From contig NZ_JACHMM010000001.1 in assembly GCF_014204975.1 (NCBI RefSeq), forward strand, positions 6,572,037 to 6,636,036: a stretch of 64,000 nucleotides of DNA, given 5' to 3'. A program made the translations under genes and the position numbers. The notes under the pieces are model-generated. The model searched no databases, was not told the DNA's origin, and saw only the letters and a program-made list of their open reading frames with translations. Of the stretch, positions 1 through 64,000 are shown piece after piece. The DNA comes from Jiangella mangrovi (lineage in GTDB: Bacteria; Actinomycetota; Actinomycetes; Jiangellales; Jiangellaceae). The stretch's first letter is position 1. Each line of letters begins with the position of its first letter.

Positions 1-20
1 GATTCGGAACTCGCGGATCG

Positions 21-1616
21 ATGTTTTGCGGCAAACTGCCGCCTGTGAGTGTGTGGGCCCCCGATTCCGTCCAGCGTCATTGGCATGGCGTCGCCGTCGC
101 GCGCCCCGGAATGCTCGCGCTCGTCATCGCCCTGACGGGGTCCGCCCGCAGCGTGGTCACCGACTGGTGGTGGCTCGGCGCGCTGGCGCTCGTCGCGCTG
201 GCGGCCGCCATCTCCGAGCGGATCCTCCCCCGCACCCGCGTGCGGGTGGCCGCGGAGATGTCGCTGGCCTCGATCATCGTCGGGCTCGGGTTGCCCGAGG
301 CCTACCTCGCGCTCCCGTACCTGCTGGTGCCGGCGTTCGCCGCCGGGCTGGCCGGCAGCATCATGGGCACCGCCATCACCACGCTCACCGGCGCCATCGG
401 CCTGGCCATCGGCAACGTGCTGGCCGGCGGCAGCCTCATCGAGCTGCCCACGTTCGGCAGCGTCTCGGTCTGGGTCGTCATCATCTTCGCCACCGGCGCC
501 ATCGGGGCGTGGGTGCTGCGCCTCGACAGCATCCAGATCGCCGACGGCGGACGCTATGCCGCCGCGTACCGGCTGCTGTCCGAGCTGCGGGTGGTGTCGC
601 GGCGGCTCTCCGTCGGCCTCGACCCCGGCACGCTCGCCGAGGGCCTGCTCGACAACGTCGCCGGGCCGCTCTCGGTCCGCCGCGCCGCGCTGCTAGTACG
701 GCGCGAGGGCGGCAACCTGTTCCCGCTCGCCCATCGCGGCGAGGACGACGGCTGGCTGCTCGGCGCCGAGCGCGACCCCGTCGTCCTCGAGGCGTGGAGC
801 AGCGAGACCCCGGCCTGGACCCCCAACGGGCGGCGCGGCTACCGCGTCGTGCTGCCGCTGCGGGTCGGGTCGCGGACCATGGGCGTCATCGTCGCCGACG
901 TGCCCGACCAGGTGTCCTCCGACGAGCTGCAACTGCTCGTCGGGTCCACCGACGAGGGCGCGCTGCGGCTCGAGACCGCCCTGCTCTTCGACGAGGTGCG
1001 CGAACTGGCCACCCGCGAAGAACGGCGGCGGCTGGCACGCGAGATCCACGACGGCATCGCCCAAGAACTGACCTCGCTGGGCTATCTCGTCGACGACCTC
1101 ATCGCCCGCACCACCGACGCCGACGCCAAGTCGCTGTCGACCACCCTGCGGCAGGAGCTCACCCGCATCCTGTCCAACCTGCGGCACTCGATCTTCGACC
1201 TGCGCAGCGACCTCGACCACGACGGCGGCCTCGGCACGTCGTTGTCGGCCTATGCCCGGCAGGTCGGCGCGCAGGCCGGGCTCAAGGTCCACCTCGTGCA
1301 CCAGGAAGAGCACGACCGCCTGCGGCCCGAGGTCGAGGCCGAGCTGCTGCGCATCGGCCAAGAGGCCATCACCAACGTGCGCAAGCACGCGAAGGCGAAG
1401 AACCTGTGGGTCACCGTGTCGGTCAGCCCGCCCAACGCGCAGATTCGCGTGGTCGATGACGGCATGGGCATGCGGGAGCAACCACGTGGCCGCTACGGTC
1501 TGGAGATCATGGCCGAGCGTGCCCGGCGAGTGGGCGCCACACTCGTCATCGAAGACAGGCCCGAGAGCGGTACGGTCGTCGACGTATCCCTCGGCAACGT
1601 TCATGGAGAGGGGTAA
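21..1616 (+). CDS. Two-component sensor histidine kinase (NarL/DegS class)
   Basis: Membrane sensor kinase of 531 residues. The first ~165 residues form about five hydrophobic segments. A GAF-like cytoplasmic sensor region follows at about 190-330, then a HisKA_3 dimerisation domain with REIHDGIAQE, whose His343 is the predicted phosphoacceptor. A C-terminal HATPase_c domain carries the N-box (QEAITNVRKHA) and a DDGMGM G-box. The response regulator gene starts 5 bp downstream, so the two form a cognate pair. The frame stays open to the window edge upstream, and GTG codons at 45 and 51 are alternative starts, so the N-terminus is uncertain. The signal sensed cannot be told from sequence. Confidence 0.9.
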   Translation: MFCGKLPPVSVWAPDSVQRHWHGVAVARPGMLALVIALTGSARSVVTDWWWLGALALVALAAAISERILPRTRVRVAAEMSLASIIVGLGLPEAYLALPYLLVPAFAAGLAGSIMGTAITTLTGAIGLAIGNVLAGGSLIELPTFGSVSVWVVIIFATGAIGAWVLRLDSIQIADGGRYAAAYRLLSELRVVSRRLSVGLDPGTLAEGLLDNVAGPLSVRRAALLVRREGGNLFPLAHRGEDDGWLLGAERDPVVLEAWSSETPAWTPNGRRGYRVVLPLRVGSRTMGVIVADVPDQVSSDELQLLVGSTDEGALRLETALLFDEVRELATREERRRLAREIHDGIAQELTSLGYLVDDLIARTTDADAKSLSTTLRQELTRILSNLRHSIFDLRSDLDHDGGLGTSLSAYARQVGAQAGLKVHLVHQEEHDRLRPEVEAELLRIGQEAITNVRKHAKAKNLWVTVSVSPPNAQIRVVDDGMGMREQPRGRYGLEIMAERARRVGATLVIEDRPESGTVVDVSLGNVHGEG

Positions 1617-1621
1617 CAACC

Positions 1622-2269
1622 GTGCCCATGTCGGTCATGCTCGTGGACGATCACGAGCTCATCCGCCAAGGCCTGCGCCGCGCGTTCGAGCGTGACGCCG
1701 GGTTCACCGTGGTCGGCGAGGCGGCCACCGTCGCCGAGGCGCACAAGCTCGCCGAGGCCACGCAGCCCACGGTGGCGGTCATCGACATCCGGCTTCCCGA
1801 CGGCAGCGGCCTCGAGCTGGCGCAGAAGCTCCGGCAGCACCGCGGCGACATCGGTCTGGTCATCCTCACCATGTACGCCGGCGACGACCACCTGTTCGGC
1901 GCGCTCGACGCCGGTGCGTCGGCGTTCGTGCCGAAGAGCTCGCCCAGCGACGACGTCGTCGCCGCGGCCCGGCACGCCGCCACCGCGCCGTCCGCGTTCG
2001 TGGCCGACGGCCTGGCCGAGGCCATGCAGCGCCGCCTGCACCCCACCGGGCCGCAGCTCACGCGGCGCGAGCGCGAGGTGCTCGACCTCCTCGCCGACGG
2101 TCTGGGCGTGTCCAGCATCGCCCGCAAGCTGTACATCAGCGAGTCGACCACCAAGACCCACGTGTCGAAGCTCTACGACAAGCTCAACGCGTCCAACCGC
2201 GCTCAGGCCATCATGGCAGCGGTACGCGCCGGCCTGTTGAGCAATGGCGAAGAGGGCCAGCCGGGGTAA
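1622..2269 (+). CDS. Response regulator, NarL/LuxR family
   Basis: DNA-binding partner of the upstream kinase. The N-terminal receiver domain (about residues 4-120) has the acidic pair DDH, phosphoacceptor Asp55 in VIDIRLPDGSG, and the switch lysine in VPKSS. The C-terminal LuxR-type helix-turn-helix (about 145-210) includes LTRREREVLDLLADG. Length (215 aa) is typical of the family. A GAGAGGGG ribosome site lies about 8 nt before the GTG used here; an in-frame ATG follows at 1628. A perfect 13-bp palindrome starts 45 bp after the stop. Targets are unknown. Confidence 0.92.
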   Translation: MPMSVMLVDDHELIRQGLRRAFERDAGFTVVGEAATVAEAHKLAEATQPTVAVIDIRLPDGSGLELAQKLRQHRGDIGLVILTMYAGDDHLFGALDAGASAFVPKSSPSDDVVAAARHAATAPSAFVADGLAEAMQRRLHPTGPQLTRREREVLDLLADGLGVSSIARKLYISESTTKTHVSKLYDKLNASNRAQAIMAAVRAGLLSNGEEGQPG

Positions 2270-2314
2270 TGTGACACCGGGACGCGCTCCCGTGACATCG
2301 GGGCCCTGCCTGTG

Positions 2315-2343
2315 ACACTCGGTGACGCGCCGTCACCGAGTGT
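2315..2343. terminator. Strong hairpin after the response regulator gene
   Basis: A perfect 13-bp inverted repeat (ACACTCGGTGACG / CGTCACCGAGTGT) with a 3-nt loop lies 45 bp after the response regulator stop. No T-tract follows, which is usual for actinobacterial terminators. It lies among several GTGACA/GTGACG motifs (about 2272-2348), so an operator role is an alternative. Confidence 0.55.
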
Positions 2344-2409
2344 GACGCACCTCCCCCGTTCGGTCGATACGTAAGTAGACGCTCGCTCCATCGACCCCGA
2401 AGTCATCAG

Positions 2410-2454
2410 ACCTCATCCTTGATGTAGGCAGGTAGCGACCTGCCGGAATGAGGT
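2410..2454 (+). promoter_or_regulatory. Structured leader before a small membrane-protein ORF
   Basis: Two nested perfect stems: ACCTCAT (2410-2416) pairs with ATGAGGT (2448-2454), and GGCAGGT (2427-2433) pairs with ACCTGCC (2438-2444) around an AGCG tetraloop. The structure ends 24 nt before the ATG of the 44-codon ORF at 2479. It matches no riboswitch family I can recognise. It could be a cis-regulatory 5' UTR or part of a small RNA. Confidence 0.4.
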
Positions 2455-2478
2455 TGAGAAGCCCGGGGGTGATCGACC

Positions 2479-2613
2479 ATGCGTGACGTACTACAGCAAC
2501 GGAGTTCTCTGCGCATCGAGAGCGCTCTGATGCGGCTGGCCGTGTTCGCTGTGATCCTGGCCGGCACGTGGTTCATCAGCTGGCAGTTGGCTCACGCCAT
2601 CACGGTGAGCTGA
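2479..2613 (+). CDS. Putative 44-aa single-pass membrane miniprotein
   Basis: ATG ORF preceded by CCCGGGGGTGATCGACC, so a GGGGGTG ribosome site is available. The N-terminus is polar and basic (MRDVLQQRSSLRIESALMR). One predicted transmembrane helix of about 18 residues follows (LAVFAVILAGTWFISW), then a short tail QLAHAITVS. It sits alone between the two-component pair and the cell-wall hydrolase, downstream of a structured leader and followed by a CGGTTGC/GCAACCG hairpin (2628-2650). I do not recognise a family. Size, ribosome site and membrane profile argue that it is real, but conservation is untested. Confidence 0.45.
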   Translation: MRDVLQQRSSLRIESALMRLAVFAVILAGTWFISWQLAHAITVS

Positions 2614-2729
2614 CCGAAACCGATCAGCGGTTGCACCGCGAGAGCAACCGGTGGAGCGAGCGCCCGTGACAACGGAGTCGCGGGTGGCTCGTTCGGTTCG
2701 TCCTTCTCTCTCGCCCCTCAGTCACTGAT

Positions 2730-2760
2730 CGAGCCGGACGCCATCGCGGCGCCCGGCTCG
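2730..2760. terminator. Hairpin at the 3' end of the NlpC/P60 gene
   Basis: CGAGCCGG (2730-2737) pairs with CCGGCTCG (2753-2760), with extra pairing inside (CGCC/GGCG). It lies 25 bp past the stop of the minus-strand hydrolase gene and also downstream of the plus-strand miniprotein ORF, so it may terminate in both directions. Confidence 0.6.
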
Positions 2761-2785
2761 TCGTGTGTCTGGGTGAGGTGCGGGG

Positions 2786-3850
2786 TCAGCCCGGCCGGGC
2801 GGCGCCCGCGAACGGCATGAGGTCGATGTCGTCTATGCTCACGACGTCACCCGGGTGGGTGGCGTGCACGATCTTGCCGTCGCCGATGTAGATGCCGACG
2901 TGGCTGATGGGGCTGTAGTAGAAGACCAGGTCGCCCGGCTGCAGCTGGCTCTTCGAGACCCGCGCGCCGTCGTTGATCTGCGAGCCCGACGAGCGCGACA
3001 GGCTGACGCCGGCCTCGCCCCAGGCGGCCTTCGTGAGGCCCGAGCAGTCCCAGCCGTCGGGCCCGTTGCCGCCCCAGACGTAGGGGTCGCCGACCTGCGC
3101 CAACGCGAACTCGACGGCGACACCCGCACGGCCGGACACGGGGACGTCGGGCGGCGTCTCGCCACCGCCGTCCTCCTCTTCCTCGTCCTCGCCGCGGCTG
3201 GGTGCGTCGGAGTTCTCCTCGCGGTCCTCCTCGAGCTGGGCCTGCTCTTCGGCCTCCAGTTGGTCGAGGATGGCCTGCGCCTCGTCGAGCAGCTTCTCGA
3301 CGTTCGCCTTCTCGGAGTCGAGGGTGGTCTCGATGGCCTGCTGACGCGTCAGCTCCTCGTCGGCGACCATGCGAGCCTGCTCGAAGCTGCGGCTCACTTC
3401 GGCGGCCGTGGCGAGGCTGTCGGCCTGCTGCCCGGCGAACGCGTTCATGACCGACGCCTGGGCGAGGAAGTCCTCGGGGCTCTCGGCGAGCAGCGTCTGC
3501 ATGGTGGGGTCGACCGTCCCCGCGGACCGGTAGCTCGCGGCCGCGAACGCCCCGATCTGCGCCCTGACGGCGTCGACCGCCTCCTGTTGGCGCTCCACCG
3601 ACGCCTGCGCGCGCTCGATGCGGCGCTTGACCTCGGTCAGCTCGTCGGTGGCTGCGTTGTACCGCTCGGTCGCCTGCTCGGCCTGGTGGTACAGGGCGTC
3701 GACTTGCTCCCTGACCTCGGCCAGCGTGGGCTCCGGATCGGCATGGCTCTGCGTGATGAGGGTCAGTCCCCCGGTGACGCTGACGGCCGCTGTACACAAT
3801 GCGACAAGCGCGCGACGCGGACGGCGGGGGTGACCACCTGGCTCAGGCAC
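2786..3850 (-). CDS. Secreted NlpC/P60 peptidoglycan endopeptidase (RipA/RipC-like)
   Basis: Predicted exported cell-wall hydrolase cleaving peptide stems. It starts at GTG with GGAAGGA 8 nt upstream. After a basic N-terminus comes a hydrophobic signal segment (LVALCTAAVSVTGGL), then a long coiled coil (about 40-205), an acidic Asp/Glu-rich linker (about 208-230), and a C-terminal NlpC/P60 domain (about 240-350). Catalytic residues are visible: Cys269 in DCSGL, His317 in SHVGIY and His329 in IVHATH. The coiled coil plus linker matches mycobacterial Rip proteins, where it can hold the enzyme inactive. A small Cys-rich protein is encoded 44 bp upstream on the same strand. Confidence 0.92.
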   Translation of the reverse strand: MPEPGGHPRRPRRALVALCTAAVSVTGGLTLITQSHADPEPTLAEVREQVDALYHQAEQATERYNAATDELTEVKRRIERAQASVERQQEAVDAVRAQIGAFAAASYRSAGTVDPTMQTLLAESPEDFLAQASVMNAFAGQQADSLATAAEVSRSFEQARMVADEELTRQQAIETTLDSEKANVEKLLDEAQAILDQLEAEEQAQLEEDREENSDAPSRGEDEEEEDGGGETPPDVPVSGRAGVAVEFALAQVGDPYVWGGNGPDGWDCSGLTKAAWGEAGVSLSRSSGSQINDGARVSKSQLQPGDLVFYYSPISHVGIYIGDGKIVHATHPGDVVSIDDIDLMPFAGAARPG

Positions 3851-3894
3851 TCTGGTCCTTCCTTCGGGGGGAATCAGGCACCTGGGCCGGGAGC

Positions 3895-4137
3895 CTAGCC
3901 AGCCTCACGTGCCTCCCGCAAATCCCTCGGCCCGGTTTCGGCCGACTTTCTCGCCGCGATGTCACCCTCTGTCACGACCAGTCGCAGCGGCGGCACCAAG
4001 CCCGCCTCCGCGAGCACCCCCAGCGCCTGACGCTCCTCACCACCCAGTTCGGAGTCGATGGGCCCCAGGAGCACCGACACCACGCAGTCCGAACACGCCA
4101 GGCCCCGCATCTCGCACCGATCGCAGTCGATGTGCAT
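3895..4137 (-). CDS. Small conserved Cys-rich protein next to NlpC/P60
   Basis: 80-residue protein with Cys5 and Cys8 in CDRC, then Cys15 and Cys18 in ACSDC within the first 20 residues, a spacing suited to metal or Fe-S binding. VVSVLLGP follows and then a charged tail. GAGGGA lies 5 nt before the ATG. Similar short proteins beginning MHIDC are common upstream of NlpC/P60 genes in actinobacteria (from memory). No function is established. It is likely co-transcribed with the hydrolase. Confidence 0.75.
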   Translation of the reverse strand: MHIDCDRCEMRGLACSDCVVSVLLGPIDSELGGEERQALGVLAEAGLVPPLRLVVTEGDIAARKSAETGPRDLREAREAG

Positions 4138-4352
4138 GACGTTCCCTCACTTCTCACGCCGGTTGCGGCGAGTCCTCTCGCCTGCCTGATCCACGACGTT
4201 AAAGGCAGGGTCCGACAAAGTCCGTCGAGAGTCGCGTGACGGGTGTGACAGGAGTGGTTGGCCGCTCGGGGTTCGCCGGGCACCCGCGCGCCGGGTTTGC
4301 CCAGTTGGCCGGCCCCCACCCCCGCTGGCGCCCTGCCCCCGCCGGCCGCTTT

Positions 4353-4456
4353 CCATGATCATCAAGGATCCACCACACCATAGGGGGTCGAATCCTTGAT
4401 GATCATGGAGAAGTGCGGGTTAAACGGGCCACAGAAGCCGCCCTTCTCCATGATCA
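4353..4456. repeat. Compound TGATCAT hairpin element (REP-like, copy 1)
   Basis: Two overlapping inverted repeats share one arm. Stem A: CCATGATCATCAAGGATCC (4353-4371) pairs with GAATCCTTGATGATCATGG (4390-4408). Stem B: TGATCATGGAGAAGTGCGG (4400-4418) pairs with CCGCCCTTCTCCATGATCA (4438-4456). Only one can form at a time. Related hairpins with a TGATCATCC core occur at 29790 and 56025, suggesting a dispersed family. The 549-bp gap 4138-4686 holds this element, the next one, and no gene I can support. Confidence 0.65.
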
Positions 4457-4518
4457 ACAGTGAGCGGCCAGCGCAAAGAGAGAACAGCGGGCCTGAGGGC
4501 CGGGTCCATTCTGGGGAG

Positions 4519-4661
4519 GGGGCCCTGGTGCTGTGAAAGGCGAGGGCGCGGCGGCGCGGGTCAAGTCCAAGCCCCCCAACCACAGCACCAGCCCAACCAC
4601 AGCGGGCGCGGACTTGAGGCGCGCCGCCGCGCCCTCGACAATGAAGGACAGCAGGGGCCCA
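4519..4661. repeat. 143-bp long inverted repeat, MITE-like
   Basis: Inner arms CGAGGGCGCGGCGGCGCG (4541-4558) and CGCGCCGCCGCGCCCTCG (4619-4636) are exact complements. Pairing continues through TCAAGTCC/GGACTTGA, and on the outside through GGGCCC (4519-4524 and 4655-4660) and an imperfect GTGCTGTGAAAGG/AATGAAGGACAGC section. The loop holds repeated CAACCACAGC. Short open frames across it are not credible genes. It is either a small non-autonomous element or a very long transcript hairpin between two minus-strand genes. Confidence 0.55.
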
Positions 4662-4686
4662 CCCACGTCAGCACCCCACCGTAGGA

Positions 4687-5979
4687 CTAGCGACTGAGCA
4701 ACCCGATCAACGCCACCGACTCGACACTCCGAACGCCGGGCCGGCGCACCCCTTCGGCCACCTCGCGGTCCGACGACACGACGACCACCGGGCGCCCCTC
4801 CGGCTCCGCCCGCACCATGCGCCGGATCAACTCGTCCGCCGTCTGCCCCGTCGGGCTGAACCGGACCCGGATCCCGGGCGCGGCGACGGGCGGCGGGACC
4901 GTCACGTCGGCGCCGTCGAACACCAGGGTCACCTCGGACCCCGTCCGGGCCGCCACCGCGGCCAGCCCCTGCCCGAGCCGGGAGCGTTGCGCGTCGAGCG
5001 GCATGGTGGGCCATGCCGCCTTGGTGACGTTGTAGCCGTCGACGATCAGGTGGACCCGGGGCAGCGCCAGCAGCTCGTCCAGATACCCGGGGTCCCCCAC
5101 TCCTCGGGCCCGTCCCACCGCGCCGCCGGCCAGCGGGTCGCCGGGGACGGCCGCCTCGACGGTGTCGGCGGGCGCCAGTGTCGACGCCGGCAACGCCAGT
5201 TCCCGGCGCAACCCCGCGGCGGCCTCGCCGAGTGTGTCGAGCAGGAGCGCCAGCCGGGCCGTCCCCAGTCCCCGTTCGGCCCGGCCGCTGCGGCGCGCCG
5301 CCTCCAGTGCCCCCTCCGCGTCGGCCAGCCGCGCCCGCAGCCGGCGGGCCTCGACCTCGGCGGCGCGCAGGGCGGCGCGGGCGTCGGTGAGCTCGCGGCC
5401 GGCCTGATCCTCGTCGTCGCGCTCCTGCTGGCGCGCCTCGCTGAGCCGCTCGCGAGTCTCCTGGACCCGCCGCCGCAGCATGGTGTTCTCGGCCTTGAGC
5501 CGGTCGATCTCGGCGCGCATGGTGGTGCGCATCTCGCGGGCCGACGCGCGGGCGGCCTCGAGCTGTTCGCGCAGCCGCTCGGCCGCGGCCGCCTCGCGGG
5601 TGAGCCGGGCCTCGTCGTCGCCGCGGCGGACCGAGGTGGCCGCCGTCTCGATCATGCTCTCCCAGCCGTCGGGGCGCAGCAGGTAGGCCATGACGGCGAC
5701 GTCGACGGGGTCGGAGGCGGCCGGGGCGGCCCCCTCGCCCAGGGCCTTCGCCAGCCCGGGGTCGGCCGCCGCGGCGGCCTCGTAGACGCGGCGACGGAAC
5801 CCGGCCTCGGTGTCGAGGGCCGAGGCGATCGCGCCGCCGCCGAGCCGGGCCCGCTTGGCCGCCGCGAACCGGGCGACGGGGCGCAGGACGCCGGGCACGT
5901 CGCCCGCCGGCAGTGCGCCGAGCACGTCGGACCCCAGCGCGACCAGTCGCGCCCGTACCGCGTCGGGCAGTGTGCTCAC
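4687..5979 (-). CDS. NYN/PIN-domain protein with central coiled coil (YacP-like)
   Basis: 430 residues. The N-terminal ~120 residues are helical. A long charged coiled coil follows (about 125-250). The C-terminal NYN domain (about 300-425) begins HLIVDGYNVTKAAW and contains LVFDGADVTVPPP, with late acidic residues in VVVSSDREVAEGV, as in YacP/Rae1-type predicted ribonucleases that use acidic residues for metal. This suggests RNA cleavage or binding. The GTG start overlaps the upstream gene's stop by 4 bp (GTGA), so the two are translationally coupled. The substrate is unknown. Confidence 0.82.
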   Translation of the reverse strand: MSTLPDAVRARLVALGSDVLGALPAGDVPGVLRPVARFAAAKRARLGGGAIASALDTEAGFRRRVYEAAAAADPGLAKALGEGAAPAASDPVDVAVMAYLLRPDGWESMIETAATSVRRGDDEARLTREAAAAERLREQLEAARASAREMRTTMRAEIDRLKAENTMLRRRVQETRERLSEARQQERDDEDQAGRELTDARAALRAAEVEARRLRARLADAEGALEAARRSGRAERGLGTARLALLLDTLGEAAAGLRRELALPASTLAPADTVEAAVPGDPLAGGAVGRARGVGDPGYLDELLALPRVHLIVDGYNVTKAAWPTMPLDAQRSRLGQGLAAVAARTGSEVTLVFDGADVTVPPPVAAPGIRVRFSPTGQTADELIRRMVRAEPEGRPVVVVSSDREVAEGVRRPGVRSVESVALIGLLSR

Positions 5980-6212
5980 GCGGAGTCGGGCCGCGCGACG
6001 AGCTCGACCGTTCCCTCACCGCCGCACCAGCGGCAGACCACGCGCTCGACGGCGTCGGCCAGGACGTCCGTCTCCTCGACCTTCGGGACGCCGGCGAGGT
6101 CGACGTGCACGAACTCGCGCACGCGGCTGGACCGGACGACGTCGAACCGGGTCAGGTTGCCGCACTGCGCGCAGCGCCACCGAGTGTTCTCGGACGGCTG
6201 GGGAACGGGCAT
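5976..6212 (-). CDS. Small zinc-ribbon protein
   Basis: 78 residues with two CxxC knuckles: WRCAQCGNLTRFD near the N-terminus and VVCRWCGGEG near the C-terminus, enough for a four-cysteine zinc ribbon. The last codons overlap the start of the NYN-domain gene, giving a two-gene unit that may act together on RNA. Such short zinc-ribbon proteins are common conserved hypotheticals in actinobacteria. Revcomp GAGGAGCAC lies just before the ATG. Confidence 0.75.
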   Translation of the reverse strand: MPVPQPSENTRWRCAQCGNLTRFDVVRSSRVREFVHVDLAGVPKVEETDVLADAVERVVCRWCGGEGTVELVARPDSA

Positions 6213-6350
6213 GTGCTCCTCCTCGGCGTCGGTGCGTGGAACCTGCTCCGTCCCAGCGTAGGCCGTACGACGGCGGGTCGTGCCCGGAGATTGTCGGTGG
6301 CGGTCCCTACTGTTCGATCAGGTGGCCGAATCGACCGAGAGGGGTGGGAC

Positions 6351-8093
6351 ATGACGGCCGTGGCCATCCAGGGCACGCTCGACGAGATCGGCATGCCGCT
6401 GGTCTCCACCACGTTCGTCGTGGTCGACCTCGAGACCACCGGCGGCGCGCCCGACGGCAACGAGATCACCGAGGTCGGCGCGGTCAAGGTCCGCGCCGGC
6501 GAGGTCGTCGGCGAGTTCGACTCCCTGGTCCGGCCGGCGTCGGCCATCCCGCCGTTCATCGCCGTGCTCACGGGCATCACCGACCTCATGGTGGCCGGCG
6601 CGCCGCGCATCGGGTCGGTGCTGCCGGCGTTCCTCGAGTTCGCCCGCGGCAGCGTCATCGTCGCCCACAACGCCCCATTCGACGTCGGCTTCCTGAAGGC
6701 CGCGTGCGAGCAGACCGGCCGGCACTGGCCGGCGTTCCAGGTGCTCGACACCGCGCGGCTGGCCCGCCGGGTGCTCTCGCGCGACGAGGCCCGCGACTGC
6801 AAGCTCTCCACGCTGGCGCGGCTGTTCCACGCCTCCACCACGCCCAACCACCGTGCCCTGGCCGACGCGCGGGCCACGGTCGACGTCCTGCACGGCCTGC
6901 TCGAGCGCCTCGGCAACGTCGGCGTGCACACGGTCGAGGAGCTCGCGCTCTGGCAGAGCAAGGTCACCCCGGCGCAGCGGCAGAAGCGGCACCTGTCCGA
7001 GCAGCTGCCGCACGCCCCCGGCGTCTACATGTTCACCGCTCCCGACGGCGAGACCCTCTACGTCGGCAAGAGCAAGGACATGCGCACCCGCGTGCGCACC
7101 TACTTCACGGCGTCCGAGACCCGCCCCCGCATGACCGAGATGGTCTCCATCGCCACCGGCGTCACGGGCATCGAGTGCGCCACGCCGCTCGAGGCCGAGG
7201 TCCGCGAGCTGCGGCTCATCGCCGAGCGCAAGCCCCGCTACAACCGCCGCTCGCGCTTCCCCGAGCGCGGCAGCTGGCTCAAGCTCACCGTCGAGGCGTT
7301 CCCGCGCCTGTCGCTGGTCCGCCAGGTCCGCGACGACGGCTCGGCCTACCTCGGGCCGTTCGGGTCACGGCGCATCGCCGAGGCCGCCATGACGGCCGTC
7401 CACGAGGCGGTCCCCATCCGGCAGTGCACCCAACGGCTGTCCGCGTCGCCGTCGTCGTCGGCCTGCATCCTGGCCGACATGGGCCGCTGCGGCGCGCCGT
7501 GCACGGGCAAGGAGTCCGCGGCCGAGTACGGCGTCCACGTCGAGCAGGTGCGGCGGGCCTTCACCGGCGACCCCGGCCTGCTGGTGCACCGGCTGCTCGC
7601 CCGCATCACCGCGCTGGCCGGCAAGGAGCGCTACGAGGAGGCCGCCGTCCGCCGCGACCGCCTGGCCACGCTGGTCCGCTCGCTCGTCCGGTCGCAGCGC
7701 ATGGCCTCGCTGGCCATCGTGCCGCAGCTGGTGGCGGCCCGACGGCGCGAGGTGGGCGGGTGGGAGCTGCACGTCGTCCGCTACGGCCGGCTGGCCGGGG
7801 CCGAGGTGTCGCCGCCCGGCGCCGACCCGCTTCCGTACGTCGACGCGCTGATCGCCACCGCTGAGACCGTCCGCCCCGCGCCGCACCCGCTGCCCGCCGC
7901 CACCGCCGAAGAGACCGAGTGCGTGCTGCGCTGGCTCGAGACTCCCGGCACCCGGCTGGTCCGCGTCGACGGCATCTGGACGCTGCCGTGGCCCAGCGCG
8001 GCCGGCTACACCGCCCTCGCCGACGCCCGCGAGGACGACCAGCGCTCCGCCCGCCCGTTCGCCGACCGCCGGCCTCTGCGGCCGCTGCGCTAG
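6351..8093 (+). CDS. DEDDh 3'-5' exonuclease fused to a GIY-YIG (UvrC-like) nuclease
   Basis: 580 residues. The N-terminal DnaQ-like exonuclease (about 18-185) has D26-x-E28 in VVDLETTG, HNAPFD, and the late HRALADARAT. A GIY-YIG domain (about 215-300) follows, with GVYMF at 224 and YVGKS at 237. A UvrC-like middle region comes after, but the C-terminal UvrC endonuclease and HhH domains are missing. This fusion is known in actinobacteria (M. tuberculosis Rv2191 type) and probably acts in DNA repair. The frame is open far upstream, but the ATG at 6351 with GAGAGGGGTGG before it gives the exact domain start. Confidence 0.88.
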   Translation: MTAVAIQGTLDEIGMPLVSTTFVVVDLETTGGAPDGNEITEVGAVKVRAGEVVGEFDSLVRPASAIPPFIAVLTGITDLMVAGAPRIGSVLPAFLEFARGSVIVAHNAPFDVGFLKAACEQTGRHWPAFQVLDTARLARRVLSRDEARDCKLSTLARLFHASTTPNHRALADARATVDVLHGLLERLGNVGVHTVEELALWQSKVTPAQRQKRHLSEQLPHAPGVYMFTAPDGETLYVGKSKDMRTRVRTYFTASETRPRMTEMVSIATGVTGIECATPLEAEVRELRLIAERKPRYNRRSRFPERGSWLKLTVEAFPRLSLVRQVRDDGSAYLGPFGSRRIAEAAMTAVHEAVPIRQCTQRLSASPSSSACILADMGRCGAPCTGKESAAEYGVHVEQVRRAFTGDPGLLVHRLLARITALAGKERYEEAAVRRDRLATLVRSLVRSQRMASLAIVPQLVAARRREVGGWELHVVRYGRLAGAEVSPPGADPLPYVDALIATAETVRPAPHPLPAATAEETECVLRWLETPGTRLVRVDGIWTLPWPSAAGYTALADAREDDQRSARPFADRRPLRPLR

Positions 8094-8152
8094 AAGGTGC
8101 CTCCAGCCCGGTAGTGTCGGCGCTGAACAGGCACACCCCGAGGAGACATCAC

Positions 8153-8434
8153 GTGATCACTGCGATCGTGTTCATCCAGGCCGACGTCGCGCGCATCCCC
8201 GAGGTCGCGACCGAGATCGCCGCACTCGACGGCGTCAGCGAGGTCTACTCGGTCACCGGCGAGATCGACCTCGTCGCGCTGGTGCGGGTCCGGACGCACG
8301 ACGCCATCGCCGACGTCGTCGCCGACCAGCTCAACAAGGTCGACGGCGTCCTCAACACCGAGACGCACATCGCCTTCCGGGCGTACTCCAAGCACGACCT
8401 CGAGGCCGCCTTCGCGCTCGGCGCCGAGGACTGA
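8153..8434 (+). CDS. Stand-alone Lrp/AsnC ligand-binding (RAM) domain protein
   Basis: 93 residues that correspond to the effector-binding domain of Lrp/AsnC regulators, with no helix-turn-helix. Recognisable pieces are IPEVATEIAALDGVSEVYSV, TGEIDLVALVRV and TETHIAFRAYS. GAGGAG lies 9 nt before the GTG start. Free RAM domains usually bind amino acids and form decamers or octamers, and may modulate full-length regulators or enzymes. It lies convergent with trpD, 13 bp apart. Confidence 0.85.
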   Translation: MITAIVFIQADVARIPEVATEIAALDGVSEVYSVTGEIDLVALVRVRTHDAIADVVADQLNKVDGVLNTETHIAFRAYSKHDLEAAFALGAED

Positions 8435-8447
8435 CCCCGCCGGTCCG

Positions 8448-9485
8448 TCAGGCCGAGGCGGCCGCCACCCAGCGGTCCAGCACCTGCGCCGCCGCGCCCG
8501 AGTCGATGGCGGCGGCCGCCTTCTCGAGGCCCGCGGCCAGCCGGTCGGTCAGCGCAGCGTCCAGCGCGTCGTAGGCCGCCAGCCCCGCCGCCGCGTTGAG
8601 CAGGACGGCGTCGCGCACCGGCCCCTTCTCGCCCTCGACGAACCGCCGGGCCACGCCGACGTTGTAGGCGACGTCGCCGCCGCGCAGCGCCTCGGCCGGC
8701 ACCGGCGCGATGCCGACGGACGCGGGGTCGAACCGCTCCTCCGTCACGTCGCCGCCGCGCACGACCCACACCCGCGACGTCGTCGTGGTGGTGAGCTCGT
8801 CGAGGCCGTCGTCGCCGCGGAAGACCAGGGCGGACGTGCCACGCCCGGCCAGCACGCCGGCGATCAGCGCCGCGACCCGCGCGTCGGCCACGCCGACGGC
8901 CTGGGCGCTGGGCCGGGCCGGGTTGGCCATGGGGCCGAGCATGTTGAACGTCGTCTGGATGCCGAGCTCGCTGCGCGCCGTCGACGCGTGCCGCAGCGAC
9001 GGGTGGAACGCCGGGGCGAAGCAGAACGTGATGCCGGCCTCGGCGGCGATCTCGGCCACCCGGGCGGGCGGGAGGTCGAGCCGGATGCCGAGCCCCTCGA
9101 GCAGGTCGGCCGACCCGCACAGCGACGACGCGGCGCGGTTGCCGTGCTTGACGACGCGCGCGCCGGCGCCAGCCGCGGCGATGGCGGCCATGGTCGAGAT
9201 GTTGACGGTCTGGGCGCGGTCGCCGCCCGTGCCGACGATGTCGAGCGCCGGCCCGGGGTCGGGGAACGGCGTGGCGACGTCGTACATGGCCTGGACCAGG
9301 CCCTCGAGCTCGGTGACCGTCTCGCCCTTGGCGCGCAGCGCGACCGCGAACCCGGCGATCTGCACCGGCGTCGCCTCGCCGCGCATGATCTCGCCCATGG
9401 CCCAGGCGGCCGCCTCGGTGGAGAGGTCCTCGCCGTTGACGAGCGCCGTCAGGACGGCGGGCCAGGTCTGCTGCGACTCGCTCAT
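8448..9485 (-). CDS. trpD: Anthranilate phosphoribosyltransferase
   Basis: Transfers phosphoribose from PRPP to anthranilate, the second step of tryptophan synthesis. At 345 aa it has the family's usual length. Motifs are all present: [17 protein letters not shown] for PRPP binding, [12 protein letters not shown], and DDGLDELT for metal. It overlaps the upstream receiver-like gene by 4 bp (ATGA), so it is probably co-translated with it. The other trp genes are not in this window, which matches the isolated trpD near the cytochrome genes in other actinobacteria. Confidence 0.94.
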
Positions 9486-9901
9486 GACGTGGCGGAGACG
9501 CCGTTGGCGCGGCGCCGCATGAGGTCGGCGACGGCGTTGGCGACGGCGATGGGGTCGAGCGGGTGCGACACGACCGACTCCGCACGCGACCAGGTGGCCA
9601 GCCAGGCGTCCTGCGGCCGGCCGATGAGCACGAGCACCGGCGGCGCGTTGTAGATCTCTTCCTTGATGGTGCGTGCGAGGCCCATGCCGCCCTCGGGGAC
9701 CGCCTCGCCGTCGAGCACGGCGATGTCGATGCCGCCGGCGTCGAGCGTCCGGATGACGACGGCGGGCGTGGCGACCTCGACGAACTCGACCTTCGGCAGG
9801 TCGGCCGCGGGACGCCGGCCGACGGCCAGCCGCACCTGCTCGCGGGTGGTGCGGTCGTCGCTGTAGACGAGGATCGTCATGGTCGGCTCGGTGCTGCTCA
9901 T
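9482..9901 (-). CDS. Receiver-like (pseudo-response-regulator) protein upstream of trpD
   Basis: About 139 residues, CheY-like, without an output domain. [15 protein letters not shown] gives the first strand and acidic pair, and [13 protein letters not shown] keeps an aspartate at the phosphorylation position. The usual switch lysine is not evident ([15 protein letters not shown]), so phosphorylation is doubtful. The start chosen is the ATG at 9901 (MSSTEPTM...), with GAGGG upstream; the ATG at 9880 is an alternative. The stop overlaps trpD. The tight coupling to trpD suggests a conserved operon, but the link is unexplained. Confidence 0.75.
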
Positions 9902-10107
9902 CCTGCGGGCCCTCGCTGGAATCAGTCGTGGTGGCTGGCTGGTCGGAACGATGGTACCGGTGCGCTCGTTCTCACCGGCGAGGGCGCTGCCGCGTCCAGA
10001 TGATGAAGGTAAGGCTTGCTTCATCTCCGCCGCCTCGGCGAGTATCGATAGGGACACGCCGGGCGTCTCTACCCCGGGGTCCTGTCGTGCTCGCGAAGAG
10101 CGACCGA

Positions 10108-10113
10108 CATAAT
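10108..10113 (+). promoter_or_regulatory. Possible -10 box of ctaE (leaderless)
   Basis: CATAAT lies 7 nt before GTG 10121. That spacing puts transcription start at the start codon. Confidence 0.35.
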
Positions 10114-10120
10114 GACGGGC

Positions 10121-10759
10121 GTGGCTTCTGCAACCGCCGTCGACGCTGCCCACACGAGGCAACCCGAGCGACCGAATCTCGTCGCCGTCGGGGTCATCGT
10201 GTGGCTGTCCAGCGAGCTGATGTTCTTCGCGGCCCTGTTCGCGATCTACTTCACGCTCCGGTCCAATGCCCCGGCCCTCTGGGAACAGCAGTCCGAGCTG
10301 CTCAACGTCCCCTTCTCGCTGCTCAACACCAGCGTTCTGGTGCTGTCGTCCGTCACGTGCCAGTTGGGCGTGCTGCGGGCCGAGCGCGGACAGGTGGGCC
10401 GGCTGGGCAACGTGTTCCAGGTCGGCAAGTGGGGCATGCGCGAGTGGTTCGTGCTGACGTTCCTCATGGGCGCCTTCTTCATCGGCGGCCAGGTCTTCGA
10501 GTACGCCGAGCTGGCCATGCACGAGGGCCTGACCCTCTCCAGCGACCCGTACGGCTCGATCTTCTACCTGGCCACCGGCTTCCACGGCCTGCACGTCACG
10601 CTCGGGCTCATCGCGTTCCTGTTCCTGCTGGGGCGCACCTACATGACGCGCCGGTTCACCCACGAACAGGCCACCAGCACGATCGTCGTGTCCTACTACT
10701 GGCACTTCGTCGACGTCGTGTGGATCGCCCTGTTCCTCACCATCTACGTGGTCAAGTGA
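10121..10759 (+). CDS. ctaE: Cytochrome c oxidase subunit III
   Basis: About 212 residues with five hydrophobic helices, as expected for the short actinobacterial subunit III. Recognisable pieces are [18 protein letters not shown] at the first helix, [18 protein letters not shown], and the final [14 protein letters not shown]. Part of the aa3 oxidase in the membrane. It is the first gene of the ctaE-qcrC-qcrA-qcrB cluster, with 11 bp to qcrC. GTG 10121 is chosen because a CATAAT -10-like box sits 7 nt upstream; an in-frame ATG at 10112 is the alternative. Confidence 0.93.
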
Positions 10760-10770
10760 CGAGGAGAGAC

Positions 10771-11622
10771 GTGCCCAGATCGTTGCCCGGCCGATCCCGC
10801 GGCTCGTGGATCGGGCGGCTGGTGTCCACCCGGCGGCGGCACCCGCTCGCCGCCGTCGGCGTGCTGGTCGCCGTTCTGTTCACCACGGGCGGCGCCTACG
10901 CCGCGCTGGCTCCGTCCACGTCGCAGAACGTGCAGGCCGCCTCGTCCACGCAGATCGAAGAGGGCCGGCAGCTCTTCGCCATCGGCTGCTCCTCGTGCCA
11001 CGGCCTGAACGGTGAGGGCCAGCGCACCAGCGACGGCGAGGTCCTCGGGCCGTCGCTCATCGGCGTCGGCGCCGCCGCCGTCGACTTCCAGGTCGGCACC
11101 GGCCGCATGCCGCTGGCCGCCCCGTCGGCGCAGGCCGAGCGCAAGCCCGTCTCGTACAACCAGGACCAGATCGACGCCATGGCCGAGTTCGTCGCCTCGC
11201 TGGCGCCGGGCCCGGACCGCCCCGCCGACGAGTACCTCGACCCGGCGGCCGGCAACGTCGCCCGTGGCGGCGAGCTGTTCCGCACCAACTGCTCCCAGTG
11301 CCACAACACGACCGGCCAGGGCGGCGCGCTCACCATGGGCCAGTTCGCGCCCAACCTGACCGGCGTCGAGCCGCGGCACATCTACGAGGCCATGCTCACC
11401 GGCCCGCAGGCGATGCCGGTGTTCAACGACAAGACGGTCACGCCCGAGGACAAGCGCGACATCATCGCGTTCCTCGACTCCGTGCAGAACGAGCCCGACC
11501 CCGGTGGCCTCGCCATCGGCCGCGTCGGCCCGGTCGCCGAGGGCCTGTGGGCGTGGCTGGTGGGCATCGGCCTGCTGATCGGCATGGCCACCTGGATCGT
11601 GACGAGGTCGTCGAAGGCATGA
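10771..11622 (+). CDS. qcrC: Diheme cytochrome c subunit of the bc1 complex
   Basis: 283 residues. An N-terminal membrane anchor (LAAVGVLVAVLFTTGG) is followed by two cytochrome c domains with heme sites C73SSCH77 and C174SQCH178, and by a C-terminal membrane helix (WAWLVGIGLLIGMATW). This diheme form replaces soluble cytochrome c in actinobacteria and passes electrons from Rieske directly to CuA of CtaC. GAGGAG lies 6 nt before the GTG start. The stop overlaps the start of qcrA (ATGA). Confidence 0.95.
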   Translation: MPRSLPGRSRGSWIGRLVSTRRRHPLAAVGVLVAVLFTTGGAYAALAPSTSQNVQAASSTQIEEGRQLFAIGCSSCHGLNGEGQRTSDGEVLGPSLIGVGAAAVDFQVGTGRMPLAAPSAQAERKPVSYNQDQIDAMAEFVASLAPGPDRPADEYLDPAAGNVARGGELFRTNCSQCHNTTGQGGALTMGQFAPNLTGVEPRHIYEAMLTGPQAMPVFNDKTVTPEDKRDIIAFLDSVQNEPDPGGLAIGRVGPVAEGLWAWLVGIGLLIGMATWIVTRSSKA

Positions 11623-12707
11623 GCACTCACAACCAGAACCCCAGCGGCGACGAGCACGCCGTCGTCCCCCACGGCTCGGACGCGGTGGTCCCGCACGGCG
11701 ACCCGATCACCGACCCCGGCCTGCACCACGAGGAGCCGCGGCTCACCGACGTCGACCCGAAGGCCGGGCGCCGGGCCGAGCGCCAGGTGGCCGGCATGTT
11801 CGCGCTGGCCTCGATCCTCATCGTCGCCTTCATCGTCTCCTACGTGGTCTTCGGCATCCATCCGGACGACCCCGAGACGGGCGTCAGCCTCGGCGACGTG
11901 CAGATCTCGAACATCACGCTCGGCCTGACCCTGGGCCTGGCGTTGTTCCTGGTCGGCGCCGGCGCCGTCCAGTGGGCCCGGTCGCTCATGACCTCCCCCG
12001 AGGTCGTGCACGAGCGGCACCCGCTGCGCAGCGACGACGAGACCCGCGCCGCCGCGCTGGCCGACTTCAACACCGGCACCGAGGAGACCGGCTTCGGCCG
12101 GCGCAAGCTGATCCGCAACTCGCTGCTCGGCGCGCTGGCGCTGCTGCCGCTGCCCGCGGTGCTCATGCTGCGCGACCTCGGCCCCAACACCGGCCTGTCG
12201 CCCAGCGAGCGCAAGGCGCACACCATCTGGGGCGAGGGCGTCCGCGTCCTCACCGACGTGACGTTCATGCCGATCCGCGCCGCCGACCTCGAGATCGGCC
12301 AGCTGGTCAACACGATGCCGGCCACGTTCGAGGACCTCCCCGAGCACGGCCCCGAGCGCATCAACGAGCGGGCCAAGTCGCCCGTCATGCTCGTGCGCAT
12401 GCTGCCCGAGGACATTCACGTCGCACCGGGCCGCGAGAACTGGGGTGTCGACGGCATCCTGGCGTACTCCAAGATCTGCACGCACGTCGGCTGCCCGATC
12501 AGCCTGTACGAGCAGACCACGCACCACATGCTCTGCCCGTGCCACCAGTCCACGTTCGACCTGTCGGACAACGGCAAGGTGATCTTCGGCCCGGCCACGC
12601 GGAGCCTTCCGCAGCTGCCGATCGCCGTCGACTCCGAGGGCTACCTGATCGCGCAGAGCGACTTCGAAGAGCCCGTCGGGCCGAGCTACTGGGAGCGCAC
12701 ACGATGA
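11619..12707 (+). CDS. qcrA: Rieske iron-sulfur subunit of the bc1 complex
   Basis: 362 residues. A long N-terminal extension holds three hydrophobic segments (about 55-80, 90-110, 165-185), as in actinobacterial QcrA. The Rieske domain is C-terminal. Its [2Fe-2S] ligands are Cys287/His289 in CTHVGC and Cys306/His309 in CPCHQS, with Cys292 and Cys308 as the disulfide pair. It transfers electrons from menaquinol to QcrC. It overlaps both neighbours by 4 bp. Confidence 0.96.
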   Translation: MSTHNQNPSGDEHAVVPHGSDAVVPHGDPITDPGLHHEEPRLTDVDPKAGRRAERQVAGMFALASILIVAFIVSYVVFGIHPDDPETGVSLGDVQISNITLGLTLGLALFLVGAGAVQWARSLMTSPEVVHERHPLRSDDETRAAALADFNTGTEETGFGRRKLIRNSLLGALALLPLPAVLMLRDLGPNTGLSPSERKAHTIWGEGVRVLTDVTFMPIRAADLEIGQLVNTMPATFEDLPEHGPERINERAKSPVMLVRMLPEDIHVAPGRENWGVDGILAYSKICTHVGCPISLYEQTTHHMLCPCHQSTFDLSDNGKVIFGPATRSLPQLPIAVDSEGYLIAQSDFEEPVGPSYWERTR

Positions 12708-14356
12708 GCGCCGTCGTCAACGGTGCCGGCAAGGTCGTCGACTTCGTCGACCAGCGGATCACCGCATCCAACTGGCTGAAGCGCAACATCCGCAAGGTCT
12801 TCCCGGACCACTGGTCGTTCCTGCTCGGCGAGATCGCGCTGTTCAGCTTCATCATCATCCTGCTGTCCGGCGTGTTCCTGACGCTCTGGTTCAAGCCGTC
12901 GATGGCGCACATCGTCTACGAGGGCGCCTACACCCCCATGCGCGGTGTCGGCATGTCCGAGGCGTACGCCACGACGCTGGACCTCTCGTTCGAGGTGCGC
13001 GGCGGCCTGCTCATGCGCCAGGTGCACCACTGGGGCGCGCTGATCTTCCTGGCCGCCATGTCCGCGCACATGCTGCGGGTCTTCTTCACCGGCGCGTTCC
13101 GCAAGCCGCGCGAGATCAACTGGCTGATCGGTGTCATCCTGCTGGTCCTGGGCGTGGCAGCCGGCTTCACCGGCTACTCCCTCCCCGACGACCTGCTGTC
13201 CGGCACGGGCCTGCGCATCATCGAGGGCGGCATGCTCGCCATCCCGATCGTCGGCACCTACGTGTCGTCGTTCCTGTTCGGCGGCGAGTACCCGGGCGAC
13301 GACATCATCGCCCGGCTCTACCCCATGCACATCCTGCTGATCCCGGGGCTCATCCTGGCGCTCGTCACGGCGCACCTGATGATCCTCTGGTACCAGAAGC
13401 ACACCCACTGGGGCGGCCCGGGCAAGACCAACGAGAACGTCGCCGGCGCGCCGTTCTTCCCGATCTACGTCGCCAAGGCCGGTGGATTCCAGTTCATCGT
13501 CATGGGCGTCATCGTCCTGCTGGCCGCGACCATCCAGATCAACCCGGTCTGGTTGTGGGGTCCGTACGATCCGTCAGTGGTGTCGGCAGGCACCCAGCCC
13601 GACTGGTACGTCGGCTTCCTCGACGGCGCGCTGCGCGTGATGCCACCGTGGGAGTTCTACGTCTTCGGTCACCCGGTCACGATGAGCGTGCTGATCCCGG
13701 CGGTCATCCTGCCCGGCATCATCCTGACGCCGCTCGCGCTGTATCCGTGGCTCGAGCAGATGGCGACCGGCGACACCCGCGAGCACCACCTGCTGGACCG
13801 GCCGCGCAACGTCCCGGTGCGTACGGGCATCGGCGCCGCGTTCATCACCTTCTACGTGCTCCTGATGATCGCCGGCGGCAACGACTTCTTCGCCACGGTG
13901 CTCGAGATACCGGTCAACTGGATCACCAGATTCATCCAGGTCGGCATCTTCGTGCTGCCACCACTGGTGTTCCTGTTCACGAAGCGGATCTGCCTGGGCC
14001 TCGAGCGGCGCGACCGCGACAAGGTCATGCACGGCCGCGAGACCGGCATCGTCATGGTCAGCCCCGACGGCGAGTTCTCGGAACTGCACGCTCCGCTGTC
14101 GCAGCCGCAGGCCTACCAGCTCACGTGGCACGAGCGGCAGCTGCCGTCGGACCCGGGGCCGGCCACCGACGCCAACGGCATCCCGAACCCGCGGTACCGG
14201 GCCAAGAGGGCGCAGGCCCGGCTCTCCCGCTTCTACTTCGGCGACGTCGTGCAGAAGCCGACGCGGGAAGAGCTCGAGTCGGCCCACCACGACGGCGAGC
14301 ACGGCCACGAGGTCGAGGCCGGTCACCGCGACGAGCTGCCCAGCGGCCAGCAGTAA
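12704..14356 (+). CDS. qcrB: Cytochrome b subunit of the bc1 complex
   Basis: 550 residues of polytopic membrane protein with about eight or nine helices. VHHWGALIFLAAMSAHMLRV carries heme-ligand histidines, GFTGYSLPDDLLSGTG is the conserved quinol-site loop region, and TAHLMILWYQKHTHW follows helix D. The C-terminal ~150-residue cytoplasmic tail is charged and histidine-rich. This subunit is the target of anti-tubercular Q203-type compounds in mycobacteria. It overlaps qcrA by ATGA and is the last gene of the operon, followed by a hairpin. Confidence 0.96.
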   Translation: MSAVVNGAGKVVDFVDQRITASNWLKRNIRKVFPDHWSFLLGEIALFSFIIILLSGVFLTLWFKPSMAHIVYEGAYTPMRGVGMSEAYATTLDLSFEVRGGLLMRQVHHWGALIFLAAMSAHMLRVFFTGAFRKPREINWLIGVILLVLGVAAGFTGYSLPDDLLSGTGLRIIEGGMLAIPIVGTYVSSFLFGGEYPGDDIIARLYPMHILLIPGLILALVTAHLMILWYQKHTHWGGPGKTNENVAGAPFFPIYVAKAGGFQFIVMGVIVLLAATIQINPVWLWGPYDPSVVSAGTQPDWYVGFLDGALRVMPPWEFYVFGHPVTMSVLIPAVILPGIILTPLALYPWLEQMATGDTREHHLLDRPRNVPVRTGIGAAFITFYVLLMIAGGNDFFATVLEIPVNWITRFIQVGIFVLPPLVFLFTKRICLGLERRDRDKVMHGRETGIVMVSPDGEFSELHAPLSQPQAYQLTWHERQLPSDPGPATDANGIPNPRYRAKRAQARLSRFYFGDVVQKPTREELESAHHDGEHGHEVEAGHRDELPSGQQ

Positions 14357-14374
14357 CCCATAGGTCTCCACCGG

Positions 14375-14412
14375 GAGCGCCCGGGTCGTCCTCACGGACG
14401 GCCCGGGCGTTC
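14375..14412 (+). terminator. Terminator after qcrB
   Basis: GAGCGCCCGGGTCGTCC pairs with GGACGGCCCGGGCGTTC around a TCAC loop, with three mismatches or wobbles in 17. It starts 19 bp after the qcrB stop. Confidence 0.75.
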
Positions 14413-14464
14413 CGCATTCCCGGGTCGTGACCACCCGGGTGCGTCAGCCCCACACAGGCCGGCT

Positions 14465-15577
14465 CTAGGGTGCCCCGACGTGGCGCACCTCGCCTCGGGC
14501 GCGGCCGGCGGCGTCGATGGCCGCACGGGTCGCCGCAGCGATGTGGCCGGGCTCGACCTGGCCGTCGAGGCAGTCGCGGAGGAGGCCGGCCAGGGTGTGG
14601 CCGGGATCGACGGCCTGGACGCGGTCGAGCGCGACGTTCGCGACCGCGCCGTCACCCTGCTGGTAGGCGACCCACGCGAGGATGGCGCAGATGGCCGTCG
14701 CCCGGGCGTCGGGCGTCCGCCGGGCCAGCGCGGTCAGCAGCCCCAGCCAGGCGGCCGGATCGGACGTCTCGAAGGCCGCCAGCCGGTCGCGCACCAGGAT
14801 GTCGGACGCGCCGAGGCTCAGCCGGGCTACCTGGTCGTCGGTGAGGTCGAGCCGGCCCTCGGCGGAGCGAGCCACCAGGTCGCGGGCGAGGGCCACCGTC
14901 CGCTCGCGCACCGCGGAGCCGCCGCCGGCCAGCGCCTCGGCCGCCAGCTCGCGGTCGACCCGGGCGAAGACGTCGAGGAGGTCGGCCTCGCGAGCGCCGG
15001 ACGGGCCGCGCACGCCGTCCTCGAGCTCGCGCCGCGACGCCAGCGTGCGCCGGCCCTGCAGCGCTGTCCGCGCCGCCACCTGGGCCGCCGCGCCGGTGCC
15101 GGGTCCGGGCAACGGGACGCCGTCGGGCGGGCAGCAGCCCGGATGGTCGCAGTCGTAGGTCCACCACCGTCCGTCGTCGACGTAGACGGTGCCAAGAACC
15201 TGGACCGGGCTTCCGGCCAGGTGGTCGAGGAGGTGTTCGATCAGCCGTGCCCCCGGCAGCCCGCCCCGCTCGGGCGGCACCAGCGACTCCGCCGGCTCCG
15301 AGCCCGGCGGTGCGCCGGTGGCGCCGTAGCAGGCGAGGATGACGGCGTCGGGCGGATGCCACTCGATGCGCTGCGCCAGCTGCGCCGCATACTCCTCCTC
15401 GTGCCGGGCCGCGGGCAGGTCGAGGCGCATGATGAGGCCGGTGCGCCCTTCCTCGAGGTCGACACAGACGACGACCATGCTGGAGTAGGGGTGGAAGCCG
15501 ATGAGGTGCGGGACGGCGGCCAGGAGGTCGCCCGGCCCGCCTGCGATCGCGTCGCTGCGGTGTTCGCGTATCTTCAT
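14465..15577 (-). CDS. DUF4192 domain protein
   Basis: 370-residue actinobacterial protein matching the DUF4192 pattern: an N-terminal GGPGDLLAAVPHLIGFHP, then RTGLIMRLDLP, and later GRWWTYDCDHPGCCP, which holds CxxxxxCC-like cysteines. The C-terminal half is helical. No catalytic motif is evident. The start is the ATG at 15577, where similarity to the family begins (MKIREHRSDAIAG); GGGGAG lies about 10 nt upstream. It is divergent from the DMT transporter and convergent with qcrB. Role unknown. Confidence 0.82.
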   Translation of the reverse strand: MKIREHRSDAIAGGPGDLLAAVPHLIGFHPYSSMVVVCVDLEEGRTGLIMRLDLPAARHEEEYAAQLAQRIEWHPPDAVILACYGATGAPPGSEPAESLVPPERGGLPGARLIEHLLDHLAGSPVQVLGTVYVDDGRWWTYDCDHPGCCPPDGVPLPGPGTGAAAQVAARTALQGRRTLASRRELEDGVRGPSGAREADLLDVFARVDRELAAEALAGGGSAVRERTVALARDLVARSAEGRLDLTDDQVARLSLGASDILVRDRLAAFETSDPAAWLGLLTALARRTPDARATAICAILAWVAYQQGDGAVANVALDRVQAVDPGHTLAGLLRDCLDGQVEPGHIAAATRAAIDAAGRARGEVRHVGAP

Positions 15578-15710
15578 GGAGGCGACACTCCCCTGCCCGG
15601 CCGCCCGGCTCAACCGCCGATCGCCGAAATGTGGACGACTGCCGCCGCCAGAGAACGCTGTGGACGACGTGCTCCGGTGGGGGCGCGCGTGAGGGGCAAG
15701 GAGGCCCGGT

Positions 15711-16694
15711 TTGTCCCGTCGAGGGTGGATCCTCTTCGTCGCGCTGGGGATCATCTGGGGAATTCCCTACCTGCTCATCAAGGTCGCCGTCGACGAGCTG
15801 TCACCGGCCTCGATCGTGCTGGCGCGGACGGCCATCGGCGCCGCGCTGCTGCTGCCGCTGGCCGCCCGGAAGGGCTATCTGCGCCCGCTGCTCCCCCACT
15901 GGCGGCCGCTGCTCGCCTTCACCCTCGTCGAGGTCTGCATCCCCTGGTACCTGCTCGGTTACGCCGAGCAAGAGCTGTCCAGCTCGCTCACCGGCCTGCT
16001 CGTCGCCGCGGTGCCCCTGGTCGGCGCGGTGCTGGTGTGGGTCATGGGAACCGAGCAGCGGCCCGGCAGGCGGCGGCTGGCAGGCCTTCTGCTCGGCTTC
16101 GCCGGCGTCGCGGCCCTCGTCGGCTTCGACGTCGAGGCGAGCAGCCCGGTGCCGGTCCTGGCGGTCGCCGGCACCGTCGTCTGCTACGCCGTCGGGCCGA
16201 TCATCCTGTCGCGGTGGCTCTCGCGGCTGCCCGGCCTCGGGGTCATGGCCGCGTCGCTGACGGCGTCGGCGGTCCTGTACCTGCCGCTCGGCCTGGCCCA
16301 GTGGCCCGGCGAGCCGGTGTCGAGCGAGGTCTGGCTCAGCATCGCCGGCCTGGGCGTGGTGTGCACGGTGGTGGCGTTCCTGGTGTTCTTCGCCCTGGTC
16401 GCCGAGGTCGGGCCGAGCCGCTCCACCGTCATCACCTACGTCAACCCGGCGGTCGCGCTGGTGCTCGGCGTCGCGGTGCTCGACGAGCGGGTCACCGTCT
16501 TCACCGGCCTCGGGTTCGGCCTCATCCTCATCGGCTCGGTGCTGGCCACCTCGAAGGACAAGCAGCCCGAGCCCGTGCCGGCCGTGGTGTCACCGGCCGG
16601 ATCGACGACGGCGTCGGGCCCGGCCGGCCAGGGGCGCCGCGAAGCGCTCGACGTCACCTGCGACGACATCGCCAGCCCCGTCGCCGAACCCTGA
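15711..16694 (+). CDS. EamA/DMT-superfamily transporter
   Basis: 327 residues with about ten hydrophobic helices in two EamA repeats. The first opens GWILFVALGIIWGIPYLLIK and contains SPASIVLARTAIGAALLLPL; the second opens PVLAVAGTVVCYAVGPIILS and ends NPAVALVLGVAVLDERVT. Predicted metabolite exporter in the cytoplasmic membrane. The TTG start is supported by AAGGAGG about 6 nt upstream. The C-terminal ~50 residues are polar. The substrate cannot be inferred. Confidence 0.88.
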   Translation: MSRRGWILFVALGIIWGIPYLLIKVAVDELSPASIVLARTAIGAALLLPLAARKGYLRPLLPHWRPLLAFTLVEVCIPWYLLGYAEQELSSSLTGLLVAAVPLVGAVLVWVMGTEQRPGRRRLAGLLLGFAGVAALVGFDVEASSPVPVLAVAGTVVCYAVGPIILSRWLSRLPGLGVMAASLTASAVLYLPLGLAQWPGEPVSSEVWLSIAGLGVVCTVVAFLVFFALVAEVGPSRSTVITYVNPAVALVLGVAVLDERVTVFTGLGFGLILIGSVLATSKDKQPEPVPAVVSPAGSTTASGPAGQGRREALDVTCDDIASPVAEP

Positions 16695-16719
16695 CCGGGC
16701 ACCACGAACGAGAGCCGCG

Positions 16720-16923
16720 TCAGTTCCGCCGCTCGCCCATGGTGGCGAGCTCGGGGTCGCCGTCGCGGCTGCGCATCAGCAGGATCCGCTCGTCGAGCCA
16801 CCGGTCGATCGACTCCGCCGTCCGCAGGGCGTTGGCGGGGTCGTCGCTGTCGCCGCGGCGTTCGACCAGCTTGCGCAGGGTGTCGTCCACGCGCCGGATC
16901 TTCGCCGTCAGAGGCTGAGCCAT
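16720..16923 (-). CDS. Small hypothetical protein (67 aa)
   Basis: Helical, charged protein (MAQPLTAKIRRVDDTLRKL, then SIDRWLDERILLMRSRDG) with no cysteines or membrane segment. A very good AGGAGG ribosome site 9 nt before the ATG supports translation. It lies alone between the convergent DMT transporter and the cta operon terminator. I do not recognise a family. Confidence 0.65.
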   Translation of the reverse strand: MAQPLTAKIRRVDDTLRKLVERRGDSDDPANALRTAESIDRWLDERILLMRSRDGDPELATMGERRN

Positions 16924-17020
16924 CGTCGCGACCTCCTCCGAGGATGTCTGTCGCGTCTGACACCTTCAGAGGTAACCCGGATCGGGCGCCCCGAAACCTG
17001 TTTCGAGGGTCACGAACGCG

Positions 17021-17053
17021 CATCGCCCGCGGGTACAGGACCCGCGGGCGATG
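17021..17053 (-). terminator. Terminator of the ctaC-ctaD-ctaF operon
   Basis: Perfect 14-bp stem CATCGCCCGCGGGT / ACCCGCGGGCGATG with a 5-nt loop, 22 bp past the ctaF stop. Confidence 0.85.
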
Positions 17054-17075
17054 GACGAAAGCGACGTGACGGCCC

Positions 17076-17468
17076 TCAGTGGGCGTACTCGCCCCGGTAG
17101 TACTCGAACACCCAGCCGACGGCGGCCATGGCGGCCAGCGCGACCCCGATGATGAAGATGAACCAGGCGAACACGAGGCCGATGAAGACCATCGACACCG
17201 CACCGGCGGCGGCCAGCGGCCACCACGAGTGCGGACTGTAGAAGCCGTACTCGCCGGCCAGCTCCTCGACCTCGCCGTCGCGGTCCTCGGGCCGCGGCGG
17301 GAAGCGCCGCGACAGCAGCAGGAAGTAGAACGCGATCATGCCGCCGAGGCCGAACGTCAGCACGAGCGCCGTCGTGCCGGTGGGGTCCTCGGACATGAAC
17401 CAGTACACCGGCGTGACGCCCGCGAAGAAGACCGTCACGATGGCGAAGATCATGCCTTCGATCTTCAC
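17076..17468 (-). CDS. ctaF: Cytochrome c oxidase subunit 4 (actinobacterial CtaF)
   Basis: 130 residues with four hydrophobic helices: [40 protein letters not shown], then two near the C-terminus ([20 protein letters not shown] and [17 protein letters not shown]). The loop [12 protein letters not shown] is typical of this actinobacteria-specific subunit. The GTG start overlaps the ctaD stop. It is the last gene of the operon, followed by a perfect hairpin. Confidence 0.92.
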
Positions 17469-19195
17469 TTGTCCTCCTCCGGCCCTGCGACGTCAGCGGG
17501 TCCCAGCGTCTGCGTGAGTGGTCCGGCACCGGCCGGTTTGCCCTGGGCGACGGCTGCGACCTCGGGGTACTTGAGGTCGAACGCCGGCCGCTCGCTGCGG
17601 ATGCGCGGCAGCGACGTGAAGTTGTGCCGCGGCGGCGGGCAGGACGTGGCCCACTCGAGGGAGTTGCCGAAGCCCCACGGGTCGTCGACCTCGACCTTCG
17701 GCGCGAGCCGGGTCTGCCACACGTTCCACAGGAACGGCAGCGTCGAGGCGGCCAGCACGAAGGCGAACACCGACGAGAACTGGTTCAGGAAGGTGAAGCC
17801 GTCGCCGGGCTCGTAGTCGGAGTACCGGCGCGGGAAGCCCTCGACCCCCAGCCAGTGCTGGACCATGAACGTCCCGTGGAAACCGATGAACAACAGCCAG
17901 AAGTGCACCTTGCCCAGGCGCTCGTCGAGCATGCGCCCGGTGAACTTGGGCCACCAGAAGTAGAACCCGGCGAACATCGCGAACACGACCGTCCCGAACA
18001 CCACGTAGTGGAAGTGCGCCACGACGAAGTAGGTGTCGGACACGTGGAAGTCCAGCGGCGGCGACGCCAGGATGATGCCCGTCAGGCCGCCGAACAGGAA
18101 CGTCACCAGGAAACCGATGGAGAACAGCATCGGTGTCTCGAACGTCAGCGACCCCCGCCACATGGTCCCGATCCAGGCGAAGAACTTCAGCCCGGTGGGG
18201 ATGGCGATGAGCATGGTCATGGCCGCGAAGAACGGCAGGTTCACCGCTCCGGTGACGAACATGTGGTGCGCCCACACCGCGACGGACAGACCCGCGATGG
18301 ACAGCGTCGCGAACACCAGGCCCTTGTAGCCGAAGATCGGTTTGCGGCTGAAGACCGGGATGACCTCGGTGATGATGCCGAAGAACGGCAACGCGATGAT
18401 GTAGACCTCGGGATGGCCGAAGAACCAGAACAGGTGTTGCCAGAGGACGGCACCACCCGCCGTGGGGTCGTAGATGTGGGTGCCGAGGTTGCGGTCGGCG
18501 AACATCGCGAACAGCGCGGCCGCCAGCAGCGGGAACGCGATCAGTACCAGGATCGACGTCACCAGGATGTTCCAGGTGAAGATCGGCATCCGGAACATCG
18601 TGACGCCGGGCGCCCGCATGCAGACGATGGTCGTGATGAAGTTGACCGCGCCGAAGATCGTCCCGAAACCACTCATGGCCAGGCCCGCGACCCACAGGTC
18701 ACCACCGACGTTCGGACTGTAGACGGTGTTGTGCAACGGCGCATAGGCGAACCAGCCGAAGTCGGCCGCACCACCCGGAGTGATGAACCCCGCGCACACG
18801 ATCAGCCCGCCGAACAGGAACAGATAGAAGCTGAACATGTTCAGCCGCGGGAACGCGACGTCCGGCGCGCCGATCTGCAGCGGCACGATGATGTTGCCGA
18901 AACCGATGAACAACGGCGTCGCGAACAACAGCAGCATGATCGTGCCGTGCATGGTGAACAGCTGGTTGTACATCTCGTCGCTGACGACCTGACGCCCCGG
19001 CGAGAACAGCTCGGCCCGGATGAACAGCGCCAGCACGCCGCCGAACAGGAAGAACCCGAACGACGCGATCAGGTACATGTAGCCGATGATCTTGTGGTCG
19101 GTGGACGTCATCCACCGGACGACCACGTTGCCCTTCCGCTTGGGCCGCGTGATGGCGGCTCCCGCGGCGGCGGTGCGCTCCAGATATGTGGTCAC
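17465..19195 (-). CDS. ctaD: Cytochrome c oxidase subunit I
   Basis: 576 residues with twelve predicted membrane helices. This is the catalytic subunit holding heme a, heme a3 and Cu[18 protein letters not shown] carries a heme a ligand histidine. [19 protein letters not shown] has the CuB histidine and its cross-linked tyrosine. WAHHMFVTG has the CuB histidine pair, and [11 protein letters not shown] the heme a3 and heme a histidines. The GTG start overlaps the ctaC stop (GTGA). Reduces oxygen and pumps protons in the bcc-aa3 supercomplex. Confidence 0.97.
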
Positions 19196-20046
19196 TCGTG
19201 GTCACCTCCCGTGTTCACGTCGTCCAGGACCTCGTCGTCGTACGCGCCGCGGATGGGCGGCTCGATGATGGTGTCCTGACCCGCCTCGCGCAGTCCGTCG
19301 ATGTGGTCCTGGTACTCCTGCTCGGACACGACCTCGACGTTGAACAGCATCGACTGGTGGTAGGCGCCGCAGAGCTCCGCGCAGCGGCCGACGTAGCTGC
19401 CCTCGCGGTCCGGCGTGACCTGGAACGCGTTGGGGTGGCCGGGGATGACGTCCATCTTCATGTAGAACGCCGGGATCCAGAACGAGTGGATGACGTCCGG
19501 CGACATGAGGTCGAAGCGGACCGTCTGGCCGACGGGGAGGAACAGCGTCGGCCGGTCGTTGATGGTGCCGACGTCGTGCGCCTCTTCGTCCATGTAGTTG
19601 AACGTCCAGGACCACTGCTGACCGATGACGCCGATGGTGACGTCGGGGTCGTCGGACAGCTCGGTGATCTGCTCCTGGTGGTCGGCCGTGTACCAGAACA
19701 GCGGCACGATGATGAACAGCGGCGCGACCGTGTAGAGGAACTCGATCGGGATGTTGAACCGCGTCTGCTTCGGCAGCTCGTCGCTGCGGCGGCGGTAGGC
19801 GATGACCGCCCAGATGATCAGGCCCCACACCAGCACACCGACGGCGAACGCGGCGATCCAGGCGCCGATCCACAGGTCGCCGATCAGCGGCGTCTCCTCC
19901 GTGGCCGGCTCCGGGAGCGCCAGGCGCGACCAGTCGTCGCGCTGCTGTGCCGAGCAACCACCCAGCACGAGCACCGTGCCGAGGAGGAGAACGGCGGCGG
20001 TCGCAACCCGGCGACGCGCCGGGCGGACCCTGCCAGACTGACTCAC
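19192..20046 (-). CDS. ctaC: Cytochrome c oxidase subunit II
   Basis: 284 residues. A lipoprotein signal ([14 protein letters not shown]) puts the lipid-modified cysteine near residue 30. Two membrane helices follow (about 55-80 and 100-120), then an extracytoplasmic cupredoxin domain with CuA ligands in [13 protein letters not shown] and [12 protein letters not shown]. The GTG at 20046 with GAGAAGGG upstream is preferred over a longer frame reaching 20115, because it puts the signal peptide at the N-terminus. First gene of ctaC-ctaD-ctaF. Confidence 0.94.
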
Positions 20047-20176
20047 GAGGCGCCCTTCTCTTTCGACCCGCTCGCCCGGGCGGGCGGTTGGCAACCGGCA
20101 CCGTGGCGAGAGCAAACTTCTCCTGTCGCGCCCAACCCTAGCGGTAGCCGTCCGCCGTCATTCCGGGAGGTACACG

Positions 20177-21346
20177 ATGAGCACGCGCGGCGTGTCGGCA
20201 CCGGCCGGCTACTTCGACGCGGCGTCCACGGAGCCGCTGCATCCGGCCGCCCGCGAGGTGCTGCTCTCCGCCGCCGACGAGGGCTGGGCCGACCCGGCGC
20301 GCCTCTACGGCTCGGCCCGGCGGGCCCGCATGCTGCTGGACAACGCCCGCGAGGTCGTCGCCGCGGTCGTCGGCGCCCGGCCCGACGAGGTGGCGTTCAC
20401 GGCCAGCGGCACGCAGGCGATCCAGCTGGGCGTGCTGGGGGCGGCCGGGGCCCGACGGCGTGAGCGTGGCGGCCCGCGGGTGGTCGCCGTCTCCGCCGTC
20501 GAGCACTCCGCCGTCCTGCAGTCCGCGGCGCACCTGGCCCGGCACTCCGGCACCGAGACGACCGAGGTCGGTGTCGACCGGGACGGTCGCGTGGACCCCG
20601 CGGCGTTCGCGGACGCCGTCGGCGACGAGACCCTGCTGGCCTGCCTGCAGGCCGCCAACCACGAGGTCGGCACCGTCCAACCGGTCGACGAGGTCGCCGA
20701 GCACTGCGCCGCGCACGGCGTCCCGCTGCTGGTCGACGCCGCGCAGGCCGCCGGCAGGGTCGCACTCCCCCGACGTTGGTCGGTGCTGACGGCCAGCGCG
20801 CACAAGTGGGGTGGGCCGGCCGGGGTCGGCGTGCTCGCGGTGCGCAGGAACGTGCGCTGGCGCTCCCCGCTGCCCGAGGACGAGCGCGAGGGCGGCCGCG
20901 CGCCCGGGTTCGAGAACGTCCCCGGCGCGCTCGCGGCCGCGGCGGCGCTGCGGGCCCGCTGGGAGGAGGCCGGCGCCGTCGCCGACCGGCAGCGCGAGCT
21001 GGTCGACCACATCCGCGCCCGCGTCCCCGAACTGCTCGACGACGTCGACGTCGTGGGGCACCCGACGCTGCGGCTGCCACACCTGGTGACGTTCTCGTGC
21101 CTCTACGTCGAGGGCGAGGCCCTGGTCACGGAGCTGGACCGGGCCGGGTTCGCGATCTCGAGCGGCTCGTCCTGCTCGTCGAGCACGCTGCGGCCCAGCC
21201 ACGTGCTGGCCGCCATGGGGGCGCTCACGCACGGCAACGTGCGGGTGTCGCTGACCAGCGACGCCACCCGCGAGGACGTCGACCGCTTCCTCGCCGCCGT
21301 CGCCGGCGTCGTCACCCGGCTGCGGGCCGGGCTGGGGGCACTGTGA
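20177..21346 (+). CDS. Cysteine desulfurase (NifS/IscS-like)
   Basis: 389-residue PLP enzyme of aminotransferase class V. The Schiff-base lysine is in SAHKWGGPAGVGVL, VDAAQAAGRVALP contains the cofactor-ring aspartate, and the mobile catalytic cysteine is in SSGSSCSSSTLRPSHVL. It removes sulfur from cysteine as a persulfide. GGGAGG lies 5 nt before the ATG. The stop overlaps the TusA-like gene (GTGA), so the two likely form a sulfur-relay pair. erpA lies just beyond on the other strand, which fits Fe-S or thiolation roles. Confidence 0.9.
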   Translation: MSTRGVSAPAGYFDAASTEPLHPAAREVLLSAADEGWADPARLYGSARRARMLLDNAREVVAAVVGARPDEVAFTASGTQAIQLGVLGAAGARRRERGGPRVVAVSAVEHSAVLQSAAHLARHSGTETTEVGVDRDGRVDPAAFADAVGDETLLACLQAANHEVGTVQPVDEVAEHCAAHGVPLLVDAAQAAGRVALPRRWSVLTASAHKWGGPAGVGVLAVRRNVRWRSPLPEDEREGGRAPGFENVPGALAAAAALRARWEEAGAVADRQRELVDHIRARVPELLDDVDVVGHPTLRLPHLVTFSCLYVEGEALVTELDRAGFAISSGSSCSSSTLRPSHVLAAMGALTHGNVRVSLTSDATREDVDRFLAAVAGVVTRLRAGLGAL

Positions 21347-21564
21347 CGAACACCCCACTGTTCCTCGACTGCCGCGGGATGCGCTGCCCGCTCCCGATCA
21401 TCGAGCTGGCCCGGCACATCGGCGACGTCGAGGTCGGCGCGCCGGTCACGGTGCTGGCCGACGACCCCGCGGCGGCGTCGGACGTGCCCGCCTGGTGCCG
21501 CATGCGCGGACACGAGTACCTGGGCGCCGACGGCGACGCCTACACCGTCCGCCGCCTGCACTGA
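21343..21564 (+). CDS. TusA/SirA-like sulfur carrier protein
   Basis: 73 residues. LFLDCRGMRCPLPIIELA contains the family CPxP signature whose cysteine accepts persulfide sulfur, and DDPAAASDVPAWCRMRGHE matches the conserved second half. Translationally coupled to the cysteine desulfurase by a 4-bp overlap. It probably carries desulfurase sulfur to an acceptor such as a tRNA-thiolation or cofactor-synthesis enzyme. The acceptor is not in this window. Confidence 0.9.
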   Translation: MTNTPLFLDCRGMRCPLPIIELARHIGDVEVGAPVTVLADDPAAASDVPAWCRMRGHEYLGADGDAYTVRRLH

Positions 21565-21569
21565 CACGC

Positions 21570-21608
21570 GCGAGAGCCCCCGCCGTCAGACGGCGGGGGC
21601 TCTCTCGC
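21570..21608. terminator. Bidirectional terminator between tusA-like gene and erpA
   Basis: GAGAGCCCCCGCCGT (21572-21586) pairs perfectly with ACGGCGGGGGCTCTC (21590-21604) around a CAG loop. It lies 7 bp from each convergent gene end. Confidence 0.88.
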
Positions 21609-21614
21609 TGTCGG

Positions 21615-21962
21615 TCAGTGGAAGGAGTCGCCGCAGGCGCACGACCCGCCCGCGTTGGGGTTATCGATGGTGAAGCCCTGCTTCTCGATGGTGTCGACGA
21701 AGTCGATGGTGGCGCCGCCGAGGTACGGCGAGCTCATGCGGTCGACCACGACGTTGACGCCGCCGAAGTCCTTGACGACGTCGCCGTCGAGCGAGCGCTC
21801 GTCGAAGAACAGCTGGTAGCGCAGACCGGAGCAGCCGCCGGGCTGAACGGCGATGCGCAGCGCCAGGTCGTCGCGGCCCTCCTGGTCGAGCAGCGCCTTG
21901 ACCTTGGAGGCCGCGCCGTCGGTCAGCACGACACCGTCGGCGACCTGATCCTGAACCGTCAT
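21615..21962 (-). CDS. erpA: Iron-sulfur cluster insertion protein ErpA (A-type carrier)
   Basis: 115 residues of the HesB/IscA/ErpA family. The three cluster-binding cysteines are visible: one in QPGGCSGLRYQ and two in the C-terminal GGSCACGDSFH. It delivers Fe-S clusters to apo-proteins. The ATG at 21962 has AGGAG about 8 nt upstream; a longer frame to 21998 lacks support. Nearby likely clients include Rieske QcrA, quinolinate synthase NadA and lipoyl synthase LipA, all in this window. Confidence 0.94.
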   Translation of the reverse strand: MTVQDQVADGVVLTDGAASKVKALLDQEGRDDLALRIAVQPGGCSGLRYQLFFDERSLDGDVVKDFGGVNVVVDRMSSPYLGGATIDFVDTIEKQGFTIDNPNAGGSCACGDSFH

Positions 21963-22049
21963 CTCGTTCTCCTGCTTCGAGGTCGGACTACGTCTCAACG
22001 CTACAACGCGACCCGCCGGAAGGACATTCCTTCCGCGTCACATACCCCG

Positions 22050-23171
22050 TCAGCGGCTCCACGTGCGGGCCACGCGCTCGGCGACGGCGGCGAGGCTCTC
22101 GCGCGGGCGGCCGAAGGACTCCTCGGTGCCGACGACGTCGACCATGGCGTACGCGGCCTCGATGCCGTTGGCCCGCAGCTCGCGGTTGCCGACCTGGACG
22201 GCGCCGGCGAACGCGATGCAGGGCCGCAGCGCCGGCCCGGCCAGCGCCGCCAGGCCGGACACGACCTTGCCGCTCATGGACTGCCAGTCGAGCTTCCCCT
22301 CGCCGGTGATGACGAGGTCGACCCCGGCGACGAGGTCGGGCAACCCGACGGCGCCGGCGACGGTGTCGAACCCCGGCTCGCGCACGCCGCCGAGCAGCAG
22401 CAGCGCGTAGCCCAGTCCGCCGGCGGCCCCGGCCCCGCGGTGGTCGGCGACCCGGCGGTCGGCGAGGTCGGCGAGCGTCGTCAGCGCCGCGTCGGCCGCC
22501 AGCTTCGCGCCGTCGTCGACGATGCCCTTCTGCGGGCCGAACACGTTGGTGGCGCCGCGCAGCCCGAGCAGCGGGTTGTCGACGTCGGACGCGGCGACCA
22601 GCTCGACGCCGGAGAGCCGGGCCCGGGCCGGTTCGAGGTCCAGTGAGGTGAGCCCGGCCAGCGCGTCCGGTCCGCCGCGCAGCGCGTCGTCCGGCGTCGC
22701 GACCGCGCCCAGCGCCGCGAGCAGCCCGGCGCCGCCGTCGTTGGTGCCCGACCCGCCCAGCCCCACCACGACCCGGCGCGCCCCCGCGTCGACGGCGTGC
22801 GCGATCAGCTCGCCGACGCCGTACGTGGACGCCCGCGCCGCCACCCCCGGCACCGGCGTGCGGCCGTCGTCGCCCAGCGGCAGCAGCGCCAGCCCGCAGG
22901 CCTGCGCGGACTCGATGAACGCGGTGCCGCCGGCCAGCAGGAAGGTGGCCGGGACGGGCTCGCCGAGCGGTCCGGCGACGGTCGACGCGAGCAGCTCGCC
23001 GCCGAGGCTGGAGTGCAGCACGTCGACGAAGCCGGGGCCGCCGTCGGCCATGGGCACGGCCACGACCTCGTCGCCGGGGGCGCTGCGCCGCCAGCCCTCG
23101 GCGATGGCGTCGGCGGCCTCGACCGCGGTGAGCGTTCCGGCGAACTTGTCCGGTGCAACCAGGATCCGCAT
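22050..23171 (-). CDS. Glycerate kinase
   Basis: 373 residues of the GarK/GlxK family, making phosphoglycerate from glycerate and ATP. It begins MRILVAPDKFAGTLTAVEAA, a near-exact family N-terminus. VVVGLGGSGTNDGGAGLLAA is the nucleotide region, VFGPQKG the signature middle motif, and LVITGEGKLDWQSMSGK the C-terminal motif. ATG 23171 matches the family start; the frame continues upstream without support. A glycerate kinase next to erpA also occurs in mycobacteria (from memory). Divergent from the nagA operon. Confidence 0.9.
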   Translation of the reverse strand: MRILVAPDKFAGTLTAVEAADAIAEGWRRSAPGDEVVAVPMADGGPGFVDVLHSSLGGELLASTVAGPLGEPVPATFLLAGGTAFIESAQACGLALLPLGDDGRTPVPGVAARASTYGVGELIAHAVDAGARRVVVGLGGSGTNDGGAGLLAALGAVATPDDALRGGPDALAGLTSLDLEPARARLSGVELVAASDVDNPLLGLRGATNVFGPQKGIVDDGAKLAADAALTTLADLADRRVADHRGAGAAGGLGYALLLLGGVREPGFDTVAGAVGLPDLVAGVDLVITGEGKLDWQSMSGKVVSGLAALAGPALRPCIAFAGAVQVGNRELRANGIEAAYAMVDVVGTEESFGRPRESLAAVAERVARTWSR

Positions 23172-23489
23172 GGCCCGAGTCTGCCGCATCGCGCCGGCCG
23201 GGCGCGGCGCCGTCCACCGAGCGGAGCCCTGTCCCGCGCCGGGGCGGCGAGGGTTGACCAGAGATCCTTGCATCCTGTATGCATTCATACTATGAGCAGT
23301 GTCGTCTCCCGCAAGTCACTCGGTGACACGGTGGCCGACGACTATCCGTGGCATCGGCCGGTTAGGCGGGCCGCCACGCCGGGTATCGTCCCTGGACGAC
23401 ATGACCAGCGGCTGCGAGTCCGGGAACGCGATGGCGCCGCCGGGTGCGAGCGCCGCGGCCCGGCCCGCCGCGCGGTTGGGGGGTATGCC
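23172..23489. other. Divergent intergenic region with a TGTATGCATTCATAC-type palindrome
   Basis: 318 bp between glycerate kinase and nagA. The only clear signal is GTATG-CATT-CATAC (23277-23290), AT-rich for this genome and shaped like a GntR/FCD operator; the operon downstream encodes an FCD-class GntR protein. TTGACC (23254) may be a -35 element. A short frame at 23299-23493 has GC-skewed, unsupported composition and is not called as a gene. Confidence 0.4.
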
Positions 23490-24725
23490 GTGACGGCGTC
23501 GAGCCGCCGGGCGTCCGGCACCAGGTCGCCGCGCACCGCGCTGACCGGCGGCATCCTGCTCTGGGCCGACGGGCGCCTCGAGCCCGGCTCGGTGGTGTTC
23601 GGCGACGGCGTCATCCAGACCATCGCGGCCGGCGACGTCCCGGCCGGCACCGACCCGACCGACGCGATCCGCGTCGACATCGTCCACGACGCCACCGGCT
23701 GCATCGTCGCGCCGGGCTTCGTCGACACCCACGTGCACGGCGGCCTGGGCGCGAACTTCATGGCCGCCGACGCCGCCGCCGGCACCCGCATCTCGCGCTG
23801 GCTCGCGGCGGGCGGCGTCACGTCCTGCCTGGCCACGACGTCCGGCGCCGACGCCGACCAGCTGCACCGGTCGCTCGACGGGCTGGCCGGGCTGCGCGGG
23901 CGGCTGGCCGGCGGTCACGGCGTCGACCTGATCGGCATCCACGTCGAGGGACCGTTCCTCGACCCCGCGCACCGCGGCGTCCACCGTCCCGAGCACCTCC
24001 GGCTGCCGTCTCCCGAGGCCGTCGACGCGCTGCTCGAGGCCGGCGACGGCGCCATCGAGGTCGTGACGCTGGCGCCGGAGCTGCCCGACGGCATGGACGC
24101 CGTCGCCCGCCTCGCCGAGGCCGGCGTGCACCCGTCGCTGGGCCACTCGGGCGCCTCGTTCCAGCAGGCCGAGGCGGCCGTCACGCGCGGCGTCGACCGC
24201 GCGACGCACCTGTTCAACGCGCTGCCGCCCATGCACCACCGCTCCCCTGGGCCGGTGCCGGCGCTGCTCGCCGACCCGCGGGTGACCTGCGAGATCGTCG
24301 GCGACGGCGTCCACGTCGCCCCTGAGATGGTGCGGTTCGCCGTCGGCGTCGCCGGCTGGGAGCGGGTCATGCTGATCAGCGACGGTTCCGACGTGTCCGG
24401 CCTGCCGCACGGCCGGCATCGGCGCTGGGACGGGACCGAGGTCGACGTCGGCGAGGCGGGCGCAATGACCCCCGGCGGCACCATCGCGGGCGGCGTCCAC
24501 CGGCTGTCCGACTCCGTGCGCACCATCGTCCGGACCGGCGGGGTCGAGCTGGCCGACGCGCTGCGCATGGCCTCCGTCGTCCCGGCCGAGGCGCTGGACC
24601 TCGCCGACCGCGGCCGGCTGATCCCCGGCCAGCACGCCGACATCGTCGTCCTCGACGCCGACCTCGGTGTGCGCACCACGTACGTCCGCGGCGAGATCGT
24701 CTACGACCGCGAGGAGATGACGTGA
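23490..24725 (+). CDS. nagA: N-acetylglucosamine-6-phosphate deacetylase
   Basis: About 411 residues of the amidohydrolase superfamily. Metal and catalytic motifs run in order: APGFVDTHVHGG, HVEGPFLDPAHRGVH with the metal glutamate, LGHSGASFQQAEAA, THLFNALPPMHHRSPG, and MLISDGSDVSGLP with the catalytic aspartate. It deacetylates GlcNAc-6-P to glucosamine-6-P in amino-sugar use and wall recycling. The GTG at 23490 follows a GGGGGG stretch. Its stop overlaps gntR by 4 bp, so nagA, gntR and the TauE-like gene form one operon. Confidence 0.9.
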   Translation: MTASSRRASGTRSPRTALTGGILLWADGRLEPGSVVFGDGVIQTIAAGDVPAGTDPTDAIRVDIVHDATGCIVAPGFVDTHVHGGLGANFMAADAAAGTRISRWLAAGGVTSCLATTSGADADQLHRSLDGLAGLRGRLAGGHGVDLIGIHVEGPFLDPAHRGVHRPEHLRLPSPEAVDALLEAGDGAIEVVTLAPELPDGMDAVARLAEAGVHPSLGHSGASFQQAEAAVTRGVDRATHLFNALPPMHHRSPGPVPALLADPRVTCEIVGDGVHVAPEMVRFAVGVAGWERVMLISDGSDVSGLPHGRHRRWDGTEVDVGEAGAMTPGGTIAGGVHRLSDSVRTIVRTGGVELADALRMASVVPAEALDLADRGRLIPGQHADIVVLDADLGVRTTYVRGEIVYDREEMT

Positions 24726-25411
24726 GCGTCGCGGGCGAGCGGACGCGGACGCCCGGGTGGCGGCCCATCGCGCGCGGCGGGCCGCTGCGCGACCGGGTGC
24801 GCTCCGAGCTCGAGCAGCTGATCATCTACGGCGTCCTCGCGCCGGGCGAGCACCTGCGCGAGGAGGTGCTGGCCGAGCGGCTGCAGGTGAGCCGCCAGCC
24901 GGTCCGCGAGGCGCTGCAGATGCTGGCCCGCAGCCACTTCGTCGAGCTGCGCTCCGGCCGCGGCGCGTTCGTGCACGAGCCGACCCGCCGCGAGGTCGAC
25001 GAGGTGTTCCACCTGCGCACCCTGCTCGAGGCCGAGAGCGCCCGCCTCGCGGCGCGGCACATGGGCCCCGAGACGCTGCGGGCCATGGCCGCCACCTGCG
25101 CCGACGGCTTCGCCGCGCTCGACCGCGACGACAAGCGCGAGCTGGTCGGGCTCAACCGGCGGTTCCACCAGCTCGTCACCGACGCCGCGGGCAGCCAGGT
25201 GCTCGCCGAGACGCTGGCCGGACTGCAGCTGCGCATCGACTGGTACCTCGCGTCGATCATCCTCGACCGCGCGCCGGTGTCGTGGGAGCAGCACCAGGCC
25301 ATCCACGACGCCATGGCCGCCGCCGACCCGGACCGCGCCGCCGCCCGCATGGCCGAGCACGTCGACCACACCCGGCGGCTGCTCGACGAGACCTACGGTC
25401 CAGTGACGTGA
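24722..25411 (+). CDS. GntR-family regulator, FCD subclass
   Basis: 229 residues. The N-terminal winged helix-turn-helix (about 20-90) contains GEHLREEVLAERLQVSRQPV and REALQMLARSHFVELR. The C-terminal all-helical FCD domain (about 95-220) has metal/ligand-site residues in FHLRTLLEAESAR and NRRFHQLVTDAAGS. Coupled to nagA upstream and the TauE-like gene downstream by 4-bp overlaps, so it probably controls its own operon in response to an amino-sugar or related acid. The palindrome at 23277-23290 is a candidate operator. Confidence 0.88.
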   Translation: MSVAGERTRTPGWRPIARGGPLRDRVRSELEQLIIYGVLAPGEHLREEVLAERLQVSRQPVREALQMLARSHFVELRSGRGAFVHEPTRREVDEVFHLRTLLEAESARLAARHMGPETLRAMAATCADGFAALDRDDKRELVGLNRRFHQLVTDAAGSQVLAETLAGLQLRIDWYLASIILDRAPVSWEQHQAIHDAMAAADPDRAAARMAEHVDHTRRLLDETYGPVT

Positions 25412-26178
25412 GCGGCCTGGAACTCGTCGTCGTCGCGGCCGCCGGGCTGCTCGCCGGCATCGTCAACGCGGTCGCGGGCGGCGGGGCGATGCTCGCCTTC
25501 CCGGTCCTGGTCTGGATGGGGCTGCCGCCGCTGACGGCGAACGTCACCAAGGCGGCCGGGCTGCTGCCCGGGTACGCGTCCAGCGCGTTCACCTACCGGG
25601 CCCAGCTTCGTGGGGTGACGCGGCGGCAGCTGGTCCTGATGGGCGTCGTGTCGCTGGTGGGCGCCGGGCTGGGCTGCGTCCTGCTGCTGCTCCCGCCGCC
25701 GGGCGTCTTCGAGATGGTCGTACCGTTCCTGCTGGTCGGGAGCTGCGTGCTGATCGTCGTGCAACCGCGGCTGTCGCGGGCGCTGGCGGCGCGCGGTGCC
25801 GCGGCCTCGCCGGAGCGCGACGGCCGGCCGGGCGTCGCCGAGGGCGGAGTGTTCGCCGCGGGCGCGTACGGCGCCTACTTCGGCGCGGGACTGGGCATCC
25901 TGCTGTTCGCCGTGCTGGCGCTGGTCCACCCGTCGAAGCTGCAGCAGGCCAACGCGCTCAAGACGTTCCTGTCCTTCCTCATCAGCGCGCTGTCCGTGGC
26001 GGTGTTCGCGCTGTTCGGGCCGGTCGACTGGTCGGTAGCGGTGGTGCTGGCGGCGTTCAGCCTGGCCGGCGGCATCATCGGCGCGCGGATCGCCCAGCGG
26101 CTGTCCGACCGCGGGCTGCGGCTGGCGGTGCTCGGCGTCGGCGTCGCCTGCGCGACGTGGCTGCTCATCGACCTCTGA
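25408..26178 (+). CDS. TauE/SafE-family membrane transporter
   Basis: 256 residues with about eight hydrophobic helices. VAAAGLLAGIVNAVAGGGAM is the family N-terminal motif with the diagnostic NAVAGGGA, and GVFAAGAYGAYFGAGLGILL starts the second repeat. The family exports or imports sulfite, sulfoacetate and other organic anions; the substrate here is open. The GTG start overlaps the gntR stop, placing it under the same regulation as nagA. Confidence 0.87.
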   Translation: MSGLELVVVAAAGLLAGIVNAVAGGGAMLAFPVLVWMGLPPLTANVTKAAGLLPGYASSAFTYRAQLRGVTRRQLVLMGVVSLVGAGLGCVLLLLPPPGVFEMVVPFLLVGSCVLIVVQPRLSRALAARGAAASPERDGRPGVAEGGVFAAGAYGAYFGAGLGILLFAVLALVHPSKLQQANALKTFLSFLISALSVAVFALFGPVDWSVAVVLAAFSLAGGIIGARIAQRLSDRGLRLAVLGVGVACATWLLIDL

Positions 26179-26197
26179 CCTCTGGCACGGTGGGGGC

Positions 26198-27040
26198 ATG
26201 CGGATCCGGCCGATGCGACCCGAGGACGTCGACGCGGTGGAGCGGCTGACGGCGCTCGCGTACCGCGCCGAGCGCACCGGCGACCACCGCCGCCGCTGGC
26301 GCGAGCAGGCCGCCCACCTGCTGTCCACCGACCCGGGCGGCTGTTGGGTGGCCGACGAGGGCGGTGGGCCCGGCCCCGTCGTCGGCGTCGCGATCTCGCT
26401 GCGCCGGGACCTGCTGTGGATCCTGTCGGCGTACGCCGTCGACCCCGATCACCAGGGCCGGGGCATCGGGACCGCGCTGCTCGACGCCGCCGTCGGCTAC
26501 GGCGCCGGCTGCCTGCGCGGCATGCTGACCTCGCTTCCGGACCACCAGGCGCTGCGCCGCTACCGGCGGGCCGGGTTCACGCTGCACCCGACCATGCGGC
26601 TCACCGGCGTGGTCGACCGGTCCGCTCTGCCCGCCGTCGACGGCGTCCGCGAGGGCACCGCGGCCGACTTCGACCTGGTCGACTCCGTGGACCGGCAGGT
26701 GCGCGGGGCCACGCACCGGCCCGACAACGCGCACGTCCTCGGCTACAGCACCCTGCTGGTCTGCGACCTGCTGACCGGCAGCGGCTACGCCTGCGTCGCG
26801 CCGTGGGGCGTCACGCGGCTGGCCGCGACCAACCGCGCGGTGGCGCAGCGGCTGCTCTGGTCCGCACTGGCCCGGTCGGCGCCCGGATCCGCCGTCGACG
26901 TGCGCAATCTCACATCGGACCAGGAGTGGGCCATCGACGTCGGCCTCGCCGCTGGTCTGCGCGTCGACCAGGACTCCTACCTGGCGTTACGCCACATGCG
27001 CCCGCCGTCGCCGTACATCCCGTCGACCGGATTCGGCTGA
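26198..27040 (+). CDS. GNAT-family N-acetyltransferase (two-lobed)
   Basis: 280 residues. The N-terminal lobe is a clear GNAT fold: MRIRPMRPEDVDAVERLTAL at the start and the acetyl-CoA loop AVDPDHQGRGIGTALLDAA at about 85-105. The C-terminal lobe (about 145-280) looks like a degenerate second GNAT domain without the pyrophosphate loop. The substrate is unknown. It follows the nagA operon by 19 bp and may be its last gene. Confidence 0.85.
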   Translation: MRIRPMRPEDVDAVERLTALAYRAERTGDHRRRWREQAAHLLSTDPGGCWVADEGGGPGPVVGVAISLRRDLLWILSAYAVDPDHQGRGIGTALLDAAVGYGAGCLRGMLTSLPDHQALRRYRRAGFTLHPTMRLTGVVDRSALPAVDGVREGTAADFDLVDSVDRQVRGATHRPDNAHVLGYSTLLVCDLLTGSGYACVAPWGVTRLAATNRAVAQRLLWSALARSAPGSAVDVRNLTSDQEWAIDVGLAAGLRVDQDSYLALRHMRPPSPYIPSTGFG

Positions 27041-27109
27041 CCGCGTGGGACGATTGAGAGAACGGTGCGTGTTGTCACCAGCGCCGAGGCGAGAAAGGGC
27101 TGACGAGCC

Positions 27110-28294
27110 GTGACCGTGACCCAGACCCCGTCGACACCCGTCCCGCTGCTCCTGCTGGGCCGAGGCGCCGACCCCACCAGCGAGCGCGGCGTGGAGTGTC
27201 CCGGTGACCTGCCCGCCGCCAGCGACCCCGACCTGGTCGAGCGTGCCCGCAAGGCGCGCGAGGCGCTGGGCGACCGCGCGTTCATCCTGGGGCACCACTA
27301 CCAGCGCGACGAGGTCATCCAGTTCGCCGACGTCACCGGCGACTCCTTCAAGCTGGCCCGCGACGCCGCCGCCCGCCCCGAGGCGGAGTTCATCGTCTTC
27401 TGCGGCGTGCACTTCATGGCCGAGTCCGCCGACATCCTCACCGGCGACCACCAGCAGGTGATCCTGCCCGACCTCGCCGCCGGCTGCTCCATGGCCGACA
27501 TGGCCCGCATCCTGCAGGTCGAGGACGCGTGGGCGCGGCTCGAGGAGGCCGGGGTCGCGTCGAGCACCGTGCCGATCACGTACATGAACTCGTCGGCCGA
27601 CATCAAGTCGTTCTGCGGGCGCAACGGCGGCGCCGTCTGCACGTCCAGCAACGCCAAGCAGGCGCTGGAGTGGGCGTTCGACCAGGGCGACAAGGTGCTG
27701 TTCCTGCCCGACCAGCACCTGGGCCGCAACACCGCCGTCCTCCAGCTGGGTCTGTCGCTGGACGACTGCGTGGTCATCGACCCGCACAAGCCCGGCTTCG
27801 GCGTCACCGACGAGGAGCTGCGCGCGGCGACCATGCTGCTGTGGAAGGGTCACTGCTCGGTGCACGGACGGTTCAGCGCCGAGTCCGTGGCCGACGTCCG
27901 GGCCCGCATCCCCGGCGTCAACGTGCTGGTCCACCCCGAGTGCCAGCACGAGGTCGTCGTCGGAGCCGACTACGTCGGGTCGACGGAGTACATCATCAAG
28001 GCCATCGCCGAGGCCCCGGCGGGCTCGGCCTGGGCCGTCGGCACCGAGCTCAACCTCGTCAAGCGGCTGGCCGCCGAGCACCCCGACAAGACCGTCGTCT
28101 TCCTCGACAAGACGGTCTGCTTCTGCGCGACGATGAACCGCATCGACCTCCCGCACCTGGTGTGGGCGCTCGAGAGCCTGGTCGAGGGCCGGGTGGTCAA
28201 CCGCATCGAAGTCGACGACGACACCGCCCACTGGGCGCGGGTCGCGCTGGACCGCATGCTCGCCCTGCCGGGCAGCGGCGCCGTCAAGGACTGA
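27110..28294 (+). CDS. nadA: Quinolinate synthase A
   Basis: 394 residues. Condenses iminoaspartate with dihydroxyacetone phosphate to quinolinate in de novo NAD synthesis, using a [4Fe-4S] cluster. Recognisable motifs are FILGHHYQRDEVIQFAD, FCGVHFMAESADIL and VHPECQHEVV, with further cysteines in CFCATMNRIDL. GTG start, with GAGAAAGG about 11 nt upstream. nadB and nadC are not in this window, but nadE, the last step, is at the right end. A strong hairpin follows the stop. Confidence 0.95.
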   Translation: MTVTQTPSTPVPLLLLGRGADPTSERGVECPGDLPAASDPDLVERARKAREALGDRAFILGHHYQRDEVIQFADVTGDSFKLARDAAARPEAEFIVFCGVHFMAESADILTGDHQQVILPDLAAGCSMADMARILQVEDAWARLEEAGVASSTVPITYMNSSADIKSFCGRNGGAVCTSSNAKQALEWAFDQGDKVLFLPDQHLGRNTAVLQLGLSLDDCVVIDPHKPGFGVTDEELRAATMLLWKGHCSVHGRFSAESVADVRARIPGVNVLVHPECQHEVVVGADYVGSTEYIIKAIAEAPAGSAWAVGTELNLVKRLAAEHPDKTVVFLDKTVCFCATMNRIDLPHLVWALESLVEGRVVNRIEVDDDTAHWARVALDRMLALPGSGAVKD

Positions 28295-28306
28295 CTCCCC
28301 CGCGAC

Positions 28307-28350
28307 ACCGGCGCCCCTTGTCCCGTGCTGGGACGAGGGGCGCTTCCGGT
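28307..28350. terminator. Terminator between nadA and the convergent membrane gene
   Basis: GCGCCCCTTGTCCC (28311-28324) pairs perfectly with GGGACGAGGGGCGC (28330-28343) apart from one G-T. Outer ACCGG/CCGGT extends the stem. Bidirectional by position. Confidence 0.85.
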
Positions 28351-28361
28351 TGCCGACGGCG

Positions 28362-29054
28362 TCAGGCAGCGGCCCGCACAGGGTGACCGGCCGCGCGGAG
28401 GTTCCCGGCGGGGACCCGGCGGGCGCTGCGGTACAGACTGATGCTCACCGCCAGCGTCCAGAGGCTCCACACCATGCCCATGCTGGCGGTCGTGCCCCAG
28501 CCCTGCGCGCTGTAGAAGTCCGCGGCGTCGTCGCCGAAGAACACCGCGGGCAGGAAGGCCAGGTTCACCGCGGCCAGCACGTACGCCGACGTGCCCACCC
28601 AGCGCGGCAGCACCCGCAGCCGGAAGACGGCGATCCCCAGGGCGATCATGAACAGCGCCATGAGCAGCCGCGAGATGCCACCCTGCATGAGGTACTGCGC
28701 CGCCGCGAACGGGCCCTCGGTGGTGGTGTCGATGTCCTGGTCGACGGCGATGGCGGCGCCGGCCTCCATGGACTGCGGCACGAACACCATGGCGACCCAG
28801 AGCAGGCCGGCCGACTGCAGCACCGTCGCCAGCCAGGTGTACGCCGGGTCGGCGGTCTGCACCACGTACCGCAGGCCGATGAAGAACACGATGTAGATCG
28901 TGCAGCCGACGACGCCGATGAGGCTGCGGGTCAGGATGTTCCAGTCCGGCGGCGCGTCGGAGTAGAGGAAGTACAACGGCACCTGCACGACGATGAACAG
29001 GCTCGCGACGATGCCGAACAGGCCGGCGTAGCGACGGGTCGGTGCTTCGGTCAT
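28362..29054 (-). CDS. Six-helix membrane protein under divergent TetR control
   Basis: 230 residues with about six hydrophobic helices, starting YAGLFGIVASLFIVVQVPLY and ending GMVWSLWTLAVSISL. It lacks transporter signatures I can recognise; DUF4386-like proteins have this shape. AAGGGG lies 6 nt before the ATG at 29054. The promoter region holds a perfect 18-bp palindrome shared with the divergent TetR gene, so this is the likely regulated target. Function unknown. Confidence 0.78.
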   Translation of the reverse strand: MTEAPTRRYAGLFGIVASLFIVVQVPLYFLYSDAPPDWNILTRSLIGVVGCTIYIVFFIGLRYVVQTADPAYTWLATVLQSAGLLWVAMVFVPQSMEAGAAIAVDQDIDTTTEGPFAAAQYLMQGGISRLLMALFMIALGIAVFRLRVLPRWVGTSAYVLAAVNLAFLPAVFFGDDAADFYSAQGWGTTASMGMVWSLWTLAVSISLYRSARRVPAGNLRAAGHPVRAAA

Positions 29055-29111
29055 GGTGATCCCCTTCACGTGGGCCCACGGTGCCCGCGCCGGCGGCGCG
29101 CGGACCTCATC

Positions 29112-29129
29112 AGACGAGACGTCTCGTCT
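29112..29129. promoter_or_regulatory. TetR operator O1 (perfect palindrome)
   Basis: AGACGAGAC-GTCTCGTCT is a perfect 18-bp palindrome 58 bp upstream of the membrane gene start. The near-identical O2 lies 58 bp away, centre to centre. Confidence 0.75.
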
Positions 29130-29169
29130 CGTCTTTCGTGACGCTAGACCCGCGTCTCGTCGCGTGTCA

Positions 29170-29187
29170 AGACGATACGTCTCGTCT
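29170..29187. promoter_or_regulatory. TetR operator O2
   Basis: AGACGATAC-GTCTCGTCT matches O1 with one base changed. It sits directly upstream of the TAGGGT -10-like box (29192-29197) of the TetR gene, a position that would give autorepression. Confidence 0.72.
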
Positions 29188-29205
29188 CTGCTAGGGTCGT
29201 GGTGC

Positions 29206-29793
29206 ATGACACCCCCGAACAGCGACCGGCGCAGTGAACGGGCCCGGCAGGCGATCCTGCGGGCCGCGATCGAGCTCTGCCGCGATCCGGGCTTCACCGA
29301 CATGACCATGGAGGCCATCGCCAAGCGGGCCGGCGTCGGCAAGCAGACGATCTACCGCTGGTGGCCGTCGAAGGCCGCCGTCGTGCTGGACGCCCTGCAC
29401 GAGCAGACGCAGCCGTCGGCCACCTTCCCCGACACCGGCGACGTGGTGGCCGACCTGCGCGCCCAGATGTACGCCGTCGTGTCGGCCATGACCTCGCCGG
29501 CGTTCGTCCCGTACACCGCGCTGATCGCGGCGGCGCAGTCCGACCCGGAGCTGGCCCGGCGGGTGCTCGACCTCATCGTCGCGCCGCGGGTGGCCGAGTG
29601 CCGGGCGCGGCTCGAGAAGGCGCAGGCCGACGGCCAGGTGCACGACGGCGCCGACCTCGGCATGGCCGTGGAGCTGCTCTACGCGCCGCTGTACTACCGG
29701 CTGCTCCTGCACACCGCGCCACCCGGCCGCGACCAGGTCGACCGCGTCCTCACCCTGCTGACGACGGGACTGCTGACGCCTCAGCGCCCATGA
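29206..29793 (+). CDS. TetR-family transcriptional regulator
   Basis: 195 residues. The N-terminal helix-turn-helix is clear: RQAILRAAIELCRDPGF, then TMEAIAKRAGVGKQTIYRWW (about 28-48). The helical C-terminal domain binds an unknown ligand. The ATG at 29206 lies 8 nt after TAGGGT, so a leaderless mRNA is likely, and no ribosome site is seen. Two operator palindromes between it and the divergent membrane gene argue for control of both. Its stop codon lies inside a TGATCATCC hairpin element. Confidence 0.9.
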   Translation: MTPPNSDRRSERARQAILRAAIELCRDPGFTDMTMEAIAKRAGVGKQTIYRWWPSKAAVVLDALHEQTQPSATFPDTGDVVADLRAQMYAVVSAMTSPAFVPYTALIAAAQSDPELARRVLDLIVAPRVAECRARLEKAQADGQVHDGADLGMAVELLYAPLYYRLLLHTAPPGRDQVDRVLTLLTTGLLTPQRP

Positions 29794-29841
29794 TCATCCT
29801 GGAAACGGGCTGTCATGCCGACCCATTTCTTGGATGATCAC
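29790..29841. repeat. TGATCATCC hairpin element (copy 2)
   Basis: ATGATCATCCTGGAAACGGG pairs imperfectly with CCCATTTCTTGGATGATCAC. The core TGATCATCC/GGATGATCA is exact. It covers the TetR stop codon and lies between convergent genes, so it may act as a two-way terminator. Same core as copies at 4353 and 56025. Confidence 0.65.
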
Positions 29842-29859
29842 GATGGCGCGTGAGCGGGG

Positions 29860-30426
29860 TCAGACGCCCGGGGCGCCCCAGACGGGGAACCAGCGGGTGA
29901 CGTCGGCCTCGATGGGGAGGTCGCCTCCGACCAGGGCGCGCACCTGCAGCTCCAGCGCGTTGTCGCGGTCCTGGCGCTGCGCGTCGAGCGGGGCGAACGG
30001 GTAGAACGTGCCGCGCTTGTACAGATACACCAGCGCCAGCCCGCGCCCGTCCTCGGAGCGCAGGCCGATGGTGGTGCACAGCAGCGACGGCCCGAAGCCG
30101 GCCTCCTCGAGCGTGGAGTTCACCGCGTGGAGGTCGGTGCACAACTCCGACATCTGCGACGGCTCGCGCTTCACGACCAGCCAGGTGTAGCCGTAGTCGT
30201 CGTGGATCTCTTCGGGCTCGGAGCCGCCGAGCAGCGTGGTGACGTCGGCCTTGAGGCGGGCGAACGGGCCGCCCTCGACCTGGCGGAAGCAGACCGCGCC
30301 GACCCCGCTGGGGTGCATCTGCGCCGACGCCTCCAGCGTCAGTGCCGCCGTAGGCAGCGCGAACAGGGCGTCGAGGTTGGGCTGGACCTGCTTGGACCGG
30401 CCGAACAGGGCGTCGAGAAGACCCAC
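29860..30426 (-). CDS. pspAB: PspA-associated protein PspAB
   Basis: 188 residues starting GTG (MGLLDALFGRSKQVQPNLDA). The conserved features are the N-terminal LLDALFGR, GAVCFRQVEGGPF, and DDYGYTWLVV in the middle. Named for its place with PspA, HtpX and PspAA in actinobacteria; no biochemical activity is known. The start lies 4 bp after the htpX stop, with GGGAGTG inside the htpX end. Last gene of the pspA-pspAA-htpX-pspAB operon, which probably answers envelope stress. Confidence 0.88.
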   Translation of the reverse strand: MGLLDALFGRSKQVQPNLDALFALPTAALTLEASAQMHPSGVGAVCFRQVEGGPFARLKADVTTLLGGSEPEEIHDDYGYTWLVVKREPSQMSELCTDLHAVNSTLEEAGFGPSLLCTTIGLRSEDGRGLALVYLYKRGTFYPFAPLDAQRQDRDNALELQVRALVGGDLPIEADVTRWFPVWGAPGV

Positions 30427-30430
30427 GAAT

Positions 30431-31333
30431 TCACTCCCGGCCCAGCTCGACGGAGATGCGGCTGAGCTGCTCGAGCCGCTTCTCCAGCGGCGGGTGCGAG
30501 GCGAAGAGGGACGCGATGTCGAACTTGCCGGCGATGGCCGGAACGAAGAAGAACGCGTTGTACGGCTCGGCCGCACGAAGGTCCTTCTTCGGGATGCGGC
30601 TCATGTCGCCGGAGATCTTGGTCAGCGCGCTGGCCAGGGCCGACGGCTGCCCGGTGAGGATGGCGCCGGCGCGGTCGGCGGCCAGCTCGCGGTAGCGCGA
30701 CAGCAGCCGCGTGAGCAGGTAGCTGACGCCGTAGACGACGGCCGCGATGAGCGTGACCGCCAGCACCATGACGGCGGCGTTGTTGTTGTTGCTGCGGTTG
30801 TTGCCCAGACCGGACCAGAGCAGCATGCGCGTGAGGAAGCCGGCCAGCACGCCCACCACCGAGGCGATGGTCATGACCAGCACGTCGCGGTGCGCCACGT
30901 GAGACAGCTCGTGCGAGAGCACGGCCTCGAGCTCGCGCTCGTCGAGGCGACGCTGCAGTCCGGTGGTGACGGCGACGACGGCGCGGTCAGGACTGCGGCC
31001 GGCGGCGAAGGCGTTGGGGATGTCGGTGTCGGCGATGGCGACCCGCGGCTTCGGCATGTCGGCCAGCGCGCACAGCCGGTCGATCATGGCGTGCAGCTGC
31101 GGCGCCTCTTGCGGCGTCACCTCGCGGGCGCCCATGCCCCGCAGCGCCAGCTTGTCGGAGAAGTACCACTGGCCCCAGAGCACGCCGAGACCGACGATGA
31201 TGCCGAGCCAGAGACTGCTGGTGCCGTACGAGATGGCACCGATGAGCACGATGTAGAGCAGAGCGAGGACGACGATCGTCAGACCCATCCGGGTCGACAG
31301 ACCGCGGTCCGGGGCGAACCTCGAGCGCGCCAA
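30431..31333 (-). CDS. htpX: Membrane zinc metalloprotease HtpX
   Basis: 300 residues, M48B family. Two N-terminal hydrophobic helices, then the zinc motif HELSH with His141 and His145 (LEAVLSHELSHVAHRD). Two more helices follow, and the third ligand glutamate lies in YRELAADRAG. Degrades damaged membrane proteins at the cytoplasmic face. TTG start at 31333 with GGAAAGGAAC upstream. Its place between pspAA and pspAB ties proteolysis to the Psp membrane-stress response. Confidence 0.93.
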   Translation of the reverse strand: MARSRFAPDRGLSTRMGLTIVVLALLYIVLIGAISYGTSSLWLGIIVGLGVLWGQWYFSDKLALRGMGAREVTPQEAPQLHAMIDRLCALADMPKPRVAIADTDIPNAFAAGRSPDRAVVAVTTGLQRRLDERELEAVLSHELSHVAHRDVLVMTIASVVGVLAGFLTRMLLWSGLGNNRSNNNNAAVMVLAVTLIAAVVYGVSYLLTRLLSRYRELAADRAGAILTGQPSALASALTKISGDMSRIPKKDLRAAEPYNAFFFVPAIAGKFDIASLFASHPPLEKRLEQLSRISVELGRE

Positions 31334-31456
31334 CGCTGTTCCTTTCCTACCTGCGGCGGGCGACACCCACCTACTGAGTGCAACGCGCCGCCCGCGGCCC
31401 CCGTTCCCGCCACCGCCGGGGTGGGCCGAGCACCGGCCCACCCCGCGGAGGAGGGA

Positions 31457-31750
31457 CTACTTGACCGGCGGCTCCGACGGGACGAGGCCCTCGTCGGTGA
31501 GCAGCTCGCGCACCTCGTCGATGTGCGCCTCGTCGTACGGGAGGACGAGGTCGCTGTCGACCAGCGCGTCGTCGGCGACCGGCGTGCCGACCCGGCGTAC
31601 CTCGGCGAGCAGCGCCGACAGCGCCGCGCGGAACGTGTCGTCGTCGCCACCGTCGATGGCCTCGCCCAGCGCGTCGTCGAGACGGTTGAGCTCGGTCAGG
31701 TGGGTGTCGTCGACCTCGAACTGGCCCTCACCCATGATCCGGATGATCAC
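31457..31750 (-). CDS. pspAA: PspA-associated protein PspAA
   Basis: 97 residues: MIIRIMGEGQFEVDDTHLTE opens the domain, and LNRLDDALGEAIDGGDDDTF is the conserved helix. This is the small PspA partner domain found only in pspA operons of actinobacteria and archaea. It overlaps the pspA stop by 4 bp, so the two are made together. It is likely a regulator or adaptor of PspA assemblies. Confidence 0.9.
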   Translation of the reverse strand: MIIRIMGEGQFEVDDTHLTELNRLDDALGEAIDGGDDDTFRAALSALLAEVRRVGTPVADDALVDSDLVLPYDEAHIDEVRELLTDEGLVPSEPPVK

Positions 31751-32541
31751 AGCTGACCCTCCTCGCGCTGCCGCTGCGGCTCCGCCGCGTCGGCGGCCGG
31801 GGCCGCACCGTTGCCCTCGAGCTGCTTCGGCGGCTCGGCGCCACCGGACAGCTCCTGCCGCATGCGCGACAGCTCCAGCTCGACGTCGCTGGTGGACGCG
31901 AGGCGGTCGAGCTCGAGCGTGATGTCGTCCTTCGTGGTGCCGGTGGGGTCGTCGAGCGCACCCGAGGCCAGCAGCTCGTCGATGGCGCCCGCACGAGCCT
32001 GCATGTTCGCCGTCTTGTCCTCGGCACGCTGGATGGCCAGGCCGACGTCGCTCATCTCTTCGGAGATGCCGCTGAACGCCTCGCCGATGCGCGTCTGCGC
32101 CTCGGCGGCGGTGTAGCTGGCCTTGATGGTCTCCTTCTTCGTGCGGAAGGACTCGACCTTGGCCTGCAGCCGCTGGGCGGCGAGGGTGAGCTTCTCCTCC
32201 TCGCCCTGCAGCGACTGGTGCTGGGCCTCGAGGTCACTGATCTGGTTCTGCAGCCCGGACCGGCGGGTGAGCGCCTCGCGGGCGAGGTCCTCGCGGCCGA
32301 GGGACAGTGCCTTCTGCGCCTGCTCCTGAAGCTTGCCCGACTGCGACTGCAGCTGGGTCATCTGGACCTCGATGCGCTTGCGGCTGGTGGCGACGTCGGC
32401 CACACCGCGGCGCACCTTCTGAAGCAGCTCGAGCTGCTTCTTGTAGGAGTAATCGAGCGTCTCCCGGGGGTCCTCGGCGCGGTCGAGCGCCTTCTCGGCC
32501 TTCGCCCGGAAGATCATGGACATTCGCTGGAGGATCCCCAT
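31747..32541 (-). CDS. pspA: PspA/Vipp1 (IM30) ESCRT-III-like membrane-stress protein
   Basis: 264 residues, almost all helical. It begins MGILQRMSMIFRAKAEKALD, the amphipathic membrane-binding helix plus start of the coiled-coil hairpin, and DYSYKKQLELLQKVRRGVAD follows. The acidic C-terminal ~30 residues are Pro/Ala/Gln-rich and disordered. PspA oligomers bind and repair stressed membranes. First gene of a four-gene stress operon, divergent from a DUF3043 membrane protein. Confidence 0.93.
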   Translation of the reverse strand: MGILQRMSMIFRAKAEKALDRAEDPRETLDYSYKKQLELLQKVRRGVADVATSRKRIEVQMTQLQSQSGKLQEQAQKALSLGREDLAREALTRRSGLQNQISDLEAQHQSLQGEEEKLTLAAQRLQAKVESFRTKKETIKASYTAAEAQTRIGEAFSGISEEMSDVGLAIQRAEDKTANMQARAGAIDELLASGALDDPTGTTKDDITLELDRLASTSDVELELSRMRQELSGGAEPPKQLEGNGAAPAADAAEPQRQREEGQL

Positions 32542-32650
32542 GAGGCCAGGTATCCCTTTCTCGCGCTGGTGGCACTGTCGAGCACAGTGTTTCCACCCAA
32601 CCCTACGGCGTAGGGGGCGAAGCGTGGCAGGGCCGGTGGGAATACTGTCC

Positions 32651-32656
32651 TACCCT
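32651..32656 (+). promoter_or_regulatory. -10 box of the DUF3043 gene (leaderless)
   Basis: TACCCT lies 7 nt before GTG 32664; no ribosome site is present. Confidence 0.55.
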
Positions 32657-32663
32657 TGTAAAC

Positions 32664-33251
32664 GTGTTCCGTCGCCGAACTTCTCCCGAGACCGCTGACG
32701 TCCCCGCCGCCGAAGCCGCGGACGCCCCCGGCCGCGCCGGTGGCAAGGGCCGTCCCACGCCCAAGCGCTCCGAGGCCGAGAAGGCCCGCAAGCAGCGGGT
32801 CAGGCCCGCGCTGAACCGGCGCGAGGCCATGCGCCGCGACCGCGAGCGCATGCGCACCGAGCGCGCCAAGACCCGCGAGGCGATGAACACCGGCGACGAG
32901 AAGTACTACCTCGCGCGCGACCAGGGCGACGTGCGGCGCTTCGTCCGCAACTACGTCGACTCCCGGCGCACGGTGGCCGAGTTCTTCCTGCCGCTCATCC
33001 TGGTCATCCTGCTGACCAGCCTCATCGGCATCCCCGTCGTCCAGCTCGCGTCCACCGTCATCTGGGTCGCGGCCATGGTGCTGCTCATCGTCGACTTGAC
33101 GATCCTCGGGTCCCGGGTGAAGCGTGAGGTGCGCAAGCGCTTCCCCGACGACCCCGGGAAGGGACACGTGCTGTACGCCATCACCCGCGCCACCCAGCTG
33201 CGCCGGCTCCGTCTCCCCAAGCCCCAGGTCAAGCCCGGGACGCTCGTGTGA
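32664..33251 (+). CDS. DUF3043 membrane protein
   Basis: 195 residues. The N-terminal half is highly charged (KRSEAEKARKQRVRPALNRR, then RDRERMRTERAKTREAMNTG). Two hydrophobic helices sit at about 105-150 (EFFLPLILVILLTSLIGIPV, VIWVAAMVLLIVDLTILG) and a basic tail follows. This layout is the actinobacterial DUF3043 family. It starts at GTG right after a TACCCT box, suggesting leaderless expression. The stop overlaps the GNAT gene. Role unknown. Confidence 0.85.
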   Translation: MFRRRTSPETADVPAAEAADAPGRAGGKGRPTPKRSEAEKARKQRVRPALNRREAMRRDRERMRTERAKTREAMNTGDEKYYLARDQGDVRRFVRNYVDSRRTVAEFFLPLILVILLTSLIGIPVVQLASTVIWVAAMVLLIVDLTILGSRVKREVRKRFPDDPGKGHVLYAITRATQLRRLRLPKPQVKPGTLV

Positions 33252-33754
33252 GCACCCTGCCCACGGCCGACCGCGACGACACCGGCCTGTTCATCCGGGC
33301 GCTGCGCTACGCCGACCCCGTCGTGCGGGCGCTCGAGAGCGAGCTGCAGCTGGAGTACGCCGAGCGCTACGGCGACCCCGACGTCGGGCCCATCGCGCCG
33401 GAGGACTTCACTCCGCCCGAGGGCCAGTTCCTCGTCGGGTTCGTCGGCAACGAGCCGGTCGCCACGGGCGGGTTCCGCCGCCACGGCGACGGCGTTGCCG
33501 AGATCAAGCGCATGTACGTAGCCCACGACCACCGCGGCGGCGGCCACGCCCGCCGGCTGCTGGCCGAGCTCGAGGCGCAGGCCGCCAAGGCCGGCTACCG
33601 CAAGGTCGTCCTCGAGACGGGCCTCAAGCAGCCCGAGGCGATGTCGCTGTACCAGTCCAGCGGGTACGTCCCCACCGACCCGTACGGCTACTACAGCGAC
33701 GCCGAGTTCAGCCGGTTCTTCACCAAGGAACTGCTGCTTCCTCACGACATCTGA
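33248..33754 (+). CDS. GNAT-family N-acetyltransferase
   Basis: 168 residues. A single GNAT domain with EIKRMYVAHDHRGGGHARRL, where the acetyl-CoA loop is HRGGGHA, and VVLETGLKQPEAMSLYQSSG as the C-terminal motif B. Translationally coupled to the DUF3043 gene by GTGA. Substrate unknown. Confidence 0.88.
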   Translation: MSTLPTADRDDTGLFIRALRYADPVVRALESELQLEYAERYGDPDVGPIAPEDFTPPEGQFLVGFVGNEPVATGGFRRHGDGVAEIKRMYVAHDHRGGGHARRLLAELEAQAAKAGYRKVVLETGLKQPEAMSLYQSSGYVPTDPYGYYSDAEFSRFFTKELLLPHDI

Positions 33755-33795
33755 CGTCTGGGGACCCTCGGCACGAGCCGCCCGCGCCGGACCGA

Positions 33796-33801
33796 TAGAT
33801 T
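33796..33801 (+). promoter_or_regulatory. -10 box of the aldo/keto reductase gene (leaderless)
   Basis: TAGATT lies 7 nt before ATG 33809; no ribosome site is present. Confidence 0.5.
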
Positions 33802-33808
33802 CACGTGC

Positions 33809-34810
33809 ATGGACTTTCGCAGCCTCGGCCGATCCGGCCTCAAGATCAGTGAGATCGCGTACGGCAACTGGATCACGCACGGCTCCCAGGTGCAGGACGA
33901 CACCGCCGTCGCCTGCGTCCGCGCGGCGCTCGACGCCGGCATCACCACGTTCGACACCGCCGATGTCTACGCGGGCGGCCGCGCCGAAGAGGTGCTCGGG
34001 CGGGCGCTGGCCGGCATCCGGCGCGAGTCGCTCGAGATCTTCACCAAGGTCTTCTGGCCCGCCGGTCACGACGGCGCCAACGACCGCGGCCTGTCGCGCA
34101 AGCACATCCACGAGTCGATCGACAACTCCCTGCGCCGCCTCGGCGTCGACTACGTCGACCTCTACCAGGCGCACCGCTACGACGCGAGCACGCCGCTCGA
34201 GGAGACGATGGAGGCGTTCGCCGACCTCGTCCGCGCCGGCAAGGCCCTCTACATCGGCGTCTCGGAGTGGACCGGCGAGCAGATCCGCCAGGGCCACGCC
34301 CTCGCGCGCGAGCTGCGCATCCCGTTCATCTCCAACCAGCCCGAGTACTCCATGCTCTGGCGGGTCATCGAGTCCGAGGTCGTGCCGGCGTCGGAGGAGG
34401 TGGGCGTCTCGCAGATCGTCTTCTCCCCCATCGCCCAGGGCGTGCTCACCGGCAAGTACCAGCCGGGCCAGGCCGCGCCCGAGGGCTCTCGCGGCGCCAT
34501 GACGACGGGCGGCTCGGACATCACCCGTCGCTGGCTCACCGACGACGTGCTCGGCCGCGTGCAGCAGCTGCAGCCGCTCGCCGACCAGGCCGGGCTCTCG
34601 CTCGCCCAGCTCGCGGTCGCGTGGGTGCTGCAGAACCGCAACGTCGCGGCCGCCATCGTCGGCGCCTCGCGGCCCGAGCAGGTCACCGAGAACGTCAAGG
34701 CCAGCGGGGTCACGCTCGAGGCGGACCTGATGAAGGCGATCGACGACGTGCTGGGCGACGCCGTCGTGCGCGACCCGGCCGAGACCGCCAAGCGGTCGCC
34801 GAAGTACTGA
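33809..34810 (+). CDS. Aldo/keto reductase
   Basis: 333 residues, TIM barrel. The catalytic tetrad is visible: Asp and Tyr in FDTADVYAGGRAEEVLG, Lys in EIFTKVFWPAG, and His in LYQAHRYDASTP. The NADPH-binding end is VGASRPEQVTENVKAS. It resembles the AKR group that includes voltage-gated potassium channel beta-subunit-like proteins and glyceraldehyde-3-phosphate reductase. The substrate is open. Confidence 0.92.
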   Translation: MDFRSLGRSGLKISEIAYGNWITHGSQVQDDTAVACVRAALDAGITTFDTADVYAGGRAEEVLGRALAGIRRESLEIFTKVFWPAGHDGANDRGLSRKHIHESIDNSLRRLGVDYVDLYQAHRYDASTPLEETMEAFADLVRAGKALYIGVSEWTGEQIRQGHALARELRIPFISNQPEYSMLWRVIESEVVPASEEVGVSQIVFSPIAQGVLTGKYQPGQAAPEGSRGAMTTGGSDITRRWLTDDVLGRVQQLQPLADQAGLSLAQLAVAWVLQNRNVAAAIVGASRPEQVTENVKASGVTLEADLMKAIDDVLGDAVVRDPAETAKRSPKY

Positions 34811-34848
34811 CGGCAGTCACGAACCCTTCGGGTACGGGCTCTCCGGAC

Positions 34849-34883
34849 ACGGCGAGCCGGTCCACACCGGACCGGCTCGCCGT
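34849..34883. terminator. Bidirectional terminator after the aldo/keto reductase gene
   Basis: ACGGCGAGCCGGTCC pairs perfectly with GGACCGGCTCGCCGT around a 5-nt loop, between two convergent genes. Confidence 0.88.
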
Positions 34884-34895
34884 TCCATGTCCGGG

Positions 34896-35117
34896 TCAGT
34901 CCGGCGGCTTGAGGCTCATGGGGCCGTAGACCTCGCGGCCGTCCTCGACCAGCACCACCGAGTCGACGCCGGCCTCGACCAGGCCACGCCAGTGCTCGCC
35001 CAGCCAGCTCTCGGCGTCGGACTGCGTCGGGAACCCGGCCTCCGAGCGCCCGGCACCGTCGTCGACGCCCGGTGCGGGCTCTCCGTCCGGCGCCAGGAAC
35101 CGCCACGTCCAGCTCAT
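34896..35117 (-). CDS. Small conserved actinobacterial protein (73 aa)
   Basis: MSWTWRFLAPDG opens the protein, PTQSDAESWLGEHWRGLVEA is a conserved centre and VDSVVLVEDGREVYGPMSL the end. This pattern recurs as a short conserved hypothetical across actinobacteria (from memory). GGGGAGG lies 5 nt before the ATG. No catalytic residues or membrane segments. Role unknown. Confidence 0.78.
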   Translation of the reverse strand: MSWTWRFLAPDGEPAPGVDDGAGRSEAGFPTQSDAESWLGEHWRGLVEAGVDSVVLVEDGREVYGPMSLKPPD

Positions 35118-35269
35118 CTTCGCCTCCCCATCAGCGCCGTTCTCTCCGCCCCGACAGTACGGTCCGGCACCGACGGAACGACCACCGGCCTCGTGTTGCC
35201 CACGTCACACGAAAATTCCTCGCGAGCGGGCGTCATGATCGCGCGCCTGCTCTGTCTTGACGGGTACAA

Positions 35270-35310
35270 GGGCGCGTCGTTGCCGCGCAGGGGACGGCAA
35301 CGACGCGCCC
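35270..35310 (+). promoter_or_regulatory. 16-bp perfect hairpin in the leader region of the MFS gene
   Basis: GGGCGCGTCGTTGCCG (35270-35285) pairs exactly with CGGCAACGACGCGCCC (35295-35310). It sits in the 301-bp gap between two outward-reading genes, where no terminator is needed. TTGACG (35257) precedes it and TTGACA (35345) follows it; both could be -35 elements. It may be an attenuator or an operator. The rest of the gap shows no gene. Confidence 0.45.
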
Positions 35311-35418
35311 GATTCAGGTCCTCGCTGACGCGCCCAGGCGCGCCTTGACAAGTCACGCGTCATGCTGTTGCCTTCCGCGTAAAGTTCAGTTTGCCGCGGG
35401 GGGCGGGGGTACATCGAC

Positions 35419-36672
35419 GTGAGTAGTTCAGCGCCTACGCGGCGCGCGCGTCTGCTCAGCGATCCGGATGTCTTCCGGTACGTGGCGGCGCGCATCATCT
35501 CGCTGACCGGTTCGGCGGTCACGTTCATCGCCATGCCCGTGCTGATCTACGGCATCACCGGGTCGGCCACGTGGACCTCGCTGGTGATCGTCGCCGAAGC
35601 GGTGCCGTACCTGATCTTCGGCCTGTGGGCCGGCGCGCTGGCCGACCACGTCGACCGGCGCCGCGTCATGGTCGGTGCCGACCTCCTCGCCGCGGTCGCC
35701 CTCGCCACGGTCCCCGTCGCCTACTGGCTCGACGCCCTCACCGCGGCCCACGTCCTCATCGCGGCGTTCGGCGTCCGGACGATCTTCGTGTTCTTCGACG
35801 CCGCCAACCAGGGCGCGCTGCCCAGCCTGGTCGGCCGCGACCGGCTGCCGGCGGCCAACGCCCTCGTGTTCGGCGGCAGCACGGTGGCCGAGACCGTGGT
35901 CCCCATGGCGGCCGGCGCGCTCATCGTCGTCGTGTCGCCGGCCTCGATCATCGCCGTCGACGTGCTGACGTTCGTGGCATCGGCCCTGCTCATCCGCAGC
36001 ATCACCCGGCCCCTGAGCGGCGCACGCGACCGCGTCAACCCGCTGCGGCTCAGCGCCGTCGCCGAGGGGACGCGGTTCATCCTGCGCCACCCGATCGTGC
36101 GGGTGATGATCGTCATCGGCATCCTGGTCGCCTTCAGCGCGGGCGCCCTCATGGCCATCCTCGTCGTCTGGGCCGACCGCACGCTCGGCGTCCAGGAGGG
36201 CGACTGGCGGCTGGGCATGCTCTTCGGCGCCTGGGGCGTCGGCGGGGTCATCGGCAGCGTCATCGTGCCGCAGCTCATGCACCGGCTGGGCGGCGTCCGG
36301 GCCGCGCTGGTCGCGCTGCCGTTCGCCGCCGCCACGGGTGTCGCGCTGGCCCTGGCCGACGGCTGGGTCGCCGGAGCGCTGGCCATCATCGCCTGGTCCA
36401 TCGGCTACGTCGTCATCGCGACGGTCTCGGTGACGCTGCGCCAGCAGGTCACGCCGGAGCCGCTGATGAGCCGGGTCATGACGGCGGGGCGCATGGTCAC
36501 GTTCGGGCTCGGCTACCCCCTCGGCGCGTTGGTCGCCGGAGCGCTGGCCGGCGCCCTCGACACCGACGAGGCGCTGTTCCTGAGCCAGCTGTCGCTCGCG
36601 GCCGCCGCGCTGGTCGCCTGGTTCTCGTCACTGCGGACGGCGCCGCGGCACCTCGAGGTCGCCGAGGACTAG
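35419..36672 (+). CDS. MFS exporter (EntS/MFS_3-like)
   Basis: 417 residues with about eleven or twelve hydrophobic helices. The MFS A-loop is [20 protein letters not shown], and [20 protein letters not shown] is the conserved stretch of the MFS_3 (enterobactin-exporter-like) group, which exports siderophores or drugs. GTG start. Its 3' end overlaps the convergent CPT-like gene by 45 bp. The substrate is unknown. Confidence 0.88.
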
Positions 36673-37197
36673 GGCCGCCGCGATCGTCCGCGCGCAGTCC
36701 GGCGGGGAGGTGCGGGTGGTGTCGACCTCGAGGTCGTAGGTCACACCACGGTGCACCAGCTCGGCCTGGGCCGCCGCCATGCCGGCGACGCGGTCGCCGC
36801 GCGCGGCCTCGCGCCGGGCCGCCTCGGCGGCGTCGCAGCGGACCCCCACCCAGAGCACGCCGACGCCGTCGAGCGCGCGCCGCCACCGCTCCTGCGACTG
36901 CGCCCCGCCCAGGAAGACCTCGTCGACGATGACGTGCGCGCCGGCGCGGGCCATGGCTGCGACCCCGGCGATCCAGGCGTCCTCGAGGGCCCGGAACCCC
37001 GGCCCGACGACGACCTCGCCGCCGTCCGGGAAGCCGATGCCGTCGCCGTCGTCACCCTGCATGGCCGCCGGCATCGCGTCGATCAAGGTGTCGACGCCGA
37101 GGAGCAGCCAGGGGTGGGGCAACGCTGCCTGCAGCGACCGGGCCAGCGCGGTGGTGCCCGAGCTGGAGCCGCCGTTGAGGACGATCACCCGCGTCAC
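36628..37197 (-). CDS. Chloramphenicol phosphotransferase-like P-loop protein with altered Walker A
   Basis: 189 residues, CPT-like family. [20 protein letters not shown] occupies the Walker A position, but the invariant lysine is threonine (GSSSGTT rather than GSSSGKT). The rest looks intact: [32 protein letters not shown] and [20 protein letters not shown]. Either ATP use differs or activity is lost. GTG start 9 bp after the gcvT stop. It overlaps the convergent MFS gene by 45 bp at its 3' end. Confidence 0.82.
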
Positions 37198-37206
37198 GGC
37201 GAGCGG

Positions 37207-38307
37207 TCAGCTCCCCTTGGTCGACGGCTGCACGAACGGCGGCTTCACGACCTCGAAGGCCTCGGCCCGCCCGCGCACGTCGACCCGCACCTCGCTGCCC
37301 TCGGCGACGTCCGGTGGCAGCAGCGCCAGGCCGATGCCCTGCTTGAGCGTCGGCGAGAACGTGCCCGAGGTGACGGTGCCCGCGGGCGTGCCGCCGACCG
37401 TCACCGTCATGCCCGGCCGCGGGATGCCCCGTCCGCGTGCCTTGATGCCCTGCAGCCGTCGCGCCGGTCCGGCCGCCTTCTCGGCCAGCAGCGCGTCGCG
37501 GCCCCAGAACGCCGGCTTGGACCAGCCGACCGCCCAGCCCGCCCGCGCCTGCACCGGCGAGATGTCGAGGGAGAGGTCCTGGCCGTGCAGCGGGTAGCCC
37601 ATCTCGGTGCGCAGGGTGTCTCGGGCGCCCAGGCCGGCGGGCGCGATGCCGTACGGCTCGCCGGCCGCCAGCAGCGCGTCCCACACCGTGCCGGCGTCGT
37701 CCCACGGCACCAGCAGCTCGTAGCCGCGCTCGCCGGTGTACCCGGTGCGGCACACGACCAGGGGCACGCCGTCGTGCGCGGTCTCGGCGAACGACATGTA
37801 GGGGTGGCCGGTCGGCAGCCCGAGCGCGGTCAGCACCTCGTCGCTGTTCGGGCCCTGCACGGCGAGGACGGCGTGGTCGCGGTGCCGGTCGCGCACCTCG
37901 ACGCCGCCGGGCGCGGCCGCGGCGAGCCGGCGGACCACCTCGGCGTTGTTGGCGGCGTTCGGGACCAGCAGGAGGTCGTCGTCGGCCCGCAGGTACACGA
38001 TGAGGTCGTCGACCACTCCCCCGGACTCGTCGCAGCACAGCGTGTACTGCGCCTGTCCCGGTCCGATCTTGTCCAGCGCGTTGGTGAGGCAGGAGTCGAC
38101 GAACGCCCGCGCGCCCGGCCCGGTGACCGACGCCTTGCCGAGGTGGCTGACGTCGAACAGCCCGACCCGCTCGCGCACCGCGGTGTGCTCGTCGACGACG
38201 CCGGTGTACTGCAGCGGCATGGACCAGCCGCCGAACTCGGCGAACTTGGCGCCCAGCGCCACGTGGCGGTCGTACAGGGACGTCCTGGCGAGGTTCTCGG
38301 TGCTCAC
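37207..38307 (-). CDS. gcvT: Glycine cleavage system T protein (aminomethyltransferase)
   Basis: 366 residues. Transfers the methylene of glycine from lipoyl-H protein to tetrahydrofolate. [20 protein letters not shown] is the family start, [14 protein letters not shown] follows, and [16 protein letters not shown] is in the folate-site region. GTG at 38307 lies 7 nt after TAGGGT on the minus strand, so the mRNA is probably leaderless and has no room for a glycine riboswitch. The long upstream frame to 38457 is not credible. gcvH and gcvP are not in this window. Confidence 0.94.
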
Positions 38308-38314
38308 GGGGCAC

Positions 38315-38320
38315 ACCCTA
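38315..38320 (-). promoter_or_regulatory. -10 box of gcvT (leaderless)
   Basis: On the minus strand TAGGGT lies 7 nt before GTG 38307. Confidence 0.55.
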
Positions 38321-38382
38321 CGGCGTCCATACCCGCCGTCAGCGGTGACGGCGGCGCGGGTCGCCGAGCAGCTCCGGCGCCA

Positions 38383-38484
38383 ACGGTGTGAGATTGCTGC
38401 GTCGTGCGTGTGGCGTTGCTGTCGCTGGAACAGTCGCTGGAACACCAGTGATGCCACACCGTTGCCGCACCGATCTCACACCGT
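38383..38484. repeat. 102-bp interrupted inverted repeat
   Basis: Perfect 12-bp ends ACGGTGTGAGAT / ATCTCACACCGT. A second pair, GTGTGGC / GCCACAC, lies 13 nt inside each end with equal spacing, followed by partial pairing to about 43 nt per arm. The centre has a tandem GTCGCTGGAACA repeat. It lies between divergent gcvT and the metallophosphoesterase pseudogene (301-bp gap, no other gene). It is a candidate MITE or bidirectional regulatory structure. Confidence 0.55.
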
Positions 38485-38596
38485 CCAGGGCCCGGAAGAT
38501 CGGGTTCTCAGCCATCGGCAACCGGATCCTCGCCATGATCAACTCGGGTGAGGGCGGCGAGCGCAGCGCCGGCGAACGGCGGTGGGTCCGCCCGCC

Positions 38597-38602
38597 TATT
38601 CT
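38597..38602 (+). promoter_or_regulatory. -10 box of the metallophosphoesterase gene (leaderless)
   Basis: TATTCT lies 6 nt before ATG 38609. Confidence 0.5.
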
Positions 38603-38608
38603 CTGGGG

Positions 38609-39368
38609 ATGGTCGCCTCGGTCGCCGTCCTGTCCGACGTCCACGGCGCCCTGCCCGCACTCGAGGCGGTGCTGGCCGAGCCCGACGTGCGGGCGGCCGA
38701 GCGGATCGTGCTCACCGGCGACATCGCGGCCGGGCCGCCGCCGGTCGAGACGCTGGACCGGCTGGTCGCCGAGGGTGAGCGCGTCGTCTGGGCGCGGCAA
38801 CGCCGACCGCGAGCTGGTCGCCGTCGCCCGCGGCGGCACGTCGGGCATCGACGTGTCCGACTGGGCCGGGCGGCAGCTGCGGCCGGACCAGGTCGAGCTG
38901 CTGGCGAGCCTGCCGCACCCGGTGACGCTCGACGTCGACGGGTTCGGGCCGGTGCTGTTCTGCCACGGCACGCCGCGCGACGACGACGAGGTGGTGCTGG
39001 TCGACAGCTCGCTGGCGCGCTGGGCGGAGGTCCTGTCCACCGTCCCGCCCGACGTCCGCACCGTCGTCTGCGGCCACACGCACATGCCGTTCCAGCGGCT
39101 GGTCGACCGCCGGCTGGTCGTCAACCCCGGCAGCGCGGGCATGCCGTACGGCCGACCCGGCCCGCACTGGGCGCTGCTGCGCGACGGCGTCGTGACGCTG
39201 CGGGCCACCGCCGCGGACCTCGAGGCGCTGGCCGACGCCGTCGTCGCGGCCAGCGCATACCCGGCCCGGGCGGAATGGGCGGACGCCTATGCGCGCACCG
39301 TCCACTCCGATGCCGAGGCCCTGACGGTGTTCGCACCGCGAGACGGCCGCGAGGCGACCCGGCGGTAG
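38609..39368 (+). pseudogene. Frameshifted metallophosphoesterase
   Basis: Calcineurin-like phosphoesterase split over two frames. The first frame (38609 to about 38800) gives MVASVAVLSDVHGALPALEA and IVLTGDIAAGPPP, then turns to arginine-rich nonsense after RVVWA. The second frame (from about 38798 to 39368) resumes with RGNADRELVAVARGG, FCHGTPRDDDE and VVCGHTHMPFQRLV. Together these give all the family metal-site blocks (DxH, GD, GN, H, GHTH). Loss of two bases in a GC repeat (CTGGGCGCGGC, about 38789-38799) would explain it; a sequencing error is equally possible. Confidence 0.82.
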
Positions 39369-39411
39369 CATCGGGCGGAATCAACTGAAACGAGCGACTG
39401 TCAGGAGAACC

Positions 39412-40911
39412 GTGACCAGCATTGCCCTGTCCTCCGCCGCCCCGACCGGCCTCAAGGTCGACGCCGTCGTCGTGGGTGTGGCCCCGGGCGACGACGAGGT
39501 CGCCCTGCTGCCGGGCAGCGAATCCCTCGACAAGGCCCTCAAGGGCTCGCTGGCAGAGCTGCTGGGGCAGCTCGGCGCCGCGGGCAAGGCCGACGAGGTC
39601 ACGAAGCTGCCGGCCATGGGCGCCGCGAAGGCCGGCCTGCTGGTCGCCGTCGGGACCGGGCCGCTGGCCGAGCCCGGCACGCCCGCCCGCCACGAGTCAC
39701 TGCGCCGCGCCGCCGGTGCCGCCGCCCGCGCGCTGGCCGGCACGCAGTCCGCGGCCGTGGCGCTGCCCGTCCTCGACGAGCAGGACGCCGCCGCCGTGGT
39801 CGAGGGCCTGCTGCTCGGCGGCTACTCGTTCGACCAGTACAAGAGCGGCGAGCCGAAGGCCCCCCTGGCGTCGGTCACGCTGATCGGCCCGGGCATCAAG
39901 GCCAAGGGCGTCAAAGAGGCGGTCACCCGCGCCGAGGCCGTCTCCACGGCCGTCAACCGCGCCCGCGACTGGGTCAACCTCCCGCCGCGCGACCTCACCC
40001 CGGCCACGTTCGCCGAGGCCGCCACCAAGCTGGCCAAGAGCGTCAAGCTCGACGTCGAGGTGCTCGACGAGAAGGCGCTGGCCAAGGGCGGCTACGGCGG
40101 CCTCATCGGCGTCGGGCAGGGCTCGGCGCACCCGCCGCGGCTGGTCCGCGTCGCCTACCGGCCGTCGCGGGCGAAGAAGCACGTCGCGCTCGTCGGCAAG
40201 GGCATCACGTTCGACTCCGGCGGTCTCTCGCTCAAGCCGGCCGACAGCATGGTCGAGATGAAGAGCGACATGAGCGGCGCCGCGGCCGTCGTCGCCGCCA
40301 TCCACGCCATCGCCCAGCTCGGCACCAAGGTCGCCGTCACCGCGTACGCCGCCATGGCCGAGAACATGCCGTCGGGCAGCGCCCAGCGACCGTCGGACGT
40401 CATCACGATCTACGGCGGCAAGACCGTCGAGGTGCTCAACACCGACGCCGAGGGCCGCCTCGTGCTGGCCGACGGCATCGTGCGCGCCGCCGAGGACGAG
40501 CCCGACCTCATCATCGACGTCGCCACGCTGACCGGCGCCGCCGTCGTCGCACTGGGCAAGCGGGTCTCCGGCATCATGGCCAACGACGACGACCTCGGCG
40601 CCCGCATCCACGACGCCGCGGGCCGCGCCGGCGAGGCCATGTGGCCGCTGCCGCTGCCGGCCGACATGCGCGAGAAGCTCGACTCCCCCATCGCCGACAT
40701 CGCCAACATCGGCGACCGCTGGGGCGGCGCGCTGCAGGGCGGGCTGTTCCTGCAGGAGTTCGTCGCCGACGGCATCGGCTGGGCGCACCTCGACATCGCC
40801 GGCCCGGCGTTCAGCGACAAGGCGTTCGGCTACACCCCCAAGGGCGGCACCGGCGCCGGCGTGCGCACCCTGGTGCAGCTGGTCGAGGACGTCGCCGACG
40901 GCGTCATCTGA
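39412..40911 (+). CDS. pepA: Leucyl aminopeptidase (M17)
   Basis: 499 residues. The metal-binding C-terminal domain holds VGKGITFDSGGLSLKPAD, MKSDMSGAAAVVAAI and the family signature NTDAEGRLVLAD. Cytosolic dizinc enzyme removing N-terminal residues from peptides. GTG start with AGGAG about 7 nt upstream. Its place next to lpdA/sucB is conserved in actinobacteria. Confidence 0.95.
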   Translation: MTSIALSSAAPTGLKVDAVVVGVAPGDDEVALLPGSESLDKALKGSLAELLGQLGAAGKADEVTKLPAMGAAKAGLLVAVGTGPLAEPGTPARHESLRRAAGAAARALAGTQSAAVALPVLDEQDAAAVVEGLLLGGYSFDQYKSGEPKAPLASVTLIGPGIKAKGVKEAVTRAEAVSTAVNRARDWVNLPPRDLTPATFAEAATKLAKSVKLDVEVLDEKALAKGGYGGLIGVGQGSAHPPRLVRVAYRPSRAKKHVALVGKGITFDSGGLSLKPADSMVEMKSDMSGAAAVVAAIHAIAQLGTKVAVTAYAAMAENMPSGSAQRPSDVITIYGGKTVEVLNTDAEGRLVLADGIVRAAEDEPDLIIDVATLTGAAVVALGKRVSGIMANDDDLGARIHDAAGRAGEAMWPLPLPADMREKLDSPIADIANIGDRWGGALQGGLFLQEFVADGIGWAHLDIAGPAFSDKAFGYTPKGGTGAGVRTLVQLVEDVADGVI

Positions 40912-40948
40912 CGGTCGACGACGGCGTGAGCGTGCGGTTCGCGGGGGC

Positions 40949-41272
40949 TCAGGCCCCCCGGCCGCCGTTCTTGCGGTTCCAGTCGCGCATGCGCTGCGGG
41001 TAGCCGACGACCTGCGCGTCGTAGGCGGGGATGCCGAGCTTGCGGGCCAGCCCGTGCGCCGCGGCGGCGTCGCGCACCCGGCGGCGGGTCCACTCGCCGT
41101 CGTGGGCGACGAAGACGACGGTGGTGGCCGTCATGGTGGTCGGCGGCTCGACGAACGCCTCGACGCCGCGGCGGGTCCGGGCGAACTCCTCGAGGTGCTT
41201 GACGTCGGCGGAGTCGGCAGCGCGGTCCAAGCTGCCTTCGGCGCTCTTCCGCCGTCGCCGGAACAACCCCAT
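40949..41272 (-). CDS. Small conserved protein between pepA and lpdA
   Basis: 107 residues: MGLFRRRRKSAEG, then VEAFVEPPTTMTATTVVFVA, HDGEWTRRRV, LARKLGIPAYDAQVVGYPQR and RMRDWNRKNGG. No membrane segment. GGAGG lies 9 nt before the ATG. Conserved in this location in other actinobacteria (from memory), but function unknown. The frame runs further upstream to 41518, overlapping lpdA promoter sequence; that extension is not supported. Confidence 0.78.
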   Translation of the reverse strand: MGLFRRRRKSAEGSLDRAADSADVKHLEEFARTRRGVEAFVEPPTTMTATTVVFVAHDGEWTRRRVRDAAAAHGLARKLGIPAYDAQVVGYPQRMRDWNRKNGGRGA

Positions 41273-41486
41273 CGTGTCGACCTCCGAGTCTCGTTCGCCT
41301 GGTGGAAACCAGGACCGTATCGCGACAGTACCTCCCCACAGTGCAACGTTCCGGTCCGGTGAATGGTGTCGGAACAGCAGATGGAAGGATGCTGTTGACG
41401 TGGAAGGAGCTCCGGAGGGCCGATCCCGGCCGGAGCCACCCGCGACAGACGTCTCGACGACACCGACGACATCGAGGAGCACCACC

Positions 41487-42869
41487 GTGGCCGACACCGC
41501 CGCATTCGACGTCCTCATCCTCGGCGGCGGAAGCGGCGGTTACGCCGCGGCTCTGCGCGCCAGCGGGCTGGGGCTGAACGTCGCCCTGATCGAGAAGGAC
41601 AAGGTCGGCGGCACCTGCCTGCACAACGGCTGCATCCCGACCAAGGCGCTGCTGCACGCCGCCGAGGTGGCCGACCAGTCCCGCGAGAGCGAGCAGTTCG
41701 GGGTCAAGACCTCGTTCGAGGGCATCGACATGCCGGGCGTCAACGCCTACAAGGACGGCATCGTCGCGCGGCTGTACAAGGGCCTGCAGGGCCTGGTCAA
41801 GGCCAACAAGGTCACGCTCATCGAGGGCGAGGGCCAGCTGGTCGCGCCCAACGCCGTCGAGGTCGACGGCACCCGGTACGAGGGCCGCAACGTCATCCTG
41901 GCCACCGGCTCGCGCTCCCGCTCGCTGCCCGGTCTCGAGATCGACGGCACCCATGTCCTCAGCAGCACCGAGGCGCTCGCCCTCGACCGCGTGCCCTCGT
42001 CGGTGGTCGTGCTCGGCGGCGGCGTCATCGGCGTCGAGTTCGCCAGCGTGTGGCGTTCGTTCGGCGCCGAGGTCACCATCGTCGAGGCGCTCCCCCGGCT
42101 GGTCCCGGCCGAGGACGAGGCGTCGTCGAAGGTCGTCGAGCGCACGTTCCGCAAGCGCGGCATCGGCTTCAAGACCGGCGTCCGGTTCGCCGGCGTCGAG
42201 AAGCGCGACGGCGGCGTCACCGTGTCGCTCGAGAACGGCGAGACCATCGACGCCGAGGTGCTGCTGGTCGCCGTCGGACGCGGCCCGGTCACCGAGAACC
42301 TCGGCTACGAGGAGAACGGCATCACGCTCGACCGCGGCTTCGTCGTCACCGACGAGCGGCTGCGCACGTCGGTGCCGAACGTCTACGCCGTCGGCGACCT
42401 CGTCCCCGGCCTGCAGCTCGCCCACCGCGGCTTCGCGCACGGCATCTTCGTGGCCGAGCACATCGCCGGCCTCAACCCGGTCCCGGTCGACGACCTCGGC
42501 ATCCCCAAGGTCACCTACTGCGACCCCGAGGTCGCCTCCGTCGGGCTCACCGAGGCGCAGGCCAAGGAGCGCCTGGGCGACGACAAGGTCCAGGCGTTCG
42601 AGTACAACCTCGCGGGCAACGGCAAGAGCCAGATCCTCAAGACTCAGGGCTTCGCCAAGGTCGTCCGCGAGAAGGACGGCCCCGTCATCGGCATCCACCT
42701 GGTGGGCGCGCGGGTCGGCGAGCTCATCGGCGAGGCCCAGCTCATCTACAACTGGGAGGCCATGCCCTACGAGGTCGCCCAGCAGATCCACCCGCACCCC
42801 ACGCAGAGCGAGGCGCTGGGCGAGGCGCACATGGCGCTCGCCGGCAAGCCGTTGCACGTCCACGGCTGA
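41487..42869 (+). CDS. lpdA: Dihydrolipoyl dehydrogenase (E3)
   Basis: 460 residues. FDVLILGGGSGGYAAALRAS is the FAD-binding motif, GGTCLHNGCIPTK has redox cysteines 44 and 49, VVVLGGGVIGVEFASVWRSF is the NAD motif, and the C-terminal HPHPTQSEALGEAH carries the catalytic His-Glu. Reoxidises dihydrolipoamide on SucB and related E2 proteins and on GcvH. GTG start with GAGGAG 7 nt upstream. sucB follows 68 bp downstream. Confidence 0.95.
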   Translation: MADTAAFDVLILGGGSGGYAAALRASGLGLNVALIEKDKVGGTCLHNGCIPTKALLHAAEVADQSRESEQFGVKTSFEGIDMPGVNAYKDGIVARLYKGLQGLVKANKVTLIEGEGQLVAPNAVEVDGTRYEGRNVILATGSRSRSLPGLEIDGTHVLSSTEALALDRVPSSVVVLGGGVIGVEFASVWRSFGAEVTIVEALPRLVPAEDEASSKVVERTFRKRGIGFKTGVRFAGVEKRDGGVTVSLENGETIDAEVLLVAVGRGPVTENLGYEENGITLDRGFVVTDERLRTSVPNVYAVGDLVPGLQLAHRGFAHGIFVAEHIAGLNPVPVDDLGIPKVTYCDPEVASVGLTEAQAKERLGDDKVQAFEYNLAGNGKSQILKTQGFAKVVREKDGPVIGIHLVGARVGELIGEAQLIYNWEAMPYEVAQQIHPHPTQSEALGEAHMALAGKPLHVHG

Positions 42870-42937
42870 CCTGCCGGGGCATAAGCTTGCCTCGGCCTTG
42901 TAGCGAAGACGGTATGTAGGACTCGAGAGGACAGACG

Positions 42938-44800
42938 ATGGCAACCTCCGTCACCTTGCCCGCACTCGGCGAGAGCGTCACCGAGGGCACGGTCACGCGC
43001 TGGCTCAAGCAGCCGGGCGACACGGTCGCCGTCGACGAGCCATTGCTCGAGATCTCGACGGACAAGGTCGACACCGAGATCCCGTCGCCGGTCGCCGGCA
43101 CGCTGCTCGAGATCAAGGTCGCCGAGGACGAGACCGTCGAGGTCGGCGCCGAGCTCGCGGTCATCGGCGAGGCGGGCGAGTCCAGCGGCGACGGCGCCAG
43201 CGGCGGCCAGGAGTCGGCTGCGGCCGAGGCCGAGGCGCCGGCGGAGGAGGCCCCGGCCCAGGAGTCCGCTCCGGCCGCTGAGCAGGCTCCGGCCGCGCCG
43301 GCCGCCGAGGCCGAGGCGCCCGCCGCCGAGGCGCCCGCCGCCGAGCCGGCTCCGTCGGGCAACGGTGCGAGCGGCTCGGGCGAGAGCACGCCCATCACGC
43401 TGCCGGCGCTGGGCGAGAGCGTCACCGAGGGCACCGTCACGCGCTGGCTCAAGCAGCCGGGCGACACCGTCGCGGTCGACGAGCCGCTCCTCGAGATCTC
43501 CACCGACAAGGTCGACACCGAGATCCCGTCGCCGGTCGCGGGCACCCTGCTCGAGATCAAGGTCTCCGAGGACGAGACCGTCGAGGTCGGCGCCGTGCTC
43601 GCGCTCGTGGGCACGTCGGGCGGCAACGGCGCCTCGGCTCCGTCGCCGGCTCCGGCTGCCCCCGCCCAGGAAGCTCCGGCCCAGGAGGCTCCCGCCCAGG
43701 AGGCGCCGGCTCCCGCGCCGGCCGAGCAGCCGGTTCCGCAGGCCGCACAGACCCCGGGCCCGCAGGCCTCCACCACCACGCCGTCCGAAGAGGTCCAGCA
43801 GGCGCAGCGCCCCGTCGCTCCGGCGCAGCCGACGCCCGCCCCGGCCCCGTCGGGCAACGGCGCCACCTACGTCACGCCGCTGGTCCGCAAGCTCGCCGCC
43901 GAGCACAACGTCGACCTCGGCTCCGTCCAGGGCACCGGCGTCGGCGGCCGGGTCCGCAAGCAGGACGTGCTCGCGGCGGCCGAGGCGGCCAAGGCGGCGG
44001 CCGCACAGCCGGCGCCGTCGGCCCCCGCCCCCGCGGCCCAGCCCGCCGCGGCGGCCGAGTCGGTCGAGCCGTCGCCGCTGCGTGGCACCACCGAGAAGCT
44101 GACCCGCATGCGCAAGGTCATCGCCAAGCGCGTGCACGAGTCGCTGCAGGAGACCGCGCAGCTCACCACCGTCATCGAGATCGACATCACGACGCTGGCC
44201 CGGCTGCGCGACCGGCAGAAGGCCGACTTCGCGGCACGCGAGGGCGTCAAGCTGTCGTTCCTGCCGTTCTTCGCGAAGGCCGCGGTCGAGGCGCTCAAGG
44301 CGCACCCGAAGATCAACGCGTCCATCGACGTCGAGAAGGGCGAGGTCACCTACCACGACCGCGAGAACCTCGTCGTCGCCGTCGACACCGAGCAGGGCCT
44401 GCTGGTCCCCGTCGTCAAGGACGCAGGCGACCTCAACATCGCCGGGCTGGCCCGCAAGATCGCCGAGGTGGCCGAGAAGGCGCGCACCGGCAAGCTCACG
44501 CCCGACGAGATCACCGGCGGCACGTTCACGCTGACCAACACCGGCAGCCGCGGCGCGCTGTTCGACACGCCGATCTTCTTCCAGCCGCAGGTCGCGATCC
44601 TGGGCACCGGCGCCGTCGTCAAGCGGCCCATGGTCGTCGACGACCCCAACCTGGGCGAGACCATCGCCGTTCGGCACATGGTGTACTTCGCGCTGAGCTA
44701 CGACCACCGGCTCATCGACGGCGCCGACGCCGCGCGGTTCCTCGGCACGGTGAAGAAGCGGCTCGAGGGCGGCGCGTTCGAGGCCGACCTGGGCCTGTAA
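42938..44800 (+). CDS. sucB: Dihydrolipoamide acyltransferase (E2) with two lipoyl domains
   Basis: 620 residues. Two near-identical lipoyl domains (about 1-80 and 148-228) carry lysines 43 and 191 in [17 protein letters not shown]. Pro/Ala/Glu-rich linkers follow each. A peripheral-subunit-binding domain lies at about 308-345 ([20 protein letters not shown]), and the catalytic domain at about 390-620 has His590 in [17 protein letters not shown]. Actinobacterial E2 may serve both pyruvate and 2-oxoglutarate dehydrogenases. Two-lipoyl form is normal for the clade. Lipoylation would come from LipA/LipB encoded downstream. Confidence 0.94.
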
Positions 44801-44805
44801 GCGAC

Positions 44806-45705
44806 GTGCGGGTCGCCGTCGCGGGTTCCAGCGGGTTCATCGGCACGGCGCTGGTCGCCGGGCTGTCGGCGGCCGGGCACGAGGTCGTCCGGCTGGTCCG
44901 GCACCGCCCGGCGGCCGCGAACGAGGCCCAGTGGGACCCCGAGCAGGGCGTGGTCCCACTGGCGCGGCTGGCCGGCGTCGAGGCCGTGGTCCACCTGGGC
45001 GGCATCAACGTGGGCTCGCGGCGGTGGACGCGGCGGTTCAAGAAGCAGCTGCACCACAGCCGCATCCGGTCGACGACGGTGCTCGCGTCGGCCCTGACGG
45101 GGCTCGCGACCCGGCCCCGGGTCTTCGTGTCGGCGTCGGCGATGGGCTTCTACGGCCCCGACCGCGGGCGCGAGGTGCTGGACGAGGAGTCCGAGCCCGG
45201 CGACGGCTTCCTCGCCCGGCTGTGCCAGGACTGGGAGCACGCCGCCGCCCCCGCCCGGGCCGCCGACATCGCCGTCTGCCACCCCCGGTTCGGGCTGGTC
45301 ATCGGACCCGGCGGGGGCGCGTTGAAGCCGCTGCTGCCGCTGTTCCGGCTCGGGCTGGGCGGGCACTTCGGGACCGGGGAGCAGTTCTGGAGCCCCGTCT
45401 CGCTGCACGACGTGGTGCGGGCGCTGCGGTTCATGGTCGAGCAGCACGGGTGCGTGGGCCCGTACAACGTCTGCTGCCCGGCTCCGGTGTCGAACGGCGA
45501 GTTCAGCCGCGTCCTGGCCGACGAGCTGCACCGCCCGCGGCTGCTGCCCGTGCCGGGGATCGGCCTACAGGTGGCGCTGGGCGAGGCGTCGTCGGAGCTG
45601 CTGGGCAGCCTGCGGATCCTCCCCACGCGGCTGACCGAAGCCGGGTTCGCGTTCGACCACCCCGACACGCGCGCGATCATCAAAGCCGCCCTCCCCCGGA
45701 ATTGA
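44806..45705 (+). CDS. TIGR01777-family NAD-dependent epimerase/dehydratase-like protein
   Basis: 299 residues, short-chain-dehydrogenase-like fold. RVAVAGSSGFIGTALVAGLS is the Rossmann motif, SASAMGFYGPDRGREVLDEE is the TIGR01777 signature, and PVSLHDVVRALRFMVEQHGC follows. E. coli relatives are YfcH. GTG start 5 bp after the sucB stop, so it is likely co-transcribed; the same pairing occurs in mycobacteria. Activity unknown. Confidence 0.9.
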   Translation: MRVAVAGSSGFIGTALVAGLSAAGHEVVRLVRHRPAAANEAQWDPEQGVVPLARLAGVEAVVHLGGINVGSRRWTRRFKKQLHHSRIRSTTVLASALTGLATRPRVFVSASAMGFYGPDRGREVLDEESEPGDGFLARLCQDWEHAAAPARAADIAVCHPRFGLVIGPGGGALKPLLPLFRLGLGGHFGTGEQFWSPVSLHDVVRALRFMVEQHGCVGPYNVCCPAPVSNGEFSRVLADELHRPRLLPVPGIGLQVALGEASSELLGSLRILPTRLTEAGFAFDHPDTRAIIKAALPRN

Positions 45706-45753
45706 CCACGTTCAGCAGCCCGCCGGCGGATCTGGACCCCACCGCAGAACCGG

Positions 45754-47712
45754 CTAGCCGAACCGCCAGGACGTCGTCCCATCGGGATTGGCGACCGCGA
45801 CCAGGTCGGCGTCCCAGGTCTGCTCCTCGGTGCCGGCGATCTCCTGCTCGACCTCGCCGTCCTCGTTGACCAGTGTGTAGTCGGGGATGCGCTGGGTGAT
45901 GGTGACCGTCGCCCGGCCGCCCTCCTGGGAGACCAGCTCGGCGTTGACCACCTCGAACGTGAGCCCCTCGGTGTGGACGCCGGCGTCGGCGTACTCCTCG
46001 AGCAGCTCGGCGTCGTCGGTGAGGATGGAGTTGGTCGGGGCGTGCACCTGGCACAGCAGCTCGGGGTTGCTCTCCTCGAACGCCTGCGCCCGCAGCGAGT
46101 ACAGCCGCTGGACCTCTTGCGTCCAGTCGGTGACGGCGGGCGGAGGCGCGGTGGGCGCGGGCTGCGGTCCGCCGCAGAGGTCCGTCGACGCGACGGTGGA
46201 GTCGGGGCTGGACCCGTTGCCGGGGCCGTCCGTCGGGGTGTCGTCGCCGAAGATGCGCCAGCCGACGATCGCCACGCCCGCGACCACCAACAAGGCGACC
46301 AGCGTGCTGACCACCCACAGGCGGTCCTTGCGCTTCGTGCCACCACCGCCGCCGTGGTCGTCGGAGGCGGGCGGCCCGCCGCGGCGCGACTCCTTCGCCG
46401 CCGGAGCCGCGGCCAGGACCTCGCTCGGGCTGCGGCTGCGGCGCCGCTCGCCCGCCAGCACGCCGTCGGGAACCGGCACGTTCGCGCCGTCGTCGATGCC
46501 GCCGCGGCCACCACGCCCGCCGGCGCCGCCACGTCCGCCGGGACCACCCGGTCCGGCGCCACCAGGCCCAGGACCACCCTGCCCGGCGCCGCCCGGTCCC
46601 GCGGCAGCGGGCGCGGGCCCGCCCGGGCCGGCCGGGGACTCCTCGCCCCGTCCGCGGCGGCCGCGGCGGGGGGTGCTGATCGGTCCGGTGGGCGCCGTCG
46701 GGCTCACCCCGGCGCCACCCGGCACCGCGCCCGCGACACCGGGCCCGGCAGCACCCGGGGCGCCCGCCGGCGCCACCAGGCCGCCGATGGCGCCCGGCGT
46801 GCCGACCTCGGGGACCTCGCGCTGGTCGCCGGACTCGGCCCGGCGGCGGGCGCGCCGGCCGGTGGCGGTGGAGCGGCGCATGAAGGCCGCCACGTCGTCG
46901 TCGGCGCCCATGGCCGGCGCGTCGAGGACCGGCCGCAGGGTGCCCGTCGTCGCGTGGCCCTCTTCGAGGACGAGCTCGACGGGGGCGGGGTCGGCGACGG
47001 CGAAGAAGACGTTGCCGATGCTGCTGACGGGCGGACGGCGGTTGGGCACCGGGTCGAGCGCACTGGCCAGCAGCGCCTGGGTGGCCGGCGGGACGGCGGG
47101 CAGCGACAGCCGCGCGGACGGCAGGTACCCCGTCAGGGCGACGACGGCGGCCGTGACCAGCCCGTACACGTCGGCCGGCGGGCCGGGCGGCGTGCCGGCC
47201 TGGACCTCGGGCGGCACCGGCCGGGCGCGCTGCCCGACCCGCAGCGGGACGCCGGCCTGGACCAGCCCGATACCGGCGACCATGGGCCGCCCGTCGAGGC
47301 TGAAGACGATGTCGTCGAGCGTGAGGTCGCCATGGACGAGCCCGCGGCGGTGCACCTCGGTGAGGCCCTCGGCGACCGGAGCGCACGCCGTCACGACCTC
47401 GCCGGCCGGCAGCACGCCGCGCGCGCCGATGATGCCGGCCAGGCTGCCGCCCTCGGCCGCGCCCAGCACGACGACCACGCCGCCCGGGCCGTCGACGATG
47501 TCGAGGAACTCGATGACGTGCGGGTGGTCGATGGAGCGCAGCGCCGCCGCGGAGAGGCGGAGCCGGTCGCGCACCTGGCGGTCGGGCTGGCCGACGAAGC
47601 GCAGGGTGACGGACGCACCGGTCGCGTCCTCTCGCGCGAGAAACATCGCCGACGCGTCGGAGCCGAGCCGTCGGGTGATGGTGTAACCCGCGGGAGTCTC
47701 GAGACCCTGCAT
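45754..47712 (-). CDS. Membrane-anchored Ser/Thr pseudokinase
   Basis: About 652 residues. The N-terminal kinase-like fold (about 10-265) has lost key residues: the VAIK lysine is Arg (VTLRFV), the catalytic loop is H127GDLTLDDI with Asp for the magnesium-binding Asn, and DFG is replaced by GIG (VAGIGLVQ). A disordered Gly/Pro/Ala-rich region follows (about 300-480), then one membrane helix (LWVVSTLVALLVVAGVAIVG) and an extracytoplasmic domain (about 530-652). Phosphotransfer is unlikely; a scaffold or peptidoglycan-pathway regulator such as the MviN pseudokinase domain is the closest known parallel. Confidence 0.8.
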   Translation of the reverse strand: MQGLETPAGYTITRRLGSDASAMFLAREDATGASVTLRFVGQPDRQVRDRLRLSAAALRSIDHPHVIEFLDIVDGPGGVVVVLGAAEGGSLAGIIGARGVLPAGEVVTACAPVAEGLTEVHRRGLVHGDLTLDDIVFSLDGRPMVAGIGLVQAGVPLRVGQRARPVPPEVQAGTPPGPPADVYGLVTAAVVALTGYLPSARLSLPAVPPATQALLASALDPVPNRRPPVSSIGNVFFAVADPAPVELVLEEGHATTGTLRPVLDAPAMGADDDVAAFMRRSTATGRRARRRAESGDQREVPEVGTPGAIGGLVAPAGAPGAAGPGVAGAVPGGAGVSPTAPTGPISTPRRGRRGRGEESPAGPGGPAPAAAGPGGAGQGGPGPGGAGPGGPGGRGGAGGRGGRGGIDDGANVPVPDGVLAGERRRSRSPSEVLAAAPAAKESRRGGPPASDDHGGGGGTKRKDRLWVVSTLVALLVVAGVAIVGWRIFGDDTPTDGPGNGSSPDSTVASTDLCGGPQPAPTAPPPAVTDWTQEVQRLYSLRAQAFEESNPELLCQVHAPTNSILTDDAELLEEYADAGVHTEGLTFEVVNAELVSQEGGRATVTITQRIPDYTLVNEDGEVEQEIAGTEEQTWDADLVAVANPDGTTSWRFG

Positions 47713-47735
47713 CGGCCCATCGTTGCAAACCTCGG

Positions 47736-47820
47736 GCCCGGATGCCTCATCGGCCGTGTCACAAGTCCGCAGGGGCGGTGTCACAGTTCATGCCCGGATG
47801 CTTCACCTGGCGTGTCGCGA
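47736..47820. repeat. Imperfect 29-bp direct repeat in a divergent promoter region
   Basis: GCCCGGATGCCTCATCGGCC at 47736 is repeated as GCCCGGATGCTTCACCTGGC at 47792, each followed by a GTGTCACAA/GTGTCGCGA-type end. A further GTGTCACA lies between (47778). The repeat is 56 bp apart, between the pseudokinase and the VTT-domain gene. It may be a regulator site or a duplication. Confidence 0.45.
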
Positions 47821-47832
47821 AAGGTGATTACG

Positions 47833-48363
47833 ATGCCGGGCATGGACGGGGTCACGCCGCTCGCCGCCCCCGAGAGCCCGTTCGGACTGCCCCTCTGGAT
47901 CGGCGTCGCGGTCATGTTCGGCATCGTGGTCGCGCGCGCCCAGGCGACCTACTGGCTGGGCCGCGCCGCCGGGACGGGGATCGCCCGGTCGCGCTGGGGC
48001 GACCGGGTCGGCCGCAACCGCCTGGCCCGCGCCGAACGCGTCGTCGCGCGGTACGGGCCGGTCGCCGTCACGCTGTCGTTCCTCACCATCGGCGTCCAGA
48101 CCGCCGTCAACGCCGTCGCCGGCGCCACCCGCATGCCGTTCGGCCGCTACCTGACCGCCATGCTCGTCGGGTCCGCGCTCTGGGCGGTCATCTGGACCGT
48201 CGGCGGGCTGAGCGTGGCGTGGGGAGCGGCCGAGCTCGCCTCGGCGGCCCCGCTGACCGTGGCCGCCGTCCTGCTCGCGGCACTGGCCGTCGTCGCCGTC
48301 GTGCTCGGGTACCGTCGGCGGCGGGCACGCCAGGCGCTCGTCCACGACCAGGAGGCCCGATGA
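47833..48363 (+). CDS. DedA/VTT-like small membrane protein
   Basis: 176 residues with about four hydrophobic segments. YGPVAVTLSFLTIGVQTAVN and AGATRMPFGRYLTAMLVGSA, followed by WAVIWTVGG, match the core of the VTT/DedA family. DedA proteins work in membrane lipid flipping. It is shorter than typical DedA (about 200 aa). AAGG lies 8 nt before the ATG at 47833; the GTG at 47824 is an alternative. Overlaps the peptidase gene by ATGA. Confidence 0.75.
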   Translation: MPGMDGVTPLAAPESPFGLPLWIGVAVMFGIVVARAQATYWLGRAAGTGIARSRWGDRVGRNRLARAERVVARYGPVAVTLSFLTIGVQTAVNAVAGATRMPFGRYLTAMLVGSALWAVIWTVGGLSVAWGAAELASAAPLTVAAVLLAALAVVAVVLGYRRRRARQALVHDQEAR

Positions 48364-49076
48364 CCCGCACCCCCACCGTCCTCGCCACCAGCGGCGGGTT
48401 CGCCCGCGACGCCCGCGACAACCTGCGGCCGACGGGGCTCGCGAAGCTCGCGCTGCGGCTCACCGGCGCCGACCGGCCGAAGCTCTGCTTCCTGCCGACG
48501 GCGTCCGGCGACAGCGTGAGCTACGTGCAGGTCACCTACGCGGCGTTCGCGGGCTGGTCGGTCGACGTGTCGCACCTGAGCCTGTTCCCGATGCCGAACG
48601 TCGAGGACGTCCGGGAGCACGTGCTGGCGCAGGACGTGCTGTGGGTCGGCGGCGGCTCGGTCGCCGGGCTCCTGGCCATGTGGCGGCTGCACGGACTCGA
48701 CGACGTCATGCGCGAGGCCTGGGAGGCCGGTGTCGTGCTGGCCGGAGTGTCCGCGGGGTCGATCTGCTGGCACGCGGGCGGGCCGACCGACTCGTTCGGA
48801 CCGCGGCTGCGCGCCGTCGCCGACGGGCTCGCACTGCTGCCGTACGGCAACGGCGTGCACTACGACTCCGAGGAGCAGCGCCGCCCGCTCCTGCACCGGC
48901 TGGTCGCCGACGGCGTCCTGCCCACCTCGTACGCCACGGACGACGGCGCCGGCCTGCAGTATCGCGGGACGGAGCTGGTCGCCGTCCACTCCGAGCGCGA
49001 GGGCGCCCGCGGCTACCTCGTCGAGGCGGCCGGCGGCGAGGCCAAGGAGACGGTGCTCGACGCCGCCGCCGTCTGA
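48360..49076 (+). CDS. Peptidase E-like serine hydrolase (S51)
   Basis: 238 residues. The nucleophile elbow GVSAGSICW holds Ser131, and VLWVGGGSVAGLLAMWRLHG and LPYGNGVHYDSEEQRRPLLH match the S51 fold. Known peptidase E cleaves Asp-Xaa dipeptides; specificity here is untested. Co-translated with the DedA-like gene. It ends 2 bp from the convergent LLM oxidoreductase. Confidence 0.88.
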   Translation: MTRTPTVLATSGGFARDARDNLRPTGLAKLALRLTGADRPKLCFLPTASGDSVSYVQVTYAAFAGWSVDVSHLSLFPMPNVEDVREHVLAQDVLWVGGGSVAGLLAMWRLHGLDDVMREAWEAGVVLAGVSAGSICWHAGGPTDSFGPRLRAVADGLALLPYGNGVHYDSEEQRRPLLHRLVADGVLPTSYATDDGAGLQYRGTELVAVHSEREGARGYLVEAAGGEAKETVLDAAAV

Positions 49077-49078
49077 CG

Positions 49079-50128
49079 TCAGGGCAGCAGCGAGGCCAGC
49101 AGCTCGTACGACCGCAGCCGCTCGGCCTGCGGGGTCACCGTCGTGACGACCATGAGCTCGTCGGCCGCCGTCCGGTCCAGCAGCGACTCCAGCTCGCGGC
49201 GGACGGTGTCCGGCCCGCCCGCGATCTGCCCGCCCAGGAACGGCGCCATCATCTCCAGCTCGGCCGGGGTGAACTCGTGCTCCGCGGCCTCCTCGGGCGT
49301 CGGCAGCGGCCCCGGCCTCCCCGTCCGCAGCCGCAGCATCGACAGCTTCATCGGCGCGGCCAGCCACTCGGCCCGCTCGTCGGACTCGGCCAGCACGACG
49401 CTGACCGCCACCATCGCGTACGGCGCGGGATGGGCGGCCGACGGCTCGTACCGGTCGCGATAGAGCTTCAGCGCCGGAACGGTGTTGGCCGAGCTGAAGT
49501 GGTGCGCGAACGAGAACGGCAGCCCCAGCGCGGCGGCGGCCTGGGCGCTGTAGTCGCTGGACCCGAGCAGCCACACCGGCACGTCGGCGCCCCGCCCCGG
49601 CGTCGCCGTGATCGCCGCGTAGGGATGGTCGGCGGGCCAGTCGCCGGAGAAGAACGCCCGGACCTGGGCCAGGTGCTGCGGGAACTCCTCGACCAGGCGC
49701 GGGTCGCTGCTCCCCCGCAGTGCGTGCGCCGTCAGGCCGTCCGTCCCCGGCGCCCGGCCGATGCCGAGGTCGATCCGGCCCGGGTGCAGCGCCTCGAGCG
49801 TGCCGAACTGCTCGGCGACCACCAGCGGCATGTGGTTCGGCAGCATGACCCCGCCCGAGCCGACCCGGATCGACGACGTCGCCGCGGCCACCGCCCCGAT
49901 GAGGATGGGCGGCGACGAACTGGCGATGCCCGGCATGTTGTGGTGCTCGGCCAGCCAGTAGCGCCGGAAGCCCAGGCCGTCGGCGAGCCGGGCCAGCTCC
50001 AGCGTGTTCGCCAGGGCCGCCGACGGGGTCGACCCCGTCACCACGGGAGCCAGATCGAGAACGGACAGGGGTACTCCGCGGAATCGGGCCCGCGCGTTGC
50101 GGAAGCCCGCCGTTGAAGAAGAGGTCAC
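49079..50128 (-). CDS. LLM-class flavin-dependent oxidoreductase
   Basis: About 349 residues, luciferase-like TIM barrel. [20 protein letters not shown] opens the family, [20 protein letters not shown] is the hallmark, [20 protein letters not shown] binds flavin phosphate, and [13 protein letters not shown] follows. The start is uncertain: GTG 50128 is used here, TTG 50140 is possible, and most relatives begin near residue 20. Neither has a good ribosome site. The substrate is unknown. Confidence 0.86.
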
Positions 50129-50173
50129 GACAGGTGCCAACCGCGCTGTTGCCGGAAGCCTTCCCGGCGGGCG

Positions 50174-50179
50174 TAGGCT
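50174..50179 (+). promoter_or_regulatory. -10 box of lipB (leaderless)
   Basis: TAGGCT lies 8 nt before GTG 50188. Confidence 0.5.
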
Positions 50180-50187
50180 CGACGTCC

Positions 50188-50838
50188 GTGGGCGAGCTAC
50201 GGATCATCCGGCACGAGGGCTACGTGCCGTACCAGGACGCGTGGGACGAGCAGCGGCGGCTGCACGCCGCGCGGGTCGCGGGCGACATCGAGGACACCGT
50301 CGTGCTGCTCGAGCACGAGGCTGTCTACACGGCGGGCAAGCGGACGACGCCCGACGAGCGGCCGCTGCTCGACGCCGGCGCGCCGGTCATCGACGTCGAC
50401 CGCGGCGGCAAGATCACCTGGCACGGGCCGGGCCAGCTCACCGGCTACCCGATCCTCAAGCTGCCCGAGCCGTACGACGTCATCGGCTACGTCCGCCGCG
50501 TCGAGCAGCTCATGCTCGACGTCTGCCACGACTTCGGCGTCGGCGCCGTCCGGGTCGACGGCCGCAGCGGCGTCTGGATCCAGCCCGGCGACGGCAGCCC
50601 CGACCGCAAGCTGGGCGCCGTCGGGCTGCGGGTCGCCCAAGGCGTCACCATGCACGGCTTCGCGCTCAACTGCGACAACGACCTCGGCTGGTACGACCGC
50701 ATCATCGCCTGCGGCATCAGCGACGCCGGCACCACCACGCTCTCGAAGGAGCTGGGCCGCCGGGTCACCGTCGCCGAGGTGCTCCCGTATGTCGAACGTC
50801 ACCTCGACGAACTCCTCGCGCTGCAGCCGCAGACGTAA
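50188..50838 (+). CDS. lipB: Octanoyl-[acyl carrier protein]:protein transferase
   Basis: 216 residues. Moves octanoyl from ACP to lipoyl domains. The catalytic dyad is Lys141 (DRKLGAVG) and Cys175 (IIACGI), within one residue of the M. tuberculosis numbering (Lys142/Cys176), which supports GTG 50188 over a longer frame from TTG 50113. [20 protein letters not shown] is the family signature. TAGGCT 8 nt before GTG suggests a leaderless mRNA. lipA follows 9 bp downstream. Confidence 0.93.
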
Positions 50839-50847
50839 GGTGAAGGG

Positions 50848-51777
50848 GTGACTGTCGCACCGGAGGGACGTCGGCTGCTGCGCCTCGAGGTGCGCAACGC
50901 CGAGACACCCATCGAGAAGAAGCCTTCCTGGATCAAGACGAAGGCGACCATGGGCGCCGAATACCGCGAGCTGCAGTCGCTGGTGAAGCGCGAGGGCCTG
51001 CACACGGTCTGCCAGGAAGCCGGCTGTCCCAACATCTTCGAGTGCTGGGAGGACCGCGAGGCGACGTTCCTCATCGGCGGCGACCACTGCACCCGCCGCT
51101 GCGACTTCTGCCTCATCGACACCGGCAAGCCCGAGGACCTCGACCGCGACGAGCCGCGCCGCGTCGCCGAGTCCGTCCAGGCCATGGGCCTGCGCTACGC
51201 CACGGTCACCGGCGTCACCCGCGACGACCTCCCCGACGAAGGCGCCTGGCTGTACGCCGAGACCATCCGCGAGATCCACAAGTTCAACCCCAACACCGGC
51301 GTCGAGATCCTGACGCCCGACTTCTCCGGCCGCTCCGAGCTGCTGCAGCAGGTCTTCGACGCGCAGCCGCAGGTGTTCGCGCACAACGTCGAGACCGTGC
51401 CGCGCATCTTCAAGCGCATCCGCCCGGCGTTCCGGTACGAGCGGTCGCTCGACGTGCTGTCGATCGCGCGAGCGGCCGGCATGATCACCAAGTCGAACCT
51501 CATCCTCGGCATGGGCGAGACCCGCGAAGAGATCTCCCAGGCCCTCGTCGACCTCCACGGCGCCGGCTGCGACCTCATCACCATCACGCAGTACCTGCGC
51601 CCGTCCGTCCGGCACCACCCCATCGAGCGGTGGGTGAAGCCCGAAGAGTTCGTCGAGCTGCAGGCCGAGGCCGAGCAGATCGGCTTCGCGGGCGTCATGT
51701 CCGGGCCGCTGGTGCGCTCGTCCTACCGCGCCGGGCGGCTCTACCGGCAGGCCATGGAGGCCCGCGCCGCGCACTGA
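50848..51777 (+). CDS. lipA: Lipoyl synthase (radical SAM)
   Basis: 309 residues. Inserts two sulfurs into octanoyl chains. The auxiliary [4Fe-4S] cluster uses Cys55, Cys60 and Cys66 ([12 protein letters not shown]) and the C-terminal RSSY serine; the radical-SAM cluster uses Cys81, Cys85 and Cys88 (CTRRCDFC). GTG start preceded by AAGGTGAAGG. Operon with lipB. It probably relies on the ErpA and sulfur machinery encoded earlier in the window, and modifies SucB. Confidence 0.97.
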
Positions 51778-51834
51778 CGGCGGCACGCCCGGCTGTCGCT
51801 TTCGGGCGGTTCCGGAGCACCACCAGCGAAGAAG

Positions 51835-51840
51835 TACTCT
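51835..51840 (+). promoter_or_regulatory. -10 box of the DUF4191 gene (leaderless)
   Basis: TACTCT lies 7 nt before ATG 51848; no ribosome site is present. Confidence 0.55.
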
Positions 51841-51847
51841 TCTCCCC

Positions 51848-52546
51848 ATGGCACGCAATGACGACGAGGGAACCGAGAAGACCGGGCGCATCGCGCAGAT
51901 CCGGCAGACCTACAAGATGGCCCGCCGGTCCGACCGCTGGGTCGGCTGGATCCTCCTCGGCATCCTGCTCGGCGTCATCGCGTTGTCGGTGCTCGTGGGC
52001 ATCTTCGTGGGCCCGCTGTGGCTCTGGATCATCGTCGGCCTGCCCATCGCGCTGCTGGCCGCCGCCATCGTGTTCGGACGGCGCGCCGAGCGGGCCGCGT
52101 ACGGTCAGATCGAAGGCCAGCCCGGCGCCGCCGCGGCCGCCCTGGGCACGCTGCGCCGCGGCTGGGACACCACGCCCATGGTCGGCGCCAACCGCTACCA
52201 GGACGTCGTCCACCGCGCCGTCGGCCGCCCCGGCATCGTGCTCATCGGCGAGGGCGCCGTCGCCGGCCGGGTCGCCAACCTGCTGGCGCAGGAGAAGAAG
52301 CGGCACAACCGCGTCGCCCCCGACATGCCGGTCATCGAGATCATCGTCGGCCGCGAGGACGGCCAGGTCCCGCTCCCCCGGCTCACCCGGCACCTCAACA
52401 AGCTGCCCAAGAACATCCGGCCGGCCGAGGTCACCGAGCTGCGCCAGCGGCTGCGGGCGCTCGGCAGCACGCCCATCGGCATCCCCAAGGGCCCGCTGCC
52501 CAAGGGCGCCCGGATCCCCCGCGGAACGCAGCTCCCCGGCCGCTGA
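51848..52546 (+). CDS. DUF4191 membrane protein
   Basis: 232 residues. A basic N-terminus (QIRQTYKMARRSDRWVGWIL) leads into two hydrophobic helices (ILLGILLGVIALSVLVGIFV, LWLWIIVGLPIALLAAAIVF). A cytoplasmic domain follows, containing GIVLIGEGAVAGRVANLLAQ and KLPKNIRPAEVTELRQRLRA. The actinobacterial DUF4191 family sits beside lipA in mycobacteria as well (Rv2219, from memory). TACTCT 7 nt before ATG suggests leaderless expression. Function unknown. Confidence 0.88.
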   Translation: MARNDDEGTEKTGRIAQIRQTYKMARRSDRWVGWILLGILLGVIALSVLVGIFVGPLWLWIIVGLPIALLAAAIVFGRRAERAAYGQIEGQPGAAAAALGTLRRGWDTTPMVGANRYQDVVHRAVGRPGIVLIGEGAVAGRVANLLAQEKKRHNRVAPDMPVIEIIVGREDGQVPLPRLTRHLNKLPKNIRPAEVTELRQRLRALGSTPIGIPKGPLPKGARIPRGTQLPGR

Positions 52547-52622
52547 GTCGCTGACGACGGCGCCGCGGGCCGTCGCCGTCGCCGTCGCCGACCGCAGGCT
52601 GACGCCGTCGTGCCCGAACGGG

Positions 52623-53045
52623 TCAGCGGATGGTGACCACGGCGGTGTTCGAGGCGAGGTCGTGCAGGCCGCGGCCGTCGCGGGTGAACACCAGCGGCGG
52701 GATGACCAGCGCGATCATGAGCGTCCGCACCGCCGCGACGAGCAGGTTGATGCGCCGTCCACCCAGGTGGGCGACCCGCAGGCCGAGCATGAGCTGGCCC
52801 AGGCTGCCACCCGACACCGTCGTCGACAGCACCACCAGGACGTACCAGCAGACCAGCGGCAGCCAGAAGACGTCGCTCTGCGCGTCCCACACGCCGGAGT
52901 TGCCGCCGGTGACGATGAAGGCGACGAGGTTGCCGGCGAGCCAGTCGAGCAGGAGCGCCGCGATGCGCCGCGGCCAGCTCCCGGGCGAGCCGGGTCCGCG
53001 TTCGGGCAGCTGGACGTCGGTGGCGGGCGGCTGGTTCGGACTCAC
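52623..53045 (-). CDS. RDD-family membrane protein
   Basis: 140 residues with an Arg at the start of the first helix and Asp inside it (PRRIAALLLDWLAGNLVAFI), the R-D pair that names the family. A second helix is VFWLPLVCWYVLVVLSTTVS, and GGSLGQLMLGLRVAHLGGRR precedes the third. The final GRGLHDLASNTAVV holds the last Asp. Possible transporter or membrane adaptor. GTG start lies 6 nt after TAGGCT. Confidence 0.85.
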   Translation of the reverse strand: MSPNQPPATDVQLPERGPGSPGSWPRRIAALLLDWLAGNLVAFIVTGGNSGVWDAQSDVFWLPLVCWYVLVVLSTTVSGGSLGQLMLGLRVAHLGGRRINLLVAAVRTLMIALVIPPLVFTRDGRGLHDLASNTAVVTIR

Positions 53046-53051
53046 AGGCCG

Positions 53052-53057
53052 AGCCTA
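53052..53057 (-). promoter_or_regulatory. -10 box of the RDD gene (leaderless)
   Basis: On the minus strand TAGGCT lies 6 nt before GTG 53045. Confidence 0.45.
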
Positions 53058-53111
53058 GGCCCTGGTACCGGCGCGGCGGAGACCGGATCCGGGAAGGGTC
53101 TCACCTCGCAC

Positions 53112-53149
53112 GTAACACTGGTGAAACACTTGGGACACCATCGGGAAAT
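53112..53149 (+). promoter_or_regulatory. Tandem GlnR-type box upstream of glnA
   Basis: GTAAC-n6-GAAAC-n6-GACAC-n6-GAAAT, two adjoining copies of the GlnR consensus gTnAc-n6-GaAAc with exact 6-nt spacers at every step. The 3' end is 97 bp before glnA ATG. This is the arrangement seen in Streptomyces glnA promoters, so nitrogen-responsive control by GlnR is predicted. GlnR itself is not in this window. Confidence 0.8.
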
Positions 53150-53245
53150 CCCAGGAATCTAGCGTCCGGGCCACGAGGGTAATTCGGTCAACGCCGACCG
53201 TCGACGGATGCGGACTGCGCCGTACCGGCGCGAAGGAGAATGCGG

Positions 53246-54670
53246 ATGTTCACCAACGCGGACGAGCTGTTGAAGTTCGTCAAGGACGAGGGCGTCGAGT
53301 TCATCGATGTCCGCTTCTGCGACCTGCCGGGCGTGATGCAGCACTTCAACGTGCCCGCGACGGCGTTCGACGCCGATGCCATCGCCGAGGGCCTGATGTT
53401 CGACGGCTCCTCGATCCGTGGCTTCCAGGCGATCCACGAGTCCGACATGAAGCTCATGGCCGACCCCGCCACGGCGTTCGTCGACCCGTTCCGCAAGGCC
53501 AAGACCCTCGCGCTGAACTTCTCCATCGTCGACCCCTTCACCGGCGAGCCGTACAGCCGCGACCCGCGCAACATCGCGGCCAAGGCCGAGGCCTACCTCG
53601 CGAGCTCCGGCATCGCCGACACCGTCTACTTCGGCCCCGAGGCGGAGTTCTACGTCTTCGACGACGTCCGCTTCGAGACCAAGCAGAACGCGGGCTACTA
53701 CTACATCGACTCCATCGAGGGCGCCTGGAACACCGGCCGCACCGAAGAGGGCGGCAACCGCGGCTACAAGACGCGGTACAAGGGCGGCTACTTCCCCGTC
53801 CCGCCGGTCGACCACTACGCCGACCTGCGCGACGACATGGTCAAGGCGATGACCAACGTCGGCATCGAGATCGAGCGGGCCCACCACGAGGTCGGCACCG
53901 CCGGCCAGGCCGAGATCAACTACAAGTTCGACACCCTCAAGCACGCCGGCGACCGCCTGATGCTGTTCAAGTACATCGTCAAGAACGTCGCCTGGGAGGC
54001 CGGCAAGACCGCCACCTTCATGCCGAAGCCGCTGTTCGGCGACAACGGCTCGGGCATGCACTGCCACCAGTCGCTCTGGAAGAACGGCGACCCGCTGTTC
54101 TACGACGAGCTCGGCTACGGCGGCCTGTCCGACATGGCCCGCTGGTACATCGGCGGCCTCATCAAGCACGCCGACTCGCTGCTCGCCTGGACCAACCCGA
54201 CGGTGAACTCGTACCACCGCCTGGTGCCCGGCTTCGAGGCCCCGGTCAACCTGGTCTACTCGCAGCGCAACCGCTCCGCGGCCGTCCGCATCCCGGTCAC
54301 CGGCACCTCGCCGAAGGCCAAGCGCATCGAGTTCCGCGTGCCCGACCCGTCGAGCAACCCGTACCTCGCCTTCTCCGCCATGCTCATGGCCGGCGTCGAC
54401 GGCATCCGCAACAAGATCGAGCCGCCGGAGCCGGTCGACAAGGACCTGTACGAGCTGCCCCCCGAGGAGCACGCCAACATCGCGACGGTCCCGTCGTCCC
54501 TCGGCGAGGCCCTCGACGCCCTCGAGTCCGACCACGACTACCTGCTCGAGGGCGGCGTCTTCACCGACGACCTGGTCGAGACCTGGATCGACTGGAAGCG
54601 CACCAACGAGATCGACCCGATCCGCCTGCGCCCCCACCCGCACGAGTTCGAGCTCTACTTCGACATCTAG
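53246..54670 (+). CDS. glnA: Glutamine synthetase, type I
   Basis: 474 residues. Makes glutamine from glutamate, ammonia and ATP as a dodecamer. [20 protein letters not shown] is the latch region, [13 protein letters not shown] holds metal glutamates, [15 protein letters not shown] is the family signature, and Tyr402 in [11 protein letters not shown] is the adenylylation site used by GlnE, encoded about 1.4 kb downstream. ATG 53246 has AAGGAG 7 nt upstream; ATG 53240 is too close to the site. A tandem GlnR box lies upstream. Confidence 0.97.
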
Positions 54671-54700
54671 ACTTCGGTCTGCAGGGCACACCCCTGACGG

Positions 54701-54740
54701 GAGCCGTCGGCCGCATGCCTCGAGGCGCGGCCGGCGGTTC
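54701..54740 (+). terminator. Terminator after glnA
   Basis: GAGCCGTCGGCCGC pairs with GCGGCCGGCGGTTC (two mismatches in 14), 30 bp past the glnA stop. Confidence 0.65.
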
Positions 54741-54802
54741 CTCATGTCCGGGTCTGGCAGCGCACCAGGCGCAGGCGCGCCCAAAGGTCCGGTCCGGTTC
54801 GC

Positions 54803-54904
54803 ATGGAGCTCATCGGCCGGGGTATCGCGGCGGGCACTCGCGTTCGCGCCCTCGGGTCGGCGACGCGACAGCTGTCCGTTCTCGACATCGGGGGTGCGCG
54901 ATGA
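54803..54904 (+). CDS. Possible 33-aa upstream ORF coupled to the next gene
   Basis: ATG at 54803 opens a 33-codon frame (MELIGRGIAAGTRVRALGSA...) whose TGA overlaps the ATG at 54901 as ATGA, the usual form of translational coupling. No clear ribosome site is seen and I do not recognise the peptide. It could be a leader peptide or chance. Confidence 0.25.
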   Translation: MELIGRGIAAGTRVRALGSATRQLSVLDIGGAR

Positions 54905-55200
54905 CGACACCACCAGAACCGACGACCTGTCCGATCCTGCATCTGGAGCTCGGCCCACTCGACCTGAATCTGCTGGGACTGCGGGTGCAGCTCAATCAGG
55001 TCGTCCTCGACATCACCGCGATCCCGGGCCCGGGCAACCTCCTCGGCAATCTGCTCTGTGCCGTTGCCGGGCTCCTCGACGGGGTCGACCTCGGCAGCAC
55101 GCTCGGCCGGCTGCTCCAGAACCTCATCGACGCATTGATCCGTCTGCTCGAAGGCCTCGGCGGCGGGGCGGCGGCGCCCGGTCAGGTGCAACCGTCATGA
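54901..55200 (+). CDS. Small protein with conserved LGPLDLNLLGL repeat-like motif
   Basis: 99 residues with few charges. CPILHLELGPLDLNLLGLRV, then LNQVVLDITAIPGPGNLLGN and LLCAVAGLLDG. This motif string recurs in short hypothetical proteins of bacteria (from memory), often with a signal peptide, which is absent here. The C-terminal half is a run of Leu-rich amphipathic helix (LGRLLQNLIDALIRLLEGLG). GGGGG lies about 6 nt before the ATG. It overlaps the next gene by ATGA. Function unknown. Confidence 0.72.
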   Translation: MTTPPEPTTCPILHLELGPLDLNLLGLRVQLNQVVLDITAIPGPGNLLGNLLCAVAGLLDGVDLGSTLGRLLQNLIDALIRLLEGLGGGAAAPGQVQPS

Positions 55201-55490
55201 TCACGCCTCCCGACGACGACGAGCGGGCCGAGAGGGGCGACGAGTCGCTCGAGGCGGCCACCCACGATCTCGAGCGGCTCCGAGAGCACCTTCAGGCGGC
55301 AGCGCGTGGCGACACGAGCGGCCAGGAGCTGACCGACGCGGTCGGGAGCTACTGGCAGGAACACGAGCCCGCCCTGCGCCTGGCCGCAGCGTCGCTGACC
55401 GAGGAAGCACGGCTGCGCGCTCTGGCCGAGCTCTACAGGTGGCGGGAACGACTCGCCACTCAGTTGCCGAAGAAGCCGGACGAGAGCTGA
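55197..55490 (+). CDS. Small charged helical protein coupled to the LGPLDLNLL protein
   Basis: 97 residues, Glu/Arg/Ala-rich and predicted helical throughout (SLEAATHDLERLREHLQAAA, then SLTEEARLRALAELYRWRER). No membrane segment or cysteine. Start overlaps the upstream stop (ATGA). The acidic-basic composition contrasts with its nonpolar partner, so a stabilising or binding role toward that partner is a reasonable guess. I do not recognise a family. Confidence 0.65.
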   Translation: MITPPDDDERAERGDESLEAATHDLERLREHLQAAARGDTSGQELTDAVGSYWQEHEPALRLAAASLTEEARLRALAELYRWRERLATQLPKKPDES

Positions 55491-55504
55491 CCGGCCGCCG
55501 CGGC

Positions 55505-55996
55505 TCAGCGCCGAGCGGCGCGCTCGTGGATGGCGCGCATGCGCTCGTCGAACGGCGACACCGGACCCGCCACCTCGAGTCCAGGCACGACGGCGGTGAT
55601 AGGCAAGGCGCTCACGGGTGACGGCGGCAGACCCCACTCCGCGCGCCAGGCAGCCAGCTGCGCGCTCGACGCCGCGAAGACGATGCGGCCGAGCCCGACC
55701 CAGCCGTGCGCCGCGGCGCACATCGGGCAGTGCTCGCCGGACGTGTAGACGGTGGCAGCAGCCCGCTCGGCGGGCGAGAGCTGCGCGACCGCCCACTGGG
55801 CCAGCGCCAGCTCCGGGTGCGCCGTCGGGTCCGCCCGCGAGGTCTCGTGGTTGTGGTCCTCACCGAGGACGGTGCCGTTCGCACCCACCAGCACCGACCC
55901 GAACGGGTCGTCGCCGGCGGCGAGCGCCGCTTCGGCCAGTTCGATGCAGCGCTCCAGGTGAATGGCGTCACCAGAGCGATCGTCGGCGTGCGTCAT
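55505..55996 (-). CDS. Nucleoside/nucleobase deaminase (CDA/TadA-like)
   Basis: 163 residues, cytidine-deaminase-like fold. Zinc ligands are in TAHPELALAQW, where HPE is the HxE motif, and in GEHCPMCAAA, which is the CxxC motif. DPFGSVLVGANGTVLGEDHN is the N-terminal strand pair. It resembles guanine deaminase/TadA-like enzymes; the substrate is not settled. The ATG at 55996 is the family start. A TGATCATCC hairpin lies directly upstream. Confidence 0.85.
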   Translation of the reverse strand: MTHADDRSGDAIHLERCIELAEAALAAGDDPFGSVLVGANGTVLGEDHNHETSRADPTAHPELALAQWAVAQLSPAERAAATVYTSGEHCPMCAAAHGWVGLGRIVFAASSAQLAAWRAEWGLPPSPVSALPITAVVPGLEVAGPVSPFDERMRAIHERAARR

Positions 55997-56024
55997 CTCG
56001 GGAAGGTCCTTTCCACTCTCGCTT

Positions 56025-56072
56025 GACCATCCAGGATCGACCACGTCCTGGTGTGGTCGATCCTGGATGATC
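56025..56072. repeat. TGATCATCC hairpin element (copy 3)
   Basis: GACCATCCAGGATCGACCAC (56025-56044) pairs with GTGGTCGATCCTGGATGATC (56053-56072) with one mismatch in 20. It lies 15 bp past the glnE stop and upstream of the deaminase gene, both on the minus strand. Shares the GATGATCA/TGATCATCC core with copies at 4353 and 29790. Confidence 0.68.
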
Positions 56073-56086
56073 ACGGGAGTCAGCCG

Positions 56087-59000
56087 TCAGCGGGCGTCGT
56101 CGTAGAAGAGGCGCTCGACGACGGAGCGGGCCTTGCGGGCGCAGCGGTGGTAGTCGTCGACGAAGATGGTCGACTCGCCGGCGCCGTAACCCAAGACTCG
56201 CGACACCGCGGCCAGCGTCTTCGGGTCCTTCGGGAGCATGTCCGACGGGCGGCCGGTCACCAGGACCGTCGCGTTGCGGATGCGGGCCGCCTGCCGCCAG
56301 GCGTCCACCAGGACCAGCCGGTCGTCCTCCGCCAGCAATCCCGCAGCCACCGCAGCAGACAGCGCCCCCGGCGTCGACGTCGTCCGCAGCGCCGCAACCC
56401 CGGACGCGTGCCGCAGCTGCAGTAGCTGCGCCGTCCACTCGACGTCGGCCAGGCCGCCCGGTCCCAGTTTCAGGTGCATCGACGGGTCGGCGCCGCGGGG
56501 CAGGCGTTCGGACTCGACGCGGGCCTTCATGCGCCGCACGTCGCGGATCTGCGTCTCCGACAGCCCGGCCGTCGGCCAGCGCAAGGGGTCGATGAGAGCC
56601 GAGAACCGCCGCAGCAGCTCGGGGTCGCCGCAACAGGGGGCCGCCCGCAGCAGCGCCTGCCGCTCCCACACCTCGCCCCACCGGTCGTAGTACGCCGCGT
56701 ACGAGGCGAGCGTCCGCACCAGCGGCCCCTGCTTGCCTTCGGGCCGCAGCGCCGCGTCGACGGTCAGGGACGGCTCGGGCGAGGGCAGCGAGAGCAGCCG
56801 GGTCATCTCATTGGCGACGGCGAGCGCTGCGGCTCCCGCCTCGGTCTCGTCCTCGTCGGGGTAGGGGGTGTGCACGAAGAGCACGTCGGCGTCGGAGGCG
56901 TAGCCCATCTCGCGTCCGCCGAGCCGGCCCATGGCGACGACGGCGAGCCGGGTGGGGATGGGGCCGCCACGGGACGCCTCGACGGCGCGGGTGGCGGCGG
57001 CGAGGGCGCCGGCCAGGGTGGTCTCGGCGATGACGGTGAGCGCCTCGCCGACGGCCTCGACGGGAGCGTCCGCGGCCAGATCGGCGACGGTGACGCGGAA
57101 CAGCTCGCGCCGGCGCATGGCCCGCACGACCCCGATGGCGTCGACGGGGTCGTCGTGGCGTTGGACGCCGGTCAGGACCTCCTTCTCGAGGGGTCCGCGT
57201 TCGCGCAGCCGAAGCGCGTCGTCGTCACCGAGCATGGCGACGGACTCGGGCGCGCGCAGCAGCAGTTCGGTCGCATACCGGCCGGACGCGAGCACCCGGG
57301 CCATCCGCTCGGCCGCGGCGCCGTCGTCGCGGAGCAGCCGGAGGTACCAGGGTGTCGTGCCGAGCGCCTCGCTGACCTTGCGGAATCCGGCCAGCCCGGT
57401 GTCCGGTTCGGGCGCGTCGGCGAACCAGCCGAGCAGCACGGGCAGCAGCGTCCGCTGGATGGACGCCCGCCGCGACACGCCCGTCGTCAGGGCCTCGAGG
57501 TGCCGCAGTGCGCCGGCCGGGTCGGCGTAGCCGAGCGCCTGCAGCCGCGCCAGCGCCGCCTCGGGGCTCAGGCGGACGCCGTCGCCGGGCAATCGCGCGA
57601 CGGCGGACAGCAGCGGCCGGTAGAACAGCTTCTCGTGCAGCCGCCGCACCTCGCGCGCTTGCTGGTGCCAGACCTCGTTCAGCTCCGCGGGCTGCCGGAG
57701 CGACAGCGACCGCGCCAGGATGCGCAGCTGCTCGTCGGAGTCGGGCACGACGTGGGTACGGCGCAGGCCACGCAGCTGGATGCGGTGCTCGAACGTGCGC
57801 AGGAACCGGTACGCGGCGTCGAGCACCGCCCCGTCCTCGCGCCCGACGTAACCGCCCGCCGTCAGCGCCGCGAGCGCGCCGAGCGTGTTCCCGTCGTGCA
57901 GCGAAGCGTCGGCCCGGCCGTGCACGAGCTGCAGCAGCTGGACCGCGAACTCGACGTCGCGCAGCCCGCCGGGGCCCAGCTTGAGCTGCCGGTCCGCCTC
58001 GGCCGGGCGGATGTGGTCCTCGACCCGCCGGCGCATGGCGTGGACGTCGTCGACGAACTTGTCGCGGCCGGCCGCCGTCCAGACCATGGGCCCGACGGCG
58101 TCGAGGTACTCCTGGCCCAGCTCGCGGTCGCCGGCGACGGGGCGCGCCTTGAGCAGCGCCTGGAACTCCCAGGTCTTCGCCCAATCGCGGTAGTAGGCGA
58201 CGTGGCTGGCGACGGTGCGCACCAGCGGCCCCTGCTTGCCCTCGGGCCGCAGCGCCGCGTCGACCGGCCAGATGGTGCCCTCGCCGGTGTAGACCGAGCA
58301 GGCGCGCATGAGCGCGGTGGCCAGCGTCGTCGCGGTGACCAGCCAGCCGGTGGCGTCGTCGGGCGCGTCGGCCGGCGGCTCGCCCACGAACACGACGTCG
58401 ACGTCGGAGGCGTAGTTCAGCTCGCGCCCGCCGGCCTTGCCCATGGCAATGACGGCGAGCCGGCAGCCGGGCGCGTCGGCGGGCAGCGCGGCCCGGGCGA
58501 CGGCGAGGGCGGCCTCGAGCGTGGCACCGGCGAGGTCGGCCAGCTCCGCGGCGACGGCGGCGACGTCGAGCCGGTCGGCGAGGTCGAGCGCCGCCAGCGA
58601 CGTCACGTGCCGCCGGTAGGCCGCGCGCAGCGCATCGAGCAGTGCCGGCTGTTCTCCATCGGCGACGGGGTCCGCTGCGGCTGGGTCGGCGCCGACGGCC
58701 TCGAGCATGCGGGCGCGGACGGCGTCAGCGCCCGGCCGCTGCTCGGGGTCGAGGTCGCCGAGGTCGCGCCAGTGCTCCGGGTGCCGGCACAGGTGGTCGG
58801 CGAGCGCCGAGCTGAACCCGAGCACGGCCAGTAGCCGGCGTCGGTGCGGCGTGTCGTCCCTGAGGACCTCGTGCAACGCCGTCAGCTGAGCGCCGTCGTC
58901 CAGCGACTCGACCGACTCGATCAGCCGGCCGAGGCCGCGCAGCCCGAGGTCGGGGTCGGCGACGACGGCGAGCGCGGCGACGAGGTCGGTCTCGGTGGCG

Positions 59001-59107
59001 AGGCCGCTGAGCTGCGGGCCGTCGAGCTCGCGCTGGGCGGCGGCGGTGTCGGCGAAACCGGCCTTGGCCAACGAGGCGACACGGCCCTCGGTCCGGTGCA
59101 CAGCCAT
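56087..59107 (-). CDS. glnE: Bifunctional glutamine synthetase adenylyltransferase/deadenylylase
   Basis: 1006 residues. Two nucleotidyltransferase halves. The deadenylylase N-half has GKAGGRELNYASDVDVVFVG, and the adenylylase C-half has GRLGGREMGYASDADVLFVH; each has its GLRDVEFAVQLLQLVHG or GLADVEWTAQLLQLRHA partner motif and a PII-response linker between them. It modifies Tyr402 of GlnA. ATG 59107 is 6 nt after TAGGTT on the minus strand, so a leaderless mRNA is likely. Placement between glnA and glnA2 is conserved in actinobacteria. Confidence 0.96.
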   Translation of the reverse strand: MAVHRTEGRVASLAKAGFADTAAAQRELDGPQLSGLATETDLVAALAVVADPDLGLRGLGRLIESVESLDDGAQLTALHEVLRDDTPHRRRLLAVLGFSSALADHLCRHPEHWRDLGDLDPEQRPGADAVRARMLEAVGADPAAADPVADGEQPALLDALRAAYRRHVTSLAALDLADRLDVAAVAAELADLAGATLEAALAVARAALPADAPGCRLAVIAMGKAGGRELNYASDVDVVFVGEPPADAPDDATGWLVTATTLATALMRACSVYTGEGTIWPVDAALRPEGKQGPLVRTVASHVAYYRDWAKTWEFQALLKARPVAGDRELGQEYLDAVGPMVWTAAGRDKFVDDVHAMRRRVEDHIRPAEADRQLKLGPGGLRDVEFAVQLLQLVHGRADASLHDGNTLGALAALTAGGYVGREDGAVLDAAYRFLRTFEHRIQLRGLRRTHVVPDSDEQLRILARSLSLRQPAELNEVWHQQAREVRRLHEKLFYRPLLSAVARLPGDGVRLSPEAALARLQALGYADPAGALRHLEALTTGVSRRASIQRTLLPVLLGWFADAPEPDTGLAGFRKVSEALGTTPWYLRLLRDDGAAAERMARVLASGRYATELLLRAPESVAMLGDDDALRLRERGPLEKEVLTGVQRHDDPVDAIGVVRAMRRRELFRVTVADLAADAPVEAVGEALTVIAETTLAGALAAATRAVEASRGGPIPTRLAVVAMGRLGGREMGYASDADVLFVHTPYPDEDETEAGAAALAVANEMTRLLSLPSPEPSLTVDAALRPEGKQGPLVRTLASYAAYYDRWGEVWERQALLRAAPCCGDPELLRRFSALIDPLRWPTAGLSETQIRDVRRMKARVESERLPRGADPSMHLKLGPGGLADVEWTAQLLQLRHASGVAALRTTSTPGALSAAVAAGLLAEDDRLVLVDAWRQAARIRNATVLVTGRPSDMLPKDPKTLAAVSRVLGYGAGESTIFVDDYHRCARKARSVVERLFYDDAR

Positions 59108-59113
59108 GCGACC

Positions 59114-59119
59114 AACCTA
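59114..59119 (-). promoter_or_regulatory. -10 box of glnE (leaderless)
   Basis: On the minus strand TAGGTT lies 6 nt before ATG 59107. Confidence 0.45.
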
Positions 59120-59203
59120 CCCGCCGGCCCCGCCGCCCGAACCGCCCCCGGCCACCACCAGACGGCCGCCGCATCGCCGCAGTTCAGCCCCATGTGCGGG
59201 GCG

Positions 59204-59462
59204 CTTGCAATGAGCACCCATACGCACCACCCCCGGCCCGCAGCCGGTCCCGCCGGCAGCCGGCCCAGCGGCCGACGCATCGGCCCGCACCGCGGGTGTC
59301 CATGCCTTGGCACGCCTGCGGGTTCCACAAAACGTGGCAAATCGGGCGCTCCAGGTCACTCCCAGCGTGCCAAGGAGGACGCTCAGGCGTGCCAAGGCCC
59401 CTCAGCGGCCCGGCGGCGCCGGCTGCGGGCCGGGAGTGGTGCGTATAGGTGCTCATTGCAAG
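59204..59462. mobile_element. 259-bp MITE-like element with about 45-bp terminal inverted repeats
   Basis: The left end CTTGCAATGAGCACCCATAC and the right end GTATAGGTGCTCATTGCAAG are complementary, and pairing continues over about 45 bp per arm with three mismatches. The inside holds a second inverted pair (CTTGGCACGCCTG / CAGGCGTGCCAAG) and a repeated GCGTGCCAAGG. GCG flanks both ends as a possible 3-bp target duplication. Frames across it encode no recognisable protein. It fills the 411-bp gap between glnE and the fluC cassette, with no gene seen in the rest. Confidence 0.65.
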
Positions 59463-59518
59463 GCGAGGACGAGGGCACGGGGCGGAGGGACGGCGGTCAG
59501 GGTCGAGGCGGACAGGGG

Positions 59519-59872
59519 TCAGGGGGCCAGCGTCCAGCCCAGCGCGGCGGCGCCCAGACCGGCCGCCATGCTCACCAGGACGTTGGCCGCGCCGCGCGAC
59601 CAGGCGCCGTCCTCGATCAGCCGCAGCGTCTCGTAGCTGAACGTGCTGTAGGTGGTCAGCGCACCGCAGAACCCGGTCGCGACCAGCGCCGCGACCGCAG
59701 ACGACACGGAGGGCGATCCGAGGACCAGCCCCAGCACGAACGAGCCCACGACGTTCACGACCAGGGTGCCCCACGGGAACGCGCCGTCCAGCCGCGACTG
59801 CACCCAGCGGTCCACCAGGTAGCGCAGCGGCGCCCCGACGGCGGCCCCCGCGGCCACCAGGAGGACCGTCAC
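59519..59872 (-). CDS. Fluoride channel subunit FluC/CrcB (copy 1)
   Basis: 117 residues with four hydrophobic helices. [11 protein letters not shown] opens, [15 protein letters not shown] carries the conserved Asn, and [15 protein letters not shown] has the phenylalanine-box TTYSTF. It forms dual-topology dimers that export fluoride. GTG start overlaps the DUF190 stop. A second fluC lies two genes away in the same operon, as in species with paired heterodimeric CrcB subunits. Confidence 0.9.
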
Positions 59873-60231
59873 GAAGCCCCGCCCTCGCGACCCTCGCGGC
59901 CGCGCCCGACGTAGCGGAGCACCTCGACGTCGGCGAGCGTGATGAGCCCCTCGTGCACCAGCGGAGCGATCTCGGCGGCGAACGGCTCCACCTTCTCGGC
60001 CACGTCCACGATGACCACGGCGACCGGCAGGTCCTCGGACAGGCTGAGGATGCGCGTGGTGTGGATGTGGTTCGACGCGCCGAACCCCTCGATGCCGCGG
60101 AACACGCTGGCGCCGGCCAGCCCCGCGGCGTGCGCCTGGTGCACGATCTCGGTGTACAGCGGTTTCCCGTGCCACGTGTCGTTCTCGCCGACGACGACGG
60201 TCAGCCGCCGCGCGGGTCCCTGCAGGGTCAT
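59869..60231 (-). CDS. DUF190 (PII-like) protein between two fluC genes
   Basis: 120 residues. [20 protein letters not shown] opens the DUF190 domain, and [20 protein letters not shown] follows, with [21 protein letters not shown]190 proteins have a PII-like fold and are often encoded with CrcB. AAGGAGG lies 5 nt before the ATG. Overlaps both flanking fluC genes by 4 bp, so the three are co-translated. Likely regulatory toward the channel. Confidence 0.88.
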
Positions 60232-60638
60232 GGGTGCCTCCTTCGTCGCCAGGCCCGGGTGGCCGCCGTGCCCAGCCAGACCGCCACCAGCGCCACCACC
60301 GGCGTGAGCAGGACATACGTGAGCGCCGCCGCCTCGCGCCCGTCGACCAGGAGCCGCTGCACGTCGACGGCGTAGGTGGAGAACGTCGTGTAGCCGCCCA
60401 GCACGCCGATGCCGAGGAACGGGCGCAGCAGCCGGTGCGGCGCGGTGAGGTCGAGCAGGACCGCCATCAACACCCCGATGAGCAGGCAGCCCGAGGCGTT
60501 GACCAGCAGCGTCGTCACCGGCCACGCGGGCGGCGACGACGGCCACAGCACGCCGGCGCCGTGGCGGGCCAGCGACCCCAGCACTCCCCCGGCCGCGATG
60601 GCCGCCAGCACCGAGGCCTGACCGCGCGCCGTTCCCAT
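60228..60638 (-). CDS. Fluoride channel subunit FluC/CrcB (copy 2)
   Basis: 136 residues with four hydrophobic helices. [20 protein letters not shown] opens, [18 protein letters not shown] has the conserved Asn, and [17 protein letters not shown] holds the TTFSTY core. With copy 1 it may form a heterodimer. ATG 60638 lies 4 bp after the amidotransferase stop, so the cassette continues the glnA2 operon. Confidence 0.9.
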
Positions 60639-60642
60639 CGGG

Positions 60643-61326
60643 CTACCCGGCGACGATCGCCGCGAACCGGGTCGCCAGTTGCTGCCCCGCCGCCGCGACC
60701 TCGGCATCTCGCGCCACCAGCTCGCCCACCACCGCGGTCGAGTCGACGTCCGGGTGCTCGGCCGCCCAGCCGGCGAACGTCGGCTCGGACACCTCGGGGT
60801 GGAACTGCACCCCCCAGGCCGCGGCGCCGACCCGGAACGCCTGGTGCGGGTACATCGCCGACGACCCCAGCCACACCGCGCCCGGCGGTAGCTCGGCGAC
60901 GGCGTCGGCGTGCATGCTCGGCCCGGGGAACGGGTCCGGCAGGCCGCCGACCAGCGGATCGTCGCCTGCCGCAGGCAGCCAGCGCACGTCGACGACGCCC
61001 GACTCGCGCCCCGGCGCCGCACCGACGTCGACCCGTCCACCACACGCCACCGCCAGCAGCTGCGCCCCCAGGCAGATCCCGAGCGTCGGCGTCGCGTCCT
61101 CGGCGGCGACGCGCAGCAGCGAGCGCACCGCCGGCAGCCAGGGCGCGACGTCGTCGTCGTAGGCGGACATCTGCCCGCCCAGCACGATCAGGCCCGAGTC
61201 CGGCCGCGACGGAACCGTGTCGCCGTCGTACGGCCGGATGATCCGGAGCTCGGCGCCCGTGGCCGTCAGCCAGCCGCCGAGACGGTCCAGCGGGCAACCC
61301 GCCTCGTGCTCGATGACCTGGATCAA
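60643..61326 (-). CDS. Class I glutamine amidotransferase-like protein
   Basis: 227 residues. The triad is visible: Cys85 in LGICLGAQLLAVACGG, and His and Glu in AAWGVQFHPEVSEP. No synthase domain is fused. TTG start 4 bp after the glnA2 stop. Free GATase-1 proteins include gamma-glutamyl hydrolases as well as GMP-synthase-like subunits. Being coupled to glnA2, it could act on a gamma-glutamyl product of that enzyme, but this is inference. Confidence 0.86.
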   Translation of the reverse strand: MIQVIEHEAGCPLDRLGGWLTATGAELRIIRPYDGDTVPSRPDSGLIVLGGQMSAYDDDVAPWLPAVRSLLRVAAEDATPTLGICLGAQLLAVACGGRVDVGAAPGRESGVVDVRWLPAAGDDPLVGGLPDPFPGPSMHADAVAELPPGAVWLGSSAMYPHQAFRVGAAAWGVQFHPEVSEPTFAGWAAEHPDVDSTAVVGELVARDAEVAAAGQQLATRFAAIVAG

Positions 61327-61330
61327 CGGG

Positions 61331-62668
61331 TCACATCACCGGCAGCATCTTGGCCCGCTCGAACGCGGTGACCTGCAGGCTGTACTCGTTCCACTCGGCG
61401 CGCTTGTTGCGCAGGAAGAACTCGAAGACGTGCTCGCCCAGGGTCTCGGCGACGAGCTCGGAGTTCTCCATGGCCTGGATCGCCTCGTCGAGCGACGCCG
61501 GCAGCGGGTCGATGCCCATGGCGCGGCGCTCGCGGTCGGTCAGCGCCCACACGTCGTCCTCGGCGCCCGGCGGCAGCTCGTAGCCCTCTTCGATGCCCTT
61601 GAGGCCGGCCGCGAGGATGACGGCGTAGGCGAGGTACGGGTTGCAGGCGGAGTCGAGCGAGCGGAACTCCACGCGCGCCGACTGGCCCTTGTCGGGCTTG
61701 TACATGGGCACCCGGACCAGCGCGGACCGGTTGTTGTGGCCCCAGCAGATGTAGGCCGGTGCCTCGCCGCCGCCGCGCAGGCGCTTGTAGGAGTTGACCC
61801 ACTGGTTGGTGACGGCGGTGATCTCCGGCGCGTGCTGGAGCAGGCCGGCGATGAACGAGCGGGCGGTCTTGGACAGCTGGTACTCCGCGCCGGCCTCGTG
61901 GAAGACGTTGCGGTCGCCCTCGAACAGCGACACGTGGGTGTGCATGCCCGAGCCCGGCCACTCGGTGAACGGCTTGGGCATGAACGACGCGTAGAGGTCC
62001 TGCGACAGCGCGACCTCGCGGACCACGGCGCGGAACGTCATGAGGTTGTCGGCCGTGGCCAGCGCGTCGGCGTAGCGCAGGTCGATCTCCTGCTGGCCGG
62101 GCGCGCCCTCGTGGTGGCTGAACTCCACCGAGATGCCCATGTCCTCGAGCATGGTGATGGTGTCGCGGCGGAAGTCCTGAGCGATGCCGTGCGCCGTGTG
62201 GTCGAAGAACCCGCTGGCGTCGACGGGGATGGGCACCTCGCCGCCGCTGGGCTCGTTCTTGAAGACGAAGAACTCGACCTCGGGGTGGGTGTAGAAGGTG
62301 AACCCCTGCTCGGCGGCCCGGCTGAGCGCGCGCTTGAGCACGTGTCGCGGGTCGGCGTACGACGGCGAGCCGTCGGGCATGAGGATGTCGCAGAACATGC
62401 GGGCCGTGCCGTTGGACCCGCCACGCCAGGGCAGCACCTGGAACGTCGTCGGATCGGGCTTCGCGAGCATGTCGGCCTCATAGACGCGCGCGAACCCCTC
62501 GATGGCCGAGCCGTCGAAGCCGATGCCCTCGGAGAACGCGTTCTCGAGCTCGGCCGGCGCGACCGCCACGGATTTCAGGAATCCGAGCACGTCGGTGAAC
62601 CAGAGCCGGACGAACCGGATGTCGCGCTCTTCCAGCGACCGGAGGACGAACTGCTGCTGCTTCTCCAC
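61331..62668 (-). CDS. glnA2: Glutamine synthetase-family protein GlnA2
   Basis: 445 residues, close to M. tuberculosis GlnA2 (446). EKQQQFVLRSLEERDIRFVR begins the family, RLWFTDVLGFLKSVAVAPAE and GIGFDGSAIEGFARVYEAD follow, GSGMHTHVSLFEGDRNVF is the metal/glutamate motif, and the NLYDLPPE adenylylation site is absent. In Streptomyces the homologue makes gamma-glutamylpolyamines rather than glutamine, so polyamine use is a strong alternative. GTG 62668 matches family length; GTG 62686 adds six residues. First gene of a five-gene unit ending with fluC. Confidence 0.9.
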   Translation of the reverse strand: MEKQQQFVLRSLEERDIRFVRLWFTDVLGFLKSVAVAPAELENAFSEGIGFDGSAIEGFARVYEADMLAKPDPTTFQVLPWRGGSNGTARMFCDILMPDGSPSYADPRHVLKRALSRAAEQGFTFYTHPEVEFFVFKNEPSGGEVPIPVDASGFFDHTAHGIAQDFRRDTITMLEDMGISVEFSHHEGAPGQQEIDLRYADALATADNLMTFRAVVREVALSQDLYASFMPKPFTEWPGSGMHTHVSLFEGDRNVFHEAGAEYQLSKTARSFIAGLLQHAPEITAVTNQWVNSYKRLRGGGEAPAYICWGHNNRSALVRVPMYKPDKGQSARVEFRSLDSACNPYLAYAVILAAGLKGIEEGYELPPGAEDDVWALTDRERRAMGIDPLPASLDEAIQAMENSELVAETLGEHVFEFFLRNKRAEWNEYSLQVTAFERAKMLPVM

Positions 62669-62727
62669 GCCGCCAGTGTGCCCCACCGGTGTGTCCGCCG
62701 GGTAGCTGGCGGGTATCCCCGCGCGGA

Positions 62728-62733
62728 TAAGCT
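62728..62733 (+). promoter_or_regulatory. -10 box of nadE (leaderless)
   Basis: TAAGCT lies 6 nt before GTG 62740; no ribosome site is present. Confidence 0.5.
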
Positions 62734-62739
62734 CGGACC

Positions 62740-64000
62740 GTGCCGCAGATCAGAATCGCGCTCGCTCAGGTGAACCCCACCGTCGGTGCGCTCGAGGCCA
62801 ACTCCGACCTCGTCGTGCGCATGACGAAGCACGCCGCCGGCCAGCACGCGCACCTCGTCGCGTTCCCCGAGATGATGCTCACCGGGTACCCCGTCGAGGA
62901 CCTCGCGCTGCGGGCGTCGTTCGTCGACGCGTCCCGGGCGGCGCTCGAGAAGTTGGCCGTCCGCCTCGACGCCGAGGGGCTCGGCGCCACCGCCGTGGTC
63001 GTCGGGTACCTGGGGCGCGACGACGCCACCGCCCGGCAGTACCAGCTCGGCCGGCCCAAGGGGTCGCCGCAGAACGCCGTCGCCGTCCTCTACGGCGGGC
63101 GCGTGGTCGCGCGGCAGGCCAAGCACCACCTGCCCAACTACGGCGTGTTCGACGAGTTCCGCTACTTCGTCCCCGGCGACCACCTGGGCGTCTTCCGGCT
63201 GCACGGCATCGACGTCGCGCTCGCGGTCTGCGAGGACATCTGGCAGGACGGCGGCCCGGTGTCGGTCGCGCGCGAGGCCCGCGCCGGCCTGCTGCTCGTG
63301 GTCAACGGCTCGCCGTACGAGCGCAACAAGGACGACACCCGCCTCGACCTCGCCCGCCGCCGCGCCGCCGACGCGCAGGCCACGCTCGCGTACGTCAACA
63401 TGGTCGGCGGCCAGGACGAGCTCGTGTTCGACGGCGACAGCCTGGTCGTGCGGCCCGACGGCGAGGTGCTCGCCCGCGCACCCCAGTTCGAGGAGGGCTG
63501 CCTGGTCGTCGACCTGCAACTGCCCGACGCCGTCGCCCCCGCCCCCGGCCCGTGGGGCATGGCACAGGAGCGCATCGCCGGGTTCGCGGTGCACCGCACC
63601 ACGCTGACGACGGCGCCGCTGCCCGCCTACACGCCCGACCCCGGCGCGCTGGCGCCGCGGTTGTCCGACCACGCCGAGGTCTACGCGGCCCTCGTCACCG
63701 GGCTGCGCGACTACGTGCGCAAGAACGGCTTCACGTCCGTCGTGCTGGGGCTGTCGGGGGGCATCGACTCCGCGCTGGTCGCCGCCGTCGCCGTCGACGC
63801 CCTGGGCGCCGAGAACGTCTACGGCGTGTCGATGCCCAGCTCGTACTCGTCGGAGCACTCGAAGTCCGACGCGCAGGACCTCGCCGACCGGACGAAGCTG
63901 AACTTCCGCACCATACCCATCGCGCCCATGGTCCGGGCGTTCCTCGACAACCTCGAGCTCACCGGCCTGGCCGAAGAGAACCTGCAGGCCAGGGTGCGCG
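62740..64000 (+). CDS. nadE: Glutamine-dependent NAD+ synthetase (3' end beyond window)
   Basis: The first 420 residues are visible; the frame is still open at the window edge. The N-terminal nitrilase-like glutaminase domain (about 1-270) has Glu in LVAFPEMMLTGYP, Lys in KHHLPNYGVFDEFRYF and nucleophile Cys in AVCEDIWQDGG. The C-terminal synthetase domain begins at about 310, with the PP-loop VVLGLSGGIDSALVAAVAVD. Makes NAD from nicotinate adenine dinucleotide, completing the route started by NadA. GTG start just after TAAGCT. Divergent from glnA2. Confidence 0.94.
   Translation, partial: MPQIRIALAQVNPTVGALEANSDLVVRMTKHAAGQHAHLVAFPEMMLTGYPVEDLALRASFVDASRAALEKLAVRLDAEGLGATAVVVGYLGRDDATARQYQLGRPKGSPQNAVAVLYGGRVVARQAKHHLPNYGVFDEFRYFVPGDHLGVFRLHGIDVALAVCEDIWQDGGPVSVAREARAGLLLVVNGSPYERNKDDTRLDLARRRAADAQATLAYVNMVGGQDELVFDGDSLVVRPDGEVLARAPQFEEGCLVVDLQLPDAVAPAPGPWGMAQERIAGFAVHRTTLTTAPLPAYTPDPGALAPRLSDHAEVYAALVTGLRDYVRKNGFTSVVLGLSGGIDSALVAAVAVDALGAENVYGVSMPSSYSSEHSKSDAQDLADRTKLNFRTIPIAPMVRAFLDNLELTGLAEENLQARVR

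What the first reader, a model, noticed from the sequence alone, without database searches (positions are those of the whole stretch)
38383..38484. 102-bp symmetrical repeat between gcvT and the broken phosphoesterase
Exact 12-bp ends, an equally spaced inner 7-bp pair and a central tandem GTCGCTGGAACA make a symmetric element with no gene. It resembles a MITE or a two-way regulatory structure.
Basis: partly seen in the sequence, partly recalled or inferred. Interest (0 to 1): 0.5.

Follow-up and report, generated by a model that had tools for sequence, protein, structure and literature searches.

The report
Palindromic intergenic repeat of Jiangella bacteria
The 102-base palindrome is one copy of a family of about sixty scattered hairpin-forming DNA repeats seen mainly in Jiangella and its close relatives; copies sit mostly beyond the ends of genes, seem to come and go between species, and the enzyme that usually spreads such repeats was not found.

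Summary
It belongs to a dispersed repeat family: 61 places in the window's 7.16-Mb Jiangella genome, typically 90 bp. The window copy is 102 bp through a private 12-bp loop duplication. Relatives carry related subfamilies (19 of 22 Jiangellaceae genomes, own included); outside the family matches are rare and weak. Positions are rarely shared between species: the gcvT/phosphoesterase gap holds no copy in four other Jiangella species. Another copy supplies a gene's stop codon where two relatives have no copy. Copies favour convergent gene ends (26 of 49 gaps) and avoid divergent gaps (1 of 49, the window copy). No general target duplication, T-tract, Rfam family or phage/plasmid match was found, and no Y1 (RAYT) transposase in 22 Jiangellaceae genomes. 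Arms are built from 22-bp units, mostly with an 11-bp sub-period, kept while their letters differ between subfamilies; a second palindrome family shares the core hairpin. Best reading: a REP/BIME-like, non-autonomous interspersed palindrome spread by an unidentified factor. Strict membership in MITEs or RAYT-type REPs is not supported.

The parts
38383..38484 (.). whole palindromic repeat element (family A; 90-bp type plus a private 12-bp loop duplication)
38383..38421 (+). left arm (39 nt)
   Evidence: inverted repeat I1
38446..38484 (-). right arm (39 nt)
   Evidence: inverted repeat I1
38383..38404 (+). 22-bp unit 1 of the left arm (two 11-bp sub-units)
   Evidence: arm periodicity of the family at lags 22 and 11; in this copy D3 (79% over 14 nt at spacing 22)
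38405..38426 (+). 22-bp unit 2 of the left arm
38463..38484 (-). 22-bp unit 1 of the right arm
   Evidence: D5 (85% over 13 nt at spacing 22)
38441..38462 (-). 22-bp unit 2 of the right arm
38419..38448 (.). centre; in other copies a conserved 18-nt core hairpin of the type CTGTCGCCAGAGCGACAG, here expanded by the 12-bp duplication
38421..38444 (+). two tandem copies of GTCGCTGGAACA, in this copy only
38308..38608 (.). divergent gcvT/phosphoesterase gap: about 300 bp here, 31-58 bp (counted by eye on the alignment) in J. endophytica, muralis, ureilytica and asiatica, so about 250 bp including the element is extra here

Best explanation
The element is a solitary copy of a repetitive extragenic palindrome found mainly in Jiangellaceae, REP/BIME-like in behaviour. 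Shown: it is one of about 60 dispersed, diverged, hairpin-forming repeats of about 90 bp, nearly all outside genes, mostly in convergent or tandem gaps, single or in doublets, and rarely at the same place in other species. Inferred: it spreads as a non-autonomous element by an unidentified enzyme or template-switching process, which probably recognises the 22-bp units of the arms and/or the conserved core hairpin in single-stranded form; copies survive where they do not break promoters. At gene ends the strong hairpin may protect or end transcripts, as a by-product; this was not tested. In the window it lies between two divergent genes and carries a later 12-bp loop duplication.
For: Copy number: 134 strand-hits of model R1 in the own genome at E<=1 collapse to 69 places (one further weak hit at 4872642 was merged with its neighbour), 61 of which I assign to this family by eye. 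Lineage: 19 of 22 Jiangellaceae genomes (own included) and 1 of 18 others; 13 Jiangellaceae and 2 other genomes of 197. Turnover: no copy in the gcvT/phosphoesterase gap of 4 of 4 Jiangella species with the same neighbours; of 40 element loci from five relatives, 4 share 200 bp or more of flank similarity with an own element locus. At 2551522 the element follows directly on a gene's last codons and supplies its TGA stop; G011 and G010 have 22 and 34 bp between the aligned flanks where the own genome has 105 and 117, and no R1 match there. Location: 26 convergent, 22 tandem, 1 divergent gap against 33, 93, 62 among 188 gaps of 100 bp or more in 464 kb of the same genome. Doublets: 9 pairs, 1 triple and 48 singles among the 69 own places, and about 225-bp doublets in J. 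muralis. Palindrome kept across subfamilies: 84 elements, 295 two-sided changes against 163+/-14 in shuffles.
Against: No enzyme was identified, and the known REP partner is missing: 0 of 22 family genomes have a Y1 match. No movement was seen directly. 16 own copies alone show no excess covariation, and within subfamilies the excess is small. At the window locus the exact empty site could not be read; about 150 bp besides the element is also extra there. Relatives' loci were a sample (40 loci, 28 from one genome). One relative, G003, does have a family element about 330 bp from the aligned part of the gene downstream of the 2551522 copy, so some gaps may be reused or share old copies; the dipeptide-transporter gap L211/L231 also holds elements in two species.
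Confidence: 0.72

Rival explanations
1. A classical MITE: the two ends of a DDE insertion sequence with the interior lost, moved by an autonomous copy's transposase with target-site duplication.
For: Terminal inverted repeats, about 90 bp, about 60 copies, turnover between species. The window copy and the copy at 161497 have 3-base direct repeats (CCA, TGA) exactly at their junctions. Repeated units per end would fit several transposase sites.
Against: Over 53 copies of 85-102 bp, exact junction repeats are 0 bases in 44, 1 in 7, 3 in 2; mean 0.25 against 0.32 with mismatched flanks (397 of 500 shuffles as high). For 15 chosen copies 0.53 against 0.30+/-0.16 (56 of 500 as high), and allowing offsets 2.6 against 2.31+/-0.27 (84 of 500). 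No longer element with the same ends was noticed among the 30 of 44 end-motif sites shown. The palindrome runs through the whole element. The 25 Pfam families listed (of 131 found) for 115 neighbouring proteins include no transposase.
Confidence: 0.12
2. A functional bidirectional transcription terminator or mRNA 3'-end stabiliser kept by selection for that role.
For: Preference for convergent gaps; very stable hairpins in the five strands folded.
Against: No T-tract: the longest T run (or A run on the other side) within 15 nt is 0-2 in 66 of 69 places, 3 in 2, 4 in 1. Positions rarely shared between species in the sample. The window copy lies upstream of both neighbours.
Confidence: 0.1
3. 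An array of binding sites for a lineage-specific DNA-binding protein (regulator, nucleoid or segregation factor): the 22-bp units are its operators and the palindrome is two opposed arrays.
For: Lag-22 self-similarity in five of five multi-member subfamily consensuses (0-1 of 2000 shuffles as high) and lag-11 in four of five; unit letters appear to change together between subfamilies (my reading).
Against: Positions turn over and neighbours share no obvious function; only one of 49 gaps is divergent.
Confidence: 0.06

Closest known systems
REP sequences / BIMEs / REPINs with RAYT (TnpA-REP, Y1 family)
   Same: Dispersed intergenic hairpin repeats, inverted doublets, predominance between convergent and same-direction genes (passages of PMC3733652 and PMC3116915), non-coding.
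   Different: About 90 bp palindromic throughout, not 20-50 nt (size from a passage of PMC8266576); no GTAG at the ends (2 of 61); arms of 22/11-bp units; no Y1 transposase in 22 family genomes.
MITEs
   Same: About 100 bp, inverted ends, multi-copy, non-coding (definition from a passage of PMC3116915).
   Different: No general target-site duplication; no autonomous partner seen; palindromic throughout.
Intrinsic bidirectional terminators
   Same: Stable symmetric hairpins between convergent genes.
   Different: No T-tracts; a homologous dispersed family.
Iteron arrays and multi-site transposon ends (recalled; no call)
   Same: About 22-bp repeated units.
   Different: A resemblance from memory only; no replication or Tn7-type gene was looked for.

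Membership tests
RAYT-associated REP / REPIN | Dispersed extragenic palindromes in many copies | tested here: met
   61 family places in own genome; 1 of 69 listed places mostly inside a predicted gene
RAYT-associated REP / REPIN | Y1 (PF01797) REP-associated transposase in the genome | tested here: not met
   0 of 22 Jiangellaceae genomes including own; 5 of 14 control genomes ring
RAYT-associated REP / REPIN | GTAG tetranucleotide next to the hairpin | tested here: not met
   2 of 61 places have GTAG near an end, shuffled mean 5.9
CGTC-tagged REP super-family (PMC3733652) | CGTC tag at one end | tested here: inconclusive
   29 of 61 places have CGTC or its complement near an end, against 14.1 by shuffling and 21.1 from intergenic 12-mers (P 0.025; 11 of 15 window-type copies, P 0.0025). 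Most are the element's own terminal ACG with a G before it (19 of 122 ends); no other offset exceeds 3 of 122
RAYT-associated REP / REPIN | REP unit of 20-50 nt | tested here: not met
   typical length 90; one 46-bp form among 61. The 46-50-bp second family would fit this size
MITE | Inverted ends, about 100 bp or more, multi-copy | tested here: met
MITE | Target-site duplications | tested here: not met
   no excess over 53 copies, though the window copy has CCA on both sides
MITE | Autonomous element with the same ends | tested here: inconclusive
   none noticed among 30 of 44 end-motif sites viewed in own genome; other genomes not searched for it
Intrinsic terminator | Hairpin followed by a T-tract | tested here: not met
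Structured RNA family in Rfam | Match at gathering score | tested here: not met
   7 element loci gave only a neighbouring tRNA; the window stretch stays below the threshold of every listed family

The most novel reading that the evidence does not exclude
These are a new class of mobile palindromes: two opposed arrays of 22-bp (2 x 11) recognition units around a core hairpin that is shared by at least two arm families. They would be spread by an unknown, non-Y1 enzyme of Jiangellaceae that co-evolves with the units, since unit letters seem to change together at several places of one element in other species.
Probability: 0.3. Interest if true: 0.68.

Novelty: new variant of a known kind. Interest (0 to 1): 0.45.

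Why it matters
REP-like repeats are usually explained by the RAYT transposase. A bacterial family with a rich REP-like population that differs between species, and no Y1 transposase in any of 22 genomes searched, is a clean setting in which to look for a second way of spreading. The repeated 22-bp units give a concrete bait for the protein responsible.

Tried and rejected
Rfam: no family. Y1 transposase: none. Phage and plasmid records with one 90-bp copy, L004: no match. Covariation on 16 own copies: none above shuffles; on 84 elements of own genome and relatives (from the 150 best of 207 matches): strong excess, mostly between subfamilies; that alignment was fitted to the structure and leans towards it. 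Target-site duplication, T-tracts, GTAG tag: none; CGTC tag: inconclusive. Neighbouring genes (115 proteins): the most frequent family, MFS_1, is in 5; only 25 of 131 families were shown. One gap with elements in own genome (L211) and J. muralis (L231), with flank similarity also to G008 L263, looked like a possible source locus; the ORFs I read there were ordinary. The extra 38485-38612 stretch has no good repeat among the own-genome pieces held. Paper searches: none of the listed papers is, by title and abstract start, about Jiangella repeats; subscription papers are not held, so this is weak. Of the 69 places I dropped 8 (7 of the second palindrome family, 1 apparent chance hairpin) before the family counts; with them the gaps are 32 convergent, 24 tandem, 1 divergent of 57.

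Full report
OBSERVATION. The described symmetry is real and exact, and folding is far beyond dinucleotide shuffles (z -5.05 and -4.80 for the two strands). Neighbours: gcvT on the minus strand (PF01571, PF08669) and, on the plus strand, a phosphoesterase (PF12850 in one frame) whose reading frame is interrupted relative to orthologues.

IT IS A REPEAT FAMILY. BLAST of the element against its own 7.16-Mb single-contig genome gave 19 matches. The end motif with at most 1 mismatch occurs 44 times against 0 for the reversed control. The usual length is 90 bp; the window copy alone is 102, through the central tandem duplication. A covariance model (R1, 16 copies) gave 134 strand-hits at E<=1, which I collapsed to 69 places and looked at one by one; one more weak hit (4872642) was merged with its neighbour. 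By eye 61 belong to this family, 7 to a second palindrome family with the same core, 1 looks like chance.

HOST AND DISTRIBUTION. The seven best gcvT orthologues, 88-94% identical, are all from Jiangella, so the host is a Jiangella species. Relative G009 has a contig of the same length as a J. muralis record. R1 at E<=0.01 matched 20 of 40 genomes, own included: 19 of 22 Jiangellaceae and 1 of 18 others. In 197 genomes of the class, with stricter filters and E<=0.001, 15 matched: 13 Jiangellaceae and 2 weak ones elsewhere; at least 3 Jiangellaceae did not. No match in phage or plasmid records for one copy.

TURNOVER. In J. ureilytica, endophytica, muralis and asiatica gcvT and the phosphoesterase are 31-58 bp apart (counted by eye) with no element, against about 300 bp in the window; in J. 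rhizosphaerae, aurantiaca and anatolica other sequence follows. For the copy at 5968282, ten relatives' loci have no R1 match at E<=0.01, but the gene on the other side is adjacent in few of them and the junction is not clean. The copy at 2551522 follows immediately on a conserved C-terminus and supplies a new TGA stop; G011 and G010 have both flanking genes and only 22 and 34 bp in between, with no R1 match there. In most other relatives the two genes are not adjacent; in one of them, G003, a family element lies about 330 bp from the aligned part of the downstream gene, which may be a second hit on a favoured gap or an older shared copy. Of 40 element loci from five relatives (28 from J. muralis, G009), 4 had 200 bp or more of flank similarity with an own element locus, one of them at only 71%. 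So copies are mostly not shared between species in this sample.

LOCATION. With a simple codon-model gene finder trained on the window, the family-A places fall in 49 gaps: 26 convergent, 22 tandem, 1 divergent; one place lies mostly inside a predicted gene. Background from 464 kb of the same genome (window plus 20 stretches): of 188 gaps of 100 bp or more 33 are convergent, 93 tandem, 62 divergent; by bases 24% and 29% are convergent and divergent. Binomial P is 1.1e-5 for the convergent excess and 1.8e-6 for the divergent lack. The single divergent case is the window copy. The gene finder is crude but the same for both sets. REPs are reported to lie predominantly between convergent and same-direction genes (PMC3733652, passages).

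ANATOMY. Each arm consists of 22-bp units with an 11-bp sub-period. Over 78 arms of 39 own 90-bp copies, self-match is 0.62 at lag 22 and 0.49 at lag 11 against 0.27 by shuffling. Of five multi-member subfamily consensuses, including one from another genus (G017), all exceed shuffles at lag 22 (0-1 of 2000 as high; one of them is marginally higher at lag 11) and four of five at lag 11 (0-10 of 2000); one J. muralis-rich subfamily does not (526 of 2000). Between subfamilies the unit letters appear to change together at several places of one element; this is my reading of the consensuses, not a formal test. A second family (TGGTTGAGGGAT...ATCCCTCAACCA; 10 exact places in own genome against 0 for the reversed pattern; more with mismatches) has different arms but the same type of core, GTGTCGCCAGGGCGACAC. 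Own places are 48 single, 9 pairs, 1 triple within 250 bp; in J. muralis many form doublets of about 225 bp within larger mosaics.

STRUCTURE EVIDENCE. 16 copies: no excess covariation. 84 elements, one strand each: 79.5% paired against 74.6+/-0.4%, and 295 two-sided changes against 163+/-14. Shuffling only within subfamilies (thresholds 0.25-0.35) leaves 295 against 272-277+/-8-10 (0 of 100 as high), while the pairing excess is under one point and is reached by 0-6 of 100 shuffles. The palindrome thus persists while sequences diverge between subfamilies, with a weak signal inside them; the alignment was fitted to the structure, which favours it.

WHAT MOVES IT. Y1 transposase, the known REP partner, has no match in 22 Jiangellaceae genomes, while 5 of 14 control genomes ring. 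Exact junction repeats over 53 copies are no longer than with mismatched flanks, although the window copy has CCA on both sides. There are no T-tracts and no GTAG tag (2 of 61); a CGTC-type signal near the ends is modestly above background and mostly the element's own terminal letters. The mechanism is therefore unknown; recognition of the units or of the core in hairpin form is inference.

VERDICT. It works like a REP/BIME-type repeat but is not a member of the RAYT-associated REP family as defined (transposase, GTAG tag and unit size tested and not met; CGTC tag inconclusive).

Noticed in passing
window 35269-35311: GC-rich hairpin with a 16-bp stem (GGGCGCGTCGTTGCCG / CGGCAACGACGCGCCC) in a gap before a transporter-like ORF, almost letter-identical in five other Jiangella species; conserved, unlike the finding.
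   Followed up: partly
window about 38609-39368: Phosphoesterase reading frame is interrupted near 38790 relative to Jiangella orthologues; real frameshift or sequencing error not decided.
   Followed up: partly
L307-L315 and L291-L300 (own genome): Second palindrome family, 46-50 bp, TGGTTGAGGGAT arms, sharing the core hairpin type of family A; two pairs of copies about 140-160 bp apart.
   Followed up: partly
L246, L249 (J. muralis, G009): A further long palindrome (arms around ACCATGATCATGGCGC) with a similar GTTGCCAGAGCAGC centre near family-A elements.
   Followed up: no
L178, L183, L196, L197, L199 (own genome): Similar composites of two family-A subtypes in opposite orientation with a spacer, about 235-304 bp in all.
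   Followed up: partly
L324 at 2194-2283 (G003): A family element near the orthologue of the gene downstream of the own copy at 2551522, suggesting reuse of some gaps or an old shared copy.
   Followed up: no
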